DNA of 61,739 nt, from assembly GCF_007858435.1 (NCBI RefSeq), contig NZ_VIGW01000015.1:1-61739 (forward strand), read 5' to 3'. Within the stretch, counting starts at the first letter, position 1; every line of letters begins with the position of its first letter. Of the stretch, positions 1-61,739 are shown piece by piece. The notes under the pieces were generated by a model, which was given only the letters and a program-made list of their open reading frames with translations, had not been told where the DNA came from and ran no database searches. This DNA comes from Tsukamurella asaccharolytica (GTDB lineage: Bacteria > Actinomycetota > Actinomycetes > Mycobacteriales > Mycobacteriaceae). Position numbers and translations under genes: made by a program.

Positions 1-154
1 GAGTCTCCACCGCAACACGCGAACCGGGATCCTCCGCAAGCAGAGCATCCAGAATCGAATCCGAGATCGCATCACAGATCTTGTCCGGATGACCCTCGGT
101 CACCGACTCACTGGTGAACAGGCGGTGGGCGGAACTTGCGGAACCGGAAACCAC
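1..154 (-). CDS. metK: S-adenosylmethionine synthetase, 5' fragment (runs off left edge)
   Basis: This is the first 51 codons of SAM synthetase, which makes S-adenosylmethionine from methionine and ATP in the cytoplasm. The family N-terminal motif [15 protein letters not shown] followed by [14 protein letters not shown] is plain to see. I place the start at GTG 154-152, because GAGAGGA lies 9 nt upstream and the frame has no ATG. It begins 38 nt after the coaBC stop, the usual actinobacterial order. Codon use is odd for this GC-rich locus (GAT in four of five Asp codons). The sequence stops at about residue 44 of the E. coli protein. A separate 3' metK fragment lies at the right end of the window; the two do not overlap. 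Confidence 0.95.
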
Positions 155-192
155 TTCGGACGTCCTCTCGATGGTGTTTGCGATTGGAAAGG

Positions 193-1431
193 CTAGCGGG
201 CTGCGCGCACCCGCGCGACGGCGGCATCCAGTATGCGCGCGGCCATGGCCGACTTCGAGCCGAGGGGCAGGGCGGTCTCGCCGCCGTCCGCGCCCAGCAG
301 CCAGCCGGAGTTCTCGTCGACCTCGAAGGCACGGCCGTCGCCGACGGCGTTCAGGACCAGGAGGTCGCAGCCCTTGCGACGCAGCTTGGCCCGCCCGTAG
401 TCGAGGACGGAGCCCGACTCGTCCCCGGTCTCGGCGGCGAAGCCGACGATGACGGCGTCGGAGCGCAGGGCACCGTCGCGCCGGGCTGCGACGAGGCCCG
501 CCAGGACGTCGGGGTTTTCGATCATGGTGATCGATTCGAGCGCCTCGCTCGTACCGTCGGCGCCCTTCTTGAGCTTGGTGGTGGCAATCTCGGCGGGCCG
601 GTAGTCGGCGACCGCGGCGGCCATGATCACCAGGTCGGCGTCGACCGCGTGCTCGGCCATCGCGGCCTGCAGGTCGAGCGCGGAGGCGACGCGCACCACG
701 TCGACGGCGGACGGGTCGGCGAGGCCGATGGTGTTGCCGGCGACCAGGGTGACGCGCGCGCCGCGCTGCGCGGCGAGCCGGGCCAGCGCGTAGCCCTGCT
801 TCCCGGAGCTGCGGTTCGTCAGATAGCGGACGGGATCGAGCGCCTCCTTGGTGCCGCCGGCCGAGACGACGACCGTGCGGCCCTCGAGGTCGCGGTCGAG
901 CGCGCCGGGATGCTCCAGCAGCACATCGGCGAGGGCGCCGATCTCGTCGGGCTCGGGCAGCCGGCCCGCACCGGTGTCCTTGCCGGTGAGCCGGCCCGAG
1001 GCGGGCTCGAGGACGACGGCGCCGCGCGCGCGCAGGGTCGCGACGTTCGCGCGCGTGGCCGGGTGCTCCCACATCTCCGTGTGCATGGCCGGCGCGAAGA
1101 CCACCGGGCACCGCGCGGTGAGCAGTGTGCCGGTGAGCAGGTCGTCCGCGCGGCCGTGGGCGGCGCGGGCCATGAGGTCCGCGGTCGCCGGCGCGATCAC
1201 CACGAGGTCGGCGGACTGCCCGAGGCGCACGTGCGGCACCTCGGGGATCGACTCGAAGACCCCCGTCTGGACGGGGTTGCCCGACAGCGCCTCCCACGTG
1301 GCTGCGCCGACGAACTTGAGCGCGGACTCGGTGGGGATCACCCGCACCTCGTGCCCGCGCTCAGTGAAGTGCCGGACCAGGGCGCACGCCTTGTAGGCGG
1401 CGATGCCGCCGCCGACGCCGACGATGATCAT
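193..1431 (-). CDS. coaBC: Bifunctional phosphopantothenoylcysteine decarboxylase/phosphopantothenate-cysteine ligase
   Basis: CoaBC carries out two steps of coenzyme A synthesis: CTP-dependent joining of cysteine to phosphopantothenate, then FMN-dependent decarboxylation to phosphopantetheine. The 412-residue protein has the N-terminal flavoprotein CoaC half ([11 protein letters not shown] near residue 5, the [12 protein letters not shown] segment, PAMHTEMW as the substrate-recognition clamp) and the C-terminal CoaB ligase half, starting near [18 protein letters not shown] with RSSGKQG. The ATG is 11 nt after the rpoZ stop. It is the first possible start, since a TAA lies in frame just upstream. 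It belongs to the run gmk-rpoZ-coaBC-metK and is probably co-transcribed with it. Confidence 0.96.
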
Positions 1432-1442
1432 GGGGAGTTAGC

Positions 1443-1715
1443 TCACTCGCCCTCGGTGTGCTCCAGGAGATCCTCGTGGATCTCGCGCATGGCGATCGAC
1501 AGCGGCTTCTCGTGCAGGCCGGGCTCGACGAGCGGGCCGACGTACTCGAGGATGCCGTCGGAGAGGCTGTTGTAGTAGTCGTTGATCTGGCGCGCGCGCT
1601 TGGCCGCGTAGATCACGAGGGCGTACTTCGAGGAGGTGCGCTCGAGCAGCTCGTCGATCGGCGGGTTGGTGATGCCGAGCGGCTGGTCGTACACGGTCTC
1701 AGTGATGGTGCTCAC
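1443..1715 (-). CDS. rpoZ: RNA polymerase omega subunit
   Basis: Omega assists folding and assembly of the beta' subunit of RNA polymerase. The protein is 90 residues, close to the mycobacterial length, with the conserved core [20 protein letters not shown] followed by [10 protein letters not shown] prefer the GTG at 1715-1713 over an upstream ATG at 1733, because AGGAG lies 6 nt before the GTG and the extra residues (QRRRR) are not typical of the family. The gene sits 69 nt downstream of the gmk stop and 11 nt upstream of coaBC. Confidence 0.95.
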
Positions 1716-1784
1716 GCGTCTCCTACGTTGCAAAAAGTTACGAACTCGCTTCGTCGCCCAGTCTACGCGCTGGACGCAGCCGGT

Positions 1785-2381
1785 TTACGCCCGCTGCTCG
1801 CCGGCGCCGACCAGCAAGGATACCAAATCCGACACGGCCCGGTCCAAGTCGTCGTTGACGACGACCGCGTCGTAGTCGTCGCGCGTGGCCATCTCCGCCC
1901 GCGCGGTCTCGAGCCGGCGCTCGATCTTGGCGGCGCTCTCGGTGCCCCGGCCGCGCAACCGGCGCTCCAACTCCTCCCAGCTCGGCGGGCTCAGGAAGAC
2001 GGTGACGGCCTCCGGCAGCGCCGCCTTCACGCTGGCCGCGCCGGCGAGATCCACCTCGACCAGCACCGGCCGCCCGGCCTCGAGCGCGTCGTAGACGGGC
2101 TGCGCCGGCGTCCCCGACCGCTGCAGGCCGCCGTGGATCTCCGCCCACTCGAGGAGGGCACCGTCGGCGACGAGCCGATCGAAACCCTGCTCGCCGACGA
2201 AGTGGTAGTCCCGGCCGTCCACCTCGCCGGGGCGCGGATCGCGCGTGGTGGCGGACACCGAGAAGAACAGGTCGGGCACCTCCGAACGGAGCTTGCCGAC
2301 CACGGACGACTTACCGACGGCGGAGGGGCCGACCAGTACAACCAGTCGGCCCCTCCGGCCCGCGGGAACTTCTCCGGACAC
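1785..2381 (-). CDS. gmk: Guanylate kinase
   Basis: Guanylate kinase phosphorylates GMP to GDP with ATP. The 198-residue protein has the P-loop GPSAVGKSS at residues 18-26, the GMP-binding segment [19 protein letters not shown], and a lid region rich in arginines ([11 protein letters not shown]). The start is GTG only 6 nt after the mihF stop (TGA-CACGTA-GTG) with no clear Shine-Dalgarno sequence, so translation is probably coupled to mihF. The [14 protein letters not shown] stretch resembles the mycobacterial variant rather than the E. coli HGNYYGT. Confidence 0.95.
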
Positions 2382-2387
2382 TACGTG

Positions 2388-2702
2388 TCAGGCGGAGAAC
2401 TTCTCGAGCAGCGCCTTGCGCTGCCGGTCGCCCAGACCCCGCACGCGGCGGGTGGGGGCGATCTCCAGCTCGGTCATCAGCTCCTGAGCCTTGACCTTGC
2501 CCACCTTGGGCAGGGCCTCGAGCAGGGCCGAGACCTTCATCTTGCCGAGAACCTCATCGGTCTCCGCATCCTTCAGCACCTGCTGCAGGGTGGTGCCGCC
2601 GCTCTTCAGCCGGTTCTTCAGCTCGGCGCGTGCACGACGAGCGGCAGCTGCCTTCTCCAGAGCAGCGGCGCGCTGCTCGTCGGTCAACTGGGGAAGGGCC
2701 AC
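2388..2702 (-). CDS. mihF: Integration host factor, actinobacterial type (mIHF)
   Basis: mIHF is the nucleoid-associated DNA-bending protein of actinobacteria, unrelated to the E. coli IHF heterodimer. The 104-residue product begins VALPQLTDEQRAAALEKA and has the family's basic helix and the helix-hairpin-helix-like stretch LLEALPKVGKVKAQELM, ending RGLGDRQRKALLEKFSA. The start is GTG at 2702-2700 with GGAGGA 6 nt upstream. A longer open frame extends 53 codons further but lacks family similarity there. Its gmk neighbour is conserved, but pyrF, the usual other neighbour, is 21 kb away because of the one-carbon island. Confidence 0.95.
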   Translation of the reverse strand: MALPQLTDEQRAAALEKAAAARRARAELKNRLKSGGTTLQQVLKDAETDEVLGKMKVSALLEALPKVGKVKAQELMTELEIAPTRRVRGLGDRQRKALLEKFSA

Positions 2703-3028
2703 GATTCCTCCGTCTTCGATGTACTTAGGTCTTTGCCGCGAACTTGCGACTCCTGCGACCGTACCCACGATTCGCTCGGGATGGGAACCCCACCCCCCTC
2801 TCACCTGCGGTTTGGCGGTGCTGTACGCGCTCGCGAAGTCCGGCGGCACGAGCCCGCGCACCCGGCGCGTGTTGCAATCGAGAGCCGTTGCCCCGCAATG
2901 CTTTCAGAACGGCAAGACCGAATCAGGAACGACCGCACCATGTGACGGGTGAAACTCATGTGACCTGCGAAAATACCTGCGGTTCCCGGCGGGCCCGGGC
3001 GTGTCGGCGCCCCGGCGAAGTGGACCGA
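2703..3028. other. Intergenic, left edge of the one-carbon island
   Basis: These 326 bases lie between the mihF start and the end of the GntR gene. I see no convincing gene, tRNA or hairpin terminator. A weak minus-strand -10-like box (TACGGT, 2763-2758) about 60 nt before mihF could belong to its promoter, but no good -35 box accompanies it. The left boundary of the inserted island must lie here; I see no direct repeat or attachment-site core. Confidence 0.5.
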
Positions 3029-3709
3029 TCAGCCGCCCGCGGACTCCCGGAGGACGCGCCGGACATCCTCCTCGAACCCCACCACGTGCTCGAGAGCGCG
3101 GGCCTCGGCCGCCTGCACATCGCCCGCGGCGATCGCTCGGAGCAACGCCGCATGTTCCCGGACGTGCGCGACCAGGCTCTCCAGGCGATCGAGGAACAGA
3201 CACCAGATCCGAGTGGCGTGCGCGTCCTGACAGATCAGGACGTCTTCGAGGAAGGGATTCCCACTCGCGCGATAGATCCGCCGGTGCAGCTGCACATCGA
3301 GCAGGAGGATGTCGCGCCGGGACGAGGCCTGGTCGATACCCTCGACATCGTCGGCGAGGGCGAGGAGCTCCTCCCCGTCCTCAGGACCGGAGTTGGCGGC
3401 GGCCAAGCCGGCGGCCAAGGGTTCGAGCTGTTTCCGGATGGTCGAGATGTGGCTGAGGTCGGCGATGTCCACCCCGGTGGCGAACGTCCCGCGGCGGGGA
3501 TACGCCACCACCAGCCGGTCCCGCTCGAGGCGCTTGAGCGCCTCGCGCACGGGGGTCCGGCCGAATCCGAGCTCGGCGGCGAGCCGCTCGTCACTGATCG
3601 GGTCACCCGGGGCGATGTCGAGCAGCATCAATCGCTCGCAGATGTGCTCGTAGGCGACCTGCGCGTTCGTCGCCGCCGTCCCCGCATCAGAGATACTCAC
3701 GACCGTCAT
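3029..3709 (-). CDS. GntR-family regulator, FadR subfamily (FCD domain)
   Basis: A 226-residue DNA-binding repressor with an N-terminal winged helix (about residues 15-80; ISDERLAAELGFGRTPVREA is the recognition helix) and a C-terminal all-helical FCD effector domain. The FCD metal ligands look intact: the D-x3-H of LLDVQLHRRIY, the His of REHAALL and the His of ALEHVVG. I chose the ATG at 3709 (AGGA 7 nt upstream) rather than the ATG at 3769. It is divergent from soxB, and the palindrome TGATATATCA lies between them, so it is the natural candidate for control of the sox operon and itself. The same palindrome precedes purU and the BCCT transporter. The effector is unknown; a pathway intermediate such as sarcosine or dimethylglycine is a guess. 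Confidence 0.88.
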   Translation of the reverse strand: MTVVSISDAGTAATNAQVAYEHICERLMLLDIAPGDPISDERLAAELGFGRTPVREALKRLERDRLVVAYPRRGTFATGVDIADLSHISTIRKQLEPLAAGLAAANSGPEDGEELLALADDVEGIDQASSRRDILLLDVQLHRRIYRASGNPFLEDVLICQDAHATRIWCLFLDRLESLVAHVREHAALLRAIAAGDVQAAEARALEHVVGFEEDVRRVLRESAGG

Positions 3710-3755
3710 CCATCGATCCTCGCGTGCATCGTTCGCGGCCGGTTCCGCGAATCCA

Positions 3756-3785
3756 TTGACCCGTTCCACCTCGACACTCTACGCT
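3756..3785 (+). promoter_or_regulatory. Putative sox operon promoter
   Basis: TTGACC (3756-3761), an 18-bp spacer, and TACGCT (3780-3785). The layout matches the candidate promoters before purU and the BCCT transporter, each followed by the same palindrome. Not tested experimentally. Confidence 0.6.
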
Positions 3786-3795
3786 ACCGTCAGAC

Positions 3796-3805
3796 TGATA
3801 TATCA
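3796..3805. promoter_or_regulatory. Palindromic operator TGATATATCA, copy 1
   Basis: A perfect 10-bp palindrome starting 11 bp after the -10 box of the sox promoter, at or just past the expected transcription start. Identical copies occur at 14562-14571 and 22043-22052. Palindromes of this size are typical GntR/FCD sites, and the GntR gene at 3029-3709 is adjacent. Confidence 0.7.
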
Positions 3806-3875
3806 ACCTCCGACCTGACGGCTCGCGCCGTCGCCTCGGACACCTGTCCCCCACTACCGACACGGAGTCGAGCCG

Positions 3876-5108
3876 ATGCCCTCATCGCCCCCCGGCGCTC
3901 ATCTGCCTGATCATCCAGACTTCCTGTGGCGCAATCCCGAGCCACGCAAGAGCTACGACGTCGTGATCATCGGCGGCGGCGGTCACGGCCTGGCCACCGC
4001 CCACTACCTCGCCCGCAACCACGGCATCACCAATGTCGCGGTCCTGGAGAAGGGGTGGCTGGCCGGCGGCAACATGGCCCGCAACACCACCCTGATCCGC
4101 TCCAACTACCTGTGGGACGAGAGCGCGCGGATCTACGATCACTCGCTCACACTCTGGGAGGGACTCGAGGAGGAACTCGACTACCCGATCCTGTTCAGCC
4201 AGCGCGGCGTGCTCAACCTCGCGCACTCGCTGCAGGACGTGCGCGACAGCGTGCGCCGGGTGGAGGCCAACAAGCTCAACGGCATCGACGCCGAGTGGAT
4301 CGGCCCCGAGGACGTCCAACGCCTCTGCCCGATCGTCAACATCAGCCAGGACATCCGCTACCCGGTCATGGGAGCGACCTACCAGGCGCGCGCGGGCATA
4401 GCCAAGCACGACTACGTGGCCTGGGGCCTGGCCCGCAGCGCCGATCGCGCGGGCATCGACATCATCCAGGGCTGCGAGGTCACCGGCTTCACCACCGACG
4501 GTGACCGGGTCACCGGTGTGCGCACCACCCGCGGCGACATCGGCGCCGGCCGGATCGCGTTGTGCGCCGCCGGGCACTCCGCGGTCCTGGCCGGGATGCT
4601 GGACTTCCGCATCCCCGTGCAGAGTCACCCCCTGCAGGCCCTGGTCTCGGAGTTGCTCGAGCCCGTTCACCCGACCATCGTGATGTCCAATGCGGTGCAC
4701 GTCTACGTCTCGCAGGCACACAAGGGCGAACTCGTGATGGGCGCCGGCGTCGACTCCTACGTCGGGTACGGCCAGCGCGGCGCGTTCCACATCATCGAAC
4801 GGCAGATGGCGGCCGCGGTGGAACTGTTCCCCGTGTTCGCTCGCGCCCACCTCCTGCGCTCCTGGGCGGGCATCGTCGACGTCACCCCCGACGCCTCGCC
4901 CATCGTGGGGCGGACGCCGTACGAGAACGTCTTCCTCAATTGCGGCTGGGGCACCGGCGGCTTCAAGGCCACGCCGGGCATCGGCTGGTGCTTCGCCGAC
5001 ACGGTCGCCAACGGCGCCCCGCACCCGTACGTCGCCCCGTTCGCCCTCGACCGGTTCACCTCCGGCGCGCTCGTCGACGAGCACGGCGCCGCAGCCGTCG
5101 CCCACTAA
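3876..5108 (+). CDS. soxB: Heterotetrameric sarcosine oxidase, beta subunit
   Basis: SoxB carries the catalytic site that oxidises the N-methyl group of sarcosine, producing glycine and a one-carbon unit that SoxA loads on tetrahydrofolate. The 410-residue protein has the dinucleotide fold [14 protein letters not shown] (about residues 29-42) for non-covalent FAD, and [10 protein letters not shown], whose His178 matches the family's covalent FMN attachment residue. It closes with [19 protein letters not shown], typical of the beta subunit. It is the first gene of the operon soxB-soxD-soxA-soxG-mscR-MBL hydrolase and follows a palindromic operator by about 70 bp. Confidence 0.95.
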
Positions 5109-5135
5109 GTAGTCCACGCCGAGAAAGGCCGGCTC

Positions 5136-5423
5136 ATGCAACTCATACCCTGCCCCTGGTGCGGCCCCCGAGAGGAGGTCGAGTTCCACTTCGGCGGCGA
5201 GGCCCACGTGGCCTACCCGGCGGACCCCGCCGCGCTCGACGACCGCGAATGGGCCGAATTCGTCTTCTACCGGGCCAACCCCGCCGGCGCGCTCGACGAG
5301 CAGTGGTACCACTCGGCGGGCTGTCGCCGCTGGTTCACCGCCGTCCGCGACACCGTCACCTACCGGTTCCAGAGCGTCGACCGGCCCGGCGCCGCCCACC
5401 CGAACGGGCGGACCCGCGCATGA
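5136..5423 (+). CDS. soxD: Sarcosine oxidase, delta subunit (zinc-binding)
   Basis: The small zinc-binding subunit of tetrameric sarcosine oxidase. In 95 residues it shows the expected metal ligands CPWCG (Cys6, Cys9), with His59 and Cys63 in YHSAGCRRWF. It also has the family strand EFHFGGEAHVAYP. It starts 27 nt after soxB (AAAGG upstream), and its TGA overlaps the soxA ATG by four bases, indicating coupled translation. Confidence 0.94.
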   Translation: MQLIPCPWCGPREEVEFHFGGEAHVAYPADPAALDDREWAEFVFYRANPAGALDEQWYHSAGCRRWFTAVRDTVTYRFQSVDRPGAAHPNGRTRA

Positions 5424-8248
5424 GCGCCCGGTTCCGCACCCCGTCCGGCGGCCACATCGACCGCGACCGCGAAGTGCGGTTCACCTTCGACGGCACCGTC
5501 TACACCGGACATCCCGGCGACACCGTGGCGTCGGCCCTGCTCGCGCACGGTGTGCACGCGGTCGCGAGCAGCGTCAAGCTCGGGCGGCCCCGCGGCGTCT
5601 CCGCCGCCTGGGCCGAGGACTCCGGCGGCCTGATCCAGGTCGAGCATCCGTTCCCCGAGCCCATGCTGCTCGCGGCGACCACCGAGATCACGGACGGTCT
5701 GGTCACCGTCGGGCTCCCCGGGCAGGGGCGCCTGGCCACCGAGCCCGACCCCGCGCGGTACGACGCGCGGCACCTGCACTGCGACGTCCTGGTCGTCGGG
5801 GCCGGACCCGCCGGCCTCGCCGCGGCGGTCGTCGCCGCCCGCCGGGGCGACCGGGTGGTGCTGGTCGACGAGCGGCCCCAGCCTGGCGGCTCCCTCGCCG
5901 CCGAGCCCGCGGGCGCCGCCCAGGAGTGGGTCCGCGAGACCGTCGCCGAGCTGGACGGCTACCGGGACGTCACGCACCTGCAACGCACCACCGCGTTCGG
6001 CCACTACGACGACGGCTTCATGCTCGCGCTCGAACGCCGCACCGATCACCTCGGCGTCACCGACCCCACCGTCGCCCGACAGCGCGTGTGGCGGATCCGG
6101 GCCGCCGAGACGGTGATCGCGACCGGCGCGCACGAGCGACCGATCGTCTTCGCCGGCAACGACCGTCCCGGCGTCATGCTGGCCGCGAGCGCCCGCGACT
6201 TCCTGCACCGCTACGGCGTGCTGGTGGGTGAACGGGTGGTGGTGTTCACCACCGGCGACGCCGCCTACCGCGCCGCCTTCGACCTGCAGGACGCGGGCGT
6301 GGCGATCACGGCGATCGTCGACGCCCGGCCGCAGGCCCCCGCCCGACTCGCCGCCGCGTGCGCCGAGCGCGGCATCGACCTGCGTGCCGGCACGGTCGTG
6401 GTCGCCGCGCACGGCGAGACCCGGGTCACGGGCGTCGACGTCGCGGCCGACGGTGCCGCCGACGACACGGTCGAGCGCCTGGACTGCGACACGGTGCTGG
6501 TCAGCGGTGGGTGGAATCCCGCGGTGCACCTGTTCTCCCAGGTCCGCGGGCGACTGCGGTTCGACGACGCGCTCGGCGCGTTCGTCCCCGCCGAACCGGT
6601 CGAGCACGTGAGCGTCGTCGGCGCGGCGACCGGCAGTTTCGACACCGCCGGGTGCCTGCGCGCCGGCGCCGCCGCCGTGCGCGGCGAGGTCACCGTCCCC
6701 GCCGCGCTCGACGGTGCCGCACCGGACGCGCCGTCGCGGGTGCTGTGGCGGGTCGCCGCTGCGGATCCCACGGTGTCGTTCGTCGACGTCCAACGCGACG
6801 TCACCGTGACCGAGGTGACCCGCGCCATCGGAGCCGGGATGAATTCAATGGAGCACATCAAGCGCTACACCACTCTCGGTACCGCACACGACCAGGGCAA
6901 GACGTCGGGCGTGATCGCGTCCGGGATCACCGCGGAGGTCCTCGGCGTGGCCGTCGGGGACCTCGGCACCACCACCTTCCGCCCGCCGTACACGCCGGTC
7001 GCCTTCGCGGCGCTCGCCGGCCGATCCCGCGGCGACCTGTTCGACCCGGTCCGGACCACGGCCGTGCACGACTGGCACGTCGCGCGGGGCGCGGTCTTCG
7101 AGGACGTCGGGCAGTGGAAGCGTCCCCGGTACTACCCGCTGACCGGCCCGGACGACGCGGTCGAGGACATGGACACCGCCGTGCTGCGCGAATGCGCGGC
7201 GGTCCGCCGCGGCGTCGGCATCCTGGACGGCTCCACGCTCGGCAAGATCGACGTGCGCGGCGCGGACTCCGGATGGTTCATGGACATGATGTACACGAAC
7301 CTGATGAGCACGCTCAAGCCCGGATTCATCCGGTACGGCGTGATGTGCGGCGTCGACGGGATGGTGATCGATGACGGCACCGTCATGCGGATCGCCGACG
7401 ACCACTACATCGCGTTCACGACCACCGGCGGCGCCGCCACCATCCTCGAGTGGATGGAGCAATGGCTCCAGACCGAGTGGCCGCATCTGGACGTCTTCCT
7501 CACCTCCGTGACCGACCACTGGCAGACCTACCCCGTGGTGGGCCCGAAGTCGCGGGAACTCCTCGGCCGCGTGGTCCAGGACGTGGACCTGAGCAACGAG
7601 GCGTTCGGCTTCATGCAGGGGCGCGACGGCCACATCGCCGGCGTCGCGGTCCGCCTGGGCCGGGTCAGCTTCTCGGGTGAGCTGGCCTTCGAAGTGAACG
7701 TCGAGGGCCGGTACGCGCCGATCGTGTGGGACGCGATCATCGCGGCCGGCGCCGACCTCGGACTGACCCCGTACGGCACGGAGACCATGCACGTGCTGCG
7801 CGCGGAGAAGGGGTACCCGATCATCGGGCAGGACACGGACGGGACGGTCACCCCGCAGGACCTGGGCATGAGCTGGGCGGTGTCGAAGAAGAAGCCCGAC
7901 TTCCTGGGCAAGCGATCGTTCGCCCGCGAGGAGAACGCGAACCCGCAGCGCAAGCAGTTCGTCGGGCTGTTGCCGAGCGACGGGGTCACCGTCCTTCCCG
8001 AGGGCGCGCAGATCATCGAGTTCGTCGAGGGCGGCGTGCTGCCTCCGCCGCCGGTCCCGATGCTCGGCCACGTGACCTCCAGCTACCGCAGCGCGGAGCT
8101 GGACCGACCGTTCGCGCTGGCACTGGTCCGTGCCGGCCACTCCCGCACCGGCGACGTCGTGCACGCCGTCGTGGACGGGACCCCGGTTCCGGTCGAGGTG
8201 ACCGGCACCGTCTTCGTCGACCCCGAGGGAGCCCGCCGTGACGGATGA
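5420..8248 (+). CDS. soxA: Sarcosine oxidase, alpha subunit
   Basis: SoxA (942 residues, usual size) binds NAD and transfers the methyl-derived carbon to tetrahydrofolate to form 5,10-methylene-THF. Domains in order: an N-terminal Fer2-like fold (about 15-105), a flavoprotein-type dinucleotide domain with VLVVGAGPAGLAAA (GAGPAG 127-132) and VIATGAHERPIVFAGNDRPG, and a C-terminal aminomethyltransferase (GcvT-like) domain from about residue 540, including AFEVNVEGRYA and GLTPYGTETMHVLRAEKG. I chose the ATG that overlaps the soxD stop; a much longer open frame upstream is an out-of-frame GC artefact. Confidence 0.95.
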   Translation: MSARFRTPSGGHIDRDREVRFTFDGTVYTGHPGDTVASALLAHGVHAVASSVKLGRPRGVSAAWAEDSGGLIQVEHPFPEPMLLAATTEITDGLVTVGLPGQGRLATEPDPARYDARHLHCDVLVVGAGPAGLAAAVVAARRGDRVVLVDERPQPGGSLAAEPAGAAQEWVRETVAELDGYRDVTHLQRTTAFGHYDDGFMLALERRTDHLGVTDPTVARQRVWRIRAAETVIATGAHERPIVFAGNDRPGVMLAASARDFLHRYGVLVGERVVVFTTGDAAYRAAFDLQDAGVAITAIVDARPQAPARLAAACAERGIDLRAGTVVVAAHGETRVTGVDVAADGAADDTVERLDCDTVLVSGGWNPAVHLFSQVRGRLRFDDALGAFVPAEPVEHVSVVGAATGSFDTAGCLRAGAAAVRGEVTVPAALDGAAPDAPSRVLWRVAAADPTVSFVDVQRDVTVTEVTRAIGAGMNSMEHIKRYTTLGTAHDQGKTSGVIASGITAEVLGVAVGDLGTTTFRPPYTPVAFAALAGRSRGDLFDPVRTTAVHDWHVARGAVFEDVGQWKRPRYYPLTGPDDAVEDMDTAVLRECAAVRRGVGILDGSTLGKIDVRGADSGWFMDMMYTNLMSTLKPGFIRYGVMCGVDGMVIDDGTVMRIADDHYIAFTTTGGAATILEWMEQWLQTEWPHLDVFLTSVTDHWQTYPVVGPKSRELLGRVVQDVDLSNEAFGFMQGRDGHIAGVAVRLGRVSFSGELAFEVNVEGRYAPIVWDAIIAAGADLGLTPYGTETMHVLRAEKGYPIIGQDTDGTVTPQDLGMSWAVSKKKPDFLGKRSFAREENANPQRKQFVGLLPSDGVTVLPEGAQIIEFVEGGVLPPPPVPMLGHVTSSYRSAELDRPFALALVRAGHSRTGDVVHAVVDGTPVPVEVTGTVFVDPEGARRDG

Positions 8249-8828
8249 CAACCCGATCAGCCCGCTCGGCGCGCGCGCCGCGACCCTGATCCCCGGCCTC
8301 ACGGAGGAGCGGTACGCCGCGATGGTGACGGTGTGGGCGCGCGCCGACGCCGTGGCCGCCACCGGTGCGGAACTCGGCGTGGCACTGCCGACGGTGCCGG
8401 GCACCGCCGCGGTGGCCGGGAACCGGACCGTCGTGTGGATGGGCCCCGAGGAGTGGCTGGTCCTCGACCGCGAGGTGCCGCCCGAGGACATCATCGCCGC
8501 CACCACCGCCGCGGCGGCAGCGGTGGACGTCACGAGCCAGCGGATCGCGCTGCGCCTGCGCGCCCCGTGGGCGCGCGATGTCCTGGCCGCGGGCTGCGCG
8601 ATCGACCTGCATCCGAGCCGGTTCGGCGCCGTCGACGGCGCGGGGCCGGGCGTCGTGAGCGCCGTGCAGACCAACCTGGCGCTCGCCACCGTGGTCGTGA
8701 TGGCGAACCCGCCCGGCGACGGGGAGCGGGCCGGAGACGACGTCACCGTTCTGGTGCGGTCGACCTTCTGCCGGTACCTCGTCGACTGGCTCGCCGATGC
8801 CGCCGCCGAAGACCTGCGCACCGCCTGA
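8238..8828 (+). CDS. soxG: Sarcosine oxidase, gamma subunit
   Basis: The gamma subunit is related to the C-terminal part of GcvT-like proteins and completes the SoxBDAG tetramer. The 196-residue product has the recognisable [13 protein letters not shown] and [12 protein letters not shown] segments. It starts at GTG inside the last codons of soxA (11-bp overlap). Next comes mscR after a 43-bp gap with an AAGGAG ribosome binding site. Confidence 0.92.
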
Positions 8829-8871
8829 TCCGCCCACCCGCGACACCACCACCCCATCGAAGGAGTTCCCC

Positions 8872-9957
8872 ATGCCTCAGAACGTCCGCGGCGTCATCGC
8901 ACGCAGCAAGGGCGCGCCCGTCGAGGTCACCACGATCGTGATTCCCGACCCCGGGCCGGGCGAGGTCGTGGTGGACATCGCCTCGTGCGGCGTCTGCCAC
9001 ACCGATCTCACCTACCGCGACGGCGGAATCAACGACGAGTTCCCGTTCCTGCTCGGCCACGAGGCCGCCGGCCGCGTGGAGTCCGTCGGCGAGGGCGTGA
9101 CCTCCGTCGTGCCGGGCGATTTCGTGATCCTGAACTGGCGCGCAGTGTGCGGCCAGTGCCGGGCCTGCAAGCGGGGCCGCCCGCAGTACTGTTTCGACAC
9201 CCACAACGCCACGCAGCGAATGACCCTGGAGGACGGCACCGAGCTCACCCCCGCGCTGGGCATCGGTGCCTTCGCCGACAAGACCCTGGTCCACGAGGGC
9301 CAGTGCACGATCGTCGACGAATCGGCCGATCCGGCGGTCGTCGGCCTGCTGGGCTGCGGCGTCATGGCCGGCCTCGGCGCCGCGGTGAACACCGGCAACG
9401 TCGGCCGCGGTGATTCCGTGGCGGTGATCGGGTGCGGCGGCGTCGGCGACGCCGCGATCATGGGTGCCCGGCTCGCCGGAGCCCGCCGGATCATCGCCGT
9501 GGACCGCGACCCGAACAAGCTGGCCGCGGCCGTGGAGCTGGGCGCGACCCACACCGTCGACGCGTCGCAGGCGGACACCGTCGAGGCGATCCAGGAGCTC
9601 ACCGACGGCTACGGCACCGACGTGGTGATCGACGCCGTGGGCCGCCCGGAGACCTGGAAGCAGGCGTTCTACGCCCGCGACCTGGCGGGCACCGTCGTCC
9701 TGGTGGGCGTCCCCACGCCGGACATGACGCTGGAGATGCCGCTCGTCGACTTCTTCTCCCGCGGCGGCGCCCTCAAGTCCAGCTGGTACGGCGACTGCCT
9801 GCCCAGCCGCGACTTCCCCATGCTGGTGGACCTGTACCTGCAGGGCCGGCTCCCGCTGGAGAAGTTCGTCACCGAGCGCATCTCCATCGACCAGGTCGAG
9901 GACGCGTTCCACGCGATGCACGGCGGTACCGTGCTGCGCTCGGTGGTCGAGCTGTGA
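8872..9957 (+). CDS. mscR: S-(hydroxymethyl)mycothiol dehydrogenase
   Basis: A zinc-dependent medium-chain dehydrogenase that oxidises the formaldehyde-mycothiol adduct with NAD. The 361-residue protein has the catalytic-zinc motifs CGVCHTDL and [15 protein letters not shown], the structural-zinc set [15 protein letters not shown], and the Rossmann motif [11 protein letters not shown]. The family name rests on overall likeness to mycobacterial MscR and on the operon: betaine demethylation steps encoded nearby release formaldehyde. The ATG has AAGGAG about 8 nt upstream. A generic alcohol dehydrogenase is the alternative. Confidence 0.88.
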
Positions 9958-10586
9958 CCGCGGCCGTGCGCATCGACCACGTCGAGACCAGCGGGATCTT
10001 CGCCCTCGACGGCGGCGAGTGGGAGGTCAGCAACAACATCTGGCTGATCGGCGACGATGCCGAGGTGCTCATCGTCGACGCCGCGCACGAGGCGGAGCCG
10101 ATCGCCGCGGCGGTCGGCGACCGGCGCGTGGTGGGCATCGTGTGCACCCACGGTCACAACGATCACGTCACGGTGGCGCCGCAGCTCGCCGAGCGGTTCG
10201 GCGCTCCCCTGCTGCTGCACCCGGACGACGAGATGCTCCTGCGCATGACCCACCCGGACGCCGCGTTCACCCCGCTCGCCGACGGTGACCGCATCCCCGT
10301 CGGCGACGCCGAGGTCCTGGTCCTGCACACGCCCGGGCACAGCCCCGGCTCCGTGTGCCTGTACGTCGCCGCGCTGGGCACCCTGTGTTCGGGCGACACC
10401 CTCTTCCACGGCGGACCGGGCGCCACCGGGCGTTCCTTCTCCGATTTCCCCACCATCATCGACTCCATCCGGGACCGGCTGCTGACCCTGCCCCCGGAGA
10501 CGACGGTGCGCACCGGGCACGGCGAGGGGACCACGATCGGCGCCGAGGCGCCGCAACTGGGTGACTGGATCGCCCGCGGCTCCTGA
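9954..10586 (+). CDS. Metallo-beta-lactamase-fold hydrolase paired with mscR
   Basis: A 210-residue glyoxalase-II-like hydrolase with the zinc motif THGHNDH, a downstream [13 protein letters not shown], the bridging aspartate in CSGDTLF, and a final His in RTGHGEGT. It starts at GTG overlapping the mscR stop (GTGA), so the two are translationally coupled. The same pair occurs in mycobacteria (Rv2259 mscR, Rv2260). The likely job is hydrolysis of S-formylmycothiol to formate and mycothiol, finishing formaldehyde oxidation; this is inference from context. A perfect hairpin follows it. Confidence 0.85.
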
Positions 10587-10614
10587 CCGACCGCCCGCGG
10601 GCGTCCCACGCATC

Positions 10615-10642
10615 GGCCCCGGCTTCCTCGGAAGCCGGGGCC
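10615..10642. terminator. Intrinsic terminator between the sox operon and dgcA
   Basis: A perfect 12-bp inverted repeat, GGCCCCGGCTTC / GAAGCCGGGGCC, with a 4-base loop (CTCG), followed on the plus strand by GTTT. It lies between two convergent genes and probably serves both. Confidence 0.85.
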
Positions 10643-10678
10643 GTTTCGGCGGCCGGAAAGTGCCGCCGGCGGCGATGG

Positions 10679-12730
10679 TCAGATGGCGCTGCAGAGGCGA
10701 TACGCGTCGAAGATCGCCGCGTGGATGTTCCGGCTGGCCACCGCGTCGCCGATCCGGTACAGCGCATAGGTCCCGGCGGGGTTGGCGTCGGCGGGCTGCG
10801 GGGCGCGGGCCAGCAGTTCCTTCACCGCGATCTGACCGAGGTTGACGGAACCGGGCAGCAGCACGTCGTAGAGCTCCGGGTCGGGCGCCGTGCCCCGCTC
10901 GATCACGACCGCGTCCACGATCCGTTCGGTGACCGCCGTGGCGCCCTCGACCTGCAGGCGGGCCCGCAGCCGGCCGTCGTGACGCTCGATGGACTGCAGG
11001 CGGTGCAGCACACCCGTCGGGACCCCGTGGTCGGCCATCAGCGCGAAGTACTGTCCGGCGGGAGAGGCGCCGACGTCGGGCGCCACGCTGCGCTCCGGGG
11101 TCGCGTACTCGACGGTGGCGGCCGTCCGCAGCAACGCCTCCACCGCGTCCATCGCCTGGTGGCCGCCGAGGTCGTCGTAGACCAGGACGTCGCCACCCAC
11201 CTTCCGGCTGCCCGCGATGATGTCCCAGGAGTCGATGGCCAGCTCGTCTCCCGGGATGCCCAGGGTCGTGTCGGGGACGCCGCCGGTGGCCACGATCACC
11301 ACGTCGACGCCGTCGGTCAGGGACTCCAGCTCGTCCGCGTCCACGTAATGGTTGCGGTGCAGCGTCACCCCCAGCCGCTTGCACTCGGCGACCCGCCAGT
11401 CGACGATGCCGATCAGATCGCGGCGGCGCTCCGAGATCGCGGCCAGGGCCACCTGTCCCCCGAACCGGTCGGCCGCCTCGTACAGGTCCACCGCGTGCCC
11501 GCGCTCGGCCAGCACGCGCGCGGCCTCCAAGCCGGCGGGGCCGCCGCCGATCACCGCGGCCCGCCCGGCCCGCTCCGCTGCGACAGGGGTGATCCGCTGG
11601 GGCAGCTGCGTCTCCCGGCCGGTGGCCGGGTTGTGGATGCACAGCGCGGAGCCGTTGGTGTAGATGCCGTCGATGCACATACTGGCGCCCACGCACGGCC
11701 GGATCCGGTCGGCGTGGCCGTCGCGGGTCTTGTTCGGCAGGTCGGGATCCGCCATCAGGGCGCGCACCATGCCGACCATGTCGAGCAGTCCCTCCGTGAT
11801 CGCGTACCGGGCGGTCGCGACGTCGGCGATCCGGGACGAGTGCATCACCGGCACGGACAGTTGCCGGCGGATTCTCCCGGCGAACTCCAGGTGCGGACTC
11901 GCCGGGGTGAACATCGGCGGAATCACCTTGGCGAGCTGGTAGTCGGTGTCGGCATTGCCGCGGTTGACGGAGAAGAAGTCCACCCCGGCCTCGGTCATCG
12001 CCGCGGCGACGGCGAGCGCGTCCGCCTCCACCATGCCGGAGTCGTCGGGCAGCAGCTCGTCGAAGGACATCCGGACACCCACGATGAACTCCTCGCCGAC
12101 CGCCGCCCGCACCGCGCGGATCACCTCCAGCGGGAACCGCATCCGGTTCTCCAGGGAGCCGCCGTACTCGTCGGTGCGGCGGTTGTGCCGCGGCGAGAGA
12201 AAGCTGTCGAGCAGGTGGCCGGTGTACGCGGAGATCTCCACCCCGTCGAGTCCCCCCGCACGGCAGCGCGCGGCCGTGTCCGCGAAGTCGCGCGCGATCC
12301 GCTGCAGGTCGCGGGCATCGGCGACGCGGGAGAAGGCGCGGTGCGCGGGCTCGCGGGTGCCCGAGGCGGACAGCGCGGGAATCCAGTCGTGGGTGTAATT
12401 GTCGGTGCGGTGGCCCATGTGGGTGAGCTGGGTCATCACCGCAGCGCCCTGCTCGTGCACGTCGTCGGCGAGCGACCGCAGCAGCGGCACCGCCTCGTCG
12501 CGCCACAGCTGCAGGTTGCCGAACGGTGGCATCGAATCCGGGCTGACCAGGGCGCTACCGCCGATCATGGACAGTGCGACACCGCCGCGGGCCTTCTCCC
12601 GGTGATAGGCGCGGTAGCGGTCCTTGGGCAGGCCGTCCTCGCTGTACGCGGGCTCGTGCGAGGTGCTCACGATCCGGTTTCGCAGCACCAGGTTCTTCAG
12701 GGTGAACGGGGTGAACAGCGGGTCACTCAT
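10679..12730 (-). CDS. dgcA: Dimethylglycine demethylase-like flavoprotein (TMADH/DgcA family)
   Basis: A 683-residue protein of the trimethylamine dehydrogenase family: an N-terminal old-yellow-enzyme TIM barrel binding FMN (residues 1-340), an iron-sulfur segment (346-364), and C-terminal FAD/NAD-type domains (VIGGGPAGLEAARVL, about 393-407). The barrel shows SAYTGHLLDSFLSPRHNRRTDEYGGSLENR. There is no cysteine at the position used by TMADH for covalent FMN (SHEPAYSE instead). The cluster motif is C346-x5-C352-x11-C364, with Ala349 where TMADH has a fourth cysteine. Beside sarcosine oxidase and a betaine-type Rieske oxygenase, the best guess is dimethylglycine to sarcosine; N-methylproline demethylase is the alternative. 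No dgcB or ETF partner is in the window. The start ATG has AAAGGAG upstream. Confidence 0.8.
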   Translation of the reverse strand: MSDPLFTPFTLKNLVLRNRIVSTSHEPAYSEDGLPKDRYRAYHREKARGGVALSMIGGSALVSPDSMPPFGNLQLWRDEAVPLLRSLADDVHEQGAAVMTQLTHMGHRTDNYTHDWIPALSASGTREPAHRAFSRVADARDLQRIARDFADTAARCRAGGLDGVEISAYTGHLLDSFLSPRHNRRTDEYGGSLENRMRFPLEVIRAVRAAVGEEFIVGVRMSFDELLPDDSGMVEADALAVAAAMTEAGVDFFSVNRGNADTDYQLAKVIPPMFTPASPHLEFAGRIRRQLSVPVMHSSRIADVATARYAITEGLLDMVGMVRALMADPDLPNKTRDGHADRIRPCVGASMCIDGIYTNGSALCIHNPATGRETQLPQRITPVAAERAGRAAVIGGGPAGLEAARVLAERGHAVDLYEAADRFGGQVALAAISERRRDLIGIVDWRVAECKRLGVTLHRNHYVDADELESLTDGVDVVIVATGGVPDTTLGIPGDELAIDSWDIIAGSRKVGGDVLVYDDLGGHQAMDAVEALLRTAATVEYATPERSVAPDVGASPAGQYFALMADHGVPTGVLHRLQSIERHDGRLRARLQVEGATAVTERIVDAVVIERGTAPDPELYDVLLPGSVNLGQIAVKELLARAPQPADANPAGTYALYRIGDAVASRNIHAAIFDAYRLCSAI

Positions 12731-12893
12731 GGTGGACGGACTCCTTTCGCCGCGGTGCGCGTGGCATCGGTTCCGGCGCGGCCCGGGCCGCGGGCGCACC
12801 GTTCACCAACAATGGGTTATGCGCATCACTCTCGGCTACGATGAGCGGCCTGACCGATCCGGTGCGATTCACAGGAAGTGACGGCCTTCGACG

Positions 12894-14498
12894 ATGTCTG
12901 AGCGAGCGGTGCCGCTGCCTCCGCAGGACCGGGAGGCGCTCCGTCGAGTTGCCCGGTCCCGCCAGGTCACGCACGGTGCGGGCGTCCGTGCCCGGGTGGT
13001 CCTGGACTGCGCCGAGGTGGGCGTGACGGAGGCCGCGAGGCGGGCCTCGGTCAGTGCCACCTCGGCGAATCGGTGGTGGCGCACGTACCGGGAGTCGGGG
13101 ATCGAAGCCCTCCTCGAGGTCCGGCCGTCCCGCGGCCGCCCGACGGTGACCACCGCGGACCTGCGCGCCGTACTCACCCGGGTGCTCGCGCCGCCGCCTG
13201 CGGGCCGGGCCACATGGACGACCCGGGCGATCGCCGAGGCGACCGGGGTGAGCCAGGCGACGGTGAGCCGGATCCGGCGGCGACGGTTCCCGGTCGCCGA
13301 ACCCGGGACGGACGTCGGGCTGCTGGTGACCTACGTCGACATCGGTCCGGCGGGGTGCGCGCTGGGCTATCGCAGGGAGGGCGCGGCGGCGCCGTCCGCC
13401 GTCGCGACGGAGGCCGTGGAGACCGTGCTGTGCGCCGCGCTCTCCCGCCGGCCGGTGGCCGACGAGGCGCCTCCAGCCCCGGCGGCCGGGACTCCCGCGG
13501 CGCTGCTCCGCCGCGCCGAGCGGCACGTGGACCTGCACACCCCCATGACCCTGGTCGTGGACGTGCCCCTGGATGCCGCCGCGGACGCCTGGGCCGCGCG
13601 CCATCCGACGGTGACCCTCCTCTCCCGGCCCGGCGCAGCCTGGCTCGCCCAACTGCATCCGCTGGCGGCGCTGATAACGCCGGCTCAGCTGCGGGAGTTG
13701 CGCGAGGTGCGGTCCAGGATCCGCGCGGCCGCGGCGAGCGGTGATCCCTGGGAGTTCCAGTGGGCCCGGGACCTGGCGGAACCGGCCCCGTTCGCACCGC
13801 CGCCGGCCCACGCTCCGCCGGTGCCGCCCCCCGCCGCCGCGCCGCTGCGCGCCTCCGTCCACGACATCTCGGCGACGGTCGCGGCGCTGTGCTCAGCCCT
13901 CGCGGCGGGGTCGTTGAGCCCTGGAGAACCGGTCTCGGTGCGCCGGACGTCGGAGCAGGCGGGCCTGAGCCGGCACCGCGCGGCGGAGGTCATGACGTAT
14001 CTCGCGGAGCAGGCGATCCTGGACCGCGTCGACGGGCGTTTCCGCCTCCCCGCGCCCGCGCCGCGGGACGTCATCGAGACCTACACGGCGCGCGGACTGC
14101 TCGGGACCGCGGTGGTGCGACGCATGGCGTCGGCGCGGACGGCGCCGCCCGATCGGGTGGACGTGCTGCTGGCCCGGATCGTGCGGTGCGCCCGGGACCA
14201 CCGGCCCGCGGAGGCGTACGCGCTGGACATGGACCTGCAGGACGAGATCGCGCTGGCATCCGGGATGCCTCGGATCAGCTGGATGTTCGCCGCGCTCACC
14301 GCGCAGGTGCGGCTGTTCATCGCCGCCCTGGGGCTGGACTACCGGTACCCCACCGACGAGATCGTCGCCGACGACCAGCGGATCATCGACGCGATTCGCG
14401 AGGGGGATCCGGATCGGGCCGTGGACGCGTGGCGCACCAAGGTCGACAACTGCGTGCGGTACATGCTGGCCCAGCTCCCCCCGCCGCCCCGCGGCTGA
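12894..14498 (+). CDS. Fusion regulator: decayed IS630-type transposase plus GntR/FCD module
   Basis: A 534-residue chimera. Residues 1-135 hold two helix-turn-helix units (about 41-68 and 107-131) laid out as in IS630-family transposases. Residues 140-293 keep the outline of the DDE fold: Asp149 in VTYVDIG, Asp223 in LVVDVPL, then WAARHPTV, PGAAWLAQ, LITPAQLREL and WEFQWARD. In IS630 enzymes a catalytic Glu lies where this protein has His255, so it should not transpose. A proline-rich linker (296-318) leads to a GntR-like winged helix (320-386) and an FCD-like domain (388-525). The FCD histidines appear replaced: Gln449 and Lys516, plus Gln for the middle one. No terminal inverted repeats are evident. 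It is divergent from dgcA (163-bp gap with a TACGAT box at 12837-12842) and 140 bp upstream of purU. Role inferred: regulator of this island. Confidence 0.75.
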   Translation: MSERAVPLPPQDREALRRVARSRQVTHGAGVRARVVLDCAEVGVTEAARRASVSATSANRWWRTYRESGIEALLEVRPSRGRPTVTTADLRAVLTRVLAPPPAGRATWTTRAIAEATGVSQATVSRIRRRRFPVAEPGTDVGLLVTYVDIGPAGCALGYRREGAAAPSAVATEAVETVLCAALSRRPVADEAPPAPAAGTPAALLRRAERHVDLHTPMTLVVDVPLDAAADAWAARHPTVTLLSRPGAAWLAQLHPLAALITPAQLRELREVRSRIRAAAASGDPWEFQWARDLAEPAPFAPPPAHAPPVPPPAAAPLRASVHDISATVAALCSALAAGSLSPGEPVSVRRTSEQAGLSRHRAAEVMTYLAEQAILDRVDGRFRLPAPAPRDVIETYTARGLLGTAVVRRMASARTAPPDRVDVLLARIVRCARDHRPAEAYALDMDLQDEIALASGMPRISWMFAALTAQVRLFIAALGLDYRYPTDEIVADDQRIIDAIREGDPDRAVDAWRTKVDNCVRYMLAQLPPPPRG

Positions 14499-14521
14499 TT
14501 CGAGGAATCCGCACGCACCCC

Positions 14522-14550
14522 TTGACCTCGCGATCCGTCACCCCTAGCCT
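14522..14550 (+). promoter_or_regulatory. Putative purU-glyA-sdaA promoter
   Basis: TTGACC (14522-14527), a 17-bp spacer and TAGCCT (14545-14550), about 90 bp before the purU start. The architecture matches the sox and transporter promoters, including the palindrome downstream. Confidence 0.6.
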
Positions 14551-14561
14551 GGCATCATCAC

Positions 14562-14571
14562 TGATATATCA
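14562..14571. promoter_or_regulatory. Palindromic operator TGATATATCA, copy 2
   Basis: A perfect 10-bp palindrome beginning 12 bp after the -10 box of the purU promoter, covering or just following the expected start point. Identical to the copies before soxB and the BCCT transporter. Confidence 0.7.
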
Positions 14572-14638
14572 CTTTGAGTTCAGTGAGCGGCCAGCCGTCT
14601 CGGCAGCTGCGACAAGTCCGGACGGCAGGAAGTTCACC

Positions 14639-15505
14639 GTGATCCCCAGCTCCCGAACCGCGCAGGCGTTCACCCTCACTCTGCGGTGCGCCGAACGTCC
14701 GGGAATCGTGCACGCCGTCACCACCTTCCTGCTGACCCACGGCTGCGACATCACCGAGCACCAGCAGTTCGACGACCTGCCCGGCGCCAGCCTGTACCTC
14801 CGGACGGCGTTCCTCTCCGAAGGCGCGACGACGGCGGAGGCGCTCGCCGCCGCGTTCGCCCCGATCGCGGACGACTACGGCATGGACTTCCGCATCACCG
14901 ACTCCCGCTCTCCGCGGATCCTGGTGATGGTCTCCCGGCTCAGCCACTGCCTCAACGACCTGATCTACCGCTGGCGGGCCGGGAACCTGGGTGGCGAGTT
15001 GGTGGCGGTGGTGTCCAATCACGAGGACCTGCGGCCGATGGCCGAGGCGGCGGGACTGCCGTACGTGCACGTGCCGGTGAGCGCGACGACCAAGCCCGAG
15101 GCCGAGGCCCGGCTCTTCGCCCTGATCGACGAGTACTCCGCCGACCTCGTGGTGCTGGCGCGCTACATGCAGGTGCTCTCCGACGACGCCTGCGCCGCGC
15201 TCGCCGGCCGCGCCATCAACATCCATCACTCCTTCCTGCCCGGATTCAAGGGCGCCAAGCCGTACCACCAGGCCTTCGACCGCGGGGTCAAGCTGATCGG
15301 CGCCACCGCGCACTACGTGACCCCCGACCTCGACGAGGGTCCGATCATCGAGCAGGAGGTCCTGCGGATCGACCACTCGTACACACCGGACCGGCTCGCC
15401 ACCGCCGGCCGCGACGCCGAGGCGATGGTGCTCTCGCGCGCCGTGCGCTGGCACTGCGAGCAGCGGGTCCTGCTGGGCGGCCACGGCACCGTCGTCTTCA
15501 CCTGA
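14639..15505 (+). CDS. purU: Formyltetrahydrofolate deformylase
   Basis: PurU hydrolyses 10-formyl-THF to formate and THF, regenerating free THF for sarcosine oxidase. The 288-residue protein has an N-terminal ACT domain ([19 protein letters not shown]) and a C-terminal formyltransferase domain with [20 protein letters not shown] and the active-site aspartate in [12 protein letters not shown]. The start is GTG at 14639 with AGGA 7 nt upstream. It leads the group purU-glyA-sdaA on the plus strand. Confidence 0.93.
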
Positions 15506-15578
15506 GCGGCCCCACCGACCCTCGCCCCCCCACCAACAGCTCATCGCCCGCAACCTCACCGACCCATCAGGAGCCTCC

Positions 15579-16850
15579 GTGACCAGCACCCTCGACCAGG
15601 ATCTCGCGAACTACGACCCCCGGGTCGCCGAACTCATCGGCCTCGAGCTGGGCCGCCAGCGGCGCGGCCTCGAGATGATCGCCTCGGAGAACCACGCGCC
15701 GCTCGCGGTGATGCAGGCGCAGGGCAGCGTGCTCACCAACAAGTACGCGGAGGGCTACCCCGGACGCCGCTACTACGGCGGTTGCGAGCACGTCGACGTG
15801 CTGGAGCAGCTGACCATCGATCGCGTCAAAGAGCTGTTCGGCGCGGGCTTCGCGAACGTGCAGCCGCACTCGGGCGCCCAGGCCAACGCCGCCGCGATGC
15901 ACGCGCTGATCACGCCGGGTGACACGATCCTCGGCCTCTCGCTGGACGCCGGCGGACACCTCACGCACGGCATGCGACTGAACTTCTCGGGCCGGCTGTA
16001 CACCGTGGCCGCGTACGGCGTCTCCGAGGAGGACTTCCGTATCGACATGGACGCCGTCGCCGAGGCGGCCCGCGAGCACCGACCGAAGCTGATCATCGCA
16101 GGCTGGTCGGCGTACCCGCGGCACCTCGACTTCGAGCGCTTCCGGCAGATCGCCGACGAGGTGGGTGCCTACCTGATGGTGGACATGGCGCACTTCGCCG
16201 GACTGGTGGCCGCCGGTCTGCACCCGTCGCCGGTGCCCTACGCCGACGTCACGACCACCACCACGCACAAGACCCTCGGTGGGCCGCGCGGCGGACTGAT
16301 CATGACCAACGATGCGGCGATCGCGAAGAAGATCAACTCCGCCGTCTTCCCCGGCCAGCAGGGCGGCCCGCTGGAGCACGTGATCGCAGCGAAGGCGGTC
16401 GCGATGGGCATGGCCGCCCGGCCCGAGTTCGCGGAGCGCCAGCAGCGAGTCCTCGACGGTGCCGCGATCCTCGCCGACCGCCTCGGCCGCGCCGACGTCG
16501 CGGCCGCCGGGATCACCGTCCTCACCGGCGGCACGGACGTGCACCTGGTGCTCGTGGACCTGCGGGACGCCGCGATCAACGGCCAGCAGGGCGAGGACCG
16601 GCTCGCGGCGGTCGGCATCACCGTCAACCGCAACGCCGTGCCGTTCGACCCGCGCCCGCCGATGGTCTCCTCCGGCCTGCGGATCGGCACGCCGGCGCTG
16701 GCCGCCCGCGGCTTCGGCGCCGAGGAATTCGCGGAGGTGGCGGACATCATCGCGCTCGCACTGATCGCGGCCGAGGGCGCCGACACCAGCGACCTCGCCG
16801 CCCGCGTCGAGGCGCTCGCCGACCGGTTCCCGCTGTACCCGGGGCTGTAG
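15579..16850 (+). CDS. glyA: Serine hydroxymethyltransferase
   Basis: GlyA interconverts glycine plus 5,10-methylene-THF with serine plus THF, using PLP. Here it can combine the glycine and the methylene-THF made by sarcosine oxidase. The 423-residue protein has [19 protein letters not shown], the folate/PLP segment [11 protein letters not shown], and the PLP lysine in [15 protein letters not shown] (Lys231). GTG start with AGGAG upstream. The chromosome probably has a separate housekeeping glyA outside this window; this copy looks pathway-dedicated. Confidence 0.95.
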
Positions 16851-16853
16851 CCG

Positions 16854-18257
16854 ATGACGATCAGCGTTCTCGATCTGTTCTCGGTGGGCATCGGCCCGTC
16901 GAGCTCGCACACGGTGGGCCCGATGCGGGCCGCCGCCCGGTTCGTCGCCGACCTCGGCCTGCGCGGCACCGTCCCGCGCACGGCGTCGTTCGCGGTCACG
17001 CTGTACGGATCGCTGGCCGCGACGGGCGCTGGTCACGGCACGCAGCCCGCCATCCTGCTCGGCCTCGACGGTCATCAACCCGAAACGCTCGAGGTCGAGA
17101 TCAAGGACCTGGCACTGGCGCGGATCCGGGAATCGGGCGCGATCGTCCTCGCCGGCCGGGAGGTTCCGATCCGCGAGCAGGAGTTCGAGCTGCTTCCTCG
17201 GACGGTGCTCGACGCCCACCCGAACGGGATGCGCCTGCGCGCCCTCGACGGGGACGGCGCCGTGCTGCACGAGCGGACGTACTTCTCGATCGGCGGAGGC
17301 TTCGTGCTCACCGCCGAGGAGATCGAGACCGGCCGAGCCCGGGTCGACGCCGGCGGTACGGAGACGGGCGCGTCGTCGTCGGCTTTCGGCTCCGCGGCGG
17401 AGTTGCTCGAGCTGGCATCCGCCCGCGGCACGTCGATCGCGGACGTGATGCTCGCGTTCGAGACGGAGCGGCTCCCCGAGGGGGAGGTCCGCACCCGGCT
17501 GCTGGCGCTGCGGGACGTGATGGAGGCGTGCGCGGCCCACGGCATCAAGCAGAGCGGCTACCTGCCCGGCGCCCTGGGCGTCAAGCGCCGCGCGCCCGAG
17601 TGGTTCGAGCGTCTCAGCAAGGAGGATCCCCACCGGTCCCCCGAGTTCGCCGAGGACTGGGTGAATCTGATCGCGCTGGCGGTGAACGAGGAGAACGCCT
17701 CCGGCGGGCGAATCGTGACCGCGCCGACGAACGGCGCGGCCGGGATCATTCCCGCGGTACTGCACTACGCGGTGCACTACACGCGGGCGGGCCGGGAGGA
17801 CCCCGACGGCGCTGCAGTGCGCTTCCTCCTCGCGGCCGGCGCGATCGGCTCGCTGTTCAAGGAGCGGGCGTCGATCTCCGGCGCCGAGGTGGGTTGTCAG
17901 GGCGAGGTCGGATCGGCCGCGTCGATGGCCGCCGGCGGCTTGGCGGAGATCCTCGGCGGCACTCCCCCGCAGGTGGAGAACGCCGCCGAGATCGCGATGG
18001 AGCACAGCCTGGGCCTGACCTGTGATCCCATCGGCGGTCTGGTGCAGATCCCCTGCATCGAGCGCAACGCGATCTCCGCCGGCAAGGCGATCAACGCGGC
18101 GCGGATGGCGCTGCGGGGCGACGGCAGCCATCGGGTGAGCCTGGACCAGGTGATCGAAACCATGCGGCTCACCGGCCTGGACCTCAGCAGCAAGTACAAG
18201 GAGACCTCGACCGGCGGCCTGGCGGTGAACGTCCCCGTCACCGCGGTGGAGTGCTGA
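16854..18257 (+). CDS. sdaA: L-serine dehydratase (iron-sulfur, single chain)
   Basis: SdaA deaminates L-serine to pyruvate and ammonia using a 4Fe-4S cluster. The 467-residue chain fuses the beta domain (start [21 protein letters not shown]) to the alpha domain, with [36 protein letters not shown] and [18 protein letters not shown] supplying the conserved cysteines. It starts 4 nt after glyA, completing a glycine to serine to pyruvate route. Confidence 0.95.
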
Positions 18258-18314
18258 ACACGCGCGATCGCGAATCGGGCGAAGGCGGACGTCCGATTCC
18301 GAAGTAGGGCACCC

Positions 18315-18320
18315 TATAGT
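18315..18320 (+). promoter_or_regulatory. -10 box for leaderless iclR
   Basis: TATAGT ends 7 bp before the ATG at 18328, so transcription should begin at or next to the start codon. No Shine-Dalgarno sequence precedes this ATG. Leaderless mRNAs are common in actinobacteria. No clear -35 box is seen. Confidence 0.5.
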
Positions 18321-18327
18321 GTCGGGT

Positions 18328-19128
18328 ATGGTGACCCCCGATAACGATCTCGATGCGACGCCCCCGAAGGGGGTTCAGGCGGTGGACCGCGCGATCAGCG
18401 TTCTGGAACTGCTGGCGCGGGACGGCGAGGCCGGGGTCAGCGAGGTCGCGGCGGAGATCGGGGTGCACAAGTCGACGGCCTTCCGGCTGCTCGGCGCTCT
18501 CGAAGTACGAGAGTTGGTGGAGCAGAACGACAGCCGCGGCAAGTACCGACTCAGCCACGGACTTCTCCGGCTCGCGTCCGCGGTACCGGCCCGCCAGGAT
18601 CTCACGCACCAGGCGCAACCGATCTGCGACGCGCTCGCCGCCGAGGTCGGCGAGACCGTCAACGTCGCGGTCGCGAGATCCGGCTTCTCGGTCAACCTCG
18701 TCCAGGCGGCCGGCCCGTCGACGGTCGGCACCATCGACTGGCTCGGATCACTGACGCCGCTGCACGCCACGTCCAGCGGTAAGGTGCTGCTCGCTCACCT
18801 GGACCCGGGTGAGGCGGAGCACCTGATCGACCGGGTCGGGTTGGAGCGATTCACGGAGCGCACCATCACCGATCCGGCCCTGCTGCGGTCCGAGCTGGCG
18901 ACCATCGCCCAGGACGGCTACGCCCGTACCTTCGAGGAATTCGAGGAGGGGCTCAACTCCGTCGCCGCGCCGATCCGCGACTACACCGGCGCGGTGATCG
19001 CCGGCATCAGCGCCTCCGGCCCGGTGTACCGCTTCTCCCGGGAGCGCATCGACGAGGTGATCCCGATGGTCATCGCGGCAGCGGAGCAGATCAGCCACCG
19101 GATGGGCTACTCCCGCCGATCCGCCTGA
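18328..19128 (+). CDS. IclR-family transcriptional regulator
   Basis: A 266-residue regulator with an N-terminal winged helix (KGVQAVDRAISVLELLARDGE, then VSEVAAEIGVHKSTAFRLLGAL) and a C-terminal IclR effector domain (LHATSSGKVLLAHL, YARTFEEFEEGLNSVAAPIRD). I start it at ATG 18328, where a TATAGT box suggests a leaderless transcript; GTG 18319 is the alternative. It stands 70 bp after sdaA and converges with the Rieske oxygenase gene 13 bp further on. It may control serine or betaine breakdown; the target cannot be told from sequence alone. Confidence 0.88.
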   Translation: MVTPDNDLDATPPKGVQAVDRAISVLELLARDGEAGVSEVAAEIGVHKSTAFRLLGALEVRELVEQNDSRGKYRLSHGLLRLASAVPARQDLTHQAQPICDALAAEVGETVNVAVARSGFSVNLVQAAGPSTVGTIDWLGSLTPLHATSSGKVLLAHLDPGEAEHLIDRVGLERFTERTITDPALLRSELATIAQDGYARTFEEFEEGLNSVAAPIRDYTGAVIAGISASGPVYRFSRERIDEVIPMVIAAAEQISHRMGYSRRSA

Positions 19129-19141
19129 ACCGCCGGCGAAC

Positions 19142-20263
19142 TCACGCCTCGAGCGCGGTGGTGAGCCACGCGTGGAACTCGCCGATGTGCGCCTCGCTCG
19201 GCACGAGGACGCCGCCGTCCTTGTACATCCGTGAGCTCATGGCCGGCTGACACCGCTCGCACGCCTCGAAGTCCTGCTGATTGACGCGGTGGAACAGCTC
19301 CACCGAACGGCTCAGATCCCGGCCGGATTCGACCACGCCCGGCAGGTACAGCCAATCGCACTCGACCATCGTGCGGTCGGCCGCGAGCGGGAACATCCGA
19401 TGGAAGATCACGTGGTCGGGCACCAGGTTGATGAACACCAGCGGCCGCACCGTGATGGCGTAGTACCGGCGGTCCTGCTCCTCCGAGACAGCCGGCAGCC
19501 GGTCGAGTCCCGCGGAACCGTCGATCGTGAATCCCTCGACGCCCTCGCCGAACTCCGCGCCGTGGCCCACGAAGTACTGCGCGGCGTAGCCGTCGGCGAA
19601 CTCCGGGAGCACCTCGGTCAGCTCGGGATGGATCGTGGCACAGTGGTAGCACTCCATGAAGTTCTCGATGATGAGCTTCCAGTTCGCCTTCACGTCGTAG
19701 ACGATCCGACGCCCCGGTGCCAGCTCACCGATCGTGTAGTGATCCACCGAATCGAGCTCGCCGAGCCGGTCGATGACGTCCTGCATCACCGTCGCCTCGA
19801 ACGACGGGGGCTGTTCCGCCAGGCAGACCCACACGTAGCCCAACCATTCGCGGACCGCGATCCGGCGCAATCCGTACTCCACCCGGTCGATGTCCGGCAT
19901 CTTCGTCAGGTTCGGCGCCGCGACCAGCTTGCCGTCCAGGTCGTACGTCCACGCGTGGTACGGGCACTGGAAGTTCCGTTCCGCCACCCCCGACTCGGCG
20001 GTGCACAGCTTCGCGCCGCGATGCCGGCAGACGTTGAAGAACGCCCGGATCTCGCCCTTGCGGGACCGGGAGACGATCACCGACTCCCGTCCGACCTGCA
20101 CGGTCCGGAACGCGCCAGGGCGCTCGAGGTCGGCGGCGCGAACCGCGCACACCCACATGGCCTCGAAGACCTTCTCCTGTTCCTTCGCGAATATCTCCGG
20201 ATCGACGTAATAGGCACCGCCGAGGGTCGGGACCAGGCTGGGCGGGAGCGCGGTGGTGGACAA
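19142..20263 (-). CDS. gbcA: Rieske non-heme iron oxygenase, glycine betaine demethylase type
   Basis: Catalytic component of a Rieske oxygenase likely to N-demethylate glycine betaine to dimethylglycine and formaldehyde. The 373-residue protein has the 2Fe-2S ligands Cys79, His81, Cys100 and His103 (CRHRGAKLC; CPYHAWTY), and the mononuclear iron motif NFMECYHCATIHPEL with His207 and His212. The start is TTG at 20263-20261: GAGGAG lies 5 nt upstream, while an ATG overlapping that spacer is in another frame. It is last in ferredoxin-reductase-oxygenase. The substrate is inferred from the nearby BCCT carrier, dgcA and sox genes; stachydrine or carnitine are alternatives. Confidence 0.82.
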   Translation of the reverse strand: MSTTALPPSLVPTLGGAYYVDPEIFAKEQEKVFEAMWVCAVRAADLERPGAFRTVQVGRESVIVSRSRKGEIRAFFNVCRHRGAKLCTAESGVAERNFQCPYHAWTYDLDGKLVAAPNLTKMPDIDRVEYGLRRIAVREWLGYVWVCLAEQPPSFEATVMQDVIDRLGELDSVDHYTIGELAPGRRIVYDVKANWKLIIENFMECYHCATIHPELTEVLPEFADGYAAQYFVGHGAEFGEGVEGFTIDGSAGLDRLPAVSEEQDRRYYAITVRPLVFINLVPDHVIFHRMFPLAADRTMVECDWLYLPGVVESGRDLSRSVELFHRVNQQDFEACERCQPAMSSRMYKDGGVLVPSEAHIGEFHAWLTTALEA

Positions 20264-20318
20264 TTCATCTCCTCATCTGATGGCGTGGACCCGGTCGGGA
20301 CCGACGGTGTGGTGGGCG

Positions 20319-21482
20319 TTAGCGGGACAGGGGGGCGAGTGTGCGCCGGACCCTGGTGAATTCGCGGGGCTGGTTGACGCCGAGCGCGGCGACCGGCGTG
20401 CCACCTCGCCGATACACGGCGAGGAATTCGAGCGTGTCGATCGCGCCGAGGTCGATGGTCACCTCGTCCGCAAGGTGCGAGTAACCGGCGAATTGGATCC
20501 GTTTGCCGTACTGCTCAGACCAGAAGTACGGCGGCTTGGCGGGCGCCGCGCCCACTCCCGATGCCGCACCCGCCAGCAGCGTGGCGACGGCGATCGAGGG
20601 GCGCTCCATCGCGCCGGTCCAGTGCTCCACCCGGTGCTGCCGACAGAGGAACGGGTCGTACCAGGACGCACAGTCCCCGACTGCGACCACCTGCGGAACC
20701 GACGTCGCGCCGCGGCTGTCGCAGCGGACGCCGTTCTCCACCGCCACCGGGCCGCCGTGCAGCCACTCCACGTTCGGGATCGCGCCGATGCCGACGAGCA
20801 CGACGTCGGCCGGCACGTGCCGACCGTCCACCAGCGCCACTCCGGTCACCCGGTCGGTACCCGTGAGTTCCGCGACGCCGGTGCCGCAGTGCAGCGTCAC
20901 CCGGTTGTCGCCGTGCACCCGGGACAGGGCGGCGCCGAGCATCGGACCGAGCGGTCCCGCCAGCGGCACCTCGGCCGCCTCGATGACGGTGACCTCGACG
21001 CCGAGCTTGCGCGCCGTCGACGCCACCTCGGCACCGATGAAACCCGCACCGATGACCGCGAGCCGGGCACCGGGCTGCAGCTCGGCGCGGAGAGCGAGGG
21101 CATCGTCGAGGGTGCGGAGTACGTGCACCCCCGCCATCTCCGGGCCGGGGAAGGGCCGGGCCCGGGCTCCGGTGGCGAGAACGACGCCGTCGGCACCGAT
21201 CCGGCTGCCGTCGTCGAGTTCGATCTCCGCCGCACCGGCGTCGAGCCGGACCGCACGCCTGCCGAGCACCCACTGTAGGTCGGGCTCGGAGTCCGTCTCC
21301 AGCGAGAGGTCGGAGTAGTCGATGGTGCCCAGCATGAAGTCCTTGGACAGTGGCGGCCGGTCGTACGGGCGGTGGACCTCGTCACCGATGACGGTGATCG
21401 CACCGTCGAATCCCTGCTCCCGGAGCGCACGGCCGGCGCAGAGTCCGGCCAGCGAGCCGCCGACGATCGCGACCGACCTCAT
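20319..21482 (-). CDS. FAD-dependent ferredoxin reductase of the Rieske oxygenase system
   Basis: A 387-residue pyridine nucleotide-disulfide-type reductase (BphA4-like) that passes electrons from NAD(P)H to the Rieske ferredoxin. It has the FAD motif VAIVGGSLAGLCAGRAL at the N-terminus, the NAD motif LAVIGAGFIGAEVA, the family segment RPYDRPPLSKDFMLG, and VAVGDCASW near the FAD ribityl site. The ATG overlaps the ferredoxin stop (ATGA). The oxygenase follows 55 bp downstream. Confidence 0.9.
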   Translation of the reverse strand: MRSVAIVGGSLAGLCAGRALREQGFDGAITVIGDEVHRPYDRPPLSKDFMLGTIDYSDLSLETDSEPDLQWVLGRRAVRLDAGAAEIELDDGSRIGADGVVLATGARARPFPGPEMAGVHVLRTLDDALALRAELQPGARLAVIGAGFIGAEVASTARKLGVEVTVIEAAEVPLAGPLGPMLGAALSRVHGDNRVTLHCGTGVAELTGTDRVTGVALVDGRHVPADVVLVGIGAIPNVEWLHGGPVAVENGVRCDSRGATSVPQVVAVGDCASWYDPFLCRQHRVEHWTGAMERPSIAVATLLAGAASGVGAAPAKPPYFWSEQYGKRIQFAGYSHLADEVTIDLGAIDTLEFLAVYRRGGTPVAALGVNQPREFTRVRRTLAPLSR

Positions 21483-21838
21483 GACTGCTCCGCGGGTACG
21501 CACGACGCCGAGCCGGGCGGCAGGTTCGGGGCCTCGGTGCTCAATTCGACGCGGATCATGCCGTCGACGATCTCCACGCGATGGGTGCGGACGGGCTTCT
21601 TCGCGGGCGGCGCATCGGCGCGACCGGTGCGCAGGTCGAACCGCGATGCGTGCAGCGGACATTCCACCCAGCAGTCCTCCAGCCAGCCGTCGGCGAGCGA
21701 GGCGTCCTGGTGGCTACAGGTGTCGTCGATCGCGAAGACCTCCCCCTCCTCGGTGCGGAAGATCGCGATCGGGGGGGCGGTCTCGACCCGGCGGGCGTCA
21801 CCCGGGTCAAGCGCGGAGAGTTGGCAGACCTCAATCAT
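21479..21838 (-). CDS. Rieske-type ferredoxin
   Basis: A 119-residue soluble Rieske ferredoxin that shuttles electrons from the reductase to the oxygenase. Ligands are Cys41, His43, Cys60 and His63 (CSHQDASLADGWLE; ECPLHASRFDL). I chose the ATG at 21838 (MIEVCQLS, AAGGG 8 nt upstream) over an ATG at 21892 whose extra residues are unlike the family. It is the first gene of its operon, divergent from the BCCT transporter across a 309-bp region. Confidence 0.9.
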   Translation of the reverse strand: MIEVCQLSALDPGDARRVETAPPIAIFRTEEGEVFAIDDTCSHQDASLADGWLEDCWVECPLHASRFDLRTGRADAPPAKKPVRTHRVEIVDGMIRVELSTEAPNLPPGSASCVPAEQS

Positions 21839-22009
21839 GACCGAGACCCTTCGTGTTGCGTTATATGAAGCAGGTTCCACCATGTGCGTCACCTATTCGT
21901 AGTGTGATCCACATCCTGGCGCGAGTCAATACCCGAACGGCGCGCATTGTGGCAAGTTTCTTCCCAGTCCGGTTTTGTGAGGTGCGCCACTCGAATTCCC
22001 TCGAAGGTC

Positions 22010-22038
22010 TTGACCGCACGGGTGGCCGCACCTACTCT
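22010..22038 (+). promoter_or_regulatory. Putative BCCT transporter promoter
   Basis: TTGACC (22010-22015), an exact 17-bp spacer and TACTCT (22033-22038). The strongest of the three similar promoters in the island; the palindrome TGATATATCA begins 5 bp after the -10 box, overlapping the expected start point. Confidence 0.7.
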
Positions 22039-22042
22039 TCGG

Positions 22043-22052
22043 TGATATATCA
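22043..22052. promoter_or_regulatory. Palindromic operator TGATATATCA, copy 3
   Basis: A perfect palindrome placed over the expected +1 of the transporter promoter, a classic repressor position. Same sequence as copies 1 and 2. Confidence 0.72.
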
Positions 22053-22147
22053 ATAGATCATCAGTCGTCGATGTGCCCTCTCCACCCGTCGCCGCGCTCG
22101 AGGTCGACGGGAGCCGAGCGCTCCACCTCAACCCGATGGGATCCCCT

Positions 22148-23920
22148 ATGTCACAGCCAGCACCCGACGCCGCTCCGGCGACGCGGTCCGACGGACCGCG
22201 CATAGACCGGATCGTGTTCGGCATCGCCGGCGCGACCGTCGTCGCCTTCGTCGCCTGGGGGCTCATCAGCCCCGCCGGACTGCGCAGCAGCACCGACACA
22301 GTTCTGGACTGGGTCATCAACAACCTCGGCTGGCTCTTCCTCGTCGCCTCGGCACAGTTCGTCCTCTTCGCTGTCTTCCTCGCCGCGACCTCGTTCGGCA
22401 AGATTCCCCTGGGTCGCGACGGCGAAGCGCCCGAGTACCGCACGATCTCCTGGATCGCCATGATGTTCAGCGCCGGCATGGGGATCGGTCTGATGTTCTA
22501 CGGCGCCGCGGAGCCCATCTACCACTTCGTCGGGGCTCCGCCCGGAATGAGCTCGCACGATGTGGCGGTGGCCATGGCGACGACGATGTTCCACTGGGGC
22601 TTCCACCCGTGGGCGATGTACGCGATCGTCGGTCTGTCCATCGCCTACAGCACCTATCGATGCGGGCGCACGCAGCTCATCAGCTCCGTGTTCGCGCCGA
22701 TCTTCAACCGCACGGGAGGGCGCGGCGTCGGCGGGCGGGTCATCGACATCCTGGCCATCTTCGCGACGCTGTTCGGCACCGCGGCCTCGCTCGGCCTGGG
22801 CGCGGCCCAGGTCGGGGCCGGGATGGAGAAGCTCGGTTGGGTGTCCGACGGATCGTCCACGATGATCCTGGTCGCCATCATCGCGTTGCTGACGGTGTGC
22901 TTCATCGGATCCGCGGTCAGCGGGATCGCCAAGGGGATCCAGTTCCTCTCCAACACCAACATGGTGCTCGCGATCGTGCTCGCCGTGTTCGTCTTCGTCG
23001 TAGGTCCCACGGTGTTCCTCCTGAACCTCCTCCCCACCACGATGGGTGCGTACGCCGCGGACTTCATGGAGATGACCGCGCGCTCCGCGGCGAACGAACC
23101 CGGCGCCGAGAAGTGGCTCTCGACCTGGACCATCTTCTACTGGGCGTGGTGGGTCAGCTGGACCCCGTTCGTCGGACTGTTCCTGGCGAAGATCTCGCGC
23201 GGGCGCAGTATCCGCGAGTTCGTGATCGGCGTGATGTTCGTCCCGACCGTCGTCTCCATGGTGTGGTTCGTCATCTTCGGCGGCACCGCGCTCAGTCAGG
23301 AACAGTCGGGTATCCCGATCAGCGAATCGGCGAACGAGCAGGCGCTGCTCTACAACGTTCTCGATCACCTGCCATGGGCCACCCTCACGGCGTTCCTGGT
23401 CATGGTGCTGGTGGGCATCTTCTTCGTCTCCGGTGCCGACTCGGCGTCGATCGTGATGGGGACGCTCTCGTCCCGCGGTGCCGACGAGCCCAAACGGAGG
23501 GTGGTCGTCTTCTGGGGGACGGTGACCGGCGGCACGGCCGCGCTGCTCCTCGCGGTCAGCGGCGACAACGCCCTCCAGGGGATCAAACAGATGGCGATCC
23601 TCGCCGCCGTCCCGTTCGTGGTCGTGATGCTCGGCATGTGCGTCTCACTGTTCATCGACCTGTGGCACGACCCGCTCTTCGTCGCGCAGCGCTCGCATCG
23701 CAGTGAACTGCACGAGCGCATGCGGATTCATGCCAACACGCTCGCGGCGACCGATCTCACGAACGAGGTCCAACCGTCCTCCGAGGTCATGATCTACAGC
23801 GACGGTATCCCCGACGATCTCTACCACGGCCCCTCGACCGGCGGTCTCGTCGCCCTCGACGAGTACGAGTCGCAGTGCCGCGAACGCGCGGCGAAGGGCG
23901 AGCCCGAGCCGACGGGCTGA
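22148..23920 (+). CDS. BCCT-family betaine/choline/carnitine transporter
   Basis: A 590-residue integral membrane carrier of the BCCT family with about 12 hydrophobic segments and a hydrophilic C-terminal tail. Diagnostic motifs are AGMGIGLMFYGAAEPIYHF and the signature WTIFYWAWWVSWTPFVGLFL followed by AKISRGRS, whose tryptophans form the quaternary-ammonium cage in characterised members. I chose ATG 22148 over ATG 22136; a GGGA stretch precedes it. It probably imports glycine betaine for the catabolic genes around it, by Na+ or H+ symport. Convergent with pyrF 34 bp on. Confidence 0.92.
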   Translation: MSQPAPDAAPATRSDGPRIDRIVFGIAGATVVAFVAWGLISPAGLRSSTDTVLDWVINNLGWLFLVASAQFVLFAVFLAATSFGKIPLGRDGEAPEYRTISWIAMMFSAGMGIGLMFYGAAEPIYHFVGAPPGMSSHDVAVAMATTMFHWGFHPWAMYAIVGLSIAYSTYRCGRTQLISSVFAPIFNRTGGRGVGGRVIDILAIFATLFGTAASLGLGAAQVGAGMEKLGWVSDGSSTMILVAIIALLTVCFIGSAVSGIAKGIQFLSNTNMVLAIVLAVFVFVVGPTVFLLNLLPTTMGAYAADFMEMTARSAANEPGAEKWLSTWTIFYWAWWVSWTPFVGLFLAKISRGRSIREFVIGVMFVPTVVSMVWFVIFGGTALSQEQSGIPISESANEQALLYNVLDHLPWATLTAFLVMVLVGIFFVSGADSASIVMGTLSSRGADEPKRRVVVFWGTVTGGTAALLLAVSGDNALQGIKQMAILAAVPFVVVMLGMCVSLFIDLWHDPLFVAQRSHRSELHERMRIHANTLAATDLTNEVQPSSEVMIYSDGIPDDLYHGPSTGGLVALDEYESQCRERAAKGEPEPTG

Positions 23921-23954
23921 CCGGGCGGGCGGTCCACTCCGCCGCTCTCCGCCA

Positions 23955-24751
23955 CTACCCGCCGGCCAGCGCCGCCTCGATCTCGTCCCGCACCGTCAGC
24001 GCCGCCGATCGCAGCGCGACCGCGTCCGGGCCCGCGCCCAGCACCTGCCGTGACGAGCTGGGGAGCACCGTCCCGCCGGAGCCGAAGATCGCCGCCAGGT
24101 CCGCGGGTGTCGCCCCCTGCGCGCCCAGCCCGGGCGCGAGGATCGGGCCGTTCAGGCCGTCCAGCTGCAGCCCGTGGTCCCGGGTGGCACCTACCACGAG
24201 GCCGACGGTGCCCGCCCCGTCGGCGTTGTCGGCCCGGGCGTCGTCGACGATGCGCTGCCCGACGCCCTCGGCCTGCACCTGCGCCCCCTCGGGGTTGGAG
24301 GTGCGGGCGAGCACGAAGACGCCGCGCCCTGCGGCGCGGGCGGCGTCGATCGCGGGCCGGAGCGAGCCGTAGCCGAGGTAGGGCGAGAGGGTCACCGCGT
24401 CGGCCGCCAGCGGCGAGTCGCCGAGCCAGGCGCGCGCGTAGCCCGCCATGGTGGAACCGATGTCGCCGCGCTTGGCGTCGGCGATCACGACGGCTCCGGC
24501 CTCGCGGCACGCGGCGATGACCTCCTCCAGGGCGTGCATCCCGGCGGCGCCGAACTGCTCGAAGAAGGCCACCTGCGGCTTGACGAAGCCGACCTCGCCC
24601 GCGACGGCCTCGGCGCAGCGCAGCCCGAAGGCGCGCACGCCGGCGGCGTCGTCGGACAGGCCCCACGCGGCGAGCAGCGGCGGGTGCGGGTCGATGCCCA
24701 CCACCAGCCGTCCCCGGTCGGCGACGGCGGCGGCGACGCGCGCGGCGAAGG

Positions 24752-24755
<4 letters not shown>
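23955..24755 (-). CDS. pyrF: Orotidine 5'-phosphate decarboxylase
   Basis: PyrF decarboxylates OMP to UMP, the last step of de novo UMP synthesis. The 266-residue protein is of the longer actinobacterial type: [30 protein letters not shown], the catalytic [14 protein letters not shown] and [13 protein letters not shown]. It starts at GTG overlapping the carB stop (GTGA). It ends the pyr operon; in the ancestral order mihF would follow, but the one-carbon island intervenes. Confidence 0.95.
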
Positions 24756-28081
<3,326 letters not shown>

Positions 28082-28082
28082 G

Positions 28083-29210
28083 TTACTTGTCTCCCATGAT
28101 CTGAGCGAACTTGTCGAAGAGGTATGCGGCGTCGTGCGGTCCCGCCGCGGCCTCGGGGTGGTACTGGACGGAGAAGGCGCGTCCGTCGAGCAACTCGACC
28201 CCCTCCACGACCCCGTCGTTGGCGCATACGTGGCTGACGCGGCCGCGGCCGAACGGGGTGTCGAACTCGGCGCCGCGCTCGCCCTCGAGGGCGAAGCCGT
28301 GGTTCTGCGCGGTGATCGAGATCCGGCCGGTGGTGTGCTCCACGACCGGGATGTTGATGCCGCGGTGGCCGAACTTCATCTTGTAGGTCTCCAGGCCGAA
28401 GGCGCGCCCCAGCAGTTGGTTGCCGAGGCAGATGCCGAACAGCGGCAGGCCCGCGTCGAGCACGCCCCGGGTGAGCTCGACCTCGTGCTCGGCCGTGGCG
28501 GGGTCGCCCGGGCCGTTGGAGAGGAAGAAGCCGTCCGGATCGAAGGAGCGCACCTCATCGAGCGTGATGGTCGAGGGAACCACGTGCACCCGGATACCGC
28601 GCTCGGCGAACATGCGCGGAGTGTTCGTCTTGATGCCCAGGTCGACCGCGACGACGGTGAACCTGGGCTCTGCCCCGGCCGGCTCGATGGTGTAGGACTC
28701 GGTGGTCGAGACCTCGCCGATCAGGTTCTGCCCCTTCATCGACGGCTGCGCGCGCACCCGGTCGAGAAGCTCCGCCTCGGGCGCCAGCGCCGCGCCGGAG
28801 AAGACGCCGGCTCGCATGGAGCCGTGGTCGCGGAGGCGGCGTACCAGCGCACGGGTGTCGATGCCCGCGATGCCGACGACGCCCTGATCGACCAGCTCGC
28901 CTTCGAGGGTGCCGGTGGCCCGCCAGTTGCTGACCCGGCGGGTGGGGTTGCGGACCGCGTAGCCGGCGACCCAGATGCGATCGCCCCGCGACTCGTCGTC
29001 CTCGTCGTTCCAGCCCGTGTTACCGATCTGCGGGGCCGTCGCCACCACGATCTGCCGGGCGTAGGACGGATCGGTGAGCGTCTCCTGATACCCCGTCATC
29101 GCGGTGCAGAACACCGCCTCGCCCAGGGTCTGCCCGACGGCGCCGAACTCGACCCCGCGGTGCACGGTTCCGTCTTCGAGAACCAGGAGTGCTGTGTTGT
29201 CGGCAGCCAT
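28083..29210 (-). CDS. carA: Carbamoyl-phosphate synthase, small (glutaminase) subunit
   Basis: CarA hydrolyses glutamine and channels ammonia to CarB. The 375-residue protein has the N-terminal domain ([18 protein letters not shown]) and a C-terminal class I amidotransferase with Cys261 (LFGICLGNQ), His351 and Glu353 ([13 protein letters not shown]). The ATG directly abuts the stop codon of the upstream membrane-protein gene (TAG-ATG). Confidence 0.97.
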
Positions 29211-29702
29211 CTAACTTTCCCTCACGTCCATCAGTTTTCGATACGTCGTCTTGTCGTCGGCGCGGAAGCCCGTGTCCACGACGGTGCCGGTGGGCAGCTC
29301 CCAGCGGAACACCAGCAGGGCGTCGCCGGGCATGACCTTGCCGGCCAGTTTCGAGGCGCGCCGCACCTCCACCAGGCGCTCGTCGGCGATCCACATCGGA
29401 TTGCCGCGGCCGCGCTCCATCAGGTAGCCGTCGGCGTAGCGGCTCAGATTCACGGTGGACCGGTACCCCCAATCCCCCACGGCCACCCGGTCCTGCCAGT
29501 GCGGCGCCACGGTGCTGCCGACGTAGACGCCGGAGACCGGTCCGAACACCAGCTCACTGAGCTGCTCGGGGGTGGTGGGGATCTCGCCGATCGCCGCGGC
29601 CTGGCGCTGCCCGCGCCGACGCCAGCCCAGCGCCATCAGCGAGAACAGACCGGCGAGCACCACGAGCACGAGCAGCAGCGTGGCGAAATCGCTGATGCTC
29701 AC
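29211..29702 (-). CDS. Conserved membrane protein of the pyr operon (Rv1382-like)
   Basis: A 163-residue protein with one N-terminal transmembrane helix ([20 protein letters not shown]) followed by a basic WRRRGQRQ stretch and a soluble domain of about 130 residues. A gene of this type sits between pyrC and carA in mycobacteria (Rv1382); its function is not known. It starts at GTG overlapping the pyrC stop (GTGA) and touches carA, so it is certainly co-transcribed with the pyr genes. No catalytic motif is visible. Confidence 0.85.
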
Positions 29703-31048
29703 GCGCGCATCCCGTTCCCCGGCTGCGCGGCCACCCCGTCGCGGGCGGTCACCCGGCCCCGGAGCACGGTGAGCACAGGCTTGGCGCGGAAGGTCAGCTC
29801 GGCGAACGGGGTGTTGCGCGAGCGGCTGGCGAGTTCGCCCGCGCGTACCGTCCACCCCAGGTCGGGATCGACCAGCGTCAGGTTGGCGGGCTCGCCCACG
29901 CCGATCGGGCGGCCCTGGTCGTCGAGTCGAGCGATCTGCGCGGGCTTGCTGCTCATGACCCGCGCCACGTCGCGCCAGCCCAGGTCACCCGTCTCGACGC
30001 AGACCTGGGCGACGATGGCCAGCGCCGTCTCGAGCCCCAGCATGCCGGGGCGGGCGGCGGCGAACTCGCAGCACTTGTCCTGCTCCGCGTGCGGCGCGTG
30101 GTCGGTGGCCACGCAGTCGATCACGCCGTCCCGCAGCGCCTTCCGCAGGGCGGCCACGTCGGAGGCCTCGCGCAGCGGCGGATTCACCCGGTTCACCGCG
30201 TCGTAGGTCTGCAGGCGCGAATCGTCGAGCAGGAGGTGGTGCGGGGTCACCTCGGCGGTGATCGCGATGCCCTGGCCCTTCGCCCACTGCAGCAGCTCGA
30301 CGGTGCCGGCCGTGGAGGCGTGACAGATGTGCACGCGCGCACCGGCATCGCGGGCGAGCAGCGCGTCGCGGGCGACGATCGCCTCCTCGGCGGCGCGGGG
30401 CCAGCCGGTGAGGCCGAGCCGCGCGGCCTCGGGACCCTCGTGCGCCACGGCACCCTTGGTCAGGCGGGGTTCCTCGGCGTGCTGCGCGATCACCACGCCC
30501 AGCGAGGCGGAGTACTCCAGCGCACGACGCATCAGCAGCGGATCGGCGACGCAGAAGCCGTCGTCGGAGAAGACCCGGACCCGCCCGGGGCGGTCGCCGT
30601 TCGGCCCTCCCACTCCGTTCCCGGCGCCGGCGGCCATCATGCCCATCTCGGCGAGCTTCTCGCCGGCCAGGCCGACGGTGACCGCGCCGACAGGATGCAC
30701 GTCGACCAGGCCGACCTCCTGGCCCCGGCGGTAGACGTGGTCGGTGACCACGGCCGAGTCGGCGACCGGGTTGGTGTTGGCCATCGCGAAGACGGCGGTG
30801 TAGCCGCCGAGCGCCGCTGCGGCGGAGCCGGACTCGATGGTCTCGGTGTCCTCGCGGCCGGGCTCGCGCAGGTGGGTGTGCAGGTCGACGAAGCCGGGCA
30901 GCAGGACCTTGCCGCCGCCGTCGATCACCTCGGCACCGTCGTCCGGCGTGAGACCGGCGCCGATGGCGGTGATCTCACCGCCGGCGATCGCCACGTCGAC
31001 GGGATCGCCCTCGCCGTAGGGCCGGACATCGGTGAGCAGCAGGCTCAT
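29699..31048 (-). CDS. pyrC: Dihydroorotase
   Basis: PyrC cyclises carbamoyl-aspartate to dihydroorotate. The 449-residue class I enzyme has the metal motif [29 protein letters not shown], and [10 protein letters not shown]. Compared with the M. tuberculosis enzyme as I recall it, there is an extra glycine-rich stretch of about a dozen residues ([14 protein letters not shown]) before the VRVFSDDG segment. The start could be ATG 31048 (used here, matching the family N-terminus) or ATG 31105, which overlaps the pyrB stop (ATGA) and would add 19 residues. Confidence 0.94.
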
Positions 31049-31101
31049 GCGGGAGGATCCTTCGGTCCGCGAGGAGTGGGTGGCAGCGGGGCGCGCCGAG
31101 G

Positions 31102-32058
31102 TCATTCCGTACCCCCCTCTGTGGCAAGGAGATGGAACAGCACCGCCATGCGGACGTGCACGCCGTTGTTGACCTGCTGCAGGATCGCGGCCTGCGCCGA
31201 ATCGGCCACCGAGTAGCCGATCTCCATGCCGCGCAGCATCGGTCCGGGGTGCAGGACCACGGCGTGGTCGGGCAGCAGCGCCGCGCGCTGCGGGTTGAGC
31301 CCGAAGCGCACCGCGTACTCGCGTTCGCTCGGGAAGAAGCCGCCGTTCATCCGCTCGGCCTGCACACGCAGCATCATCACCGCATCGGCGCCGGGCAGTT
31401 CGGCGTCGAGCGAGTCCGCGACCGTGACCGGCCAGGTCTCCACACCCACCGGTAGCAGCGTGCGCGGCGCGACGAGGACGACCTCGGCGCCGAGCGTGGA
31501 CAGCAGCACCGCGTTCGACCGGGCCACCCGGCTGTGCAGCACGTCGCCGACGATCACGACGCGGCGGCCCTCGATCCCACCGAGCCGCTGACGCAGGGTG
31601 AGCGCGTCGAGCAGAGCCTGGGTGGGGTGCTCGTGCATGCCGTCGCCGGCGTTGATCACGATCGGGCCGGGCAGACCCGCCAGCGCGGCGGCCGAATTCG
31701 TCCACGCCGCGATCTGCTGCGCCGCACCGGAGGCGGGGTGCCGGACGATCAGCGCATCGGCGCCCGCGGCGTGCAGGGTGAGCGCGGTGTCGCGCAGCGA
31801 CTCCCCCTTGGCGACGGAGCTCCCCGACGCCGAGACGTTGATCACGTCGGCGCTCATCCACTTGCCCGCCACCTCGAAGGAAACGCGGGTCCGGGTGGAG
31901 TTCTCGTAGAACACCGTCATGACGGTGCGCCCGCGCAGCGTGGGCAGCTTCTTGACCTCACGGCCCAGCAGCGCCTGCTGCAGCCGGTCCGCCTCGTCGA
32001 GGATCTCCTCGGCCTCGGCGCGGCTGAGGTCCGCCGCGGAGAGCAGGTGCTTGGTCAC
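31102..32058 (-). CDS. pyrB: Aspartate carbamoyltransferase, catalytic chain
   Basis: PyrB condenses carbamoyl phosphate and aspartate. The 318-residue protein has the carbamoyl-phosphate loop STRTRVSFE (54-62), [13 protein letters not shown], the [12 protein letters not shown] motif and [11 protein letters not shown]. It starts at GTG overlapping the pyrR stop (GTGA). There is no pyrI regulatory chain, as usual in actinobacteria. Confidence 0.96.
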
Positions 32059-32651
32059 CGGCCGCCCTCCTTCGCGTCCGGTTCCGGCAGCTCGGAGATC
32101 ACCACGGCGTCCTCGCCGTCCTTCTCCTGCAGCCGGACCTGCACGTCCTCCTGGCGGGAGGTCGGGATGTTCTTGCCCACGTAGTCGGCGCGGATCGGCA
32201 ACTGCCGGTGCCCGCGGTCGACGAGCACCGCCAGCTGGACCGCGGCGGGGCGGCCGATGTCGCGCAGCGAATCCAGCGCGGCGCGCACCGTCCGGCCCGA
32301 GTACAGGACGTCGTCGACGAGGATGACGAGCGCACCGTCGACCCCCTGCGGCGGCACCGTGGTGCGCTCGAGAGGGCGGTGCGGCTTGTGCCGCAGATCG
32401 TCGCGGTAGAGGGTGATGTCGAGGTGACCGACGGGCACAGCCACGCCGGAGAACTCCTCGATGTCGGCCGCCAGCCGGGCGGCGAGAACCGCGCCGCGGG
32501 TGGGGATGCCGAAGATGACGACGCGGGGACGGGCGGAATCCGCTTCATCACCGGATCGAGCGGTGTCTAAGGCCGTCTTCTCGATGATCTGATGCGCGAT
32601 CCGCGCCACCGTCCGGGTGACATCGGCCGCGGACATGAGCTCCCGAGCCAC
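32055..32651 (-). CDS. pyrR: PyrR, pyr mRNA-binding attenuation protein/uracil phosphoribosyltransferase
   Basis: PyrR binds pyr leader RNA when UMP is plentiful and also has uracil phosphoribosyltransferase activity. The 198-residue protein shows [19 protein letters not shown], the PRPP loop [19 protein letters not shown] and [17 protein letters not shown]. The start is GTG 32651 with AAGGAG 5 nt upstream. Two tandem PyrR-type RNA hairpins lie immediately before that ribosome binding site, so it should repress its own translation and, by coupling, that of the operon. Confidence 0.95.
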
Positions 32652-32664
32652 GTGACCTCCTTCC

Positions 32665-32680
32665 CCGCCTCTCCGGACGG
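32665..32680 (-). promoter_or_regulatory. PyrR-binding hairpin, proximal copy
   Basis: On the minus strand CCGTCCGGAGAGGCGG, which carries the UCCNGNGAGG core of known PyrR binding loops. It ends only 2-3 nt before the AAGGAG of pyrR, so PyrR binding could block ribosome access, as reported for mycobacterial pyrR leaders. Confidence 0.78.
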
Positions 32681-32686
32681 CTCGCT

Positions 32687-32702
32687 CCGCCTCTCTGGAC
32701 GG
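32687..32702 (-). promoter_or_regulatory. PyrR-binding hairpin, distal copy
   Basis: On the minus strand CCGTCCAGAGAGGCGG, differing from the proximal copy by one base and offset by 22 bp. A second complete binding loop in tandem in one leader is unusual as far as I know. Confidence 0.72.
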
Positions 32703-32720
32703 ATTGCAAAGGATGCCTTG

Positions 32721-34718
32721 ATGCAGGACGAAGCATACCAGTACGTTCAGGTCATGGAATTGTCGACCAGGCAACGCACGACGCTGTCCGCCATCGTCGA
32801 CTCCTTCGCCCCGGGAGACGGGGTCGCCGTCCCCTCGGCGAGCGATCTGCGGGCCGGTGAGCTGGCCGTATCCTATGCCGACCGCAGCCCGCGCGACAGT
32901 GACGGCGTCACGCTCGCGCAATCCCTCTCCTTCTTCGACAACGTCGTCTTCTGCACCGTTGTGCTGGGCACCCGGGGGCAGCGTTTCGCCGATCTCTCGG
33001 CCGCCGAGCGCGAGCGCATCCTGATCGACCTCTCGCGGTCGCGGTTCGTGCAGAAGCGGATGCTGTTCAAGCGCCTGCGCAACATCGCCCTGCTCGCGTA
33101 CTACGCCGCCGGCGGCGCGGACGGCGAGCACGGCCCGGGCGCCGAACTGATGGCCGCGATCGGATATCCCCGGCAGGCGCCGTTGAAGAAGCCCCGCGCC
33201 CGGGCCCTGCGCGCGCAGCGGCCCCTCTCCCCGACGCGCTACGAGATCGACGCGGCCACGGCGTGCGACGTGGTGGTGATCGGCTCCGGCGCGGGCGGCG
33301 CCGTCGCCGCGGCGGAGCTCGCGGAGGCCGGACTGGACGTGCTGGTCCTCGAGCGCGGGGACTACGTCTCGCCCACCGAGGTGGGCGACTCCGATCTGGA
33401 CAACCTCGAGCAGTTGTACGCGCCGGGGCCGTTCTGGACCGAGAACGCGCAGTCGTACCTACTGACCGCGCGCTGCCTCGGTGGCGGCACCGCCGTCTCG
33501 AACGGCGGGTACTTCCTTCCGCCGGAGGAGGTGCGCGCCGATTGGGAGGCGCGGGGCGTCGAGACCGGAGCCTCGCTGGAGGCCGCCCTCGCCGAGGTGT
33601 GGCAGCGCTCGGGGGTGTCCGACGGGGCCGGCGCGCCCTCCGCCCGCGACGTGATCCTGGAGAGGGGCTGCCGAGCGCTCGACCTGCCGGTACGCCTCGT
33701 CAGCGTGGCGGACGACGTCGAGCCGGGGGGCCGCTGGGGGCCGTCCAGCAGGGTCGCGGCGCGGCAGGACGCGGGCCGGACGTGGTTGCGCGACGCCGAG
33801 AAGAAGGGCGCGCGGATCGTGACCGGCGCACAGGCCCGCTCCATCGAGACGCAGGGCGGACGCGCGCGCACCGTGATCGCGCGGACCTCGGGCGGCTCGT
33901 GGCTGACGGTGCGGTGCAGCGCGGTCGTGGTGGCCGCGGGGGGATTCCAGACACCCGCCCTGCTCGCCCGTTCGGGCATCGGCGGGCAGCACGTGGGCAA
34001 GCACTTGCACCTGCACCCGACGGCGACCGCAGTCGGCCTGTTCGGCGAGGTCGTGGCCCCGTGGCTGGGCGCCCCGTCGACCCGGTTCTGCGACGCGCAC
34101 GCGAACCTCGACGGCAAGGGCTTCGGCGTGCGCTACGAGACCGTGCCACTCACGCCCGCGCTGGCGTCGAGCTTCGTGCCGTGGCGCAACCCCGTCGAGC
34201 ACCTCAACGTGATGCGGCAGTTCCCGCACCTGTCGATCGTGCGGGTGGTGCTGCGCGACCGGGGCGCCGGCGAGGTGGTGATGGACGCCTCCGGCGAGCC
34301 TTCCGTGCGCTACGACCTCGCGGAGGCCGACCGGGCCAACCTGCGGACCGGCGTGGACACCGCAGTCCGCATCCTCGAGGCCGCCGGGGCCCGGCGGATC
34401 TTCACCGGCCAGCAGCGCGGGGGCGACTACGTGCCCGGTGACCGCCCCATCGAGCGGTTCCTCGAGCGTTCGCACGCCGCCGGGTACGGGGTCGGCGAGA
34501 TCGCGCTCGGCGCGCACGACCCGATGAGCACCGCCCGCATGGCGTCCTCCGAGCGCCACGGCGCGGCGAACCCGGAGGGCGTGCTGTGGGACGTGCCGAA
34601 CGTGGTGATCGCCGACGCCTCGGCCCTGCCCACGGCCAGCGGCGTGCACCCGATCGGCGTGGTGCAGGCCCTGGCGCTCCGCAATGCCCGCGCCCTCGCA
34701 GAGCGCCTCAAGAGCTGA
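32721..34718 (+). CDS. GMC-family oxidoreductase, long-chain alcohol oxidase-like
   Basis: A 665-residue FAD oxidoreductase with an extra N-terminal region of about 180 residues ([12 protein letters not shown] near residue 22) before the GMC fold. FAD binding is by [17 protein letters not shown] (GSGAGG 188-193), and the C-terminal active-site histidine lies in [14 protein letters not shown]. This layout resembles long-chain fatty alcohol oxidases. ATG 32721 has AAAGGA 7 nt upstream; ATG 32754 is an alternative. The gene lies opposite to and between nusB and pyrR, an insertion in the conserved order. Substrate unknown. Confidence 0.8.
32732..32737 (-). promoter_or_regulatory. Putative pyr operon extended -10 promoter
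   Basis: On the minus strand TATGCT is preceded by TGG (extended -10 form). Start would be near 32725, giving a leader of about 74 nt that contains both PyrR hairpins. No good -35 box is visible. It overlaps the 5' end of the divergent oxidoreductase gene. Confidence 0.42.
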
Positions 34719-34754
34719 GCGTCTGAGGAGCTGAGCGTCTGAGGAGCTGAGCGG
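34713..34754. repeat. 16-bp tandem repeat at the 3' junction with nusB
   Basis: The unit AGCTGAGCGTCTGAGG occurs at 34713-34728 and 34729-34744, followed by a partial third copy to 34754. It includes the stop codon of the GMC gene and reaches the nusB stop. Probably replication slippage; it forms no obvious terminator. Confidence 0.85.
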
Positions 34755-35255
34755 CTACTCCGAGCGGTCGGCGGCGGGCTGGGCGGCGGCCGCGGCCCGG
34801 ACCTGCGGCGCGAGCGCCGCCACCTTGCCGAGCACGCCGTTGAGGTAGGTCGGCGACTCGTCGGTCGAGAGCTCCTTGGCGAGCTCGACGGCCTCGTCGA
34901 CCACGACGGCGGGGGGCACGTCGACGGCGTTGAAGAGCTCCCAGACGGCGATCCGCAGGATCGCGCGGTCCACCGCGGGCAGCCGCGCGAGCGTCCAGCC
35001 GGTCAGGTGCGAGGAGATGACCGAGTCGATCTGGTCGCCGTCCACGCCGACGCCGGTGACCAGCGTCGCGGTGTACTCGGACACCGGGGCGACCGCCGCG
35101 TCGTCGGCGGCGAGCTGCCGCCGCTCGGCCAGCAGGCCGTCGAGGTCGGCGAGGCCGCGGGCCTCCGCCTCGAACAGCAGGTCGACGGCGCGCTTGCGCG
35201 CCCGGTGCCGGGCGCCCGACTTCTTCGGGCGCCGGTTGTCAGACTGCTCGGGCAC
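34755..35255 (-). CDS. nusB: Transcription antitermination factor NusB
   Basis: NusB with NusE binds boxA RNA and supports rRNA antitermination. The 166-residue helical protein has [18 protein letters not shown] at the N-terminus and the conserved [17 protein letters not shown] and [29 protein letters not shown]. Its GTG directly follows the efp TAA, so translation is coupled. Confidence 0.95.
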
Positions 35256-35819
35256 TTAGGAGTTCACGCGCCCCAGGTAGCTGCCGTCACGGGTGTCGAC
35301 CTTGAGCTTGTCGCCGGTGTTGATGAACAGCGGGACGTTGATCTCGGCACCGGTCTCCAGCGTCGCGGGCTTGGTGCCGCCGGTGGAGCGGTCGCCCTGC
35401 AGGCCCGGATCGGTGTGCTGCACGACGTACTCGGCCGAGATCGGGAGCTCGACGAAGAGCGCCTCACCCTCGTGCATCGAGACCTGGACCTGCATGTTCT
35501 CCAGCAGGAACTTCGCGCCCTCGCCGACCTTGGCCTCGTCCAGGTTGATCTGGTCGTAGGTCTCGCCGTCCATGAAGACGTAGTCGGAGCCGTCGTGGTA
35601 GAGGTAGCTGAAGTCGCGGCGATCGACGGTGGCGACCTCGACCTTGACGCCGGCGTTGAAAGTCTTATCGACCGTCTTGCCGGACACCACGTTCTTGAGC
35701 TTGGTCCGCACGAAGGCGGGACCCTTGCCCGGCTTGACGTGCTGGAACTCGATGATCTGCCACAGCTGGCCCTCCTGGTTGAGGACCAGGCCGTTCTTGA
35801 AATCAGCAGTCGATGCCAC
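35256..35819 (-). CDS. efp: Translation elongation factor P
   Basis: EF-P relieves ribosome stalling at polyproline. The 187-residue protein has KOW and two OB-like domains; the tip lysine is Lys32 in [10 protein letters not shown], and the C-terminus [17 protein letters not shown] is typical. GTG start; AGGAG is rather far upstream (about 12 nt). It stands in the conserved run pepQ-efp-nusB. Confidence 0.96.
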
Positions 35820-35834
35820 GGTGTGTCGATTCTC

Positions 35835-36923
35835 CTAGAGTGCGATCAAGTCTTTGGTGGTGCGCGTCAGCAGTTCCGGCCCGTCCGCACGGACCACGAG
35901 GGTGTCCTCGATGCGGACTCCGCCACGACCCGGGAGGTACACACCCGGTTCCACGGTGACCACAGCACCGTCGGACAGTGTACCGCTGCCGAGTTTGCCC
36001 AGCGCCGGGGCTTCGTGGATCTGCACGCCGACGCCGTGGCCGAGGCCGTGCAGGAACTGCTCGCCGTACCCGGCCTCCTCGATCACCGCGCGGGCCGCGC
36101 CGTCGATCGCGCGGACGTCGGCGCCCGGCACCAGGGCCTCCCGTCCGGCGGTCTGCGCGGCGCGGACCAGGTCGTAGATCTCGCGCTGCCAGGCGGCCGG
36201 CTCCCCGAGGACGAAGGTGCGGGTCTCGTCGGCGTGGTAGCCCTGGAAGCGGGCGCCGAAGTCGATCTTCACGAAGTCGCCGGCCGCGAGGACGGCGTCG
36301 GTGGGTCGGTGGTGCGGGATCGCCGAGTTCGGTCCGGCCGCGACGATCGTCTCGAAGGCGACGGCCTCGGCGCCGAACTCGTACATGAGGTTCTCGAGGC
36401 GCCGCGCGACCTGCGTCTCCGTGGCGCCGACGCGGACGGCCCCCTCCTCCACGAGCGCCGCGAGCGCTTGATCGCTGATCGTGCAGGCGCGGCGGAGCAG
36501 CTCGATCTCGCCCTCGTCCTTGACCTCGCGGAGCGTCTCGACGAGCCGGGTGGTCGGCACGAGGTGCGCCTCCGGCGCGAGACGGGCGTGGTCGGCGTAG
36601 CTGAGCGCCGTCGCCTCGAAACCGACGGCGCCCTTCGCCTTCGCCTGCGCCAGGAGCGCCTTCGCGACGTCGCGCTCGATGACCGCGCGCAGGTCGCCCG
36701 ACTGCTCGGCGACCTGGGTGAGGTAGCGGCCGTCGGTGGCGATCGCATCGCCGTCCGGATCGGCGGCGACGAGCACGGCGCCGTTCGACCCGGTGAAACC
36801 GGCGAGGTAGCGGACGTTGTCGAGGTCGGTGACCAGGAGTGCGTCGAGCGCGGGCTCCTGACGGGACAGGGCGGCGCGAAGCGCGTCGCGGCGGCGGGCG
36901 TGGTCGGTGGTCGTCTGCGGCAT
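35835..36923 (-). CDS. pepQ: Xaa-Pro dipeptidase/aminopeptidase
   Basis: A 362-residue M24 metallopeptidase cleaving X-Pro bonds. It has an N-terminal creatinase-like domain and a C-terminal pita-bread domain with the metal ligands in KIDFGARFQGYHADETRT, GHGVGVQIHEAP, VEPGVYLPGRGG and VRIEDTLVV. It ends 15 nt before efp. In other actinobacteria aroQ lies upstream next to aroB; here a YceI gene and a block of about 18.6 kb intervene. Confidence 0.94.
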   Translation of the reverse strand: MPQTTTDHARRRDALRAALSRQEPALDALLVTDLDNVRYLAGFTGSNGAVLVAADPDGDAIATDGRYLTQVAEQSGDLRAVIERDVAKALLAQAKAKGAVGFEATALSYADHARLAPEAHLVPTTRLVETLREVKDEGEIELLRRACTISDQALAALVEEGAVRVGATETQVARRLENLMYEFGAEAVAFETIVAAGPNSAIPHHRPTDAVLAAGDFVKIDFGARFQGYHADETRTFVLGEPAAWQREIYDLVRAAQTAGREALVPGADVRAIDGAARAVIEEAGYGEQFLHGLGHGVGVQIHEAPALGKLGSGTLSDGAVVTVEPGVYLPGRGGVRIEDTLVVRADGPELLTRTTKDLIAL

Positions 36924-36955
36924 CCCGCCACGCTATCGCGGCGCGGGCGGAATCG

Positions 36956-37492
36956 TCAGACCGTTGCGCGCGCGACGACGGTGACCTCGTCCGCGACCTG
37001 CAGCGTGCCCATCATGAGGGAGAAGGGCTTGATTCCAAAGTCGGTCTGCCTCACCGGGACCGCAGCGGCCAGCGCCGGCGCCGGCGCGGCCTCCTCGTAG
37101 AGCAGGGCGAAGTCGCACGGGCGGGTCGTGCCGCAGATGGTCAGCTCGCCGCGGACACGGTAGCCGTTCTCCGTGGCGTCGATCGCGGTGGACCGGTACT
37201 CGATGGTCGGGTTCGTCTTGACCTTGAGCGAGCGATGCGCGTTCGCAGTGGCGACGGCGCGCTCGGGCGCGGTCAGCGGCGTGAGCCCGCCCTCGCCGGA
37301 GACGACCTCGAGCGAGGCCGCGTCGACGGTCACCGTGACGGCGACGGGCTGGCCACCGTCGGCCTCGACGGCCGCCCGCCAGGCGGTGGGCGCCAGCACC
37401 AGGCGGTGGCCGAGCCGCGCGGATCGCCCGGCGACACCGGTGTGCACCTCCAGCACAGCACTGGACTGATCGATGGTCGTGGTCTCGCTCAC
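36956..37492 (-). CDS. YceI-family protein
   Basis: A 178-residue YceI-like lipocalin-fold protein with no signal peptide, so cytoplasmic; members bind polyisoprenoid-like ligands, but the role here is unknown. Visible motifs are VHTGVAGRSARLGHRL, VDAASLEVVSGEGGLTPL and the C-terminal FGIKPFSLMMGTLQVADEV. GTG start with a poor ribosome binding site. A truncated duplicate, with a matching 5' flank, lies at 38768-38997. Confidence 0.82.
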   Translation of the reverse strand: MSETTTIDQSSAVLEVHTGVAGRSARLGHRLVLAPTAWRAAVEADGGQPVAVTVTVDAASLEVVSGEGGLTPLTAPERAVATANAHRSLKVKTNPTIEYRSTAIDATENGYRVRGELTICGTTRPCDFALLYEEAAPAPALAAAVPVRQTDFGIKPFSLMMGTLQVADEVTVVARATV

Positions 37493-37529
37493 CCCCTCGA
37501 CGGTACCGGCGCGTGGGCCGGCAGGTCAC

Positions 37530-37989
37530 TCACGAGCGGGTGACGACGAACACCGGGTAGCGGACCGCGGCGGCGGCGAGCTCGTCGTCGGTGCTGCCGG
37601 AGGAGAGGCCCGGGAAGAACGCGCCCACCTCCCAGGCCCACTTGCGCAGGTACGCGCGCAGCACGGGCACCTTCGCAGCCGGATCCGTGACCTCCGTCGC
37701 GGTGAATGCTTCGACGGTCCGCCCGTGCCGGAGCTCCCCCGCGCCGGCAGCGCGCAGGTTCCGCACCCACTGGGTGACGCCGCGCGCCGCGACGAGGTAC
37801 TCGGCACCGTCGACGACGAGCACGTTGACGGGGACCGTGCGCCACTCCCCGGACTTCCGCCCACGGATTGCGAGTTCCCTACTGCCTGCCGTAGACGGAG
37901 ACACCGCGGCGGGAGAGCCACGCGACCGCGCTGTTGAAGGCGGTGGCCGTGCGGCCAGGGCGGGTGTGGTCGGCGGCGGGTGGGGTCAC
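37530..37989 (-). pseudogene. Ddn-family F420-dependent nitroreductase, frameshifted
   Basis: The first 34 codons run from a GTG at 37989 (GGAGG 6 nt upstream) through TAFNSAVAWLSRRGVSVYG and then hit a TAG. The rest, SRELAIRGRKSGEWRTVPVN onward to YPVFVVTRS, is in another frame. The break is a 4-bp tandem duplication (GGCAGGCA on the minus strand, 37890-37883); removing one unit gives a continuous protein of about 151 residues, the normal family size. Family motifs RGRKSGEWRTVPVNVLVVDG and AARGVTQWVRNLRAAG are intact. Either a recent mutation, a phase-variable site or a sequencing error. Divergent from tetR with shared operators. Confidence 0.8.
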
Positions 37990-38004
37990 GATTCCTCCAA
38001 AGTG

Positions 38005-38017
38005 TGAGCACTGCTCT
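38005..38017. promoter_or_regulatory. TetR operator, copy 1
   Basis: TGAGCACTGCTCT, a 6-1-6 inverted repeat with one mismatch, located just upstream of the Ddn-type gene's ribosome binding site. Matches copy 2. Confidence 0.68.
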
Positions 38018-38051
38018 CGTTTCAATCTCATGCTCCGCTGCCCGCGCACTG

Positions 38052-38080
38052 TTGTCAAGAGCAGTGCTCTGCTTTCGGAT
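38052..38080 (+). promoter_or_regulatory. Putative tetR promoter
   Basis: TTGTCA (38052-38057), a 17-bp spacer and TCGGAT (38075-38080). The perfect operator fills the spacer, so repressor binding would block polymerase. Confidence 0.5.
38058..38070. promoter_or_regulatory. TetR operator, copy 2
   Basis: AGAGCAGTGCTCT, a perfect 6-1-6 inverted repeat. Its centre is 53 bp from that of copy 1, close to five helical turns, so both lie on the same DNA face. Confidence 0.75.
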
Positions 38081-38098
38081 CAGTGCAATGATCGAGAG

Positions 38099-38764
38099 GT
38101 GAACGCCTCCCTGACCGCCCGCGAGCGCGCCCGCGCCGAACTCACCGCCGAGATCACTCGGAGTGCTCGGGAACAGCTCCAGGAGGTGGGCGCGGCCGCG
38201 CTCTCGCTGCGCGCCGTCGCCCGAGACCTGGGACTGGCCTCGTCGGCGGTGTACCGATACTTCCCCAGCCGCGACGCGCTCCTCACGGCGCTCATCACCG
38301 ACGCCTACAACGCCCTGGGCGACGCGGTCGAGGCCGCCGCCGACGCGGCCGTCGAGCCGCGCGCGAGATGGATCGCCGCGGCGCGCGCCGTCCGCGCGTG
38401 GGCCCTGCACCACCCGCACGAGTACACGCTGCTGTACGGCTCCCCCGTCCCCGGTTACCACGCGCCGCCGGAGACGACCGCCGCGGCGATCCGCACGTCG
38501 GGCGTCTTCGCCAGGATCGCGGGATTCGGTGCGGGCGGGGCGCCGGCACCGTCGGGCGAGCTGGACGAGCAGCTGCGCGCCGTCGCCGACGTGGTGGCCA
38601 CGGACGCCGACCCGGCGCAGCTCGCGCTCGGCGTCATGGCCTGGACGCAGCTGTTCGGCGCCGTGAGCTTCGAGCTGTTCGGGCAGTTCGCGAACACGCT
38701 CGAGCCCGCCAATGCACTCTTCGACTACACGGTCGAGCGTACCGTCGAGATGCTGGGGCTCTGA
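38099..38764 (+). CDS. TetR-family transcriptional repressor
   Basis: A 221-residue regulator with an N-terminal helix-turn-helix (ALSLRAVARDLGLASSAVYRYFPSRDALLTALI) and a C-terminal ligand domain of the TetR_C WHG type (RAVRAWALHHPHEYTLLYGSPVPGY). The start is GTG 38099 without a good ribosome binding site. It is divergent from the broken Ddn-type gene, with two matching operators between them, so autorepression and control of that gene are likely. Confidence 0.88.
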   Translation: MNASLTARERARAELTAEITRSAREQLQEVGAAALSLRAVARDLGLASSAVYRYFPSRDALLTALITDAYNALGDAVEAAADAAVEPRARWIAAARAVRAWALHHPHEYTLLYGSPVPGYHAPPETTAAAIRTSGVFARIAGFGAGGAPAPSGELDEQLRAVADVVATDADPAQLALGVMAWTQLFGAVSFELFGQFANTLEPANALFDYTVERTVEMLGL

Positions 38765-38767
38765 CCC

Positions 38768-38997
38768 CTCAGAGCACTGAGCGGCGTCAGCCCGCCCCCG
38801 CCGGAGACGACGTCCAGCGACTTAGCGTCGACGGTGACCGTCAGCTGTGTCGGCGCGCCGTCCTCGACCGTGGCCTCGGCCGTCCACGTCCCGGCGCGCA
38901 GAGTGAGTCGGTGCCCCAGGCGGGCCGAGCGCCCGGCGACACCCGTCCGCACCTGCAGCACCGCCGATTCCTGGTCGTAGTTCCGCTTCTCGCTCAC
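38768..38997 (-). pseudogene. Truncated YceI duplicate
   Basis: About 76 codons, GTG at 38997 onward, match the first part of the YceI gene at 36956-37492: LQVRTGVAGRSARLGHRL, then VTVDAKSLDVVSGGGGLTPLS. Similarity stops there and the reading frame runs antisense into tetR. The 5' flank also resembles that of the intact gene (CTCACTCCTTCGACGCTACC against CTCACCCCCTCGACGGTACC), so the duplication covered the start region. A gene remnant. Confidence 0.8.
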
Positions 38998-39036
38998 TCC
39001 TTCGACGCTACCGTCCCGATTCCCTACTCTGATGGT

Positions 39037-40263
39037 GTGCAACGCATTCTCCGCGCTTCGATCTGCGCTCTGCTGGCGACCATCGCTGTGGCGTGCGGCG
39101 ATTCGAGCGCGCCCACGCCCGACAAGACCTTCGCCTCGGTCGCCCTCGGATCCGACCAGCGGGCGCTGGGGAGCCTCGTCGACGCCCGGCCGGCCGCGCA
39201 CGCGAGCAAGAGCCTGCAGAATGCCACGTCCTCCGCCACGGACATCACGTACACGACGATCGGTCCCGACGGTGCGCCGACCGCCGCGACGGGCGGTGTG
39301 TACGTACCGACCGGGACTCCCCCCGCCGGCGGGTGGCCGGTCGTTGCCTTCGGGCACGGCACCACCGGCGTCCGTCCCCAGTGCGCACCGACCCTCGACG
39401 AGGGGATGTTCCAGAACCTCCCCGTGGTCCTGGCCGCGCTCAAGGAGCTGCGCGCCGCAGTGGTGATGCCGGACTACCTGGGGTTGGGCTCCGCCGGGCG
39501 CCACCCGTACCTGAATGCGCGAAGTCACGGCAACGATGTGCTCGGCGCTGTCCGTGCGGCGCGGCGCATCGGCGAACCGCTCTCCGACCGGGTCTTCCTG
39601 CTCGGGATCTCGCAGGGCGGGCGCGCCACCGAAGCGGCCGCGGAACTCGCCCCCACAGCGGCGCCGGAGCTACGGATCGTCGCCAACGCGATGGCCGTCC
39701 CGGCCCTGTCTCTCGAATTCGCGCCGCTGATCGAAGGTGGGACCCTCAACGGCGCCCAGTACTCGATCCTGCCGCAACTCGTTTTCGGGGCGCAGGCCTC
39801 TTACCCCGACATGAAGACCTCGGACGTCCTGCACGGCACCCTGCTCGCGCACGCCGATGGCTTCACCAAGGGGTGCGCCGGATCGGCGCCCAAGCCCTGG
39901 ATCGATCCATCGGGACCGCCGATCGGTCCTGCCGACGTGCGTCCCGACGGCACAGCAGCGAGTCAGGAAGGCAGTCGACGCTTCCTGCAGTACCTGAGCG
40001 ATAACCAGCTCCCGCAGCGCCCGAACCGGGCGATTCCGACCCTCGTCATCAACGGCACCGGCGACGAACTGATCCTGCCGCGCTGGACGGCCGCGGCCGT
40101 ATCCCGCCTGTGTGCAGCCGGTGTCCCGGTCGAGCACCGCGAGCGCGCCGGAGGCCACTACGACCCCGCGGATCTGAGCGAGGTGACCGCGTGGTTGTAC
40201 GAGCGAATGTCGAATCGCGCACCGCGTTCCACCTGCCAGGACGGCGCGCGTCCGACGCGCTGA
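39037..40263 (+). CDS. Lipoprotein lipase/esterase, LIP family
   Basis: A 408-residue secreted alpha/beta hydrolase of the actinobacterial LIP (secretory lipase) family. The N-terminus (ILRASICALLATIAVAC) is a signal peptide ending at a likely lipidated Cys20. The nucleophile is in LGISQGGRATEA; FGHGTTGV forms the oxyanion region; the acid is in INGTGDELI and the base in GGHYDPAD. GTG start 6 nt after TACTCT, suggesting a leaderless mRNA. It may release fatty acids from esters at the cell surface. Confidence 0.85.
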   Translation: MQRILRASICALLATIAVACGDSSAPTPDKTFASVALGSDQRALGSLVDARPAAHASKSLQNATSSATDITYTTIGPDGAPTAATGGVYVPTGTPPAGGWPVVAFGHGTTGVRPQCAPTLDEGMFQNLPVVLAALKELRAAVVMPDYLGLGSAGRHPYLNARSHGNDVLGAVRAARRIGEPLSDRVFLLGISQGGRATEAAAELAPTAAPELRIVANAMAVPALSLEFAPLIEGGTLNGAQYSILPQLVFGAQASYPDMKTSDVLHGTLLAHADGFTKGCAGSAPKPWIDPSGPPIGPADVRPDGTAASQEGSRRFLQYLSDNQLPQRPNRAIPTLVINGTGDELILPRWTAAAVSRLCAAGVPVEHRERAGGHYDPADLSEVTAWLYERMSNRAPRSTCQDGARPTR

Positions 40264-40264
40264 T

Positions 40265-40292
40265 CCCGCCACGTCCCTTACGACGTGGCGGG
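40265..40292. terminator. Bidirectional terminator, lipase/exopolysaccharide operon
   Basis: An 11-bp perfect stem CCCGCCACGTC / GACGTGGCGGG with a 6-base loop between the convergent lipase and glycoside hydrolase genes. No long T-run, as is common in GC-rich genomes. Confidence 0.75.
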
Positions 40293-40299
40293 CTGCGAC

Positions 40300-41316
40300 T
40301 CAGCCGACCAGGAGCGATCTGAGCGCGAACGCGGACTGTTTGGGGCTCCCGTCGTAGCGGAAGAGGCCGAAGTTGGCGTCCATCACGGTGGGATCGGCGC
40401 TGAGGTCGCGCGTATTGAAGACGACGAAGACCCCGACCCAATTCAGCTGCTGCGTCCGTTGAACCGCATCGACGAGGATCTGGGCCTGCTGTTGCTCCGA
40501 GACCGACACCACGCTGCTTCCGGTGGGTTGGCCGTACTCGGTGATCCACATCTTCTTCGCGGCGTCACCGTTCGACTGCATGATCTGGTAGCCGTTGATC
40601 AGGACTCCTGAGCCAGTGCCCGTGATCGGGTTGGGGAAGGTGTACGGGTGCACGCCGACGGCATCGAAGTAGGGTTTGCCGCCCGCCGCGTACATGTCGC
40701 GGAGGAACGTGATGTCGGGCGTGCCGTCCGGCGAGCTGGACGTACCGCCGGAGACGACGGGCTGCTGAGCACCCGCCGCACGGATGCCCTCGTAGGCCGC
40801 CTTGAGGAGCGGCACGTAGGTGGCGGCGGTGGGCGGCTGCAAATAGTGCGGGAGATTGGGCTCGTTCCACACCTCGAAAGCGCTCACCCGCGACGCATAC
40901 CTCTGCGCGGTCGCCTGCGCGAAGGTTCCGAAGGTCCGCGGGTCAGCGGGCGGGTTCCCGGTCCCGCTGGGATTAGCGCCGGGAGCCTGTGCCCAGACCG
41001 GCGCGGGCCCGTAGAGGACCAGGAGGACCATCAGTCCGGCGTTCCGCGCGCCGGCGACGGCGGCATCGACGCGGCTCCAGTCGTACGACGCCGCCGAGTA
41101 CGACTGGACCAGGTTCCACGGCACGGGAATCCTCGTCAGTTTGCCCCCGACGGCTGCGGTCTTCGCGGCCTCGTCATACGGATCGCATCCCGGCTGCAGC
41201 GTGCACACGGTGGCGACACCCACCGGAATCCACACGGCCGCGCGTGCCGGCTGAGCGTTCGCCGACATCCCGGAGACGATCAATATCACGGCGGCCAACA
41301 ATCGAGCGATGATCAT
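40300..41316 (-). CDS. Secreted glycoside hydrolase (clan A type)
   Basis: A 338-residue exported hydrolase. Residues 1-27 are a signal peptide (ARLLAAVILIVSGMSANA). The (beta/alpha)8 fold shows the acid/base Glu152 in FEVWNEPN and the nucleophile Glu260 in MWITEYGQ, as in GH5/GH39-like families. It is the last gene of the exopolysaccharide operon, so it may trim or depolymerise the exported glycan. The exact GH family cannot be fixed by eye. Confidence 0.8.
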   Translation of the reverse strand: MIIARLLAAVILIVSGMSANAQPARAAVWIPVGVATVCTLQPGCDPYDEAAKTAAVGGKLTRIPVPWNLVQSYSAASYDWSRVDAAVAGARNAGLMVLLVLYGPAPVWAQAPGANPSGTGNPPADPRTFGTFAQATAQRYASRVSAFEVWNEPNLPHYLQPPTAATYVPLLKAAYEGIRAAGAQQPVVSGGTSSSPDGTPDITFLRDMYAAGGKPYFDAVGVHPYTFPNPITGTGSGVLINGYQIMQSNGDAAKKMWITEYGQPTGSSVVSVSEQQQAQILVDAVQRTQQLNWVGVFVVFNTRDLSADPTVMDANFGLFRYDGSPKQSAFALRSLLVG

Positions 41317-41352
41317 CTGATCATCATTCCCTCTCCCGGTGAGACGTCCCCA

Positions 41353-42069
41353 CTACTTCGCGAACTTCTTGATCCACGGATAGATCCGGTCCGCGAAGAC
41401 TTCGTGGGCGGCGTCGGTGGGGTGGATGCCATCGCTGCCGATGTAGTCCCTGCGTCGCTTGTCCAAGTCGGGGAACCACCTGTCGGCAACGGGATCGAAC
41501 GCCTCGGCGGGGCAGCCCCGGGCGGCGTTCTTGAGCGCCGCCGCATTATCCGCGACCGCCACCACCCCGGCGGCCGAACTCGGCCATGCGGGCGTGACGA
41601 GGAGGATCTTGATGTCACGCGCAGTCGACTTCGCGCTCACGCAGAGCGCCTGCACCGCCTTGGTCAGATCTCCCTTGGCATTGATGTCGTTCGAGCCTCC
41701 GAAGACGACCATGGCGACGGTGTCGGCATCCACGACGGCCTTCTCACTGTCGCCGAACGTGTGCCCGCCCTCGCCACGTGCGAGGTATCCTTGGCCCCCG
41801 TACGCGGACACGGCGAGATCGATCGCCGCGTTATCGCGTTGAAGTTTGGACCTCGTCCGCGCGACCCAGTTCGCCTCCCCCTGACCGCCGAACTGGGTGC
41901 CCGCCGTGAAGCTGTCCCCGACGATGGCGACTCGAACCCCCGTCCACGTGGGCGCCGCGGACACCGGCACCGACGACACCGGATCGACGAACTGCGTCGC
42001 GCATCCGCTCGATGCCGTCACCATCAGTACGACCGAAGCCGCTCGCACGGCCCTCCATACGCTGACCAT
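41353..42069 (-). CDS. SGNH-hydrolase lipoprotein
   Basis: A 238-residue exported SGNH/GDSL esterase. A signal peptide ends at a lipobox (ASSGC, Cys23). Block I is IVGDSFTAG (Ser53), the Asn block is VFGGSNDIN, and block V is DGIHPTD. It could remove or transfer acyl groups on the polysaccharide, which the cluster's acyltransferases would add; this is inference. Its ATG follows an out-of-frame TAA in the arrangement TAATG with AGGAG upstream. Confidence 0.82.
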   Translation of the reverse strand: MVSVWRAVRAASVVLMVTASSGCATQFVDPVSSVPVSAAPTWTGVRVAIVGDSFTAGTQFGGQGEANWVARTRSKLQRDNAAIDLAVSAYGGQGYLARGEGGHTFGDSEKAVVDADTVAMVVFGGSNDINAKGDLTKAVQALCVSAKSTARDIKILLVTPAWPSSAAGVVAVADNAAALKNAARGCPAEAFDPVADRWFPDLDKRRRDYIGSDGIHPTDAAHEVFADRIYPWIKKFAK

Positions 42070-43294
42070 TAGGCCGTTCCTCTCCTGCGCCGCCCCTGAG
42101 CGGATCCAGCGCTGTCTGCGTGACGGCCAGCGACATCAACGCCAGCACCACGACTTCCGTGACGATCGGCGCCCACGCGACCGACCGAAGATCTGCCGTC
42201 GTCCCGGTGGCGTAGAGCACCACCAGTCCGACCACGTTGCCGACGAGGATCGGGACCGTCGCCCGGTGCGGCCGACCCAGGGCGAGCAGTTTGACGTTGA
42301 GCCCCTGGCTGTTGGCACTCAGCCCGGCGGCCACGATGCACGCGGCGACGAGCAGCGTCGCATCGCGATACTGGGGCCCCGCCAGCGCCGTCACGACCTG
42401 GGCCGCGGGCCAGCACAGCATCAGGATGACGACCAGGTAGATCGCGCAGCCGAGCACGATCGTGCGGAAGATCCGGCGGAATCGCTCCGGTTCGTCGCGG
42501 CGGCGTGCGAGCTCCGGAACCAACACCTGTGTGAGCGATGCCGTGACCAGGGTGATGGGCCCGGTCACGCGCGCCGCCAGAGCGTAGGGCGCGGTCATCG
42601 CCGGGCCGCCGGCAGCACCGAGGACCGGTACCTGGAGTTGGCTGATCATCGCCGCGCCCGTGAAACCGAGGTACCCCGTCCATCCCGGCCCGAAGACGGC
42701 CCCGCGCCCGACGGCGATCGAACGCTCGGAACGTCTTCGGGGAACGAGGACTCCGAGCACGACAGGCACGAGCGAGGCGATCCCGAAGACGACGAACGAC
42801 ACACCCCCCTGCGTCAGTAGGGAGAGCGCGGCGACGAGCAGCGGCACCAGCCGATGCGCCAGGATGAGGAGGTTCCCGGCGAGATCACGGCCCATCGCCG
42901 CGAGGTGCGCCTGCGCGTAGTTCAACACCGTGTCGCCCCACGCGAACACCACCCCCGCTGCGGCGATCGTCGAGTAGCCCAGAGCACCGATCGCACCCGC
43001 ACCGAGGACCGCGCACACCACGCCCGTATGCACGCGGTACAGCGCCGCCGCCGTTCCGTGCGCCTCCGCGGGCGCGCGCAGAACCCTCGTCGGCGCTCCG
43101 AATCCGACCGCGACACCGACGATCAGGGCGATCGCGTAGGCGGTCATGAAGACACCGAGCGAGTGCGGATCGGTGCCGCGCGCAAGGAGGATGAGACAGG
43201 CGCCGAGGGCGAACGAGCTCACCACGCGGGCGATCACCCGCCCTATCGCCGAACCCACCACGCTGCGCTTCGGCGGCGCCGAATGTCGTCCCAC
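41831..43294 (-). CDS. Polysaccharide flippase, Wzx-like
   Basis: A multi-pass membrane protein (12 or more hydrophobic segments) of the MOP/Wzx type, which flips lipid-linked repeat units across the membrane. The open frame is 487 residues, but membrane-protein character ends near residue 405 (TQTALDPLRGG). The last 80 codons overlap the SGNH gene out of frame. One frame over, a TAA lies exactly at the SGNH ATG (TAATG), so a one-base frameshift near 42070-42100 may have removed the true stop. GTG start one base after the glycosyltransferase stop. Confidence 0.8.
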   Translation of the reverse strand: MGRHSAPPKRSVVGSAIGRVIARVVSSFALGACLILLARGTDPHSLGVFMTAYAIALIVGVAVGFGAPTRVLRAPAEAHGTAAALYRVHTGVVCAVLGAGAIGALGYSTIAAAGVVFAWGDTVLNYAQAHLAAMGRDLAGNLLILAHRLVPLLVAALSLLTQGGVSFVVFGIASLVPVVLGVLVPRRRSERSIAVGRGAVFGPGWTGYLGFTGAAMISQLQVPVLGAAGGPAMTAPYALAARVTGPITLVTASLTQVLVPELARRRDEPERFRRIFRTIVLGCAIYLVVILMLCWPAAQVVTALAGPQYRDATLLVAACIVAAGLSANSQGLNVKLLALGRPHRATVPILVGNVVGLVVLYATGTTADLRSVAWAPIVTEVVVLALMSLAVTQTALDPLRGGAGEERPNGQRMEGRASGFGRTDGDGIERMRDAVRRSGVVGAGVRGAHVDGGSSRHRRGQLHGGHPVRRSGGGELGRADEVQTSTR

Positions 43295-43295
43295 G

Positions 43296-44135
43296 TCAGC
43301 GCCGAACCACCGATTTGCGCACCGCGCGGTACATCGGAGAAAGCCGTAGGCGGAAGATCGGGACCGCCGCCAGATGCATCCCCGTGCACAGCAGAGCCGT
43401 CGCCTTCAGCGCTGGCGTATCGGCGTGCGCCATCCGCACCTCGTGGCTCTCCGCCACGAACTCCCGCCACAGGTTCGCCGACTTCGACACCTCGTGGAAC
43501 CGCAGGGCACCGATGACCTGCTCGAGGACGACCTGGTTCGGCCGCGCCTCGGCCATCCTCAGTTGCAGTTCCAGATCCATCATCGTGTTCAGTCGGGCGT
43601 CGAATCCACCCACCTCTTGCAGGAATCCGGTGCGCATCGCGATCGATCCCGAGAACGCCGCGCAGCCCTTGCCGACGAGGTGTGCTCGGGTCAACGCGTG
43701 GCCCGAGTAGTCATCGACCACGTCTCCCTCGGCACGCAGGATCTGATTCGCCCCGACCACCAGATCAAGGTCCTCCCCGTGCGCGATGGCAGTGCGCACG
43801 GCATCGAGCGCTCCGTCGACGAGCACGTCGTCGGCATTGAGCCAGACGCACCACTGCCCGCGTGCCCGTGCGAGACAGCGATTGAGCGCATCACTCTGTC
43901 CGCAGTCCTTCTCATGGACCACTCGGACGCGGGGATCGGCCGCCGCCCACGCGGCGAAGACCTCTGCGGAACCGTCGTCCGAGTTCGCGTCCTGCACGAC
44001 GAGCTCGTCCTCGGCGCCCAGTTGCTCCACTGCACTCCGGATAGCCGCTTCGAGGAAGCGTCCGGGGTTGTAGGCGGGCATCAGCACTGAGATCGTCGGG
44101 GCCGCCCGACCTCGGTCAGCGATCATCGTCTTCAC
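43296..44135 (-). CDS. Family 2 glycosyltransferase
   Basis: A 279-residue GT-A enzyme: ISVLMPAYNPGRFLEAAIRS at the N-terminus, ELVVQDANSDDGS, the DxD-type motif VWLNADDVLVDG and the acceptor-side GGFDARLNTMMDLELQLRM. It probably adds one sugar to the lipid-linked repeat unit. It overlaps the preceding acyltransferase gene by 20 bp. Confidence 0.88.
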   Translation of the reverse strand: MKTMIADRGRAAPTISVLMPAYNPGRFLEAAIRSAVEQLGAEDELVVQDANSDDGSAEVFAAWAAADPRVRVVHEKDCGQSDALNRCLARARGQWCVWLNADDVLVDGALDAVRTAIAHGEDLDLVVGANQILRAEGDVVDDYSGHALTRAHLVGKGCAAFSGSIAMRTGFLQEVGGFDARLNTMMDLELQLRMAEARPNQVVLEQVIGALRFHEVSKSANLWREFVAESHEVRMAHADTPALKATALLCTGMHLAAVPIFRLRLSPMYRAVRKSVVRR

Positions 44136-44688
44136 CTTTCCTGTGCGCCGTCACGGGGCGGACGGAGGGTATGTCCCGCGCCGCTACCTCACCGGCCCTG
44201 ACCACGGCATTGGTCCCGACGGTCACGCCGGAGAGGACTGTGGCTCCCAAGGCGACCCAGGCACCGTCGCCGATGGTCACGGGACGATCGATCTCGGGGA
44301 AGTCGGAGCGCCGCGGATCGTGGCTCGCCGCGCAGAGCACCGCCCCCTGGGAGACGCACACGTGCGATCCGATGCGCACGGGTGCCTTGTCGATGATCCA
44401 GACGCCTTCGCCGATCCACGTGTGATCGCCGATCTCGAGAAACCACGGCAGCTCGATGCGGACCCGGTGCCGCACGATGCACCCTTTTCCGATCACGGCG
44501 CCAAACGCGCGGAGTACGGCGATCCGCGCCCGGTTGGGCAACCACCAGCGCATGAGGACCGTGCCCGACACCGCGAGCCACAGGCACCGCACCGCGACCG
44601 GGCGACCGCGATCGATCCGGGATCCGTCGAACGTCGACAGATCCCGGAAAACGCCCGGCTGACCGGTGCCGGCGTCCGGCCCGATCAT
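44116..44688 (-). CDS. Hexapeptide acetyltransferase, WcaF-like
   Basis: A 190-residue left-handed beta-helix acyltransferase with repeats such as IGEGVWIIDKAPVRIGSHV and the active region LCAASHDPRRSDF (catalytic His). It resembles colanic-acid WcaF. It likely O-acetylates the exopolysaccharide. Its ATG shares one base with the stop of the upstream gene (TGATG). Confidence 0.85.
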   Translation of the reverse strand: MIGPDAGTGQPGVFRDLSTFDGSRIDRGRPVAVRCLWLAVSGTVLMRWWLPNRARIAVLRAFGAVIGKGCIVRHRVRIELPWFLEIGDHTWIGEGVWIIDKAPVRIGSHVCVSQGAVLCAASHDPRRSDFPEIDRPVTIGDGAWVALGATVLSGVTVGTNAVVRAGEVAARDIPSVRPVTAHRKGEDDDR

Positions 44689-45299
44689 CACCGCTTGCGC
44701 CGCCGGAGTCGGAAGCGCTCGGGAATCAGGAGCGCGAGGACCAGCCCACCGAGGAGGCCGCCTCCGGTGTAGACGCCGAAGGTGATCGGATCGAACTTCG
44801 GCACGGTGGTGATGCCGCTCGCCGCCGGCTGGAGCACCACCAGACCGATCGACGGCGGACCGGACCTGATCGGCTTCTCGACGACGGTCGCCGTGGCCAC
44901 CATCTGATCCGCGAGTGCTTGCGCCTTCGCCGCTGCGACTGCGGGATCGCTCGCGGTCGCCGAGATGTCGAGCAGCACCGTGTCCGGAGGGTTGGACACC
45001 ACGACCGCCGAACCGAGGTCCGACGCGCTGGTGTCGGTCGTGACCCGCTTCGCCGCCTGGCGGAGAATGTCCTCGCTGGTGGCGAGCGCGGCGTACGTAC
45101 GCACCCGCGACTTGGCCGCGAGGTCGCCTTGGCTCGCGGTGGCCACGTCCTGGGCGGAGGTGGCGACGAAGAGCCTGGCGGTGGCCCTGTAGGACTGCTC
45201 GCCCGTAAGCGCGAGGGCAGCCGCGACCGCCGCACCGATCACGGCGCAGAGCAGGATCAGTGCGATTCTGCGACGGACGAGGTTGATCATCATGTCCAT
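44688..45299 (-). CDS. Chain-length determinant (Wzz-like), first copy
   Basis: A 203-residue polysaccharide co-polymerase: N-terminal transmembrane helix (IALILLCAVIGAAVAAALAL), a periplasmic-type domain (YRATARLFVATSAQDV, coiled-coil-prone AKAQALADQMVATATVVE), and a C-terminal helix (FGVYTGGGLLGGLVLALL) with a basic tail. There is no fused tyrosine kinase. It overlaps wzy by 10 bp. A second protein of this class is encoded at 47342-47938. Confidence 0.82.
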   Translation of the reverse strand: MDMMINLVRRRIALILLCAVIGAAVAAALALTGEQSYRATARLFVATSAQDVATASQGDLAAKSRVRTYAALATSEDILRQAAKRVTTDTSASDLGSAVVVSNPPDTVLLDISATASDPAVAAAKAQALADQMVATATVVEKPIRSGPPSIGLVVLQPAASGITTVPKFDPITFGVYTGGGLLGGLVLALLIPERFRLRRRKR

Positions 45300-46624
45300 G
45301 GGTCTCCCGGTGTCGTGGCCGCCACGGTCGTGGCCGCCGGAATTGGTCGTTGGGTGTCGTGATCGGGCGGGTCCCCGACCGGCGGAGGAGCTGGGTCCGG
45401 CGGCGCATCAGGGGCGCCGCCGACGAGGAGTGGAAGAACGGCGACGAACGGGGCGATCCCGAGGAAGTACGGGACGAACAACGACTCGAGCGCACCGATG
45501 CCCAGCAGCGTGCAGAGGTACAAGCCGATCGCGGCACGATCATCGACGTCACTGCGCCACAGGTGCAGCACCATCGCCGCGACCATCACGGCCACACCCC
45601 AGAGCCCGACGGAGACAGCAGTGTCCAGCCAGATGTTGTGCGGTGAGTAGTTCGCGTCGTCGACCGAGGTGAGTCCGAACTTCTCCCACGCCGTCGGTCC
45701 GGACCCGAAGACCGGGCGGTCGACGACGAAGTCCTTCGCCCGGTTCCAGAGGGTCCCGCGAAACGTGAATGCTTCGTTCCCGTACACCATCAACGCGGGC
45801 ACGAGAGATCCTGCGAGACAGGCGACGAGGCCCACGGCGATGATCGCCGACCGGACGCGGGGCGAAGTGGTCGCCGCGAGCGCGAGATACCCGACGGTGG
45901 CCACGGCGACACCGATCAGCGCGGAACGCGAACCGGCGAGCTCGCAGACGCCCAGGACGCCGACGACAGTCACACCGGCGCGGAACAGCCCTGCGCGGTG
46001 CAGGGCGAACGGCAGGAGCATCGCGACGTACAGGCCGAGGATGTTGCCGTTCCCGGCGAACGGCGAGGTCAGGACTCGCCCGGCGATGCCGCACTTATCC
46101 GCCCGGCATTCGCTGATCACCGCCGGGTTCATCACCACTGCAGCCAGCACGGACATCGCCGTCCAGGCCAGAGCGACCCTGCACCCCACCATGATCGCCC
46201 GCGCCGGAACGCGTTCTGCGGACACCAGAGCCCCGGACAGAAGAATCGCGGCCATGCCCCATCGGATGATGTCGCTGGAGTTCTTCGGAGCGAGCACCAC
46301 TGAGAGCAGGGTGAGGACGCTGACGCTGGCGATCAACATCGCCGCCCGCGCGGGCCGCGCGTTCGGGGAGTTCAGGTTCTGCACCAGCATCGCGAAACCC
46401 GCAACCATAGCGGGGCCGTACCAGATGGCGGGATAGAACGACGGCGCCGCACCACCGAAGAGCAACGGCCCGAGCAAGAAGGTCCACGACGCGGGCCACG
46501 CGGTGAGGAGCACCGTCAGCACCGCCGCCCGGCGTTGCACGCCGGGCGGTAGCCGAAGAGTGGACAGCGGAAGCAGTGCGCCGAACAGGAGCAGCGTCGC
46601 CGCAGCCGCGAGAAGGAGAACCAT
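45290..46624 (-). CDS. Polysaccharide polymerase/O-antigen ligase-like membrane protein
   Basis: A 444-residue protein with about 12 transmembrane segments and a large extracytoplasmic loop containing FRGTLWNRAKDFVVDRPVFGSGPTAWEKFG and SPHNIWLDTAVSVGLWG, typical of Wzy/WaaL proteins. It probably polymerises flipped repeat units. ATG 46624 chosen over an upstream out-of-family extension; AAGGAG precedes it. Confidence 0.85.
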   Translation of the reverse strand: MVLLLAAAATLLLFGALLPLSTLRLPPGVQRRAAVLTVLLTAWPASWTFLLGPLLFGGAAPSFYPAIWYGPAMVAGFAMLVQNLNSPNARPARAAMLIASVSVLTLLSVVLAPKNSSDIIRWGMAAILLSGALVSAERVPARAIMVGCRVALAWTAMSVLAAVVMNPAVISECRADKCGIAGRVLTSPFAGNGNILGLYVAMLLPFALHRAGLFRAGVTVVGVLGVCELAGSRSALIGVAVATVGYLALAATTSPRVRSAIIAVGLVACLAGSLVPALMVYGNEAFTFRGTLWNRAKDFVVDRPVFGSGPTAWEKFGLTSVDDANYSPHNIWLDTAVSVGLWGVAVMVAAMVLHLWRSDVDDRAAIGLYLCTLLGIGALESLFVPYFLGIAPFVAVLPLLVGGAPDAPPDPAPPPVGDPPDHDTQRPIPAATTVAATTPGDPWT

Positions 46625-46626
46625 GG

Positions 46627-47361
46627 TCAGTCCGTCACCTCGGCGGTCGAGTCCACCCGGGCCGCGGCTGCCCGACGCACCGGCGTGTCCAGCTCGGAGC
46701 GGCTCATCCACTTCGCGTCCCGCAGTTCCTTGACGAACCGCGCGGGGTTGCCGGCGTAGACGCCCTCCTTGCCCTCGGTGTCGCCGCGCATCAGTACCCC
46801 GCCGGCGGCGAGCACGGACCGCGGGGGTACGTGCGCATCCTTGAGGACCAGAGCTCGGGTCGCAGTCAACCCGTATTCGCCGATGGAGATCCGGCCGATG
46901 CTCGGCTCATTACGGCGCAGGTCGATCTCGTGCGATTGCAGGATCGACTGCACGCCACCGATCGCGGCCATCCGGTGGATTCGGATCTCGCCGGAGCAGT
47001 CCAGGTAGTGCCTGCTGGTCACTCCCGACTCGGGATCGAGGATGAGCCTGCCCGCCCACGGATGGTCCGGCTGGAAGTCCGGGTGCGCGGTCACTGAGTT
47101 GAGGTTCCCCAAGAAGCACCCGGCTCCGATCCGCACCTCGGCCATGTTGCGGAATGTGTTGAGGGCACCTACCCGAGCTCTCTCGGATACACGGAACGGA
47201 CCGCATGCGACGACGATGTTCGGCCCGATCGTCACGTCGGGGTGGATGTCGTTACCGAGCGCGTTCAGCAATCGGGTCTTCAGTCGCGAGCCGGGCAGTA
47301 GCCACACGATCAGTGCCACCAACCCCGACCGGTCCTCTGGCTTACGAAGTGCGAGTGCCAC
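46627..47361 (-). CDS. Hexapeptide-repeat acyltransferase
   Basis: A 244-residue left-handed beta-helix protein (DIHPDVTIGPNIVVACG, then VGALNTFRNMAEVRIGAGC) ending with the family motif VYAGNPARFVKELRD. An N-terminal hydrophobic stretch (LVALIVWLLPG) may touch the membrane. Likely modifies a sugar in the polysaccharide; donor and acceptor unknown. It overlaps the upstream Wzz-like gene by 20 bp. Confidence 0.78.
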   Translation of the reverse strand: MALALRKPEDRSGLVALIVWLLPGSRLKTRLLNALGNDIHPDVTIGPNIVVACGPFRVSERARVGALNTFRNMAEVRIGAGCFLGNLNSVTAHPDFQPDHPWAGRLILDPESGVTSRHYLDCSGEIRIHRMAAIGGVQSILQSHEIDLRRNEPSIGRISIGEYGLTATRALVLKDAHVPPRSVLAAGGVLMRGDTEGKEGVYAGNPARFVKELRDAKWMSRSELDTPVRRAAAARVDSTAEVTD

Positions 47362-47938
47362 GATGTGTCCTCCTTGATCGGACGATCGGAACTATCAGTG
47401 CCCAGGCGATGACCGCTCCGGCGACCGCAGGCTGCGCCACGACGAGCGACAGCGGCGGGGAATTCGAGTGTTGCGGCGGCACGGCGGCGGCAGCGACAGT
47501 GGCGCGTACGTCCACGCTGTGTTCCCGCTCGCCGATCACCTCGGCGAGCGCCTCCGCGACGGAGTTCGCCAGTGCCGCTGCGATGAGCGCGGAGCCGTCG
47601 ACGGCGCTGATCGTCAGCACCGCGGACTTCTTCGCAGCCGTGCCCGTGTGGATGCGTTCCGCGAGTTCGTCGGGTGATACCCCGAGACGCTTGTCGGCGA
47701 CCACGCGGGTGAGAAAACTCTCTGAGCGCACGATCGCCTCGTACTCGGGGATGCGCCACACGCCGTACGAGCTCTGGAAGACCGAGCTCGGATCCGAAAT
47801 GACATCGTCGGCCGAGGTGACCACGAACGCGGTGGCCTCGTACTCGCGCGTACCGAACCTGTCGGCGAGCACGCCCGCCAGCGCGCCGAGGACGATCCCG
47901 ACAGTGATGACGCACGCGACTGCGCGCGACCGCCTCAT
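47342..47938 (-). CDS. Chain-length determinant (Wzz-like), second copy
   Basis: A 198-residue protein with an N-terminal transmembrane helix (AVACVITVGIVLGALAGVLA), an extracytoplasmic domain (YEATAFVVTSADDVI) and a C-terminal helix (LVVAQPAVAGAVIAWALIV). Same architecture as the copy at 44688-45299 but clearly divergent in sequence. It starts with ATG overlapping the glycosyltransferase stop (ATGA). Confidence 0.72.
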   Translation of the reverse strand: MRRSRAVACVITVGIVLGALAGVLADRFGTREYEATAFVVTSADDVISDPSSVFQSSYGVWRIPEYEAIVRSESFLTRVVADKRLGVSPDELAERIHTGTAAKKSAVLTISAVDGSALIAAALANSVAEALAEVIGEREHSVDVRATVAAAAVPPQHSNSPPLSLVVAQPAVAGAVIAWALIVPIVRSRRTHRGTRTS

Positions 47939-49065
47939 CCTCGGACCTCCGATGCGTCATTCTTCACACTGAGCACAAGGCGGTACACGGTTTCCAACTG
48001 CTCGGCGATGGCAGGCATGCCGAAGCGCGCGCGGGCGACGGCCGCGCCCCTCACGCCCATCTCCGCGGCAGCGGCGGGGTCGCGGAGCATGGCCTCGATC
48101 CCCGCGCGCAGTCCTTCCTTCGACTCGTCCACGACGATGCCGCACCCGCTGCGACGGACGACGGTGGCCAGACCGCAACTCTCGGTGATCACGACCGGAC
48201 GGCCGACGGCCATCGCCTCGAGTACCGCCATCGGATACGGCTCGTCGACGGAAGGCAGGACGTAGACCGACGCGTGTCCGATCCGTTCGGAGACCCGGTC
48301 CGGATCCACCGCGTCCTCGACGCGGACCGCGCATCCGGCGGCGCTGACGACAGCGGATCGACGTCCGCCATCGGGTCCGGCCACCGTGAACACCGCATCG
48401 ACGCCGTCCCGCAAGAGTTCTCGCGCGACGTCGACGAAAAGCTCGGGGCGTTTGCGTTCCTGCAGTCGCGCAAGGAACAGCACCTCGGGCGGCGCCGTGG
48501 CCGCGACGCGGCCCTCCGGCTCGGGAACGCCGTTCGGCAGTTCGGTGAACGCAAGATCACCGGGTATCGCAGCGGCCAGATCACGCCGCTCCGCGTCCGT
48601 GAGGTGAAGGACCGCGCCCGCCGCGCGCAGAGCCGGCCCGGTGAGGGCTCGATCCAGAGGCCCCGCGAGCGGGTTGCCGCTGAGGTCGATCATCCCGTGC
48701 GTCTGGGCCACGGTCGGTAACCCCATCAGCTGCGCCAGACGCAGCGCGGGAAGGGTGACCAGATCGCGCGCGAGGTGGACGTGCACAACATCGATCTCTG
48801 CACGCACCTGGGCCAGCAGTCGGAGGATCCCCGGCGCCGCGAGGCCCGCGAAACCGGCACCGGGCAGTACCCGTCGGGCCCGGGAGAGCCGCGCCGGCAC
48901 ACCGTCGATCTGCACGGGAGGCGTGGCGTACCCGTCGGCACCACCGGCGATGATCACGTCGTGTCCGCGCGCCCGCAACGCTCGGCACTGATTGACGGCG
49001 ACCCGCGTGGGCCCGCCGTACGCGCCGTCGGGACTGAACAGGGTCGCGATCTGAAGGATCCTCAT
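47935..49065 (-). CDS. Family 4 glycosyltransferase
   Basis: A 376-residue GT-B enzyme: ATLFSPDGAYGGPTRVAVNQ at the N-terminus, THGMIDLSGNPLAG in the middle, and the C-terminal donor-site pattern SVDEPYPMAVLEAMAVGRPV (E-x7-E). Likely adds a sugar to the repeat unit in the cytoplasm. ATG overlaps the stop of the upstream acyltransferase gene (ATGA). Confidence 0.88.
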   Translation of the reverse strand: MRILQIATLFSPDGAYGGPTRVAVNQCRALRARGHDVIIAGGADGYATPPVQIDGVPARLSRARRVLPGAGFAGLAAPGILRLLAQVRAEIDVVHVHLARDLVTLPALRLAQLMGLPTVAQTHGMIDLSGNPLAGPLDRALTGPALRAAGAVLHLTDAERRDLAAAIPGDLAFTELPNGVPEPEGRVAATAPPEVLFLARLQERKRPELFVDVARELLRDGVDAVFTVAGPDGGRRSAVVSAAGCAVRVEDAVDPDRVSERIGHASVYVLPSVDEPYPMAVLEAMAVGRPVVITESCGLATVVRRSGCGIVVDESKEGLRAGIEAMLRDPAAAAEMGVRGAAVARARFGMPAIAEQLETVYRLVLSVKNDASEVRG

Positions 49066-50264
49066 CGGGTCCACCGATCGCCGGACAACGCACGTGCGAC
49101 GGCCTGCTCGACGAGAACCGGGGCGTACACCGCCGCATCGAAATGGGCCGTGGCCGTGACTTGCGCCGCCACCTGCGTGAGCATGACAGCGATCGCTCCC
49201 CGGTCGTTGAGCGGCGCTCCCACGGCACAGGTCCGTCTGTCCGGGACGCCCGCCCACCCGATTCTGGCGCCGGCCGCCGCCCTCGTCACGTTCGAGACCG
49301 ACAACGACGGCCCCGGTGCGGATGCGCCCCCGGCCCGCGGCGTCGCTGTCCGTGAGATGAGCGACAGGGCCAGCTTGATCGGAGCCTCCGCAGAACGCAC
49401 CCGCACGTCGAATCGGGCCGCGAAGGCGGAGAGCGGTTGGACTGGGACGGTCACGACCGCTGTGAGGTTGCCCGCCGTGTCCCGATCACCGCCCACTCGA
49501 CCCCGCAGGCTGACGACGACGTGGACGTCCGTGACGCCCGGCTCGAGCGCGGCAATCTCCTCCGCGAACGCCTGCGCGAGTAGTGCGCTCACCGAGGCGG
49601 ATCCGCCTCCGGCTCCACGCGCCGCGGTGAGTGCCGTGAGGTAGTCGGAATCGGACCGCACGAACACCGAGTGCGCGTCGACGACGCCGCCCGGGAGCGC
49701 TCGGAACTCGGCCGCCGGCTCAGCACGGCGGCGCCGCCCGCGGGTGACTGCTCGGAAGCAACGCGCGGTACCCACCGGATCGCGAAAGACCTCGCGGGAG
49801 ACGATGCGGAGGACCGCACCGCGCAGGCCGTAACGCGGTGCCGGATCGACGAAGCCCGTGGTCGTCGGCCCACCCGGCTGCGAGAGCGCGGCAATGATCT
49901 CGAACACGAGACCCATGTCTCCGACACCGTGGTCGACGCGCATCAGGAGGTGCTCACGCTCGACGGCGACCTGGATGGGCGGTACGTTCACCCGGTCATG
50001 CAAACGCCGCACCGCCGCGCCGATGTCCTCAGGGTCGAAGTCGGGGTCACGCGCGATCCACGACCGGTCCGGCGCGATGCGGAGCCATCGCTGGCCCGCC
50101 GGATCCGGCAGCACTCCGACCCGGTTCTGCGGACCCGATCGGTACATAGCGGTCAGGCGCGGTAACAGCATCTGCTGCGTGCCGTGCACCGGTCCGACGA
50201 CGCACACGATGGGACCGCCGGCGAACCGGCGGTCCAGCTCGCCGACTCGGACGGTCTCAGGCAT
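49062..50264 (-). CDS. CoA-dependent acyltransferase, WS/DGAT or condensation-like
   Basis: A 400-residue protein with the superfamily motif H-x3-D at His112-Asp116 (MRVDHGVGDMGL) and a C-terminal part resembling WS/DGAT enzymes (SVSNVTRAAAG, then GAIAVMLTQVAAQVTATAHFD). Such enzymes transfer long acyl chains from CoA or a carrier protein to an alcohol. It sits inside the exopolysaccharide operon, overlapping both neighbours, which suggests acylation of the glycan or its lipid carrier intermediate. No signal peptide. Exact family uncertain. Confidence 0.62.
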   Translation of the reverse strand: MPETVRVGELDRRFAGGPIVCVVGPVHGTQQMLLPRLTAMYRSGPQNRVGVLPDPAGQRWLRIAPDRSWIARDPDFDPEDIGAAVRRLHDRVNVPPIQVAVEREHLLMRVDHGVGDMGLVFEIIAALSQPGGPTTTGFVDPAPRYGLRGAVLRIVSREVFRDPVGTARCFRAVTRGRRRRAEPAAEFRALPGGVVDAHSVFVRSDSDYLTALTAARGAGGGSASVSALLAQAFAEEIAALEPGVTDVHVVVSLRGRVGGDRDTAGNLTAVVTVPVQPLSAFAARFDVRVRSAEAPIKLALSLISRTATPRAGGASAPGPSLSVSNVTRAAAGARIGWAGVPDRRTCAVGAPLNDRGAIAVMLTQVAAQVTATAHFDAAVYAPVLVEQAVARALSGDRWTR

Positions 50265-51480
50265 GAACGGACCTCCCCGTCTCCATCACGGATCGGCAGA
50301 CGCCCTCGTACTCGGCGATCGCGTGCGCGGCGCCCAGACGCTGCGCGGCGAAATCCTTAGCCGCCGCCCCACACGCTGCGGCCCGATCGACGTCCGCGGC
50401 CATGTCCAGGCAGGCGTCGACGAGTGCCTGAGGTCGCCCGGCGGGAACGACCGTTCCCGCGCCGGCCGCGTGCACTTCGGCCGACGTCGTGCTCCCCGCA
50501 TCGGTCGCCGCGACTACAGGACGCCCGCTGGCGAAATACGAGGTGAGCTTGCTCGGCACCGCCATCTCGGCGACGCCCGGTCGCTCGTTGACCAGTAGCA
50601 CGTCGGCGGCGCGCAGGGCGCACAGGAAGTCCTTCGGCGGAAGCGGATCCCGGAACTCGATCGACGCGACGCCCGCGGCGGACGCGACCAGATGATCGTG
50701 CTGATTGCCGCCCCCGACCAGGCTGAACCGCATCCGTAGGCCGCGTGCGTCCGCGATCCGCGCCGCCTCGACGACGTTCTCCAGGCCCTGCTTCATCCCC
50801 ATGTTCCCCGTGTGCAGGACGACGATCTCGTCGGGGCTCCACCCCAGCCCCGCGCGGACGGCGGCGACGTCGACGACGCCCGCGTCGGGTACGTGCGTCC
50901 AGTTGCGCACGGTGTTGATCCGGTGTGCCGGGATCCCGAGGGATGCCACCGTCGCCGCGAACCGGTCATGGATCACCACCACCCGGGAGGCTGCCGACAG
51001 AATCGCCCTCTCCAGCCGAGTGAGGGCTCCGGCAGCCGCGCTCAGGGCATCGGTCTCGCCCGCGCTCTTGCCGTACAGGTCTTGCACCACAACAACACTC
51101 GGCACCCTCCGCACATGGGCCGCGGCGACCACCGCCCCCGCCGCCAAGAGGGACGGGCTGACGGTGAGCACCACATCGGGCGAGTCCCAGCGCCGCGCTG
51201 CGACGAGGCGGCCGAAACTGAGCTCCATGCGGAGCCTGCCCCGCATGGAATGTCCTTGCGGGACGTAGTGCCCGATACGCCGCACGGTCGCACGTCCGAG
51301 ACGTTCGACGGAGCGCCCACGATAGCCGGGGATCTCACGCCACCCCGGGTAGTGCGGGAGTCCTGCGAGCACCTCGACCTCGTGTCCCCGGGCGGCGAGT
51401 CCCTCCGCGATCGCAGTCGTGTACGGCGCGATTCCCGTGACTTCTGGAGCGAAGTTCAGCCCTATGATGGTGATCCGCAT
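50257..51480 (-). CDS. Family 4 glycosyltransferase, WcaI/WbuB-like
   Basis: A 407-residue GT-B enzyme beginning MRITIIGLNFAPEVTGIAPY, like colanic-acid WcaI and fucosamine transferase WbuB. The donor region includes VLHTGNMGMKQGLENVVEAA and VPSKLTSYFASGRPVVAA. Beside gmd and fcl, it could transfer fucose. It starts 2 bp after fcl. Confidence 0.88.
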   Translation of the reverse strand: MRITIIGLNFAPEVTGIAPYTTAIAEGLAARGHEVEVLAGLPHYPGWREIPGYRGRSVERLGRATVRRIGHYVPQGHSMRGRLRMELSFGRLVAARRWDSPDVVLTVSPSLLAAGAVVAAAHVRRVPSVVVVQDLYGKSAGETDALSAAAGALTRLERAILSAASRVVVIHDRFAATVASLGIPAHRINTVRNWTHVPDAGVVDVAAVRAGLGWSPDEIVVLHTGNMGMKQGLENVVEAARIADARGLRMRFSLVGGGNQHDHLVASAAGVASIEFRDPLPPKDFLCALRAADVLLVNERPGVAEMAVPSKLTSYFASGRPVVAATDAGSTTSAEVHAAGAGTVVPAGRPQALVDACLDMAADVDRAAACGAAAKDFAAQRLGAAHAIAEYEGVCRSVMETGRSVHA

Positions 51481-51482
51481 AT

Positions 51483-52451
51483 TCAGGCCCGCACCAGATT
51501 CCGGTTGGCGGCGTACCACGCGACGGTCTCGTCGATACCGCTTTGCAGGGCGATGGTGCTCCGCCATCCCAGAGCCGCCAACGAGCGGACGTCGAGCACT
51601 TTGCGCGGAGTACCGTCCGGCTTGGTGGCGTCCCACCGGGTCGATCCCGTGTAGCCCGTCGCGCGCGCCACCATCGCCGCGATCTCGGCGATGGTGTGGT
51701 CGACGCCGGTGCCCACGTTGACCTGGGTGGCTCCATCGTAGGTCTCCAGCAGGTGCAGGCACGCGGCGGCCATGTCGTCGACGTGCAACAACTCCCTGCG
51801 CGGCGTGCCGCTCCCCCAGTTCACTACTTCGCCCGCACCGGTCTCGACGGCTTCTCGGTACCGACGGATGAGTGCCGGGAGCAGGTGACTGCCCTGCGGG
51901 TCGAAGTTGTCTCCGGGGCCGTAGAGGTTCGTCGGCATCGCGGAGATCCACGGCAGACCGTACTCGCGCCGGACTGACTGCACGCCGATGATGCCGGCGA
52001 TCTTGGCGATGGCGTAGGCGTCGTTGGTCGGTTCCAGCGTTCCCGTGAGGAGCGAGTCCTCCCGGATCGGCTGCTCCGCGTACTTGGGGTAGATGCACGA
52101 CGATCCGAGGAACAGCAGGCGAGGCACCCCGGCCGCGAGGGCACCGTCCATCACGTTGGTCTGGATACGCAGGTTGTCGGACAGGAATTCCACCGGCTCG
52201 GCGTTGTTCGCGGCGATACCGCCGACCCGCGCCGCTGCGAGGATGACCGTCCGAGGCCGTGCATCCGCGAGAAAGTCCATAGTGGCGCTGCGGTCACGCA
52301 GGTCCAGCTGAGCGCTGGTGTACCCGATGACGTTGGTGTGCCCCGCCCGGATGAGCGCTCGGACGATCGCAGACCCGACGAGTCCGCGGTGTCCCGCAAC
52401 GTAGACGAGCGCGTCTCGATCGAGGGGCCCCGGCGCGAACCGGCCGGTCAC
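51483..52451 (-). CDS. fcl: GDP-L-fucose synthase
   Basis: Epimerase/reductase turning GDP-4-keto-6-deoxymannose into GDP-L-fucose with NADPH. The 322-residue SDR protein has [34 protein letters not shown] and the catalytic Tyr and Lys in [10 protein letters not shown], with [12 protein letters not shown]. The start is GTG overlapping the gmd stop (GTGA). Confidence 0.94.
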
Positions 52452-53476
52452 GCGTGAGCTCCAGAGAAGACGGGCCGGTCGATCCATGGACGGCTGGCGC
52501 AGTCGAGCGCTGCGATGTCGGCGTCCACCATGATCTTCGCCAGTTCCTGCGCGTGCACCTGCGCCTTCCAGTCGAGTAGCTCCGCGGCACGGGTCGCGTC
52601 GCCGATCAGTGCGTCGACCTCCGTGGGGCGCAGGTAGCGCTCGTCGAACCGCACGTGACGCTCCCAGTCGAGACCCGCGTGCTCGAAGGCCGTCTCCAGG
52701 AACTCACGGACCGTGCACTGGACGCCCGTCGCCAGGACGAAGTCGTTCGGCTCGTCCACCTGCAACATCCGCCACATGCCCTCGACGTACTCCGGCGCGT
52801 AGCCCCAATCACGGATGGCGTCGAGGTTGCCCATGTACAGGTACTCCTCGAGTCCCGCCTTGATGCGGGCGACGGCGCGCGTGATCTTGCGGGTCACGAA
52901 GGTCTCGCCGCGCCGCGGGGACTCGTGGTTGAAGAGGATGCCATTGACTGCGAACATGTCGTACGCCTCGCGGTAGTTGCGGGTCATCCAGTAGGAGTAG
53001 ACCTTGGCGGCGCCGTAGGGCGAGCGCGGGTAGAACATCGTGTCTTCGTTCTGCGGAGGCGGTGTCGCGCCGAACATCTCCGACGTCGAAGCCTGGTAGT
53101 AGCGGCAGTCGATCTTCGACATCCGGACCGCTTCGAGGAGCCGGGTGGAGCCGATACCGGTGGTGTCGCCCGTGTGCTCCGGCTCATCGAAGCTGACCCG
53201 CACGTGCGACTGCGCGGCCAGGTTGTAGACCTCGGTCGGAGCCACGTCGGAGAGCAGCGTCACCAGGCGCGCGCCGTCACTGAGGTCGCCGTAGTGCAGG
53301 AACAGGCGGGCGTCCTTCTCGTGCGAGTCCTCGTAGAGGTGATCGATGCGTGCGGTGTTGAACGTGGACGCACGACGGATGATGCCGTGCACCTCGTAAC
53401 CCTTCGCGAGCAGGAGCTCGGCCAGGTACGAGCCGTCCTGGCCCGTGATACCGGTGATGAGTGCGGTTTTCGCCAT
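52448..53476 (-). CDS. gmd: GDP-mannose 4,6-dehydratase
   Basis: First committed step to GDP-L-fucose. The 342-residue SDR protein has [19 protein letters not shown], the catalytic TSEMFG and [10 protein letters not shown], and [19 protein letters not shown] with AAGGA upstream, 42 bp after the initiating transferase gene. The gene(s) for GDP-mannose itself are not in the window. Confidence 0.95.
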
Positions 53477-53518
53477 GGGATTGTCGTCCTTACTCGGGAA
53501 GCGGGGGGTGGGCGGCGG

Positions 53519-55018
53519 TCAGTACGCGCCGTGGTGGTCGCGGACGGCGCGGAAAGTGCGCCAGAGGATCTGGAGATCGGCTGCGAGGGACCAGTTCTCG
53601 ACGTAGCTCAGGTCGAGGTGCACCGTCTCCTCCCAGGAGAGGTTGCTGCGACCCGAGACCTGCCACAGGCCGGTCATGCCGGGGCGCACCAGCATCCGTT
53701 TCGTGGTGATCGCGTCGTACGCGGCGACTTCCGAGAGCAGCGGCGGCCTCGGTCCGACGAGGCTCATGGTGCCCCCGAGGACGTTGAACAACTGCGGCAG
53801 CTCGTCGATGCTGTAGCGGCGCAGCACTCGCCCCACCCGCGTGACGCGAGGGTCATCGCGAATCTTGAACAACACGCCGGCGGCCTCATTGCGGTCGGCG
53901 AGCTCGGCGAGCATCAGATCCGCGCCGACGACCATGGTGCGGAACTTCCACATGCCGAACGGCTTGTCCGCCAGCCCCATCCGCTCCGCGCGATAGAAGA
54001 TCGGACCTCCGTCGCCGAGCTTCACAGCAAGCGCAACCGCGACCAGCAGCGGCGCGAAGACGATCAGCAGGCCGCCTCCGAGTAGGAGGTCGAACGAGCG
54101 CTTCATCGTCGTGGTCGCCCGCAGGTACCGCGGCCGTTCGATGTGCATCAGAGGCAGACCGGCATCGGAGCGAAATGTCACGCGGGGACCCGCGACAGTC
54201 AGCATCTCCGGTGCCACCATGAGGTCGATGTGCAGTTCGTCGAGCCGCCACATGAGCTCGCGCATAGCGGCGACCTCGAGCGCATCGATCGCCGTGAGTG
54301 CGACCGCACTCTCCTCGCGCCCCCGAAGTGCCGCGAGCCCCGCCTCGAGGTCGGGGAAGACGATCGGCATGTCGTCACGGAAGGGCATGCGGTCGGCAGT
54401 GTCCGAGAGGACCACCCCCTCCACGCGATACCCGCGATCGGGGTTCGCTCGCACAGAGGTGAGGAACCTCCGCGCGGACGCGGTGTCGCCGAGTACCAGC
54501 AACGAGGTCGTGAGGCGTCCCGAACGACGCTCGGCGCTCACCCTGCGCCGCCATACCGTCCGGGACGCGAGCAGGCCCGCGATTCCCAGTCCGAAGGCCA
54601 ACGCCCAGTAGCCACGGGCGAAGACGAAGTTCGTGGCCATGCCCGCGAGTGCCAGGCAGCCGACGAGACCGAGACTGCCGGTCAACACGCTGTTGTACTC
54701 GGCCACCGCGGACCCGATGACCCGTTCGTCATCCGCCTGGGACAGGTGCAATGCCAGTTTCCACAACACGATGAGCGCAAGGGAGAAGACGAGCAGCGGG
54801 ACCTGCGTCGAGGCGAAGGGCGCGAACGGATCGCCGCCGAAGCGAACCACCTGGGCGGCCAGGACCGCCGCCGTGATGACGGCAGTATCCGCCGTACGCA
54901 CTCGCTGAACGTGCCGCACCCTGCCGGCATTAGGGCGCGCCAGCACCGCACGGCCGGTGTTCGGCTCTGCCGATCCCGCGCCGACGAGGCGACGAATGAC
55001 GACCATCCACTCCCCCAC
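53519..55018 (-). CDS. Polyprenyl-phosphate sugar-1-phosphate transferase (initiating, WbaP/CpsE-like)
   Basis: A 499-residue membrane enzyme that starts repeat-unit synthesis by moving a sugar-1-phosphate to undecaprenyl (or decaprenyl) phosphate. Four N-terminal transmembrane helices (about 45-155), a CoA-binding-like domain (TTSLLVLGDTASARRFL), then the catalytic transferase domain from residue 306 (KRSFDLLLGGGLLIV; MWKFRTMVVGAD; IDELPQLFNVLGGTMSLVGP). First gene of the 15-gene operon. GTG 55018 and ATG 55006 are both possible starts; GGGGAG lies 3 nt before the ATG. Confidence 0.9.
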   Translation of the reverse strand: MGEWMVVIRRLVGAGSAEPNTGRAVLARPNAGRVRHVQRVRTADTAVITAAVLAAQVVRFGGDPFAPFASTQVPLLVFSLALIVLWKLALHLSQADDERVIGSAVAEYNSVLTGSLGLVGCLALAGMATNFVFARGYWALAFGLGIAGLLASRTVWRRRVSAERRSGRLTTSLLVLGDTASARRFLTSVRANPDRGYRVEGVVLSDTADRMPFRDDMPIVFPDLEAGLAALRGREESAVALTAIDALEVAAMRELMWRLDELHIDLMVAPEMLTVAGPRVTFRSDAGLPLMHIERPRYLRATTTMKRSFDLLLGGGLLIVFAPLLVAVALAVKLGDGGPIFYRAERMGLADKPFGMWKFRTMVVGADLMLAELADRNEAAGVLFKIRDDPRVTRVGRVLRRYSIDELPQLFNVLGGTMSLVGPRPPLLSEVAAYDAITTKRMLVRPGMTGLWQVSGRSNLSWEETVHLDLSYVENWSLAADLQILWRTFRAVRDHHGAY

Positions 55019-55471
55019 TTCTTGAAGGACAAAAGAATACGAAGGCCATTTACTCAGCCGTCGTATCTCACACTAGGGCGGCAATGTTACAACGAAATTC
55101 CCACGACTTTCGCGGACGATGAACGAATCATCCGAACGAATCACATACACGGAAACCGCATAAGCCGACACCGGTTGCGAATGGAGTCGCGTTCATACTT
55201 AGTGCAATACAACCGGCCGCAGACGTTGACGATCCGCGATCGAAGTCCGTTTTAGGCGAAACCGCGAGGCCTATATTGTTATTGCAAAGCCTGTTCGTTT
55301 GAAATCCCATCCTGCAATGAATTGCAATCCAACAACTCGGACACGAATAATTCTGACGTCGAGTAAGAATCGTCGGGCGAGCGCATGGGCGAATCGCCCG
55401 ATTCGTTGAATCGAGTGCACACTCCAGAACGGCGTACGGAAATCAACGGTTCGACTCCCGACAGCGAGAAA
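55019..55471. other. AT-richer upstream region of the exopolysaccharide operon
   Basis: About 450 bp with no convincing gene and visibly lower GC than its surroundings. It contains a minus-strand -10-like TATTCT (55039-55034) 16 bp before the operon's first possible start, and a 16-bp palindrome CGAATCGCCCGATTCG at 55390-55405. Such a long, AT-richer leader may hold regulator or silencer binding sites (for example Lsr2-like), or be an insertion scar. Confidence 0.5.
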
Positions 55472-55499
55472 CCCCGCCCCGTTGGTGGACGGGGCGGGG
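55472..55499 (-). terminator. Intrinsic terminator after aroB
   Basis: An 11-bp perfect stem CCCCGCCCCGT / ACGGGGCGGGG with a 6-base loop, followed on the minus strand by TTTCTC. It lies 21 bp after the aroB stop and ends the aroC-aroK-aroB transcript. Confidence 0.85.
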
Positions 55500-55520
55500 C
55501 CGATTAGCGGGGTAAGCGTG

Positions 55521-56633
<1,113 letters not shown>

Positions 56634-56636
56634 CTA

Positions 56637-57254
56637 CTACTCCGATCGGTTCTTGCTGGACGTGCGCAGGACGGTGGGCAGCTTGGGCCACGGGCCGCGC
56701 CGTTCGCGCCCGGGCGCGGTGTCCTTGAGGCGCCGCTGCACCTGCCGGACGACCGACGACGGCGCGCGCCCCACGGTGGAAACGCGGATCGTCGCGAGTT
56801 CACGGTAGATCGGCGTGCGCCGCGCCATCAGGGCGCGGTACGCCGCGGCGGGGTCGTCGCCCGTGAGGAGCGGCCGGTTCGACGCGGCCGGGTTCACCGT
56901 GCGGCGGATCCCCTCCTCCTCGGTCAGCTCGAGGTAGACGACCTGGTGCCGGCGGAGCAGGGCGCGGGTCGTCGGAGAGAGCACGGCGCCGCCACCGAGG
57001 GAGACGACTCCGGGGTGGCGCGCGACGACGTCGGCGACGACCTGCTCCTCGATGCCACGGAAGGCGGCATCGCCGTCGCCCGCGAAGATCTGCGGGATGG
57101 ACCGGCCCTCGCGGCGCTCGATCTCCTCGTCGACGTCGAGGAACTCGACTCGGAGGGCCCGCGCGAGTCGACGACCAATGGTCGTCTTCCCCGCCCCGGG
57201 CGGGCCGATCAGGATCGCCGCGGGCCCCGGCTCGCGGCCGGACGCGGTGCCCAT
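56637..57254 (-). CDS. aroK: Shikimate kinase
   Basis: Phosphorylates shikimate at O3. The 205-residue P-loop kinase has GPPGAGKTT (17-25), FLDVDEEIERREGRSI, the shikimate-binding FRGIEEQV and SLGGGAVL, and the adenine-side R-x3-Y. The C-terminus is about 30 residues longer and basic (LKDTAPGRERRGPWPKLP). Its ATG shares a base with the aroC stop (TGATG); it ends in two TAG codons. Confidence 0.95.
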   Translation of the reverse strand: MGTASGREPGPAAILIGPPGAGKTTIGRRLARALRVEFLDVDEEIERREGRSIPQIFAGDGDAAFRGIEEQVVADVVARHPGVVSLGGGAVLSPTTRALLRRHQVVYLELTEEEGIRRTVNPAASNRPLLTGDDPAAAYRALMARRTPIYRELATIRVSTVGRAPSSVVRQVQRRLKDTAPGRERRGPWPKLPTVLRTSSKNRSE

Positions 57255-58468
57255 CAGATCGCCTCGGGCGCCACCCGCTGCAACCGCGCCGCCACCTGCT
57301 CGGAGTACCGCTCGATGTTGCTGCGGGTCTCGGCGAGGCTGTCGCCGCCGAACTTCTCGAGCGCCGCCTGCGCGACGACCAGCGCCACCATGGCCTCGGC
57401 CACCACGCCGGCGGCGGGCACGGCGCAGACGTCGCTGCGCTGATGGATCGCCACGGCCTCGGTGCCGGTCTGCAGGTCGACGGTGCGCAGCGCGCGCGGC
57501 ACCGTGGAGATCGGCTTCATCGCCGCGCGCACGCGCAACTCCTCGCCGTTGGTCATGCCGCCCTCGACGCCGCCCGCGCGGTTGGTCGAGCGGAGCACGC
57601 CACCCTGATCGGGCAGCATCTCGTCGTGCGCCGCGCTGCCGCGGCGGCGGGCGGTCTCGAAGCCATCGCCGACCTCGACCCCCTTGATCGCCTGGATGCC
57701 CATGAGCGCGGCGGCCAGCCGCGCATCGAGGCGGCTCTCCCCCGAGGCGACGGAGCCGATGCCCACCGGCAGCCCCGTGACCACGACCTCGACGACGCCG
57801 CCGAGGGTGTCCCCATCCTTCTTGGCGGCCTCGATCTCGGCGATCATCGACTGCTCCGCCGCCTCGCCGAAGGCGCGGACGGGCGAGGCGTCGATCCGGT
57901 CGAGGTCGGCACCCGACGGGGTCGGGCCGGCGTAGGGCTCGGACGCGCCGATGGAGATGACATGACTGACCACCTCCGCGCCGAAGGCCTGGCGCAGGAA
58001 GTTCCGGGCGACGGTGCCGGCGGCGACGCGGGCCGCCGTCTCGCGCGCGCTCGCGCGCTCCAGGACGGGACGGGCGTCGTCGAAACCGTATTTGAGCATC
58101 CCCGAGAAGTCGGCGTGGCCGGGCCGCGGCCGGGTGAGCGGCGCGTTGCGGGCCATGCCGTCGAGCAGCTCCTGGTCGACCGGGTCGGCCGACATGACCT
58201 GCTCCCACTTCGGCCACTCGGTGTTGCCGATCTCGATCGCGACGGGGCCCGCCTGGGTGCGGCCGTGCCGGACACCACCGAGGATGGTGACCTTGTCGGC
58301 CTCGAACTTCATCCGCGCACCGCGGCCGTAACCGAGGCGCCGCCGCGCCAACTGGGCGGCGATGTCCGACGACGTGACCTCGACGCCCGCGACCATGCCC
58401 TCCACGAGGGCCACGAGGGCGGGGCCGTGCGATTCTCCTGCGGTCATCCAGCGCAACACGGGTCCCAT
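57254..58468 (-). CDS. aroC: Chorismate synthase
   Basis: Last common shikimate step, forming chorismate from EPSP with reduced FMN. The 404-residue protein has [35 protein letters not shown], the FMN-site [14 protein letters not shown] and [15 protein letters not shown] start it at ATG 58468; ATG 58471 and a GTG at 58459 (matching the M. tuberculosis N-terminus) are also possible. First gene of aroC-aroK-aroB. Confidence 0.95.
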
Positions 58469-58526
58469 CATCCCAGATCGCCCCGTCGAACCGTGAGTTC
58501 GGGTAGCCGAAACCACGTTCGCAGGC

Positions 58527-58532
58527 TATGGT
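58527..58532 (+). promoter_or_regulatory. -10 box for a leaderless small membrane-protein gene
   Basis: TATGGT ends 7 bp before ATG 58540, the spacing expected for a leaderless transcript. No ribosome binding site is seen for that ATG. Confidence 0.45.
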
Positions 58533-58539
58533 GAACTTC

Positions 58540-58791
58540 ATGACCACCTTCACCGCATCTTCGACTGCCGACCGCCGTGGCCACGCGCAACGGTCCACCG
58601 TCGACGTCTTCGGTGTCGCGTGGCCCCGCTACAAGGCGGAGGCACTGGTCGCCGCGCTGGTCGTTCTGGCCCTCGGCGCGGTGCTCACCCTGGCCACCGG
58701 CGCGGCCTCCTTCGCGCCCGCGGTGCTCACCGCCACCGGCGTCGGGGTCGTGGTGTGGTGGATCGCCCGCGCGGTGCACGCCCACCCCTGA
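58540..58791 (+). CDS. Small membrane protein
   Basis: An 83-residue protein with two predicted transmembrane helices (ALVAALVVLALGAVLTLAT and LTATGVGVVVWWIARAV) joined by a short turn, and a hydrophilic N-terminus of about 30 residues. I do not recognise the family. The leaderless-type promoter and position divergent from aroC support a real gene. Alternative start: ATG 58528. Confidence 0.6.
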   Translation: MTTFTASSTADRRGHAQRSTVDVFGVAWPRYKAEALVAALVVLALGAVLTLATGAASFAPAVLTATGVGVVVWWIARAVHAHP

Positions 58792-58820
58792 GCGGCCGCA
58801 TGACCAGCTGCTGCGCCTGA

Positions 58821-59339
58821 TCAACGCAGCGCGGATGAATAGTCGTTCGACTCGAACGGCCCGGTTCCCACCATCATGATCGCGTCCGCCGCGGCGTCCA
58901 TCGCTGCGGAATCGCCACCGAGATCAGCGCGCGAATGAACGATCAGCGCCGACGCCGACACCGCGAGTTCCCCACCGACGAAGGCGCCCATTTCGAAGGT
59001 GAGAAGGTCGGTGCCGGCCTTCTGGATGTGCGACACGAGAGTGGTTCCGATGCTCACGGTGTCCCCGATCCGCAGCGGGCGCACATAGGCGAACTCCTGA
59101 GCCGCGTGTACGACCATCGAGAGGTTGCACTCGGGGATCACCTGGCTGATGATCGTCGCGAGCTTCTGCAGCAACGGCGCGGCCAGCAGGGTTCCCGGTA
59201 CCGGGCAGTCATCGGCGAGGATTCCGGCCGAGGCGTAGTCGACGTGCGGAGATCGCACCGCCCGGGCGAACGCCTTCACACCGTCATGCGAGACACTGTA
59301 CGTATCGGGAAACCAGTGTTCCCACTTCGTGGCTGACAC
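58821..59339 (-). CDS. Hot-dog fold protein, MaoC/FAS1-type dehydratase N-terminal-like
   Basis: A 172-residue protein resembling HadA-like hydroxyacyl dehydratase subunits: KWEHWFPDTYSVSHDGVKAFARAV at the start, CPVPGTLLAAPLLQ, and AAQEFAYVRPLRIGDTV with FEMGAFVGGELAVSASALIV. I saw no catalytic D-x4-H pair, so it may need a partner or bind acyl-CoA only. The start is GTG 59339, because GAGGAG lies 7 nt upstream; ATG 59354 sits before that site. It stands 50 bp after ahcY. Confidence 0.75.
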   Translation of the reverse strand: MSATKWEHWFPDTYSVSHDGVKAFARAVRSPHVDYASAGILADDCPVPGTLLAAPLLQKLATIISQVIPECNLSMVVHAAQEFAYVRPLRIGDTVSIGTTLVSHIQKAGTDLLTFEMGAFVGGELAVSASALIVHSRADLGGDSAAMDAAADAIMMVGTGPFESNDYSSALR

Positions 59340-59389
59340 CAGGCGACTCCTCATCTCTGGACAGTTGATCGGCTCGGCAGCAGTGGCGT

Positions 59390-60880
59390 TCAGTAGCGGT
59401 AGTGCTCGGGCTTGTACGGGCCCTCGACGTCGACGCCGATGTACTCGGCCTGCTCCTTGGTGAGCTTGGTCAGCGTGCCACCCAGCGCCTCGACGTGGAT
59501 CTTCGCGACCTTCTCATCGAGGTGCTTGGGCAGCCGGTAGACCTCGTTGTCGTACTCGTCCGGCTTGGTCCACAACTCGACCTGCGCGATCACCTGATTG
59601 CTGAAGCTGTTGGACATCACGAACGACGGGTGGCCGGTCGCGTTGCCCAGGTTCAGCAGCCGCCCCTCCGACAGCACCACGATCGACTTACCCGTATCAC
59701 CGAACGTCCACTGATCCACCTGCGGCTTGATGTTCAGGCGCACCGCACCCGACCTCTCCAGCCCCGCCATGTCGATCTCGTTGTCGAAGTGACCGATATT
59801 GCCCAGGATCGCGTGATCCTTCATCGCCTTCATGTGCTCGAGCAGGATGATGTCCTTGTTGCCCGTCGAGGTGATCACGATGTCCGCATCACCGATCGCC
59901 TGCTCGACAGTCACCACGTCGAAACCGTCCATCAGCGCCTGCAGCGCATTGATGGGGTCGATCTCGGTGACCTGCACCCGCGCGCCCTGGCCGGCCAGCG
60001 ACTCGGCGCAGCCCTTACCCACGTCGCCGTAGCCGGTGATCAGCACCTTCTTGCCACCGATCAACACATCGGTGCCGCGGTTGATGCCGTCGATCAGCGA
60101 GTGGCGGGTGCCGTACTTGTTGTCGAACTTGCTCTTGGTGACCGAATCGTTGACGTTGATCGCCGGGAACGCCAACTCACCCGCGGCCGCGAACTGATAC
60201 AGCCGCAGCACACCGGTGGTGGTCTCCTCGGTCACGCCCTTCACCGACTCCGCGATCTTCGACCACTTGGTCGCGTCCTTGGCCAGCGACTCACGCAACA
60301 GGGCCAAAAACACCTGGTACTCGGCGCTATCGGCATCCTCATCGGTGGGCGGGACGACGCCGGCGGCCTCGAACTGCGCGCCGCGCAGCACCAACATGGT
60401 GGCGTCGCCACCGTCGTCGAGGATCATATTGGCGGGGCGCTCGACCCCATCCTTGGCCGGCCAGGTGAGCATCTGCTCGGCCGCCCACCAGTACTCCTCC
60501 AGGGTCTCGCCCTTCCACGCGAAGACGGGCACGCCCTGCGGCGCCTCGACGGTGCCGTGCGGGCCGACGACGACGGCCGCGGCGGCCTCGTCCTGGGTGG
60601 AGAAGATGTTGCAGGAGGCCCAGCGGACCTCGGCGCCGAGCTCCACGAGGGTCTCGATGAGCACCGCGGTCTGCACCGTCATATGCAACGAACCCGAGAT
60701 CCGCGCACCCTGCAGCGGCTTGACGTCGGCGTACTCACGACGCAACGCCATCAGACCCGGCATCTCATGCTCAGCCAGCCTCAGCTGCTTGCGGCCCGCC
60801 TCCGCGAGAGAGAGATCAGCGACCTTGAAGTCGATTCCATTCGCCGTATCCGACTGCAGGTCACCAGTTGTGCGTGTCAT
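59390..60880 (-). CDS. ahcY: S-adenosylhomocysteine hydrolase
   Basis: Splits S-adenosylhomocysteine into homocysteine and adenosine, completing the SAM cycle. The 496-residue NAD enzyme is of the long mycobacterial type with the insertion around [20 protein letters not shown]. Visible motifs: [39 protein letters not shown], the NAD loop GYGDVGKG and the C-terminal KPEHYRY. GAAGGA precedes the ATG. It lies 53 bp after metK, forming a methionine-cycle pair. Confidence 0.96.
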
Positions 60881-60933
60881 GACTATCCTTCTTCCGGTGC
60901 TGGGGGGGAACCTGACAGGGTGCGTTTTCTCTG

Positions 60934-61739
60934 TCAGAGGCCGGCGGCGGTGCGTAGCGCGTCCACCCGGTCAGTGCGCTCCCACGGCAGGTCGACATCC
61001 GTACGACCGAAATGCCCGTACGCCGCAGTCGGCGCATAGATCGGCCGCAGCAGATCGAGCTCATTGATGATCGCACGCGGACGCAGATCGAACACCTGCG
61101 TAATCGCCCGCTGAATCGTCGACGGATCCAGCTTCTCCGTACCGAAGGTCTCCACGAACAAGCCGACCGGAGCCGCCTTACCGATCGCATACGCGACCTG
61201 CACCTCGATCCGCTCCGCCAAACCCGCAGCGACCGCATTCTTCGCCACCCACCGCATCGCATACGCCGCCGAACGATCCACCTTCGACGGATCCTTCCCC
61301 GAAAACGCACCACCACCGTGCCGCGCCATACCCCCATAGGTATCCACGATGATCTTGCGGCCCGTCAACCCCGCATCACCCATCGGCCCACCCAACACGA
61401 ACTTCCCGGTCGGATTCACCAACAACCGCACCTCGGAAGTATCCAAACTCGGCAGACCCAGATCCGCGATCACCGTATCCAACACCTGCGCCCGCAGATC
61501 CGGCGCCAACATCGCATCGAGGTCGATATCCGCCGCATGCTGACTGGAGATCACCACGGTATCCAACCGAACCGGCCGCTCCCCCACATACTCGATCGTC
61601 ACCTGCGTCTTGCCATCCGGACGCAGATACGGCAACGCACCGCTCTTACGCACCTCCGTCAGCCGACGCGAGAGCCGATGCGCCAACGAAATCGGCAACG
61701 GCATCAACTCCGGCGTATCCGAACACGCATAGCCGAACA
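60934..61739 (-). CDS. metK: S-adenosylmethionine synthetase, 3' fragment (runs off right edge)
   Basis: The last 268 residues or so of SAM synthetase, from [20 protein letters not shown] to the stop. Seen are [40 protein letters not shown] and [11 protein letters not shown], the ATP/methionine and metal sites. Codon use is unusual (by my count 17 GAT to 4 GAC, 7 TAT to 1 TAC), returning to the local C-ending style only in the last dozen codons. It precedes ahcY. Compared with the E. coli enzyme, roughly 78 residues are missing between this piece and the fragment at the left edge. Confidence 0.95.

Follow-up and report, generated by a model that had tools for sequence, protein, structure and literature searches.

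How does a transposase come to form one polypeptide with the winged helix and the sensor domain of a metabolic regulator, and what could such a protein do in the cell? The question is raised by a gene of Tsukamurella asaccharolytica at positions 12894..14498 (+ strand) of the window, that is, of the whole stretch of 61,739 nucleotides of contig NZ_VIGW01000015.1 analysed here. A preliminary description took this gene for a domesticated IS630-type transposase fused to a GntR/FCD regulator. The answer that we hold to be probable is that an IS630 element was turned into a ligand-responsive transcription factor, an autoregulating repressor whose operator derives from the repeat at the end of the element (TIR).

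Architecture of the fusion protein

The gene is an ATG-initiated open reading frame of 534 amino acids, present in a single copy in the host genome (4.1 Mb, 81 contigs), and it does join transposase-type helix-turn-helix (HTH) units to a winged helix and an FCD domain within one conserved protein, as the preliminary description had it. The N-terminal part contains an IS630-type paired HTH (residues 32-127; 12987..13274, +), where HTH_29 (residues 32-84), HTH_32 (58-127), HTH_23 and HTH_28 of Pfam all match at or above their cut-offs. Next come a relic of the IS630 DDE (RNase H-like) catalytic domain (residues about 140-292; 13311..13769, +), a Pro/Ala-rich linker (13770..13853, +), a GntR-type winged helix (13854..14057, +) and an FCD sensor domain (14076..14438, +). 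The DDE outline is invisible to curated profiles, because the NCBIfam IS630 model matches residues 32-130 alone, at 51.5 bits against a cut-off of 100, and no DDE family of Pfam matches the window protein at E-values up to 1. Curated DDE profiles likewise gave no match in the fusions that were scanned.

Homology to IS630 transposases and decay of the catalytic triad

The homology is recovered by profiles made from the fusions themselves. A profile of 12 fusions aligns from position 6 to about 302 with the IS630 transposases of loci L087, L072, L057 and L054, at 130-142 bits. An HTH-free core profile (residues 140-292, 21 fusion rows), made to exclude a signal from the HTHs alone, retrieves 46 non-fusion frames among 4136 open reading frames at E-values up to 0.01, the best at 3e-20; this count leaves out the fusions themselves, the window's own copy and the piece from genome G043, and the profile columns come from an alignment that also holds IS630 rows, which may help slightly. 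All 46 frames sit in loci fetched for IS630-type matches; 40 of them carry the paired HTH as well, and the remaining six are short. A core profile from 12 rows of the window's family only still reaches 7e-10. Separate profile checks of the two halves, as proposed in the preliminary description, thus return IS630 cores for residues 140-292 and FCD (residues 395-515, Pfam, 9e-17) for the C-terminal half.

The AlphaFold model of residues 1-294 (pLDDT 88) has an order of strands and helices compatible with an RNase H-like core. A Foldseek search with this N-terminal model returned nothing under an E-value of 0.001; the best six matches are Tn7 TnsB and CAST transpososome chains (E-values 5e-3 to 2.5e-2, low TM-scores), and the VIA-align rows cover mostly the HTH part.

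In the columns of the catalytic triad, all seven IS630 rows have D, D, E, and none of the 30 fusion rows does: the first Asp is present in 5, the second in 16 and the Glu in 3. The corresponding residues of the window protein are R160, D223 and H255. The earlier assignment of Asp223, and of His255 to the position of the Glu, agrees with the alignment; that of Asp149 as the first catalytic residue does not, given that Asp149 falls in the column of the 'LYLDPP' Asp of IS630 and Arg160 in that of the 'VDEKSQ' Asp, which we take to be the first catalytic Asp of IS630 transposases. The three fusions L111, L112 and L114, which appear to branch early, carry by this alignment the least decayed triads. 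Mariner-type transposases can use a D, D, D triad, which L111 and L112 have, and L114 retains its first D and its E; these three need not, therefore, be inactive.

In a tree of 20 fusions, 45 IS630 rows and 8 rows from a distinct degenerate lineage, which leaves out L119-L121 and L140-L146, one branch (95/92; 94% of bootstrap trees) divides the fusions from the IS630 rows. This topology, with a long-branch warning for L114, L039 and the joins of the L036 and L037 groups, is compatible with a single origin of the fusions.

The separate lineage (L062, L063, L064, L068, L069, L103, L104 and L105) is an observation in its own right. Its members are IS630-like frames of 333-431 amino acids without FCD that form one clade (100/100) in two genera, and the second catalytic Asp is replaced (CHG for LDN) in the rows viewed. 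It is possibly another domesticated transposase.

Distribution and selection

A scan of genome contigs found full-length homologues, 63-64% identical, in four genomes, those of Mycobacterium aquaticum, two other Mycobacterium species and Mycolicibacterium brisbanense, and the full-length fusion is also present in 22 further fetched loci, including other genera and families of the order. The fusion is therefore no assembly join of two genes, an outcome that the preliminary description had named as fatal to its reading. Within the genus of the window, the fusion was found in one of 16 genomes, the window's own. The family yielded 6 of 401 genomes including the window's, one of which (G289) has three copies; in an additional one (G043), the gene is split across two contig ends. 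The order yielded 9 of 397 genomes including the window's, and 394 genomes of the class added one more fusion, L119, and a more degenerate relative, L120, which L121 from the family search resembles. Two further searches covered the family of G492 (10 of 297 genomes, six of them new) and the genus of G371 (3 of 59; one new, without its N-terminus). The distribution is patchy. At the level of family, order and class, no more than three or four candidates were scored in each genome, which makes the counts lower bounds.

Comparison of the four Mycobacterium orthologues gives dN/dS values of 0.12 for the HTH part (residues 1-134), 0.25 for the DDE relic, 0.10 for the winged helix and 0.09 for FCD, so that all parts are under purifying selection.

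These data bear on the reading of the gene as a still mobile or recently inserted IS630 copy, or as an assembly or frameshift artefact. The IS630 homology itself, the D, D, D triads of two relatives and the fusion gene of L102, which is broken by a stop, might point that way; against this stand the occurrence of the fusion in many independent genomes, the loss of D, D, E from every fusion row, the single copy and the purifying selection. In addition, of 19 inverted pairs listed in the region 12600-14700 of the window none resembles a TIR, and hence the gene has no IS630-like TIR pair around it; scanning with the TIR matrix described below gives no strong site in this region either. For the window this reading is already contradicted, and we give it almost no credence. 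Exaptation of an IS630 transposase, as first proposed from the sequence, is supported by the profile homology along the full length of the transposase, the absence of D, D, E from all 30 rows, the purifying selection, and the TIR relics of relatives and the gene neighbourhood described below. The absence of flanking inverted repeats noted in the preliminary description holds for the window; relatives retain TIR relics on both sides of the transposase part.

Relics of the left TIR upstream of the gene in relatives

Among the actinobacterial IS630 elements examined, many have CTAGTGTCCTGAGTC(A/G)nnAATTC-like repeats at their ends, and the TIR core TGAGTC at these ends resembles a site at the fusion loci. 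Of 22 loci, 13 contain TGANTCA in the 150 bp that precede the fusion gene, where 0.30 would be expected, and the motif ranks best of 64 palindromes of the same form; a typical upstream TIR-like site reads CTGAGTCAGAAGT.

A matrix of the inner 15 bases of the TIR was trained on 29 distinct repeats from IS630 elements only. The repeats come from 24 of 41 IS630-type loci, chosen for a visible CTAG-type repeat, and were kept by a regular expression with the core TG[AGC]G[TC]C; the other loci, some of which have other ends (such as L006, L033, L098 and L099), were left out. Stretches of 8-17 kb, 22 kb in the case of the window, were scanned on both strands. In 9 of 22 loci (L040, L041, L037, L043, L044, L112, L113, L114 and L119), the top-scoring site anywhere in the locus falls within the 165 bp upstream of the fusion gene, and the upstream site of L111 is the second best of its locus. 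Because the matrices were run after TGAGTCA had already been seen in both the fusion and the IS630 sets, column-shuffled and mirror matrices served as controls. Shuffled matrices place their top site upstream in a mean of 0.63 loci (maximum 5 in 300) and the mirror matrix in 1; for rank 5 or better, the real matrix scores 12 loci, the shuffled ones a mean of 2.39 (maximum 8) and the mirror 5. The full 23-base matrix has its best site upstream in only 3 of 22 loci (L040, L112 and L113).

These counts are subject to several qualifications. The match of L119 begins at family position 40, and its site may fall inside the reading frame; without L119, the count is 8 of 21. The rows are not independent, with clusters formed by the window and L002-L005, by L036/L042, by L037/L043/L044, by L111-L113 and by L115-L118; counted by cluster, the top-ranked site is upstream in 6 of 10. 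In seven loci obtained later, the upstream rank is 1 in L140 and L146, between 2 and 4 in four others and 20 in the last; because the N-terminus of L146 is missing, the region scanned there is not truly upstream, and in L141 the best-scoring upstream site differs from the TGAGTCA present there.

In the window and its closest relatives, L002-L005, the matrix does not pick the upstream site, which ranks 75, 8, 10, 7 and 59; to judge from the letters at this position, the site has drifted in the window and its closest Mycobacterium kin. It reads TGATTCAC[AC]GGAAAGT in L002-L005. The candidate operator of the window is GATTCACAGGAAGT (12866..12879, +), the diverged positional counterpart of the TGA[G/T]TCA of the relatives and of the IS630 TIR core, which the TIR matrix does not score. 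The genome contains no second exact copy of this site, and its seven sites with one mismatch pointed to no regulon.

Two observations stand apart from this site. L002-L005 share a GTGAT-N4-ATCAC palindrome, which lies between the divergent genes some 60-80 bases ahead of the start of the fusion gene. Winged-helix sites usually have this form, and the palindrome is possibly such a site. At L102 (11199-11348), close to the fusion gene that a stop interrupts, two strong TIR-like sites of 21.0 and 17.8 bits stand in inverted orientation with about 135 bases between them. They lie where another frame, which has an FCD-like match, begins, and the pair resembles a short non-autonomous IS630 remnant.

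Relics of the right TIR in the linker of some relatives

The IS630 elements themselves point to a route by which the two halves could have been joined. In 12 of the 20 IS630 open reading frames listed, the C-terminus is D-S-x-x (mostly ...INDSGH), encoded by the right TIR, with the TAG at the TIR end as the stop codon; among the rest, L054, L055, L079 and L087 were read in the wrong frame, the frame of L018 is cut by the end of its contig, and three have SGAxH-TAG as their end. Since at least 12 of these 20 frames stop at the TAG of the right TIR, fusion to a downstream gene is possible by a single change.

In some fusions, the right TIR is found between the core and the winged helix, antisense and in frame. 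An antisense linker site is the best of its locus in 5 of 28 loci, namely L036, L042 and L111 of the initial 21 and L141 and L142 of the 7 later ones; it scores 23.2 bits in L036 and L042 and 14.9 bits in L111, and that of L114 is the second best of its locus. The motif rule misplaced the linker of L113 in the first scan of 21 loci, and its site was given by separate displays. In 17 of the 28 loci, no antisense linker site ranks above 27th, and no trace of the right TIR is visible in the Pro/Ala linker of the window. A linker tripeptide N/T/S/K-D-S or NGS, similar to the transposase C-terminus, is found in 11 of the 28 loci (TSDS, TNDS, VNDS, NNDS, IKDS, ITDS and INGS), these being the loci that the linker display covered as having the motif. 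A right TIR in the linker suggests birth of the fusion by loss of the terminal stop and read-through into a neighbouring gntR/FCD gene.

L036 and L042, closely similar paralogues of one genome (G289), combine a high-scoring right TIR within the coding region with a weak left site. Transposases of the IS630 superfamily join two ends, and the 23.2-bit relics of this pair are what favours an activator or dual regulator that would bridge two sites, either two TIR relics or a TIR and a winged-helix site, and loop the divergent promoter in the manner of an inactive synaptic complex. With no trace of a right end in the window, we regard such a bridging protein as improbable.

The GntR/FCD half

The fold of the C-terminal half matches FCD regulators over residues 317-532, with McbR, TM0439, VanR/AlkR and DhdR as the closest structures. 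At two ligand columns of FCD, where metal-type FCD domains have histidine, all 30 fusion rows have glutamine and lysine (Q449 and K516 in the window), which makes it unlikely that the pocket holds a metal.

The winged helix is less uniform. In the window, it matches the Pfam GntR model at 15.5 bits, or 18.2 when the C-terminal half is scanned alone, against a cut-off of 27, and it is similarly weak in L002, L040, L041 and L042 (17-24 bits); in L037, L111, L112, L114 and L116, it is intact (46-66 bits). The IS630-type HTHs are above cut-off in all ten proteins compared for GntR strength. DNA binding is therefore more likely to reside in the transposase HTHs. The two independent DNA-binding parts of the preliminary description hold as anatomy, with the qualification that the GntR winged helix falls below cut-off in the window and its nearer kin.

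Could the protein nevertheless be an ordinary GntR/FCD repressor, in which the winged helix binds DNA, the transposase part serves as a scaffold or dimerisation arm and the TGAnTCA operator is a chance resemblance? The strong constraint on the winged helix and FCD (dN/dS 0.10 and 0.09), the several members with an intact GntR domain and the GTGAT-N4-ATCAC palindrome of the Mycobacterium intergenic regions all fit this alternative. Opposed to it are the dN/dS of 0.12 in the HTH part, the retention of the IS630 HTHs where GntR is weak in the window clade and, in 9 of 22 loci, the match of the upstream site to a TIR matrix that was trained independently. On balance, we judge the ordinary repressor unlikely, if the most credible of the alternatives, and prefer a repressor that binds through its transposase HTHs.

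Gene neighbourhood

The neighbours of the gene are consistent with the betaine-catabolic island that the preliminary description had recognized. Divergent from the fusion gene lies its putative target, a gene for a DgcA-like flavin oxidoreductase (10679..12730, -), which is assigned by OYE/FadH-type matches below curated cut-offs and by synteny; its nearest solved kin include 2,4-dienoyl-CoA reductase and the trimethylamine and histamine dehydrogenases. Downstream lies purU, for formyltetrahydrofolate deformylase (14639..15505, +; TIGR00655 above cut-off). The surrounding genes encode a BCCT transporter (nearest model betaine, below cut-off), a GbcA-like oxygenase and a ferredoxin-reductase-type protein (both below cut-off), an IclR-type regulator, L-serine ammonia-lyase, serine hydroxymethyltransferase, a metallo-beta-lactamase-fold protein, S-(hydroxymethyl)mycothiol dehydrogenase and SoxG- and SoxA-type proteins. 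The island would thus, from its predicted gene content, encode a route from betaine to pyruvate. A separate GntR/FCD-type regulator is located at the edge of the same island (3029-3769), and relatives of it occur near L040, L111 and L102.

The search for the same fusion near dgcA in other Mycobacteriales, as suggested at the outset, was productive: a DgcA-like gene is present in 19 of 33 fetched loci (the window, 13 of 25 and 5 of the 7 later ones), a count in which L038 and L039 hold two pieces of one gene. In 13 loci (the window, L002-L005, L041, L115-L118, L140, L141 and L145), the DgcA-like gene lies next to the fusion gene and is divergent from it, and in L002 and L041 it is followed by an MFS transporter. 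In 14 of 33 loci, the fetched stretch contains no DgcA-like gene, and the regulatory target is therefore not constant. In the four of these 14 loci whose neighbours were scanned, the divergent neighbour is an MFS transporter (below cut-off; L042, L044 and L112) or an aminobutyraldehyde-type dehydrogenase (L144). Given such neighbours, the predicted targets are likely to function in the uptake and demethylation of N-methylated compounds.

Proposed origin and mode of action

The architecture, the homology, the broken triad, the selection, the TIR relics of the relatives and the gene context have been computed here; from these, we infer DNA binding, the sign of regulation, the ligand and the oligomeric state. 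The scenario would begin with an IS630 copy that landed in frame upstream of a gntR/FCD gene. Loss of the terminal TAG stop of the element would let the transposase read through the right TIR into the regulator, and the new gene would keep the transposase promoter and the left TIR as its own promoter. The transposase HTHs, with their existing specificity for the TIR, would become the DNA-binding part of the repressor; the DDE core would decay to a scaffold and, in the window clade, the GntR winged helix would decay as well.

The resulting protein, as a dimer or a higher oligomer, would bind the TIR-derived site within the short stretch between the divergent genes and repress its own gene together with the divergent DgcA-like and transport genes; binding of a betaine-type compound or a downstream N-methyl metabolite to FCD would relieve the repression. 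A transposase that binds its own end beside its promoter has autorepression built in, and the fusion regulator would inherit this property from the ancestral transposase.

A bolder version holds that the whole IS630 element became a regulator gene, with the left TIR as the promoter-operator, the right TIR as the in-frame linker, the HTHs as the binding part and FCD as the metabolite gate. The fusions would then be a family of ligand-gated, dead DDE transposases, possibly with a synapsis-type loop in L036/L042. We put this version at slightly short of an even chance.

Relation to known systems and implications

The fusion shares with the IS630 family transposases (IS630-Tc1-mariner superfamily) the paired HTHs, the order of the core domain, the W and F-x-W motifs and the TIR core TGAGTC of the element ends; it differs from them in lacking the D, D, E triad and the end stop and in carrying a winged helix and FCD, and the window additionally lacks a TIR pair. 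With the FadR/VanR (FCD) regulators of the GntR type, it has in common a winged helix followed by FCD, the usual order, whereas a transposase of about 295 residues stands in front and the winged helix is weak in the window clade.

For animals it is established that regulators have captured DNA-binding domains of transposases, and host genes there have acquired transposase HTHs in host-transposase fusions and in the Pax paired domain. In PMC12062965, Tc1/mariner HTHs in animal F-box genes are an instance of capture of the DNA-binding part of a transposase by a host gene. Unlike these animal captures, the fusion is bacterial, would have been made by read-through of a terminal stop and carries a small-molecule sensor domain. 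The TldR proteins, which derive from TnpB, share with it the conversion of a bacterial transposon nuclease into a transcription factor. They are, according to PMC13418256, RNA-guided transcription factors. As proteins they are unrelated to the fusion, whereas the fusion is a DDE transposase with protein-DNA specificity. Ner/SfsB and antitoxin-derived regulators exemplify the recruitment of DNA-binding proteins of mobile elements for host regulation in the passages of PMC8987985 considered here; these passages derive them from regulators or antitoxins and name no DDE transposase source.

The open-access literature, the extent of our search, yielded no account of a bacterial DDE transposase turned into a metabolite-sensing regulator, and none of the fusion architecture, reports on betaine regulators included. 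The impression that this architecture was undescribed accordingly stands within that literature.

The fusion family is of interest because the likely steps of its formation can be traced in the sequences: loss of the end stop, retention of the TIR as an operator, decay of the triad and later decay of the older DNA-binding domain. It could thereby serve as a model of how a new transcription factor gains its specificity and its first binding site at once. For the actinobacteria that carry it, the fusion protein is a candidate regulator of betaine catabolism.
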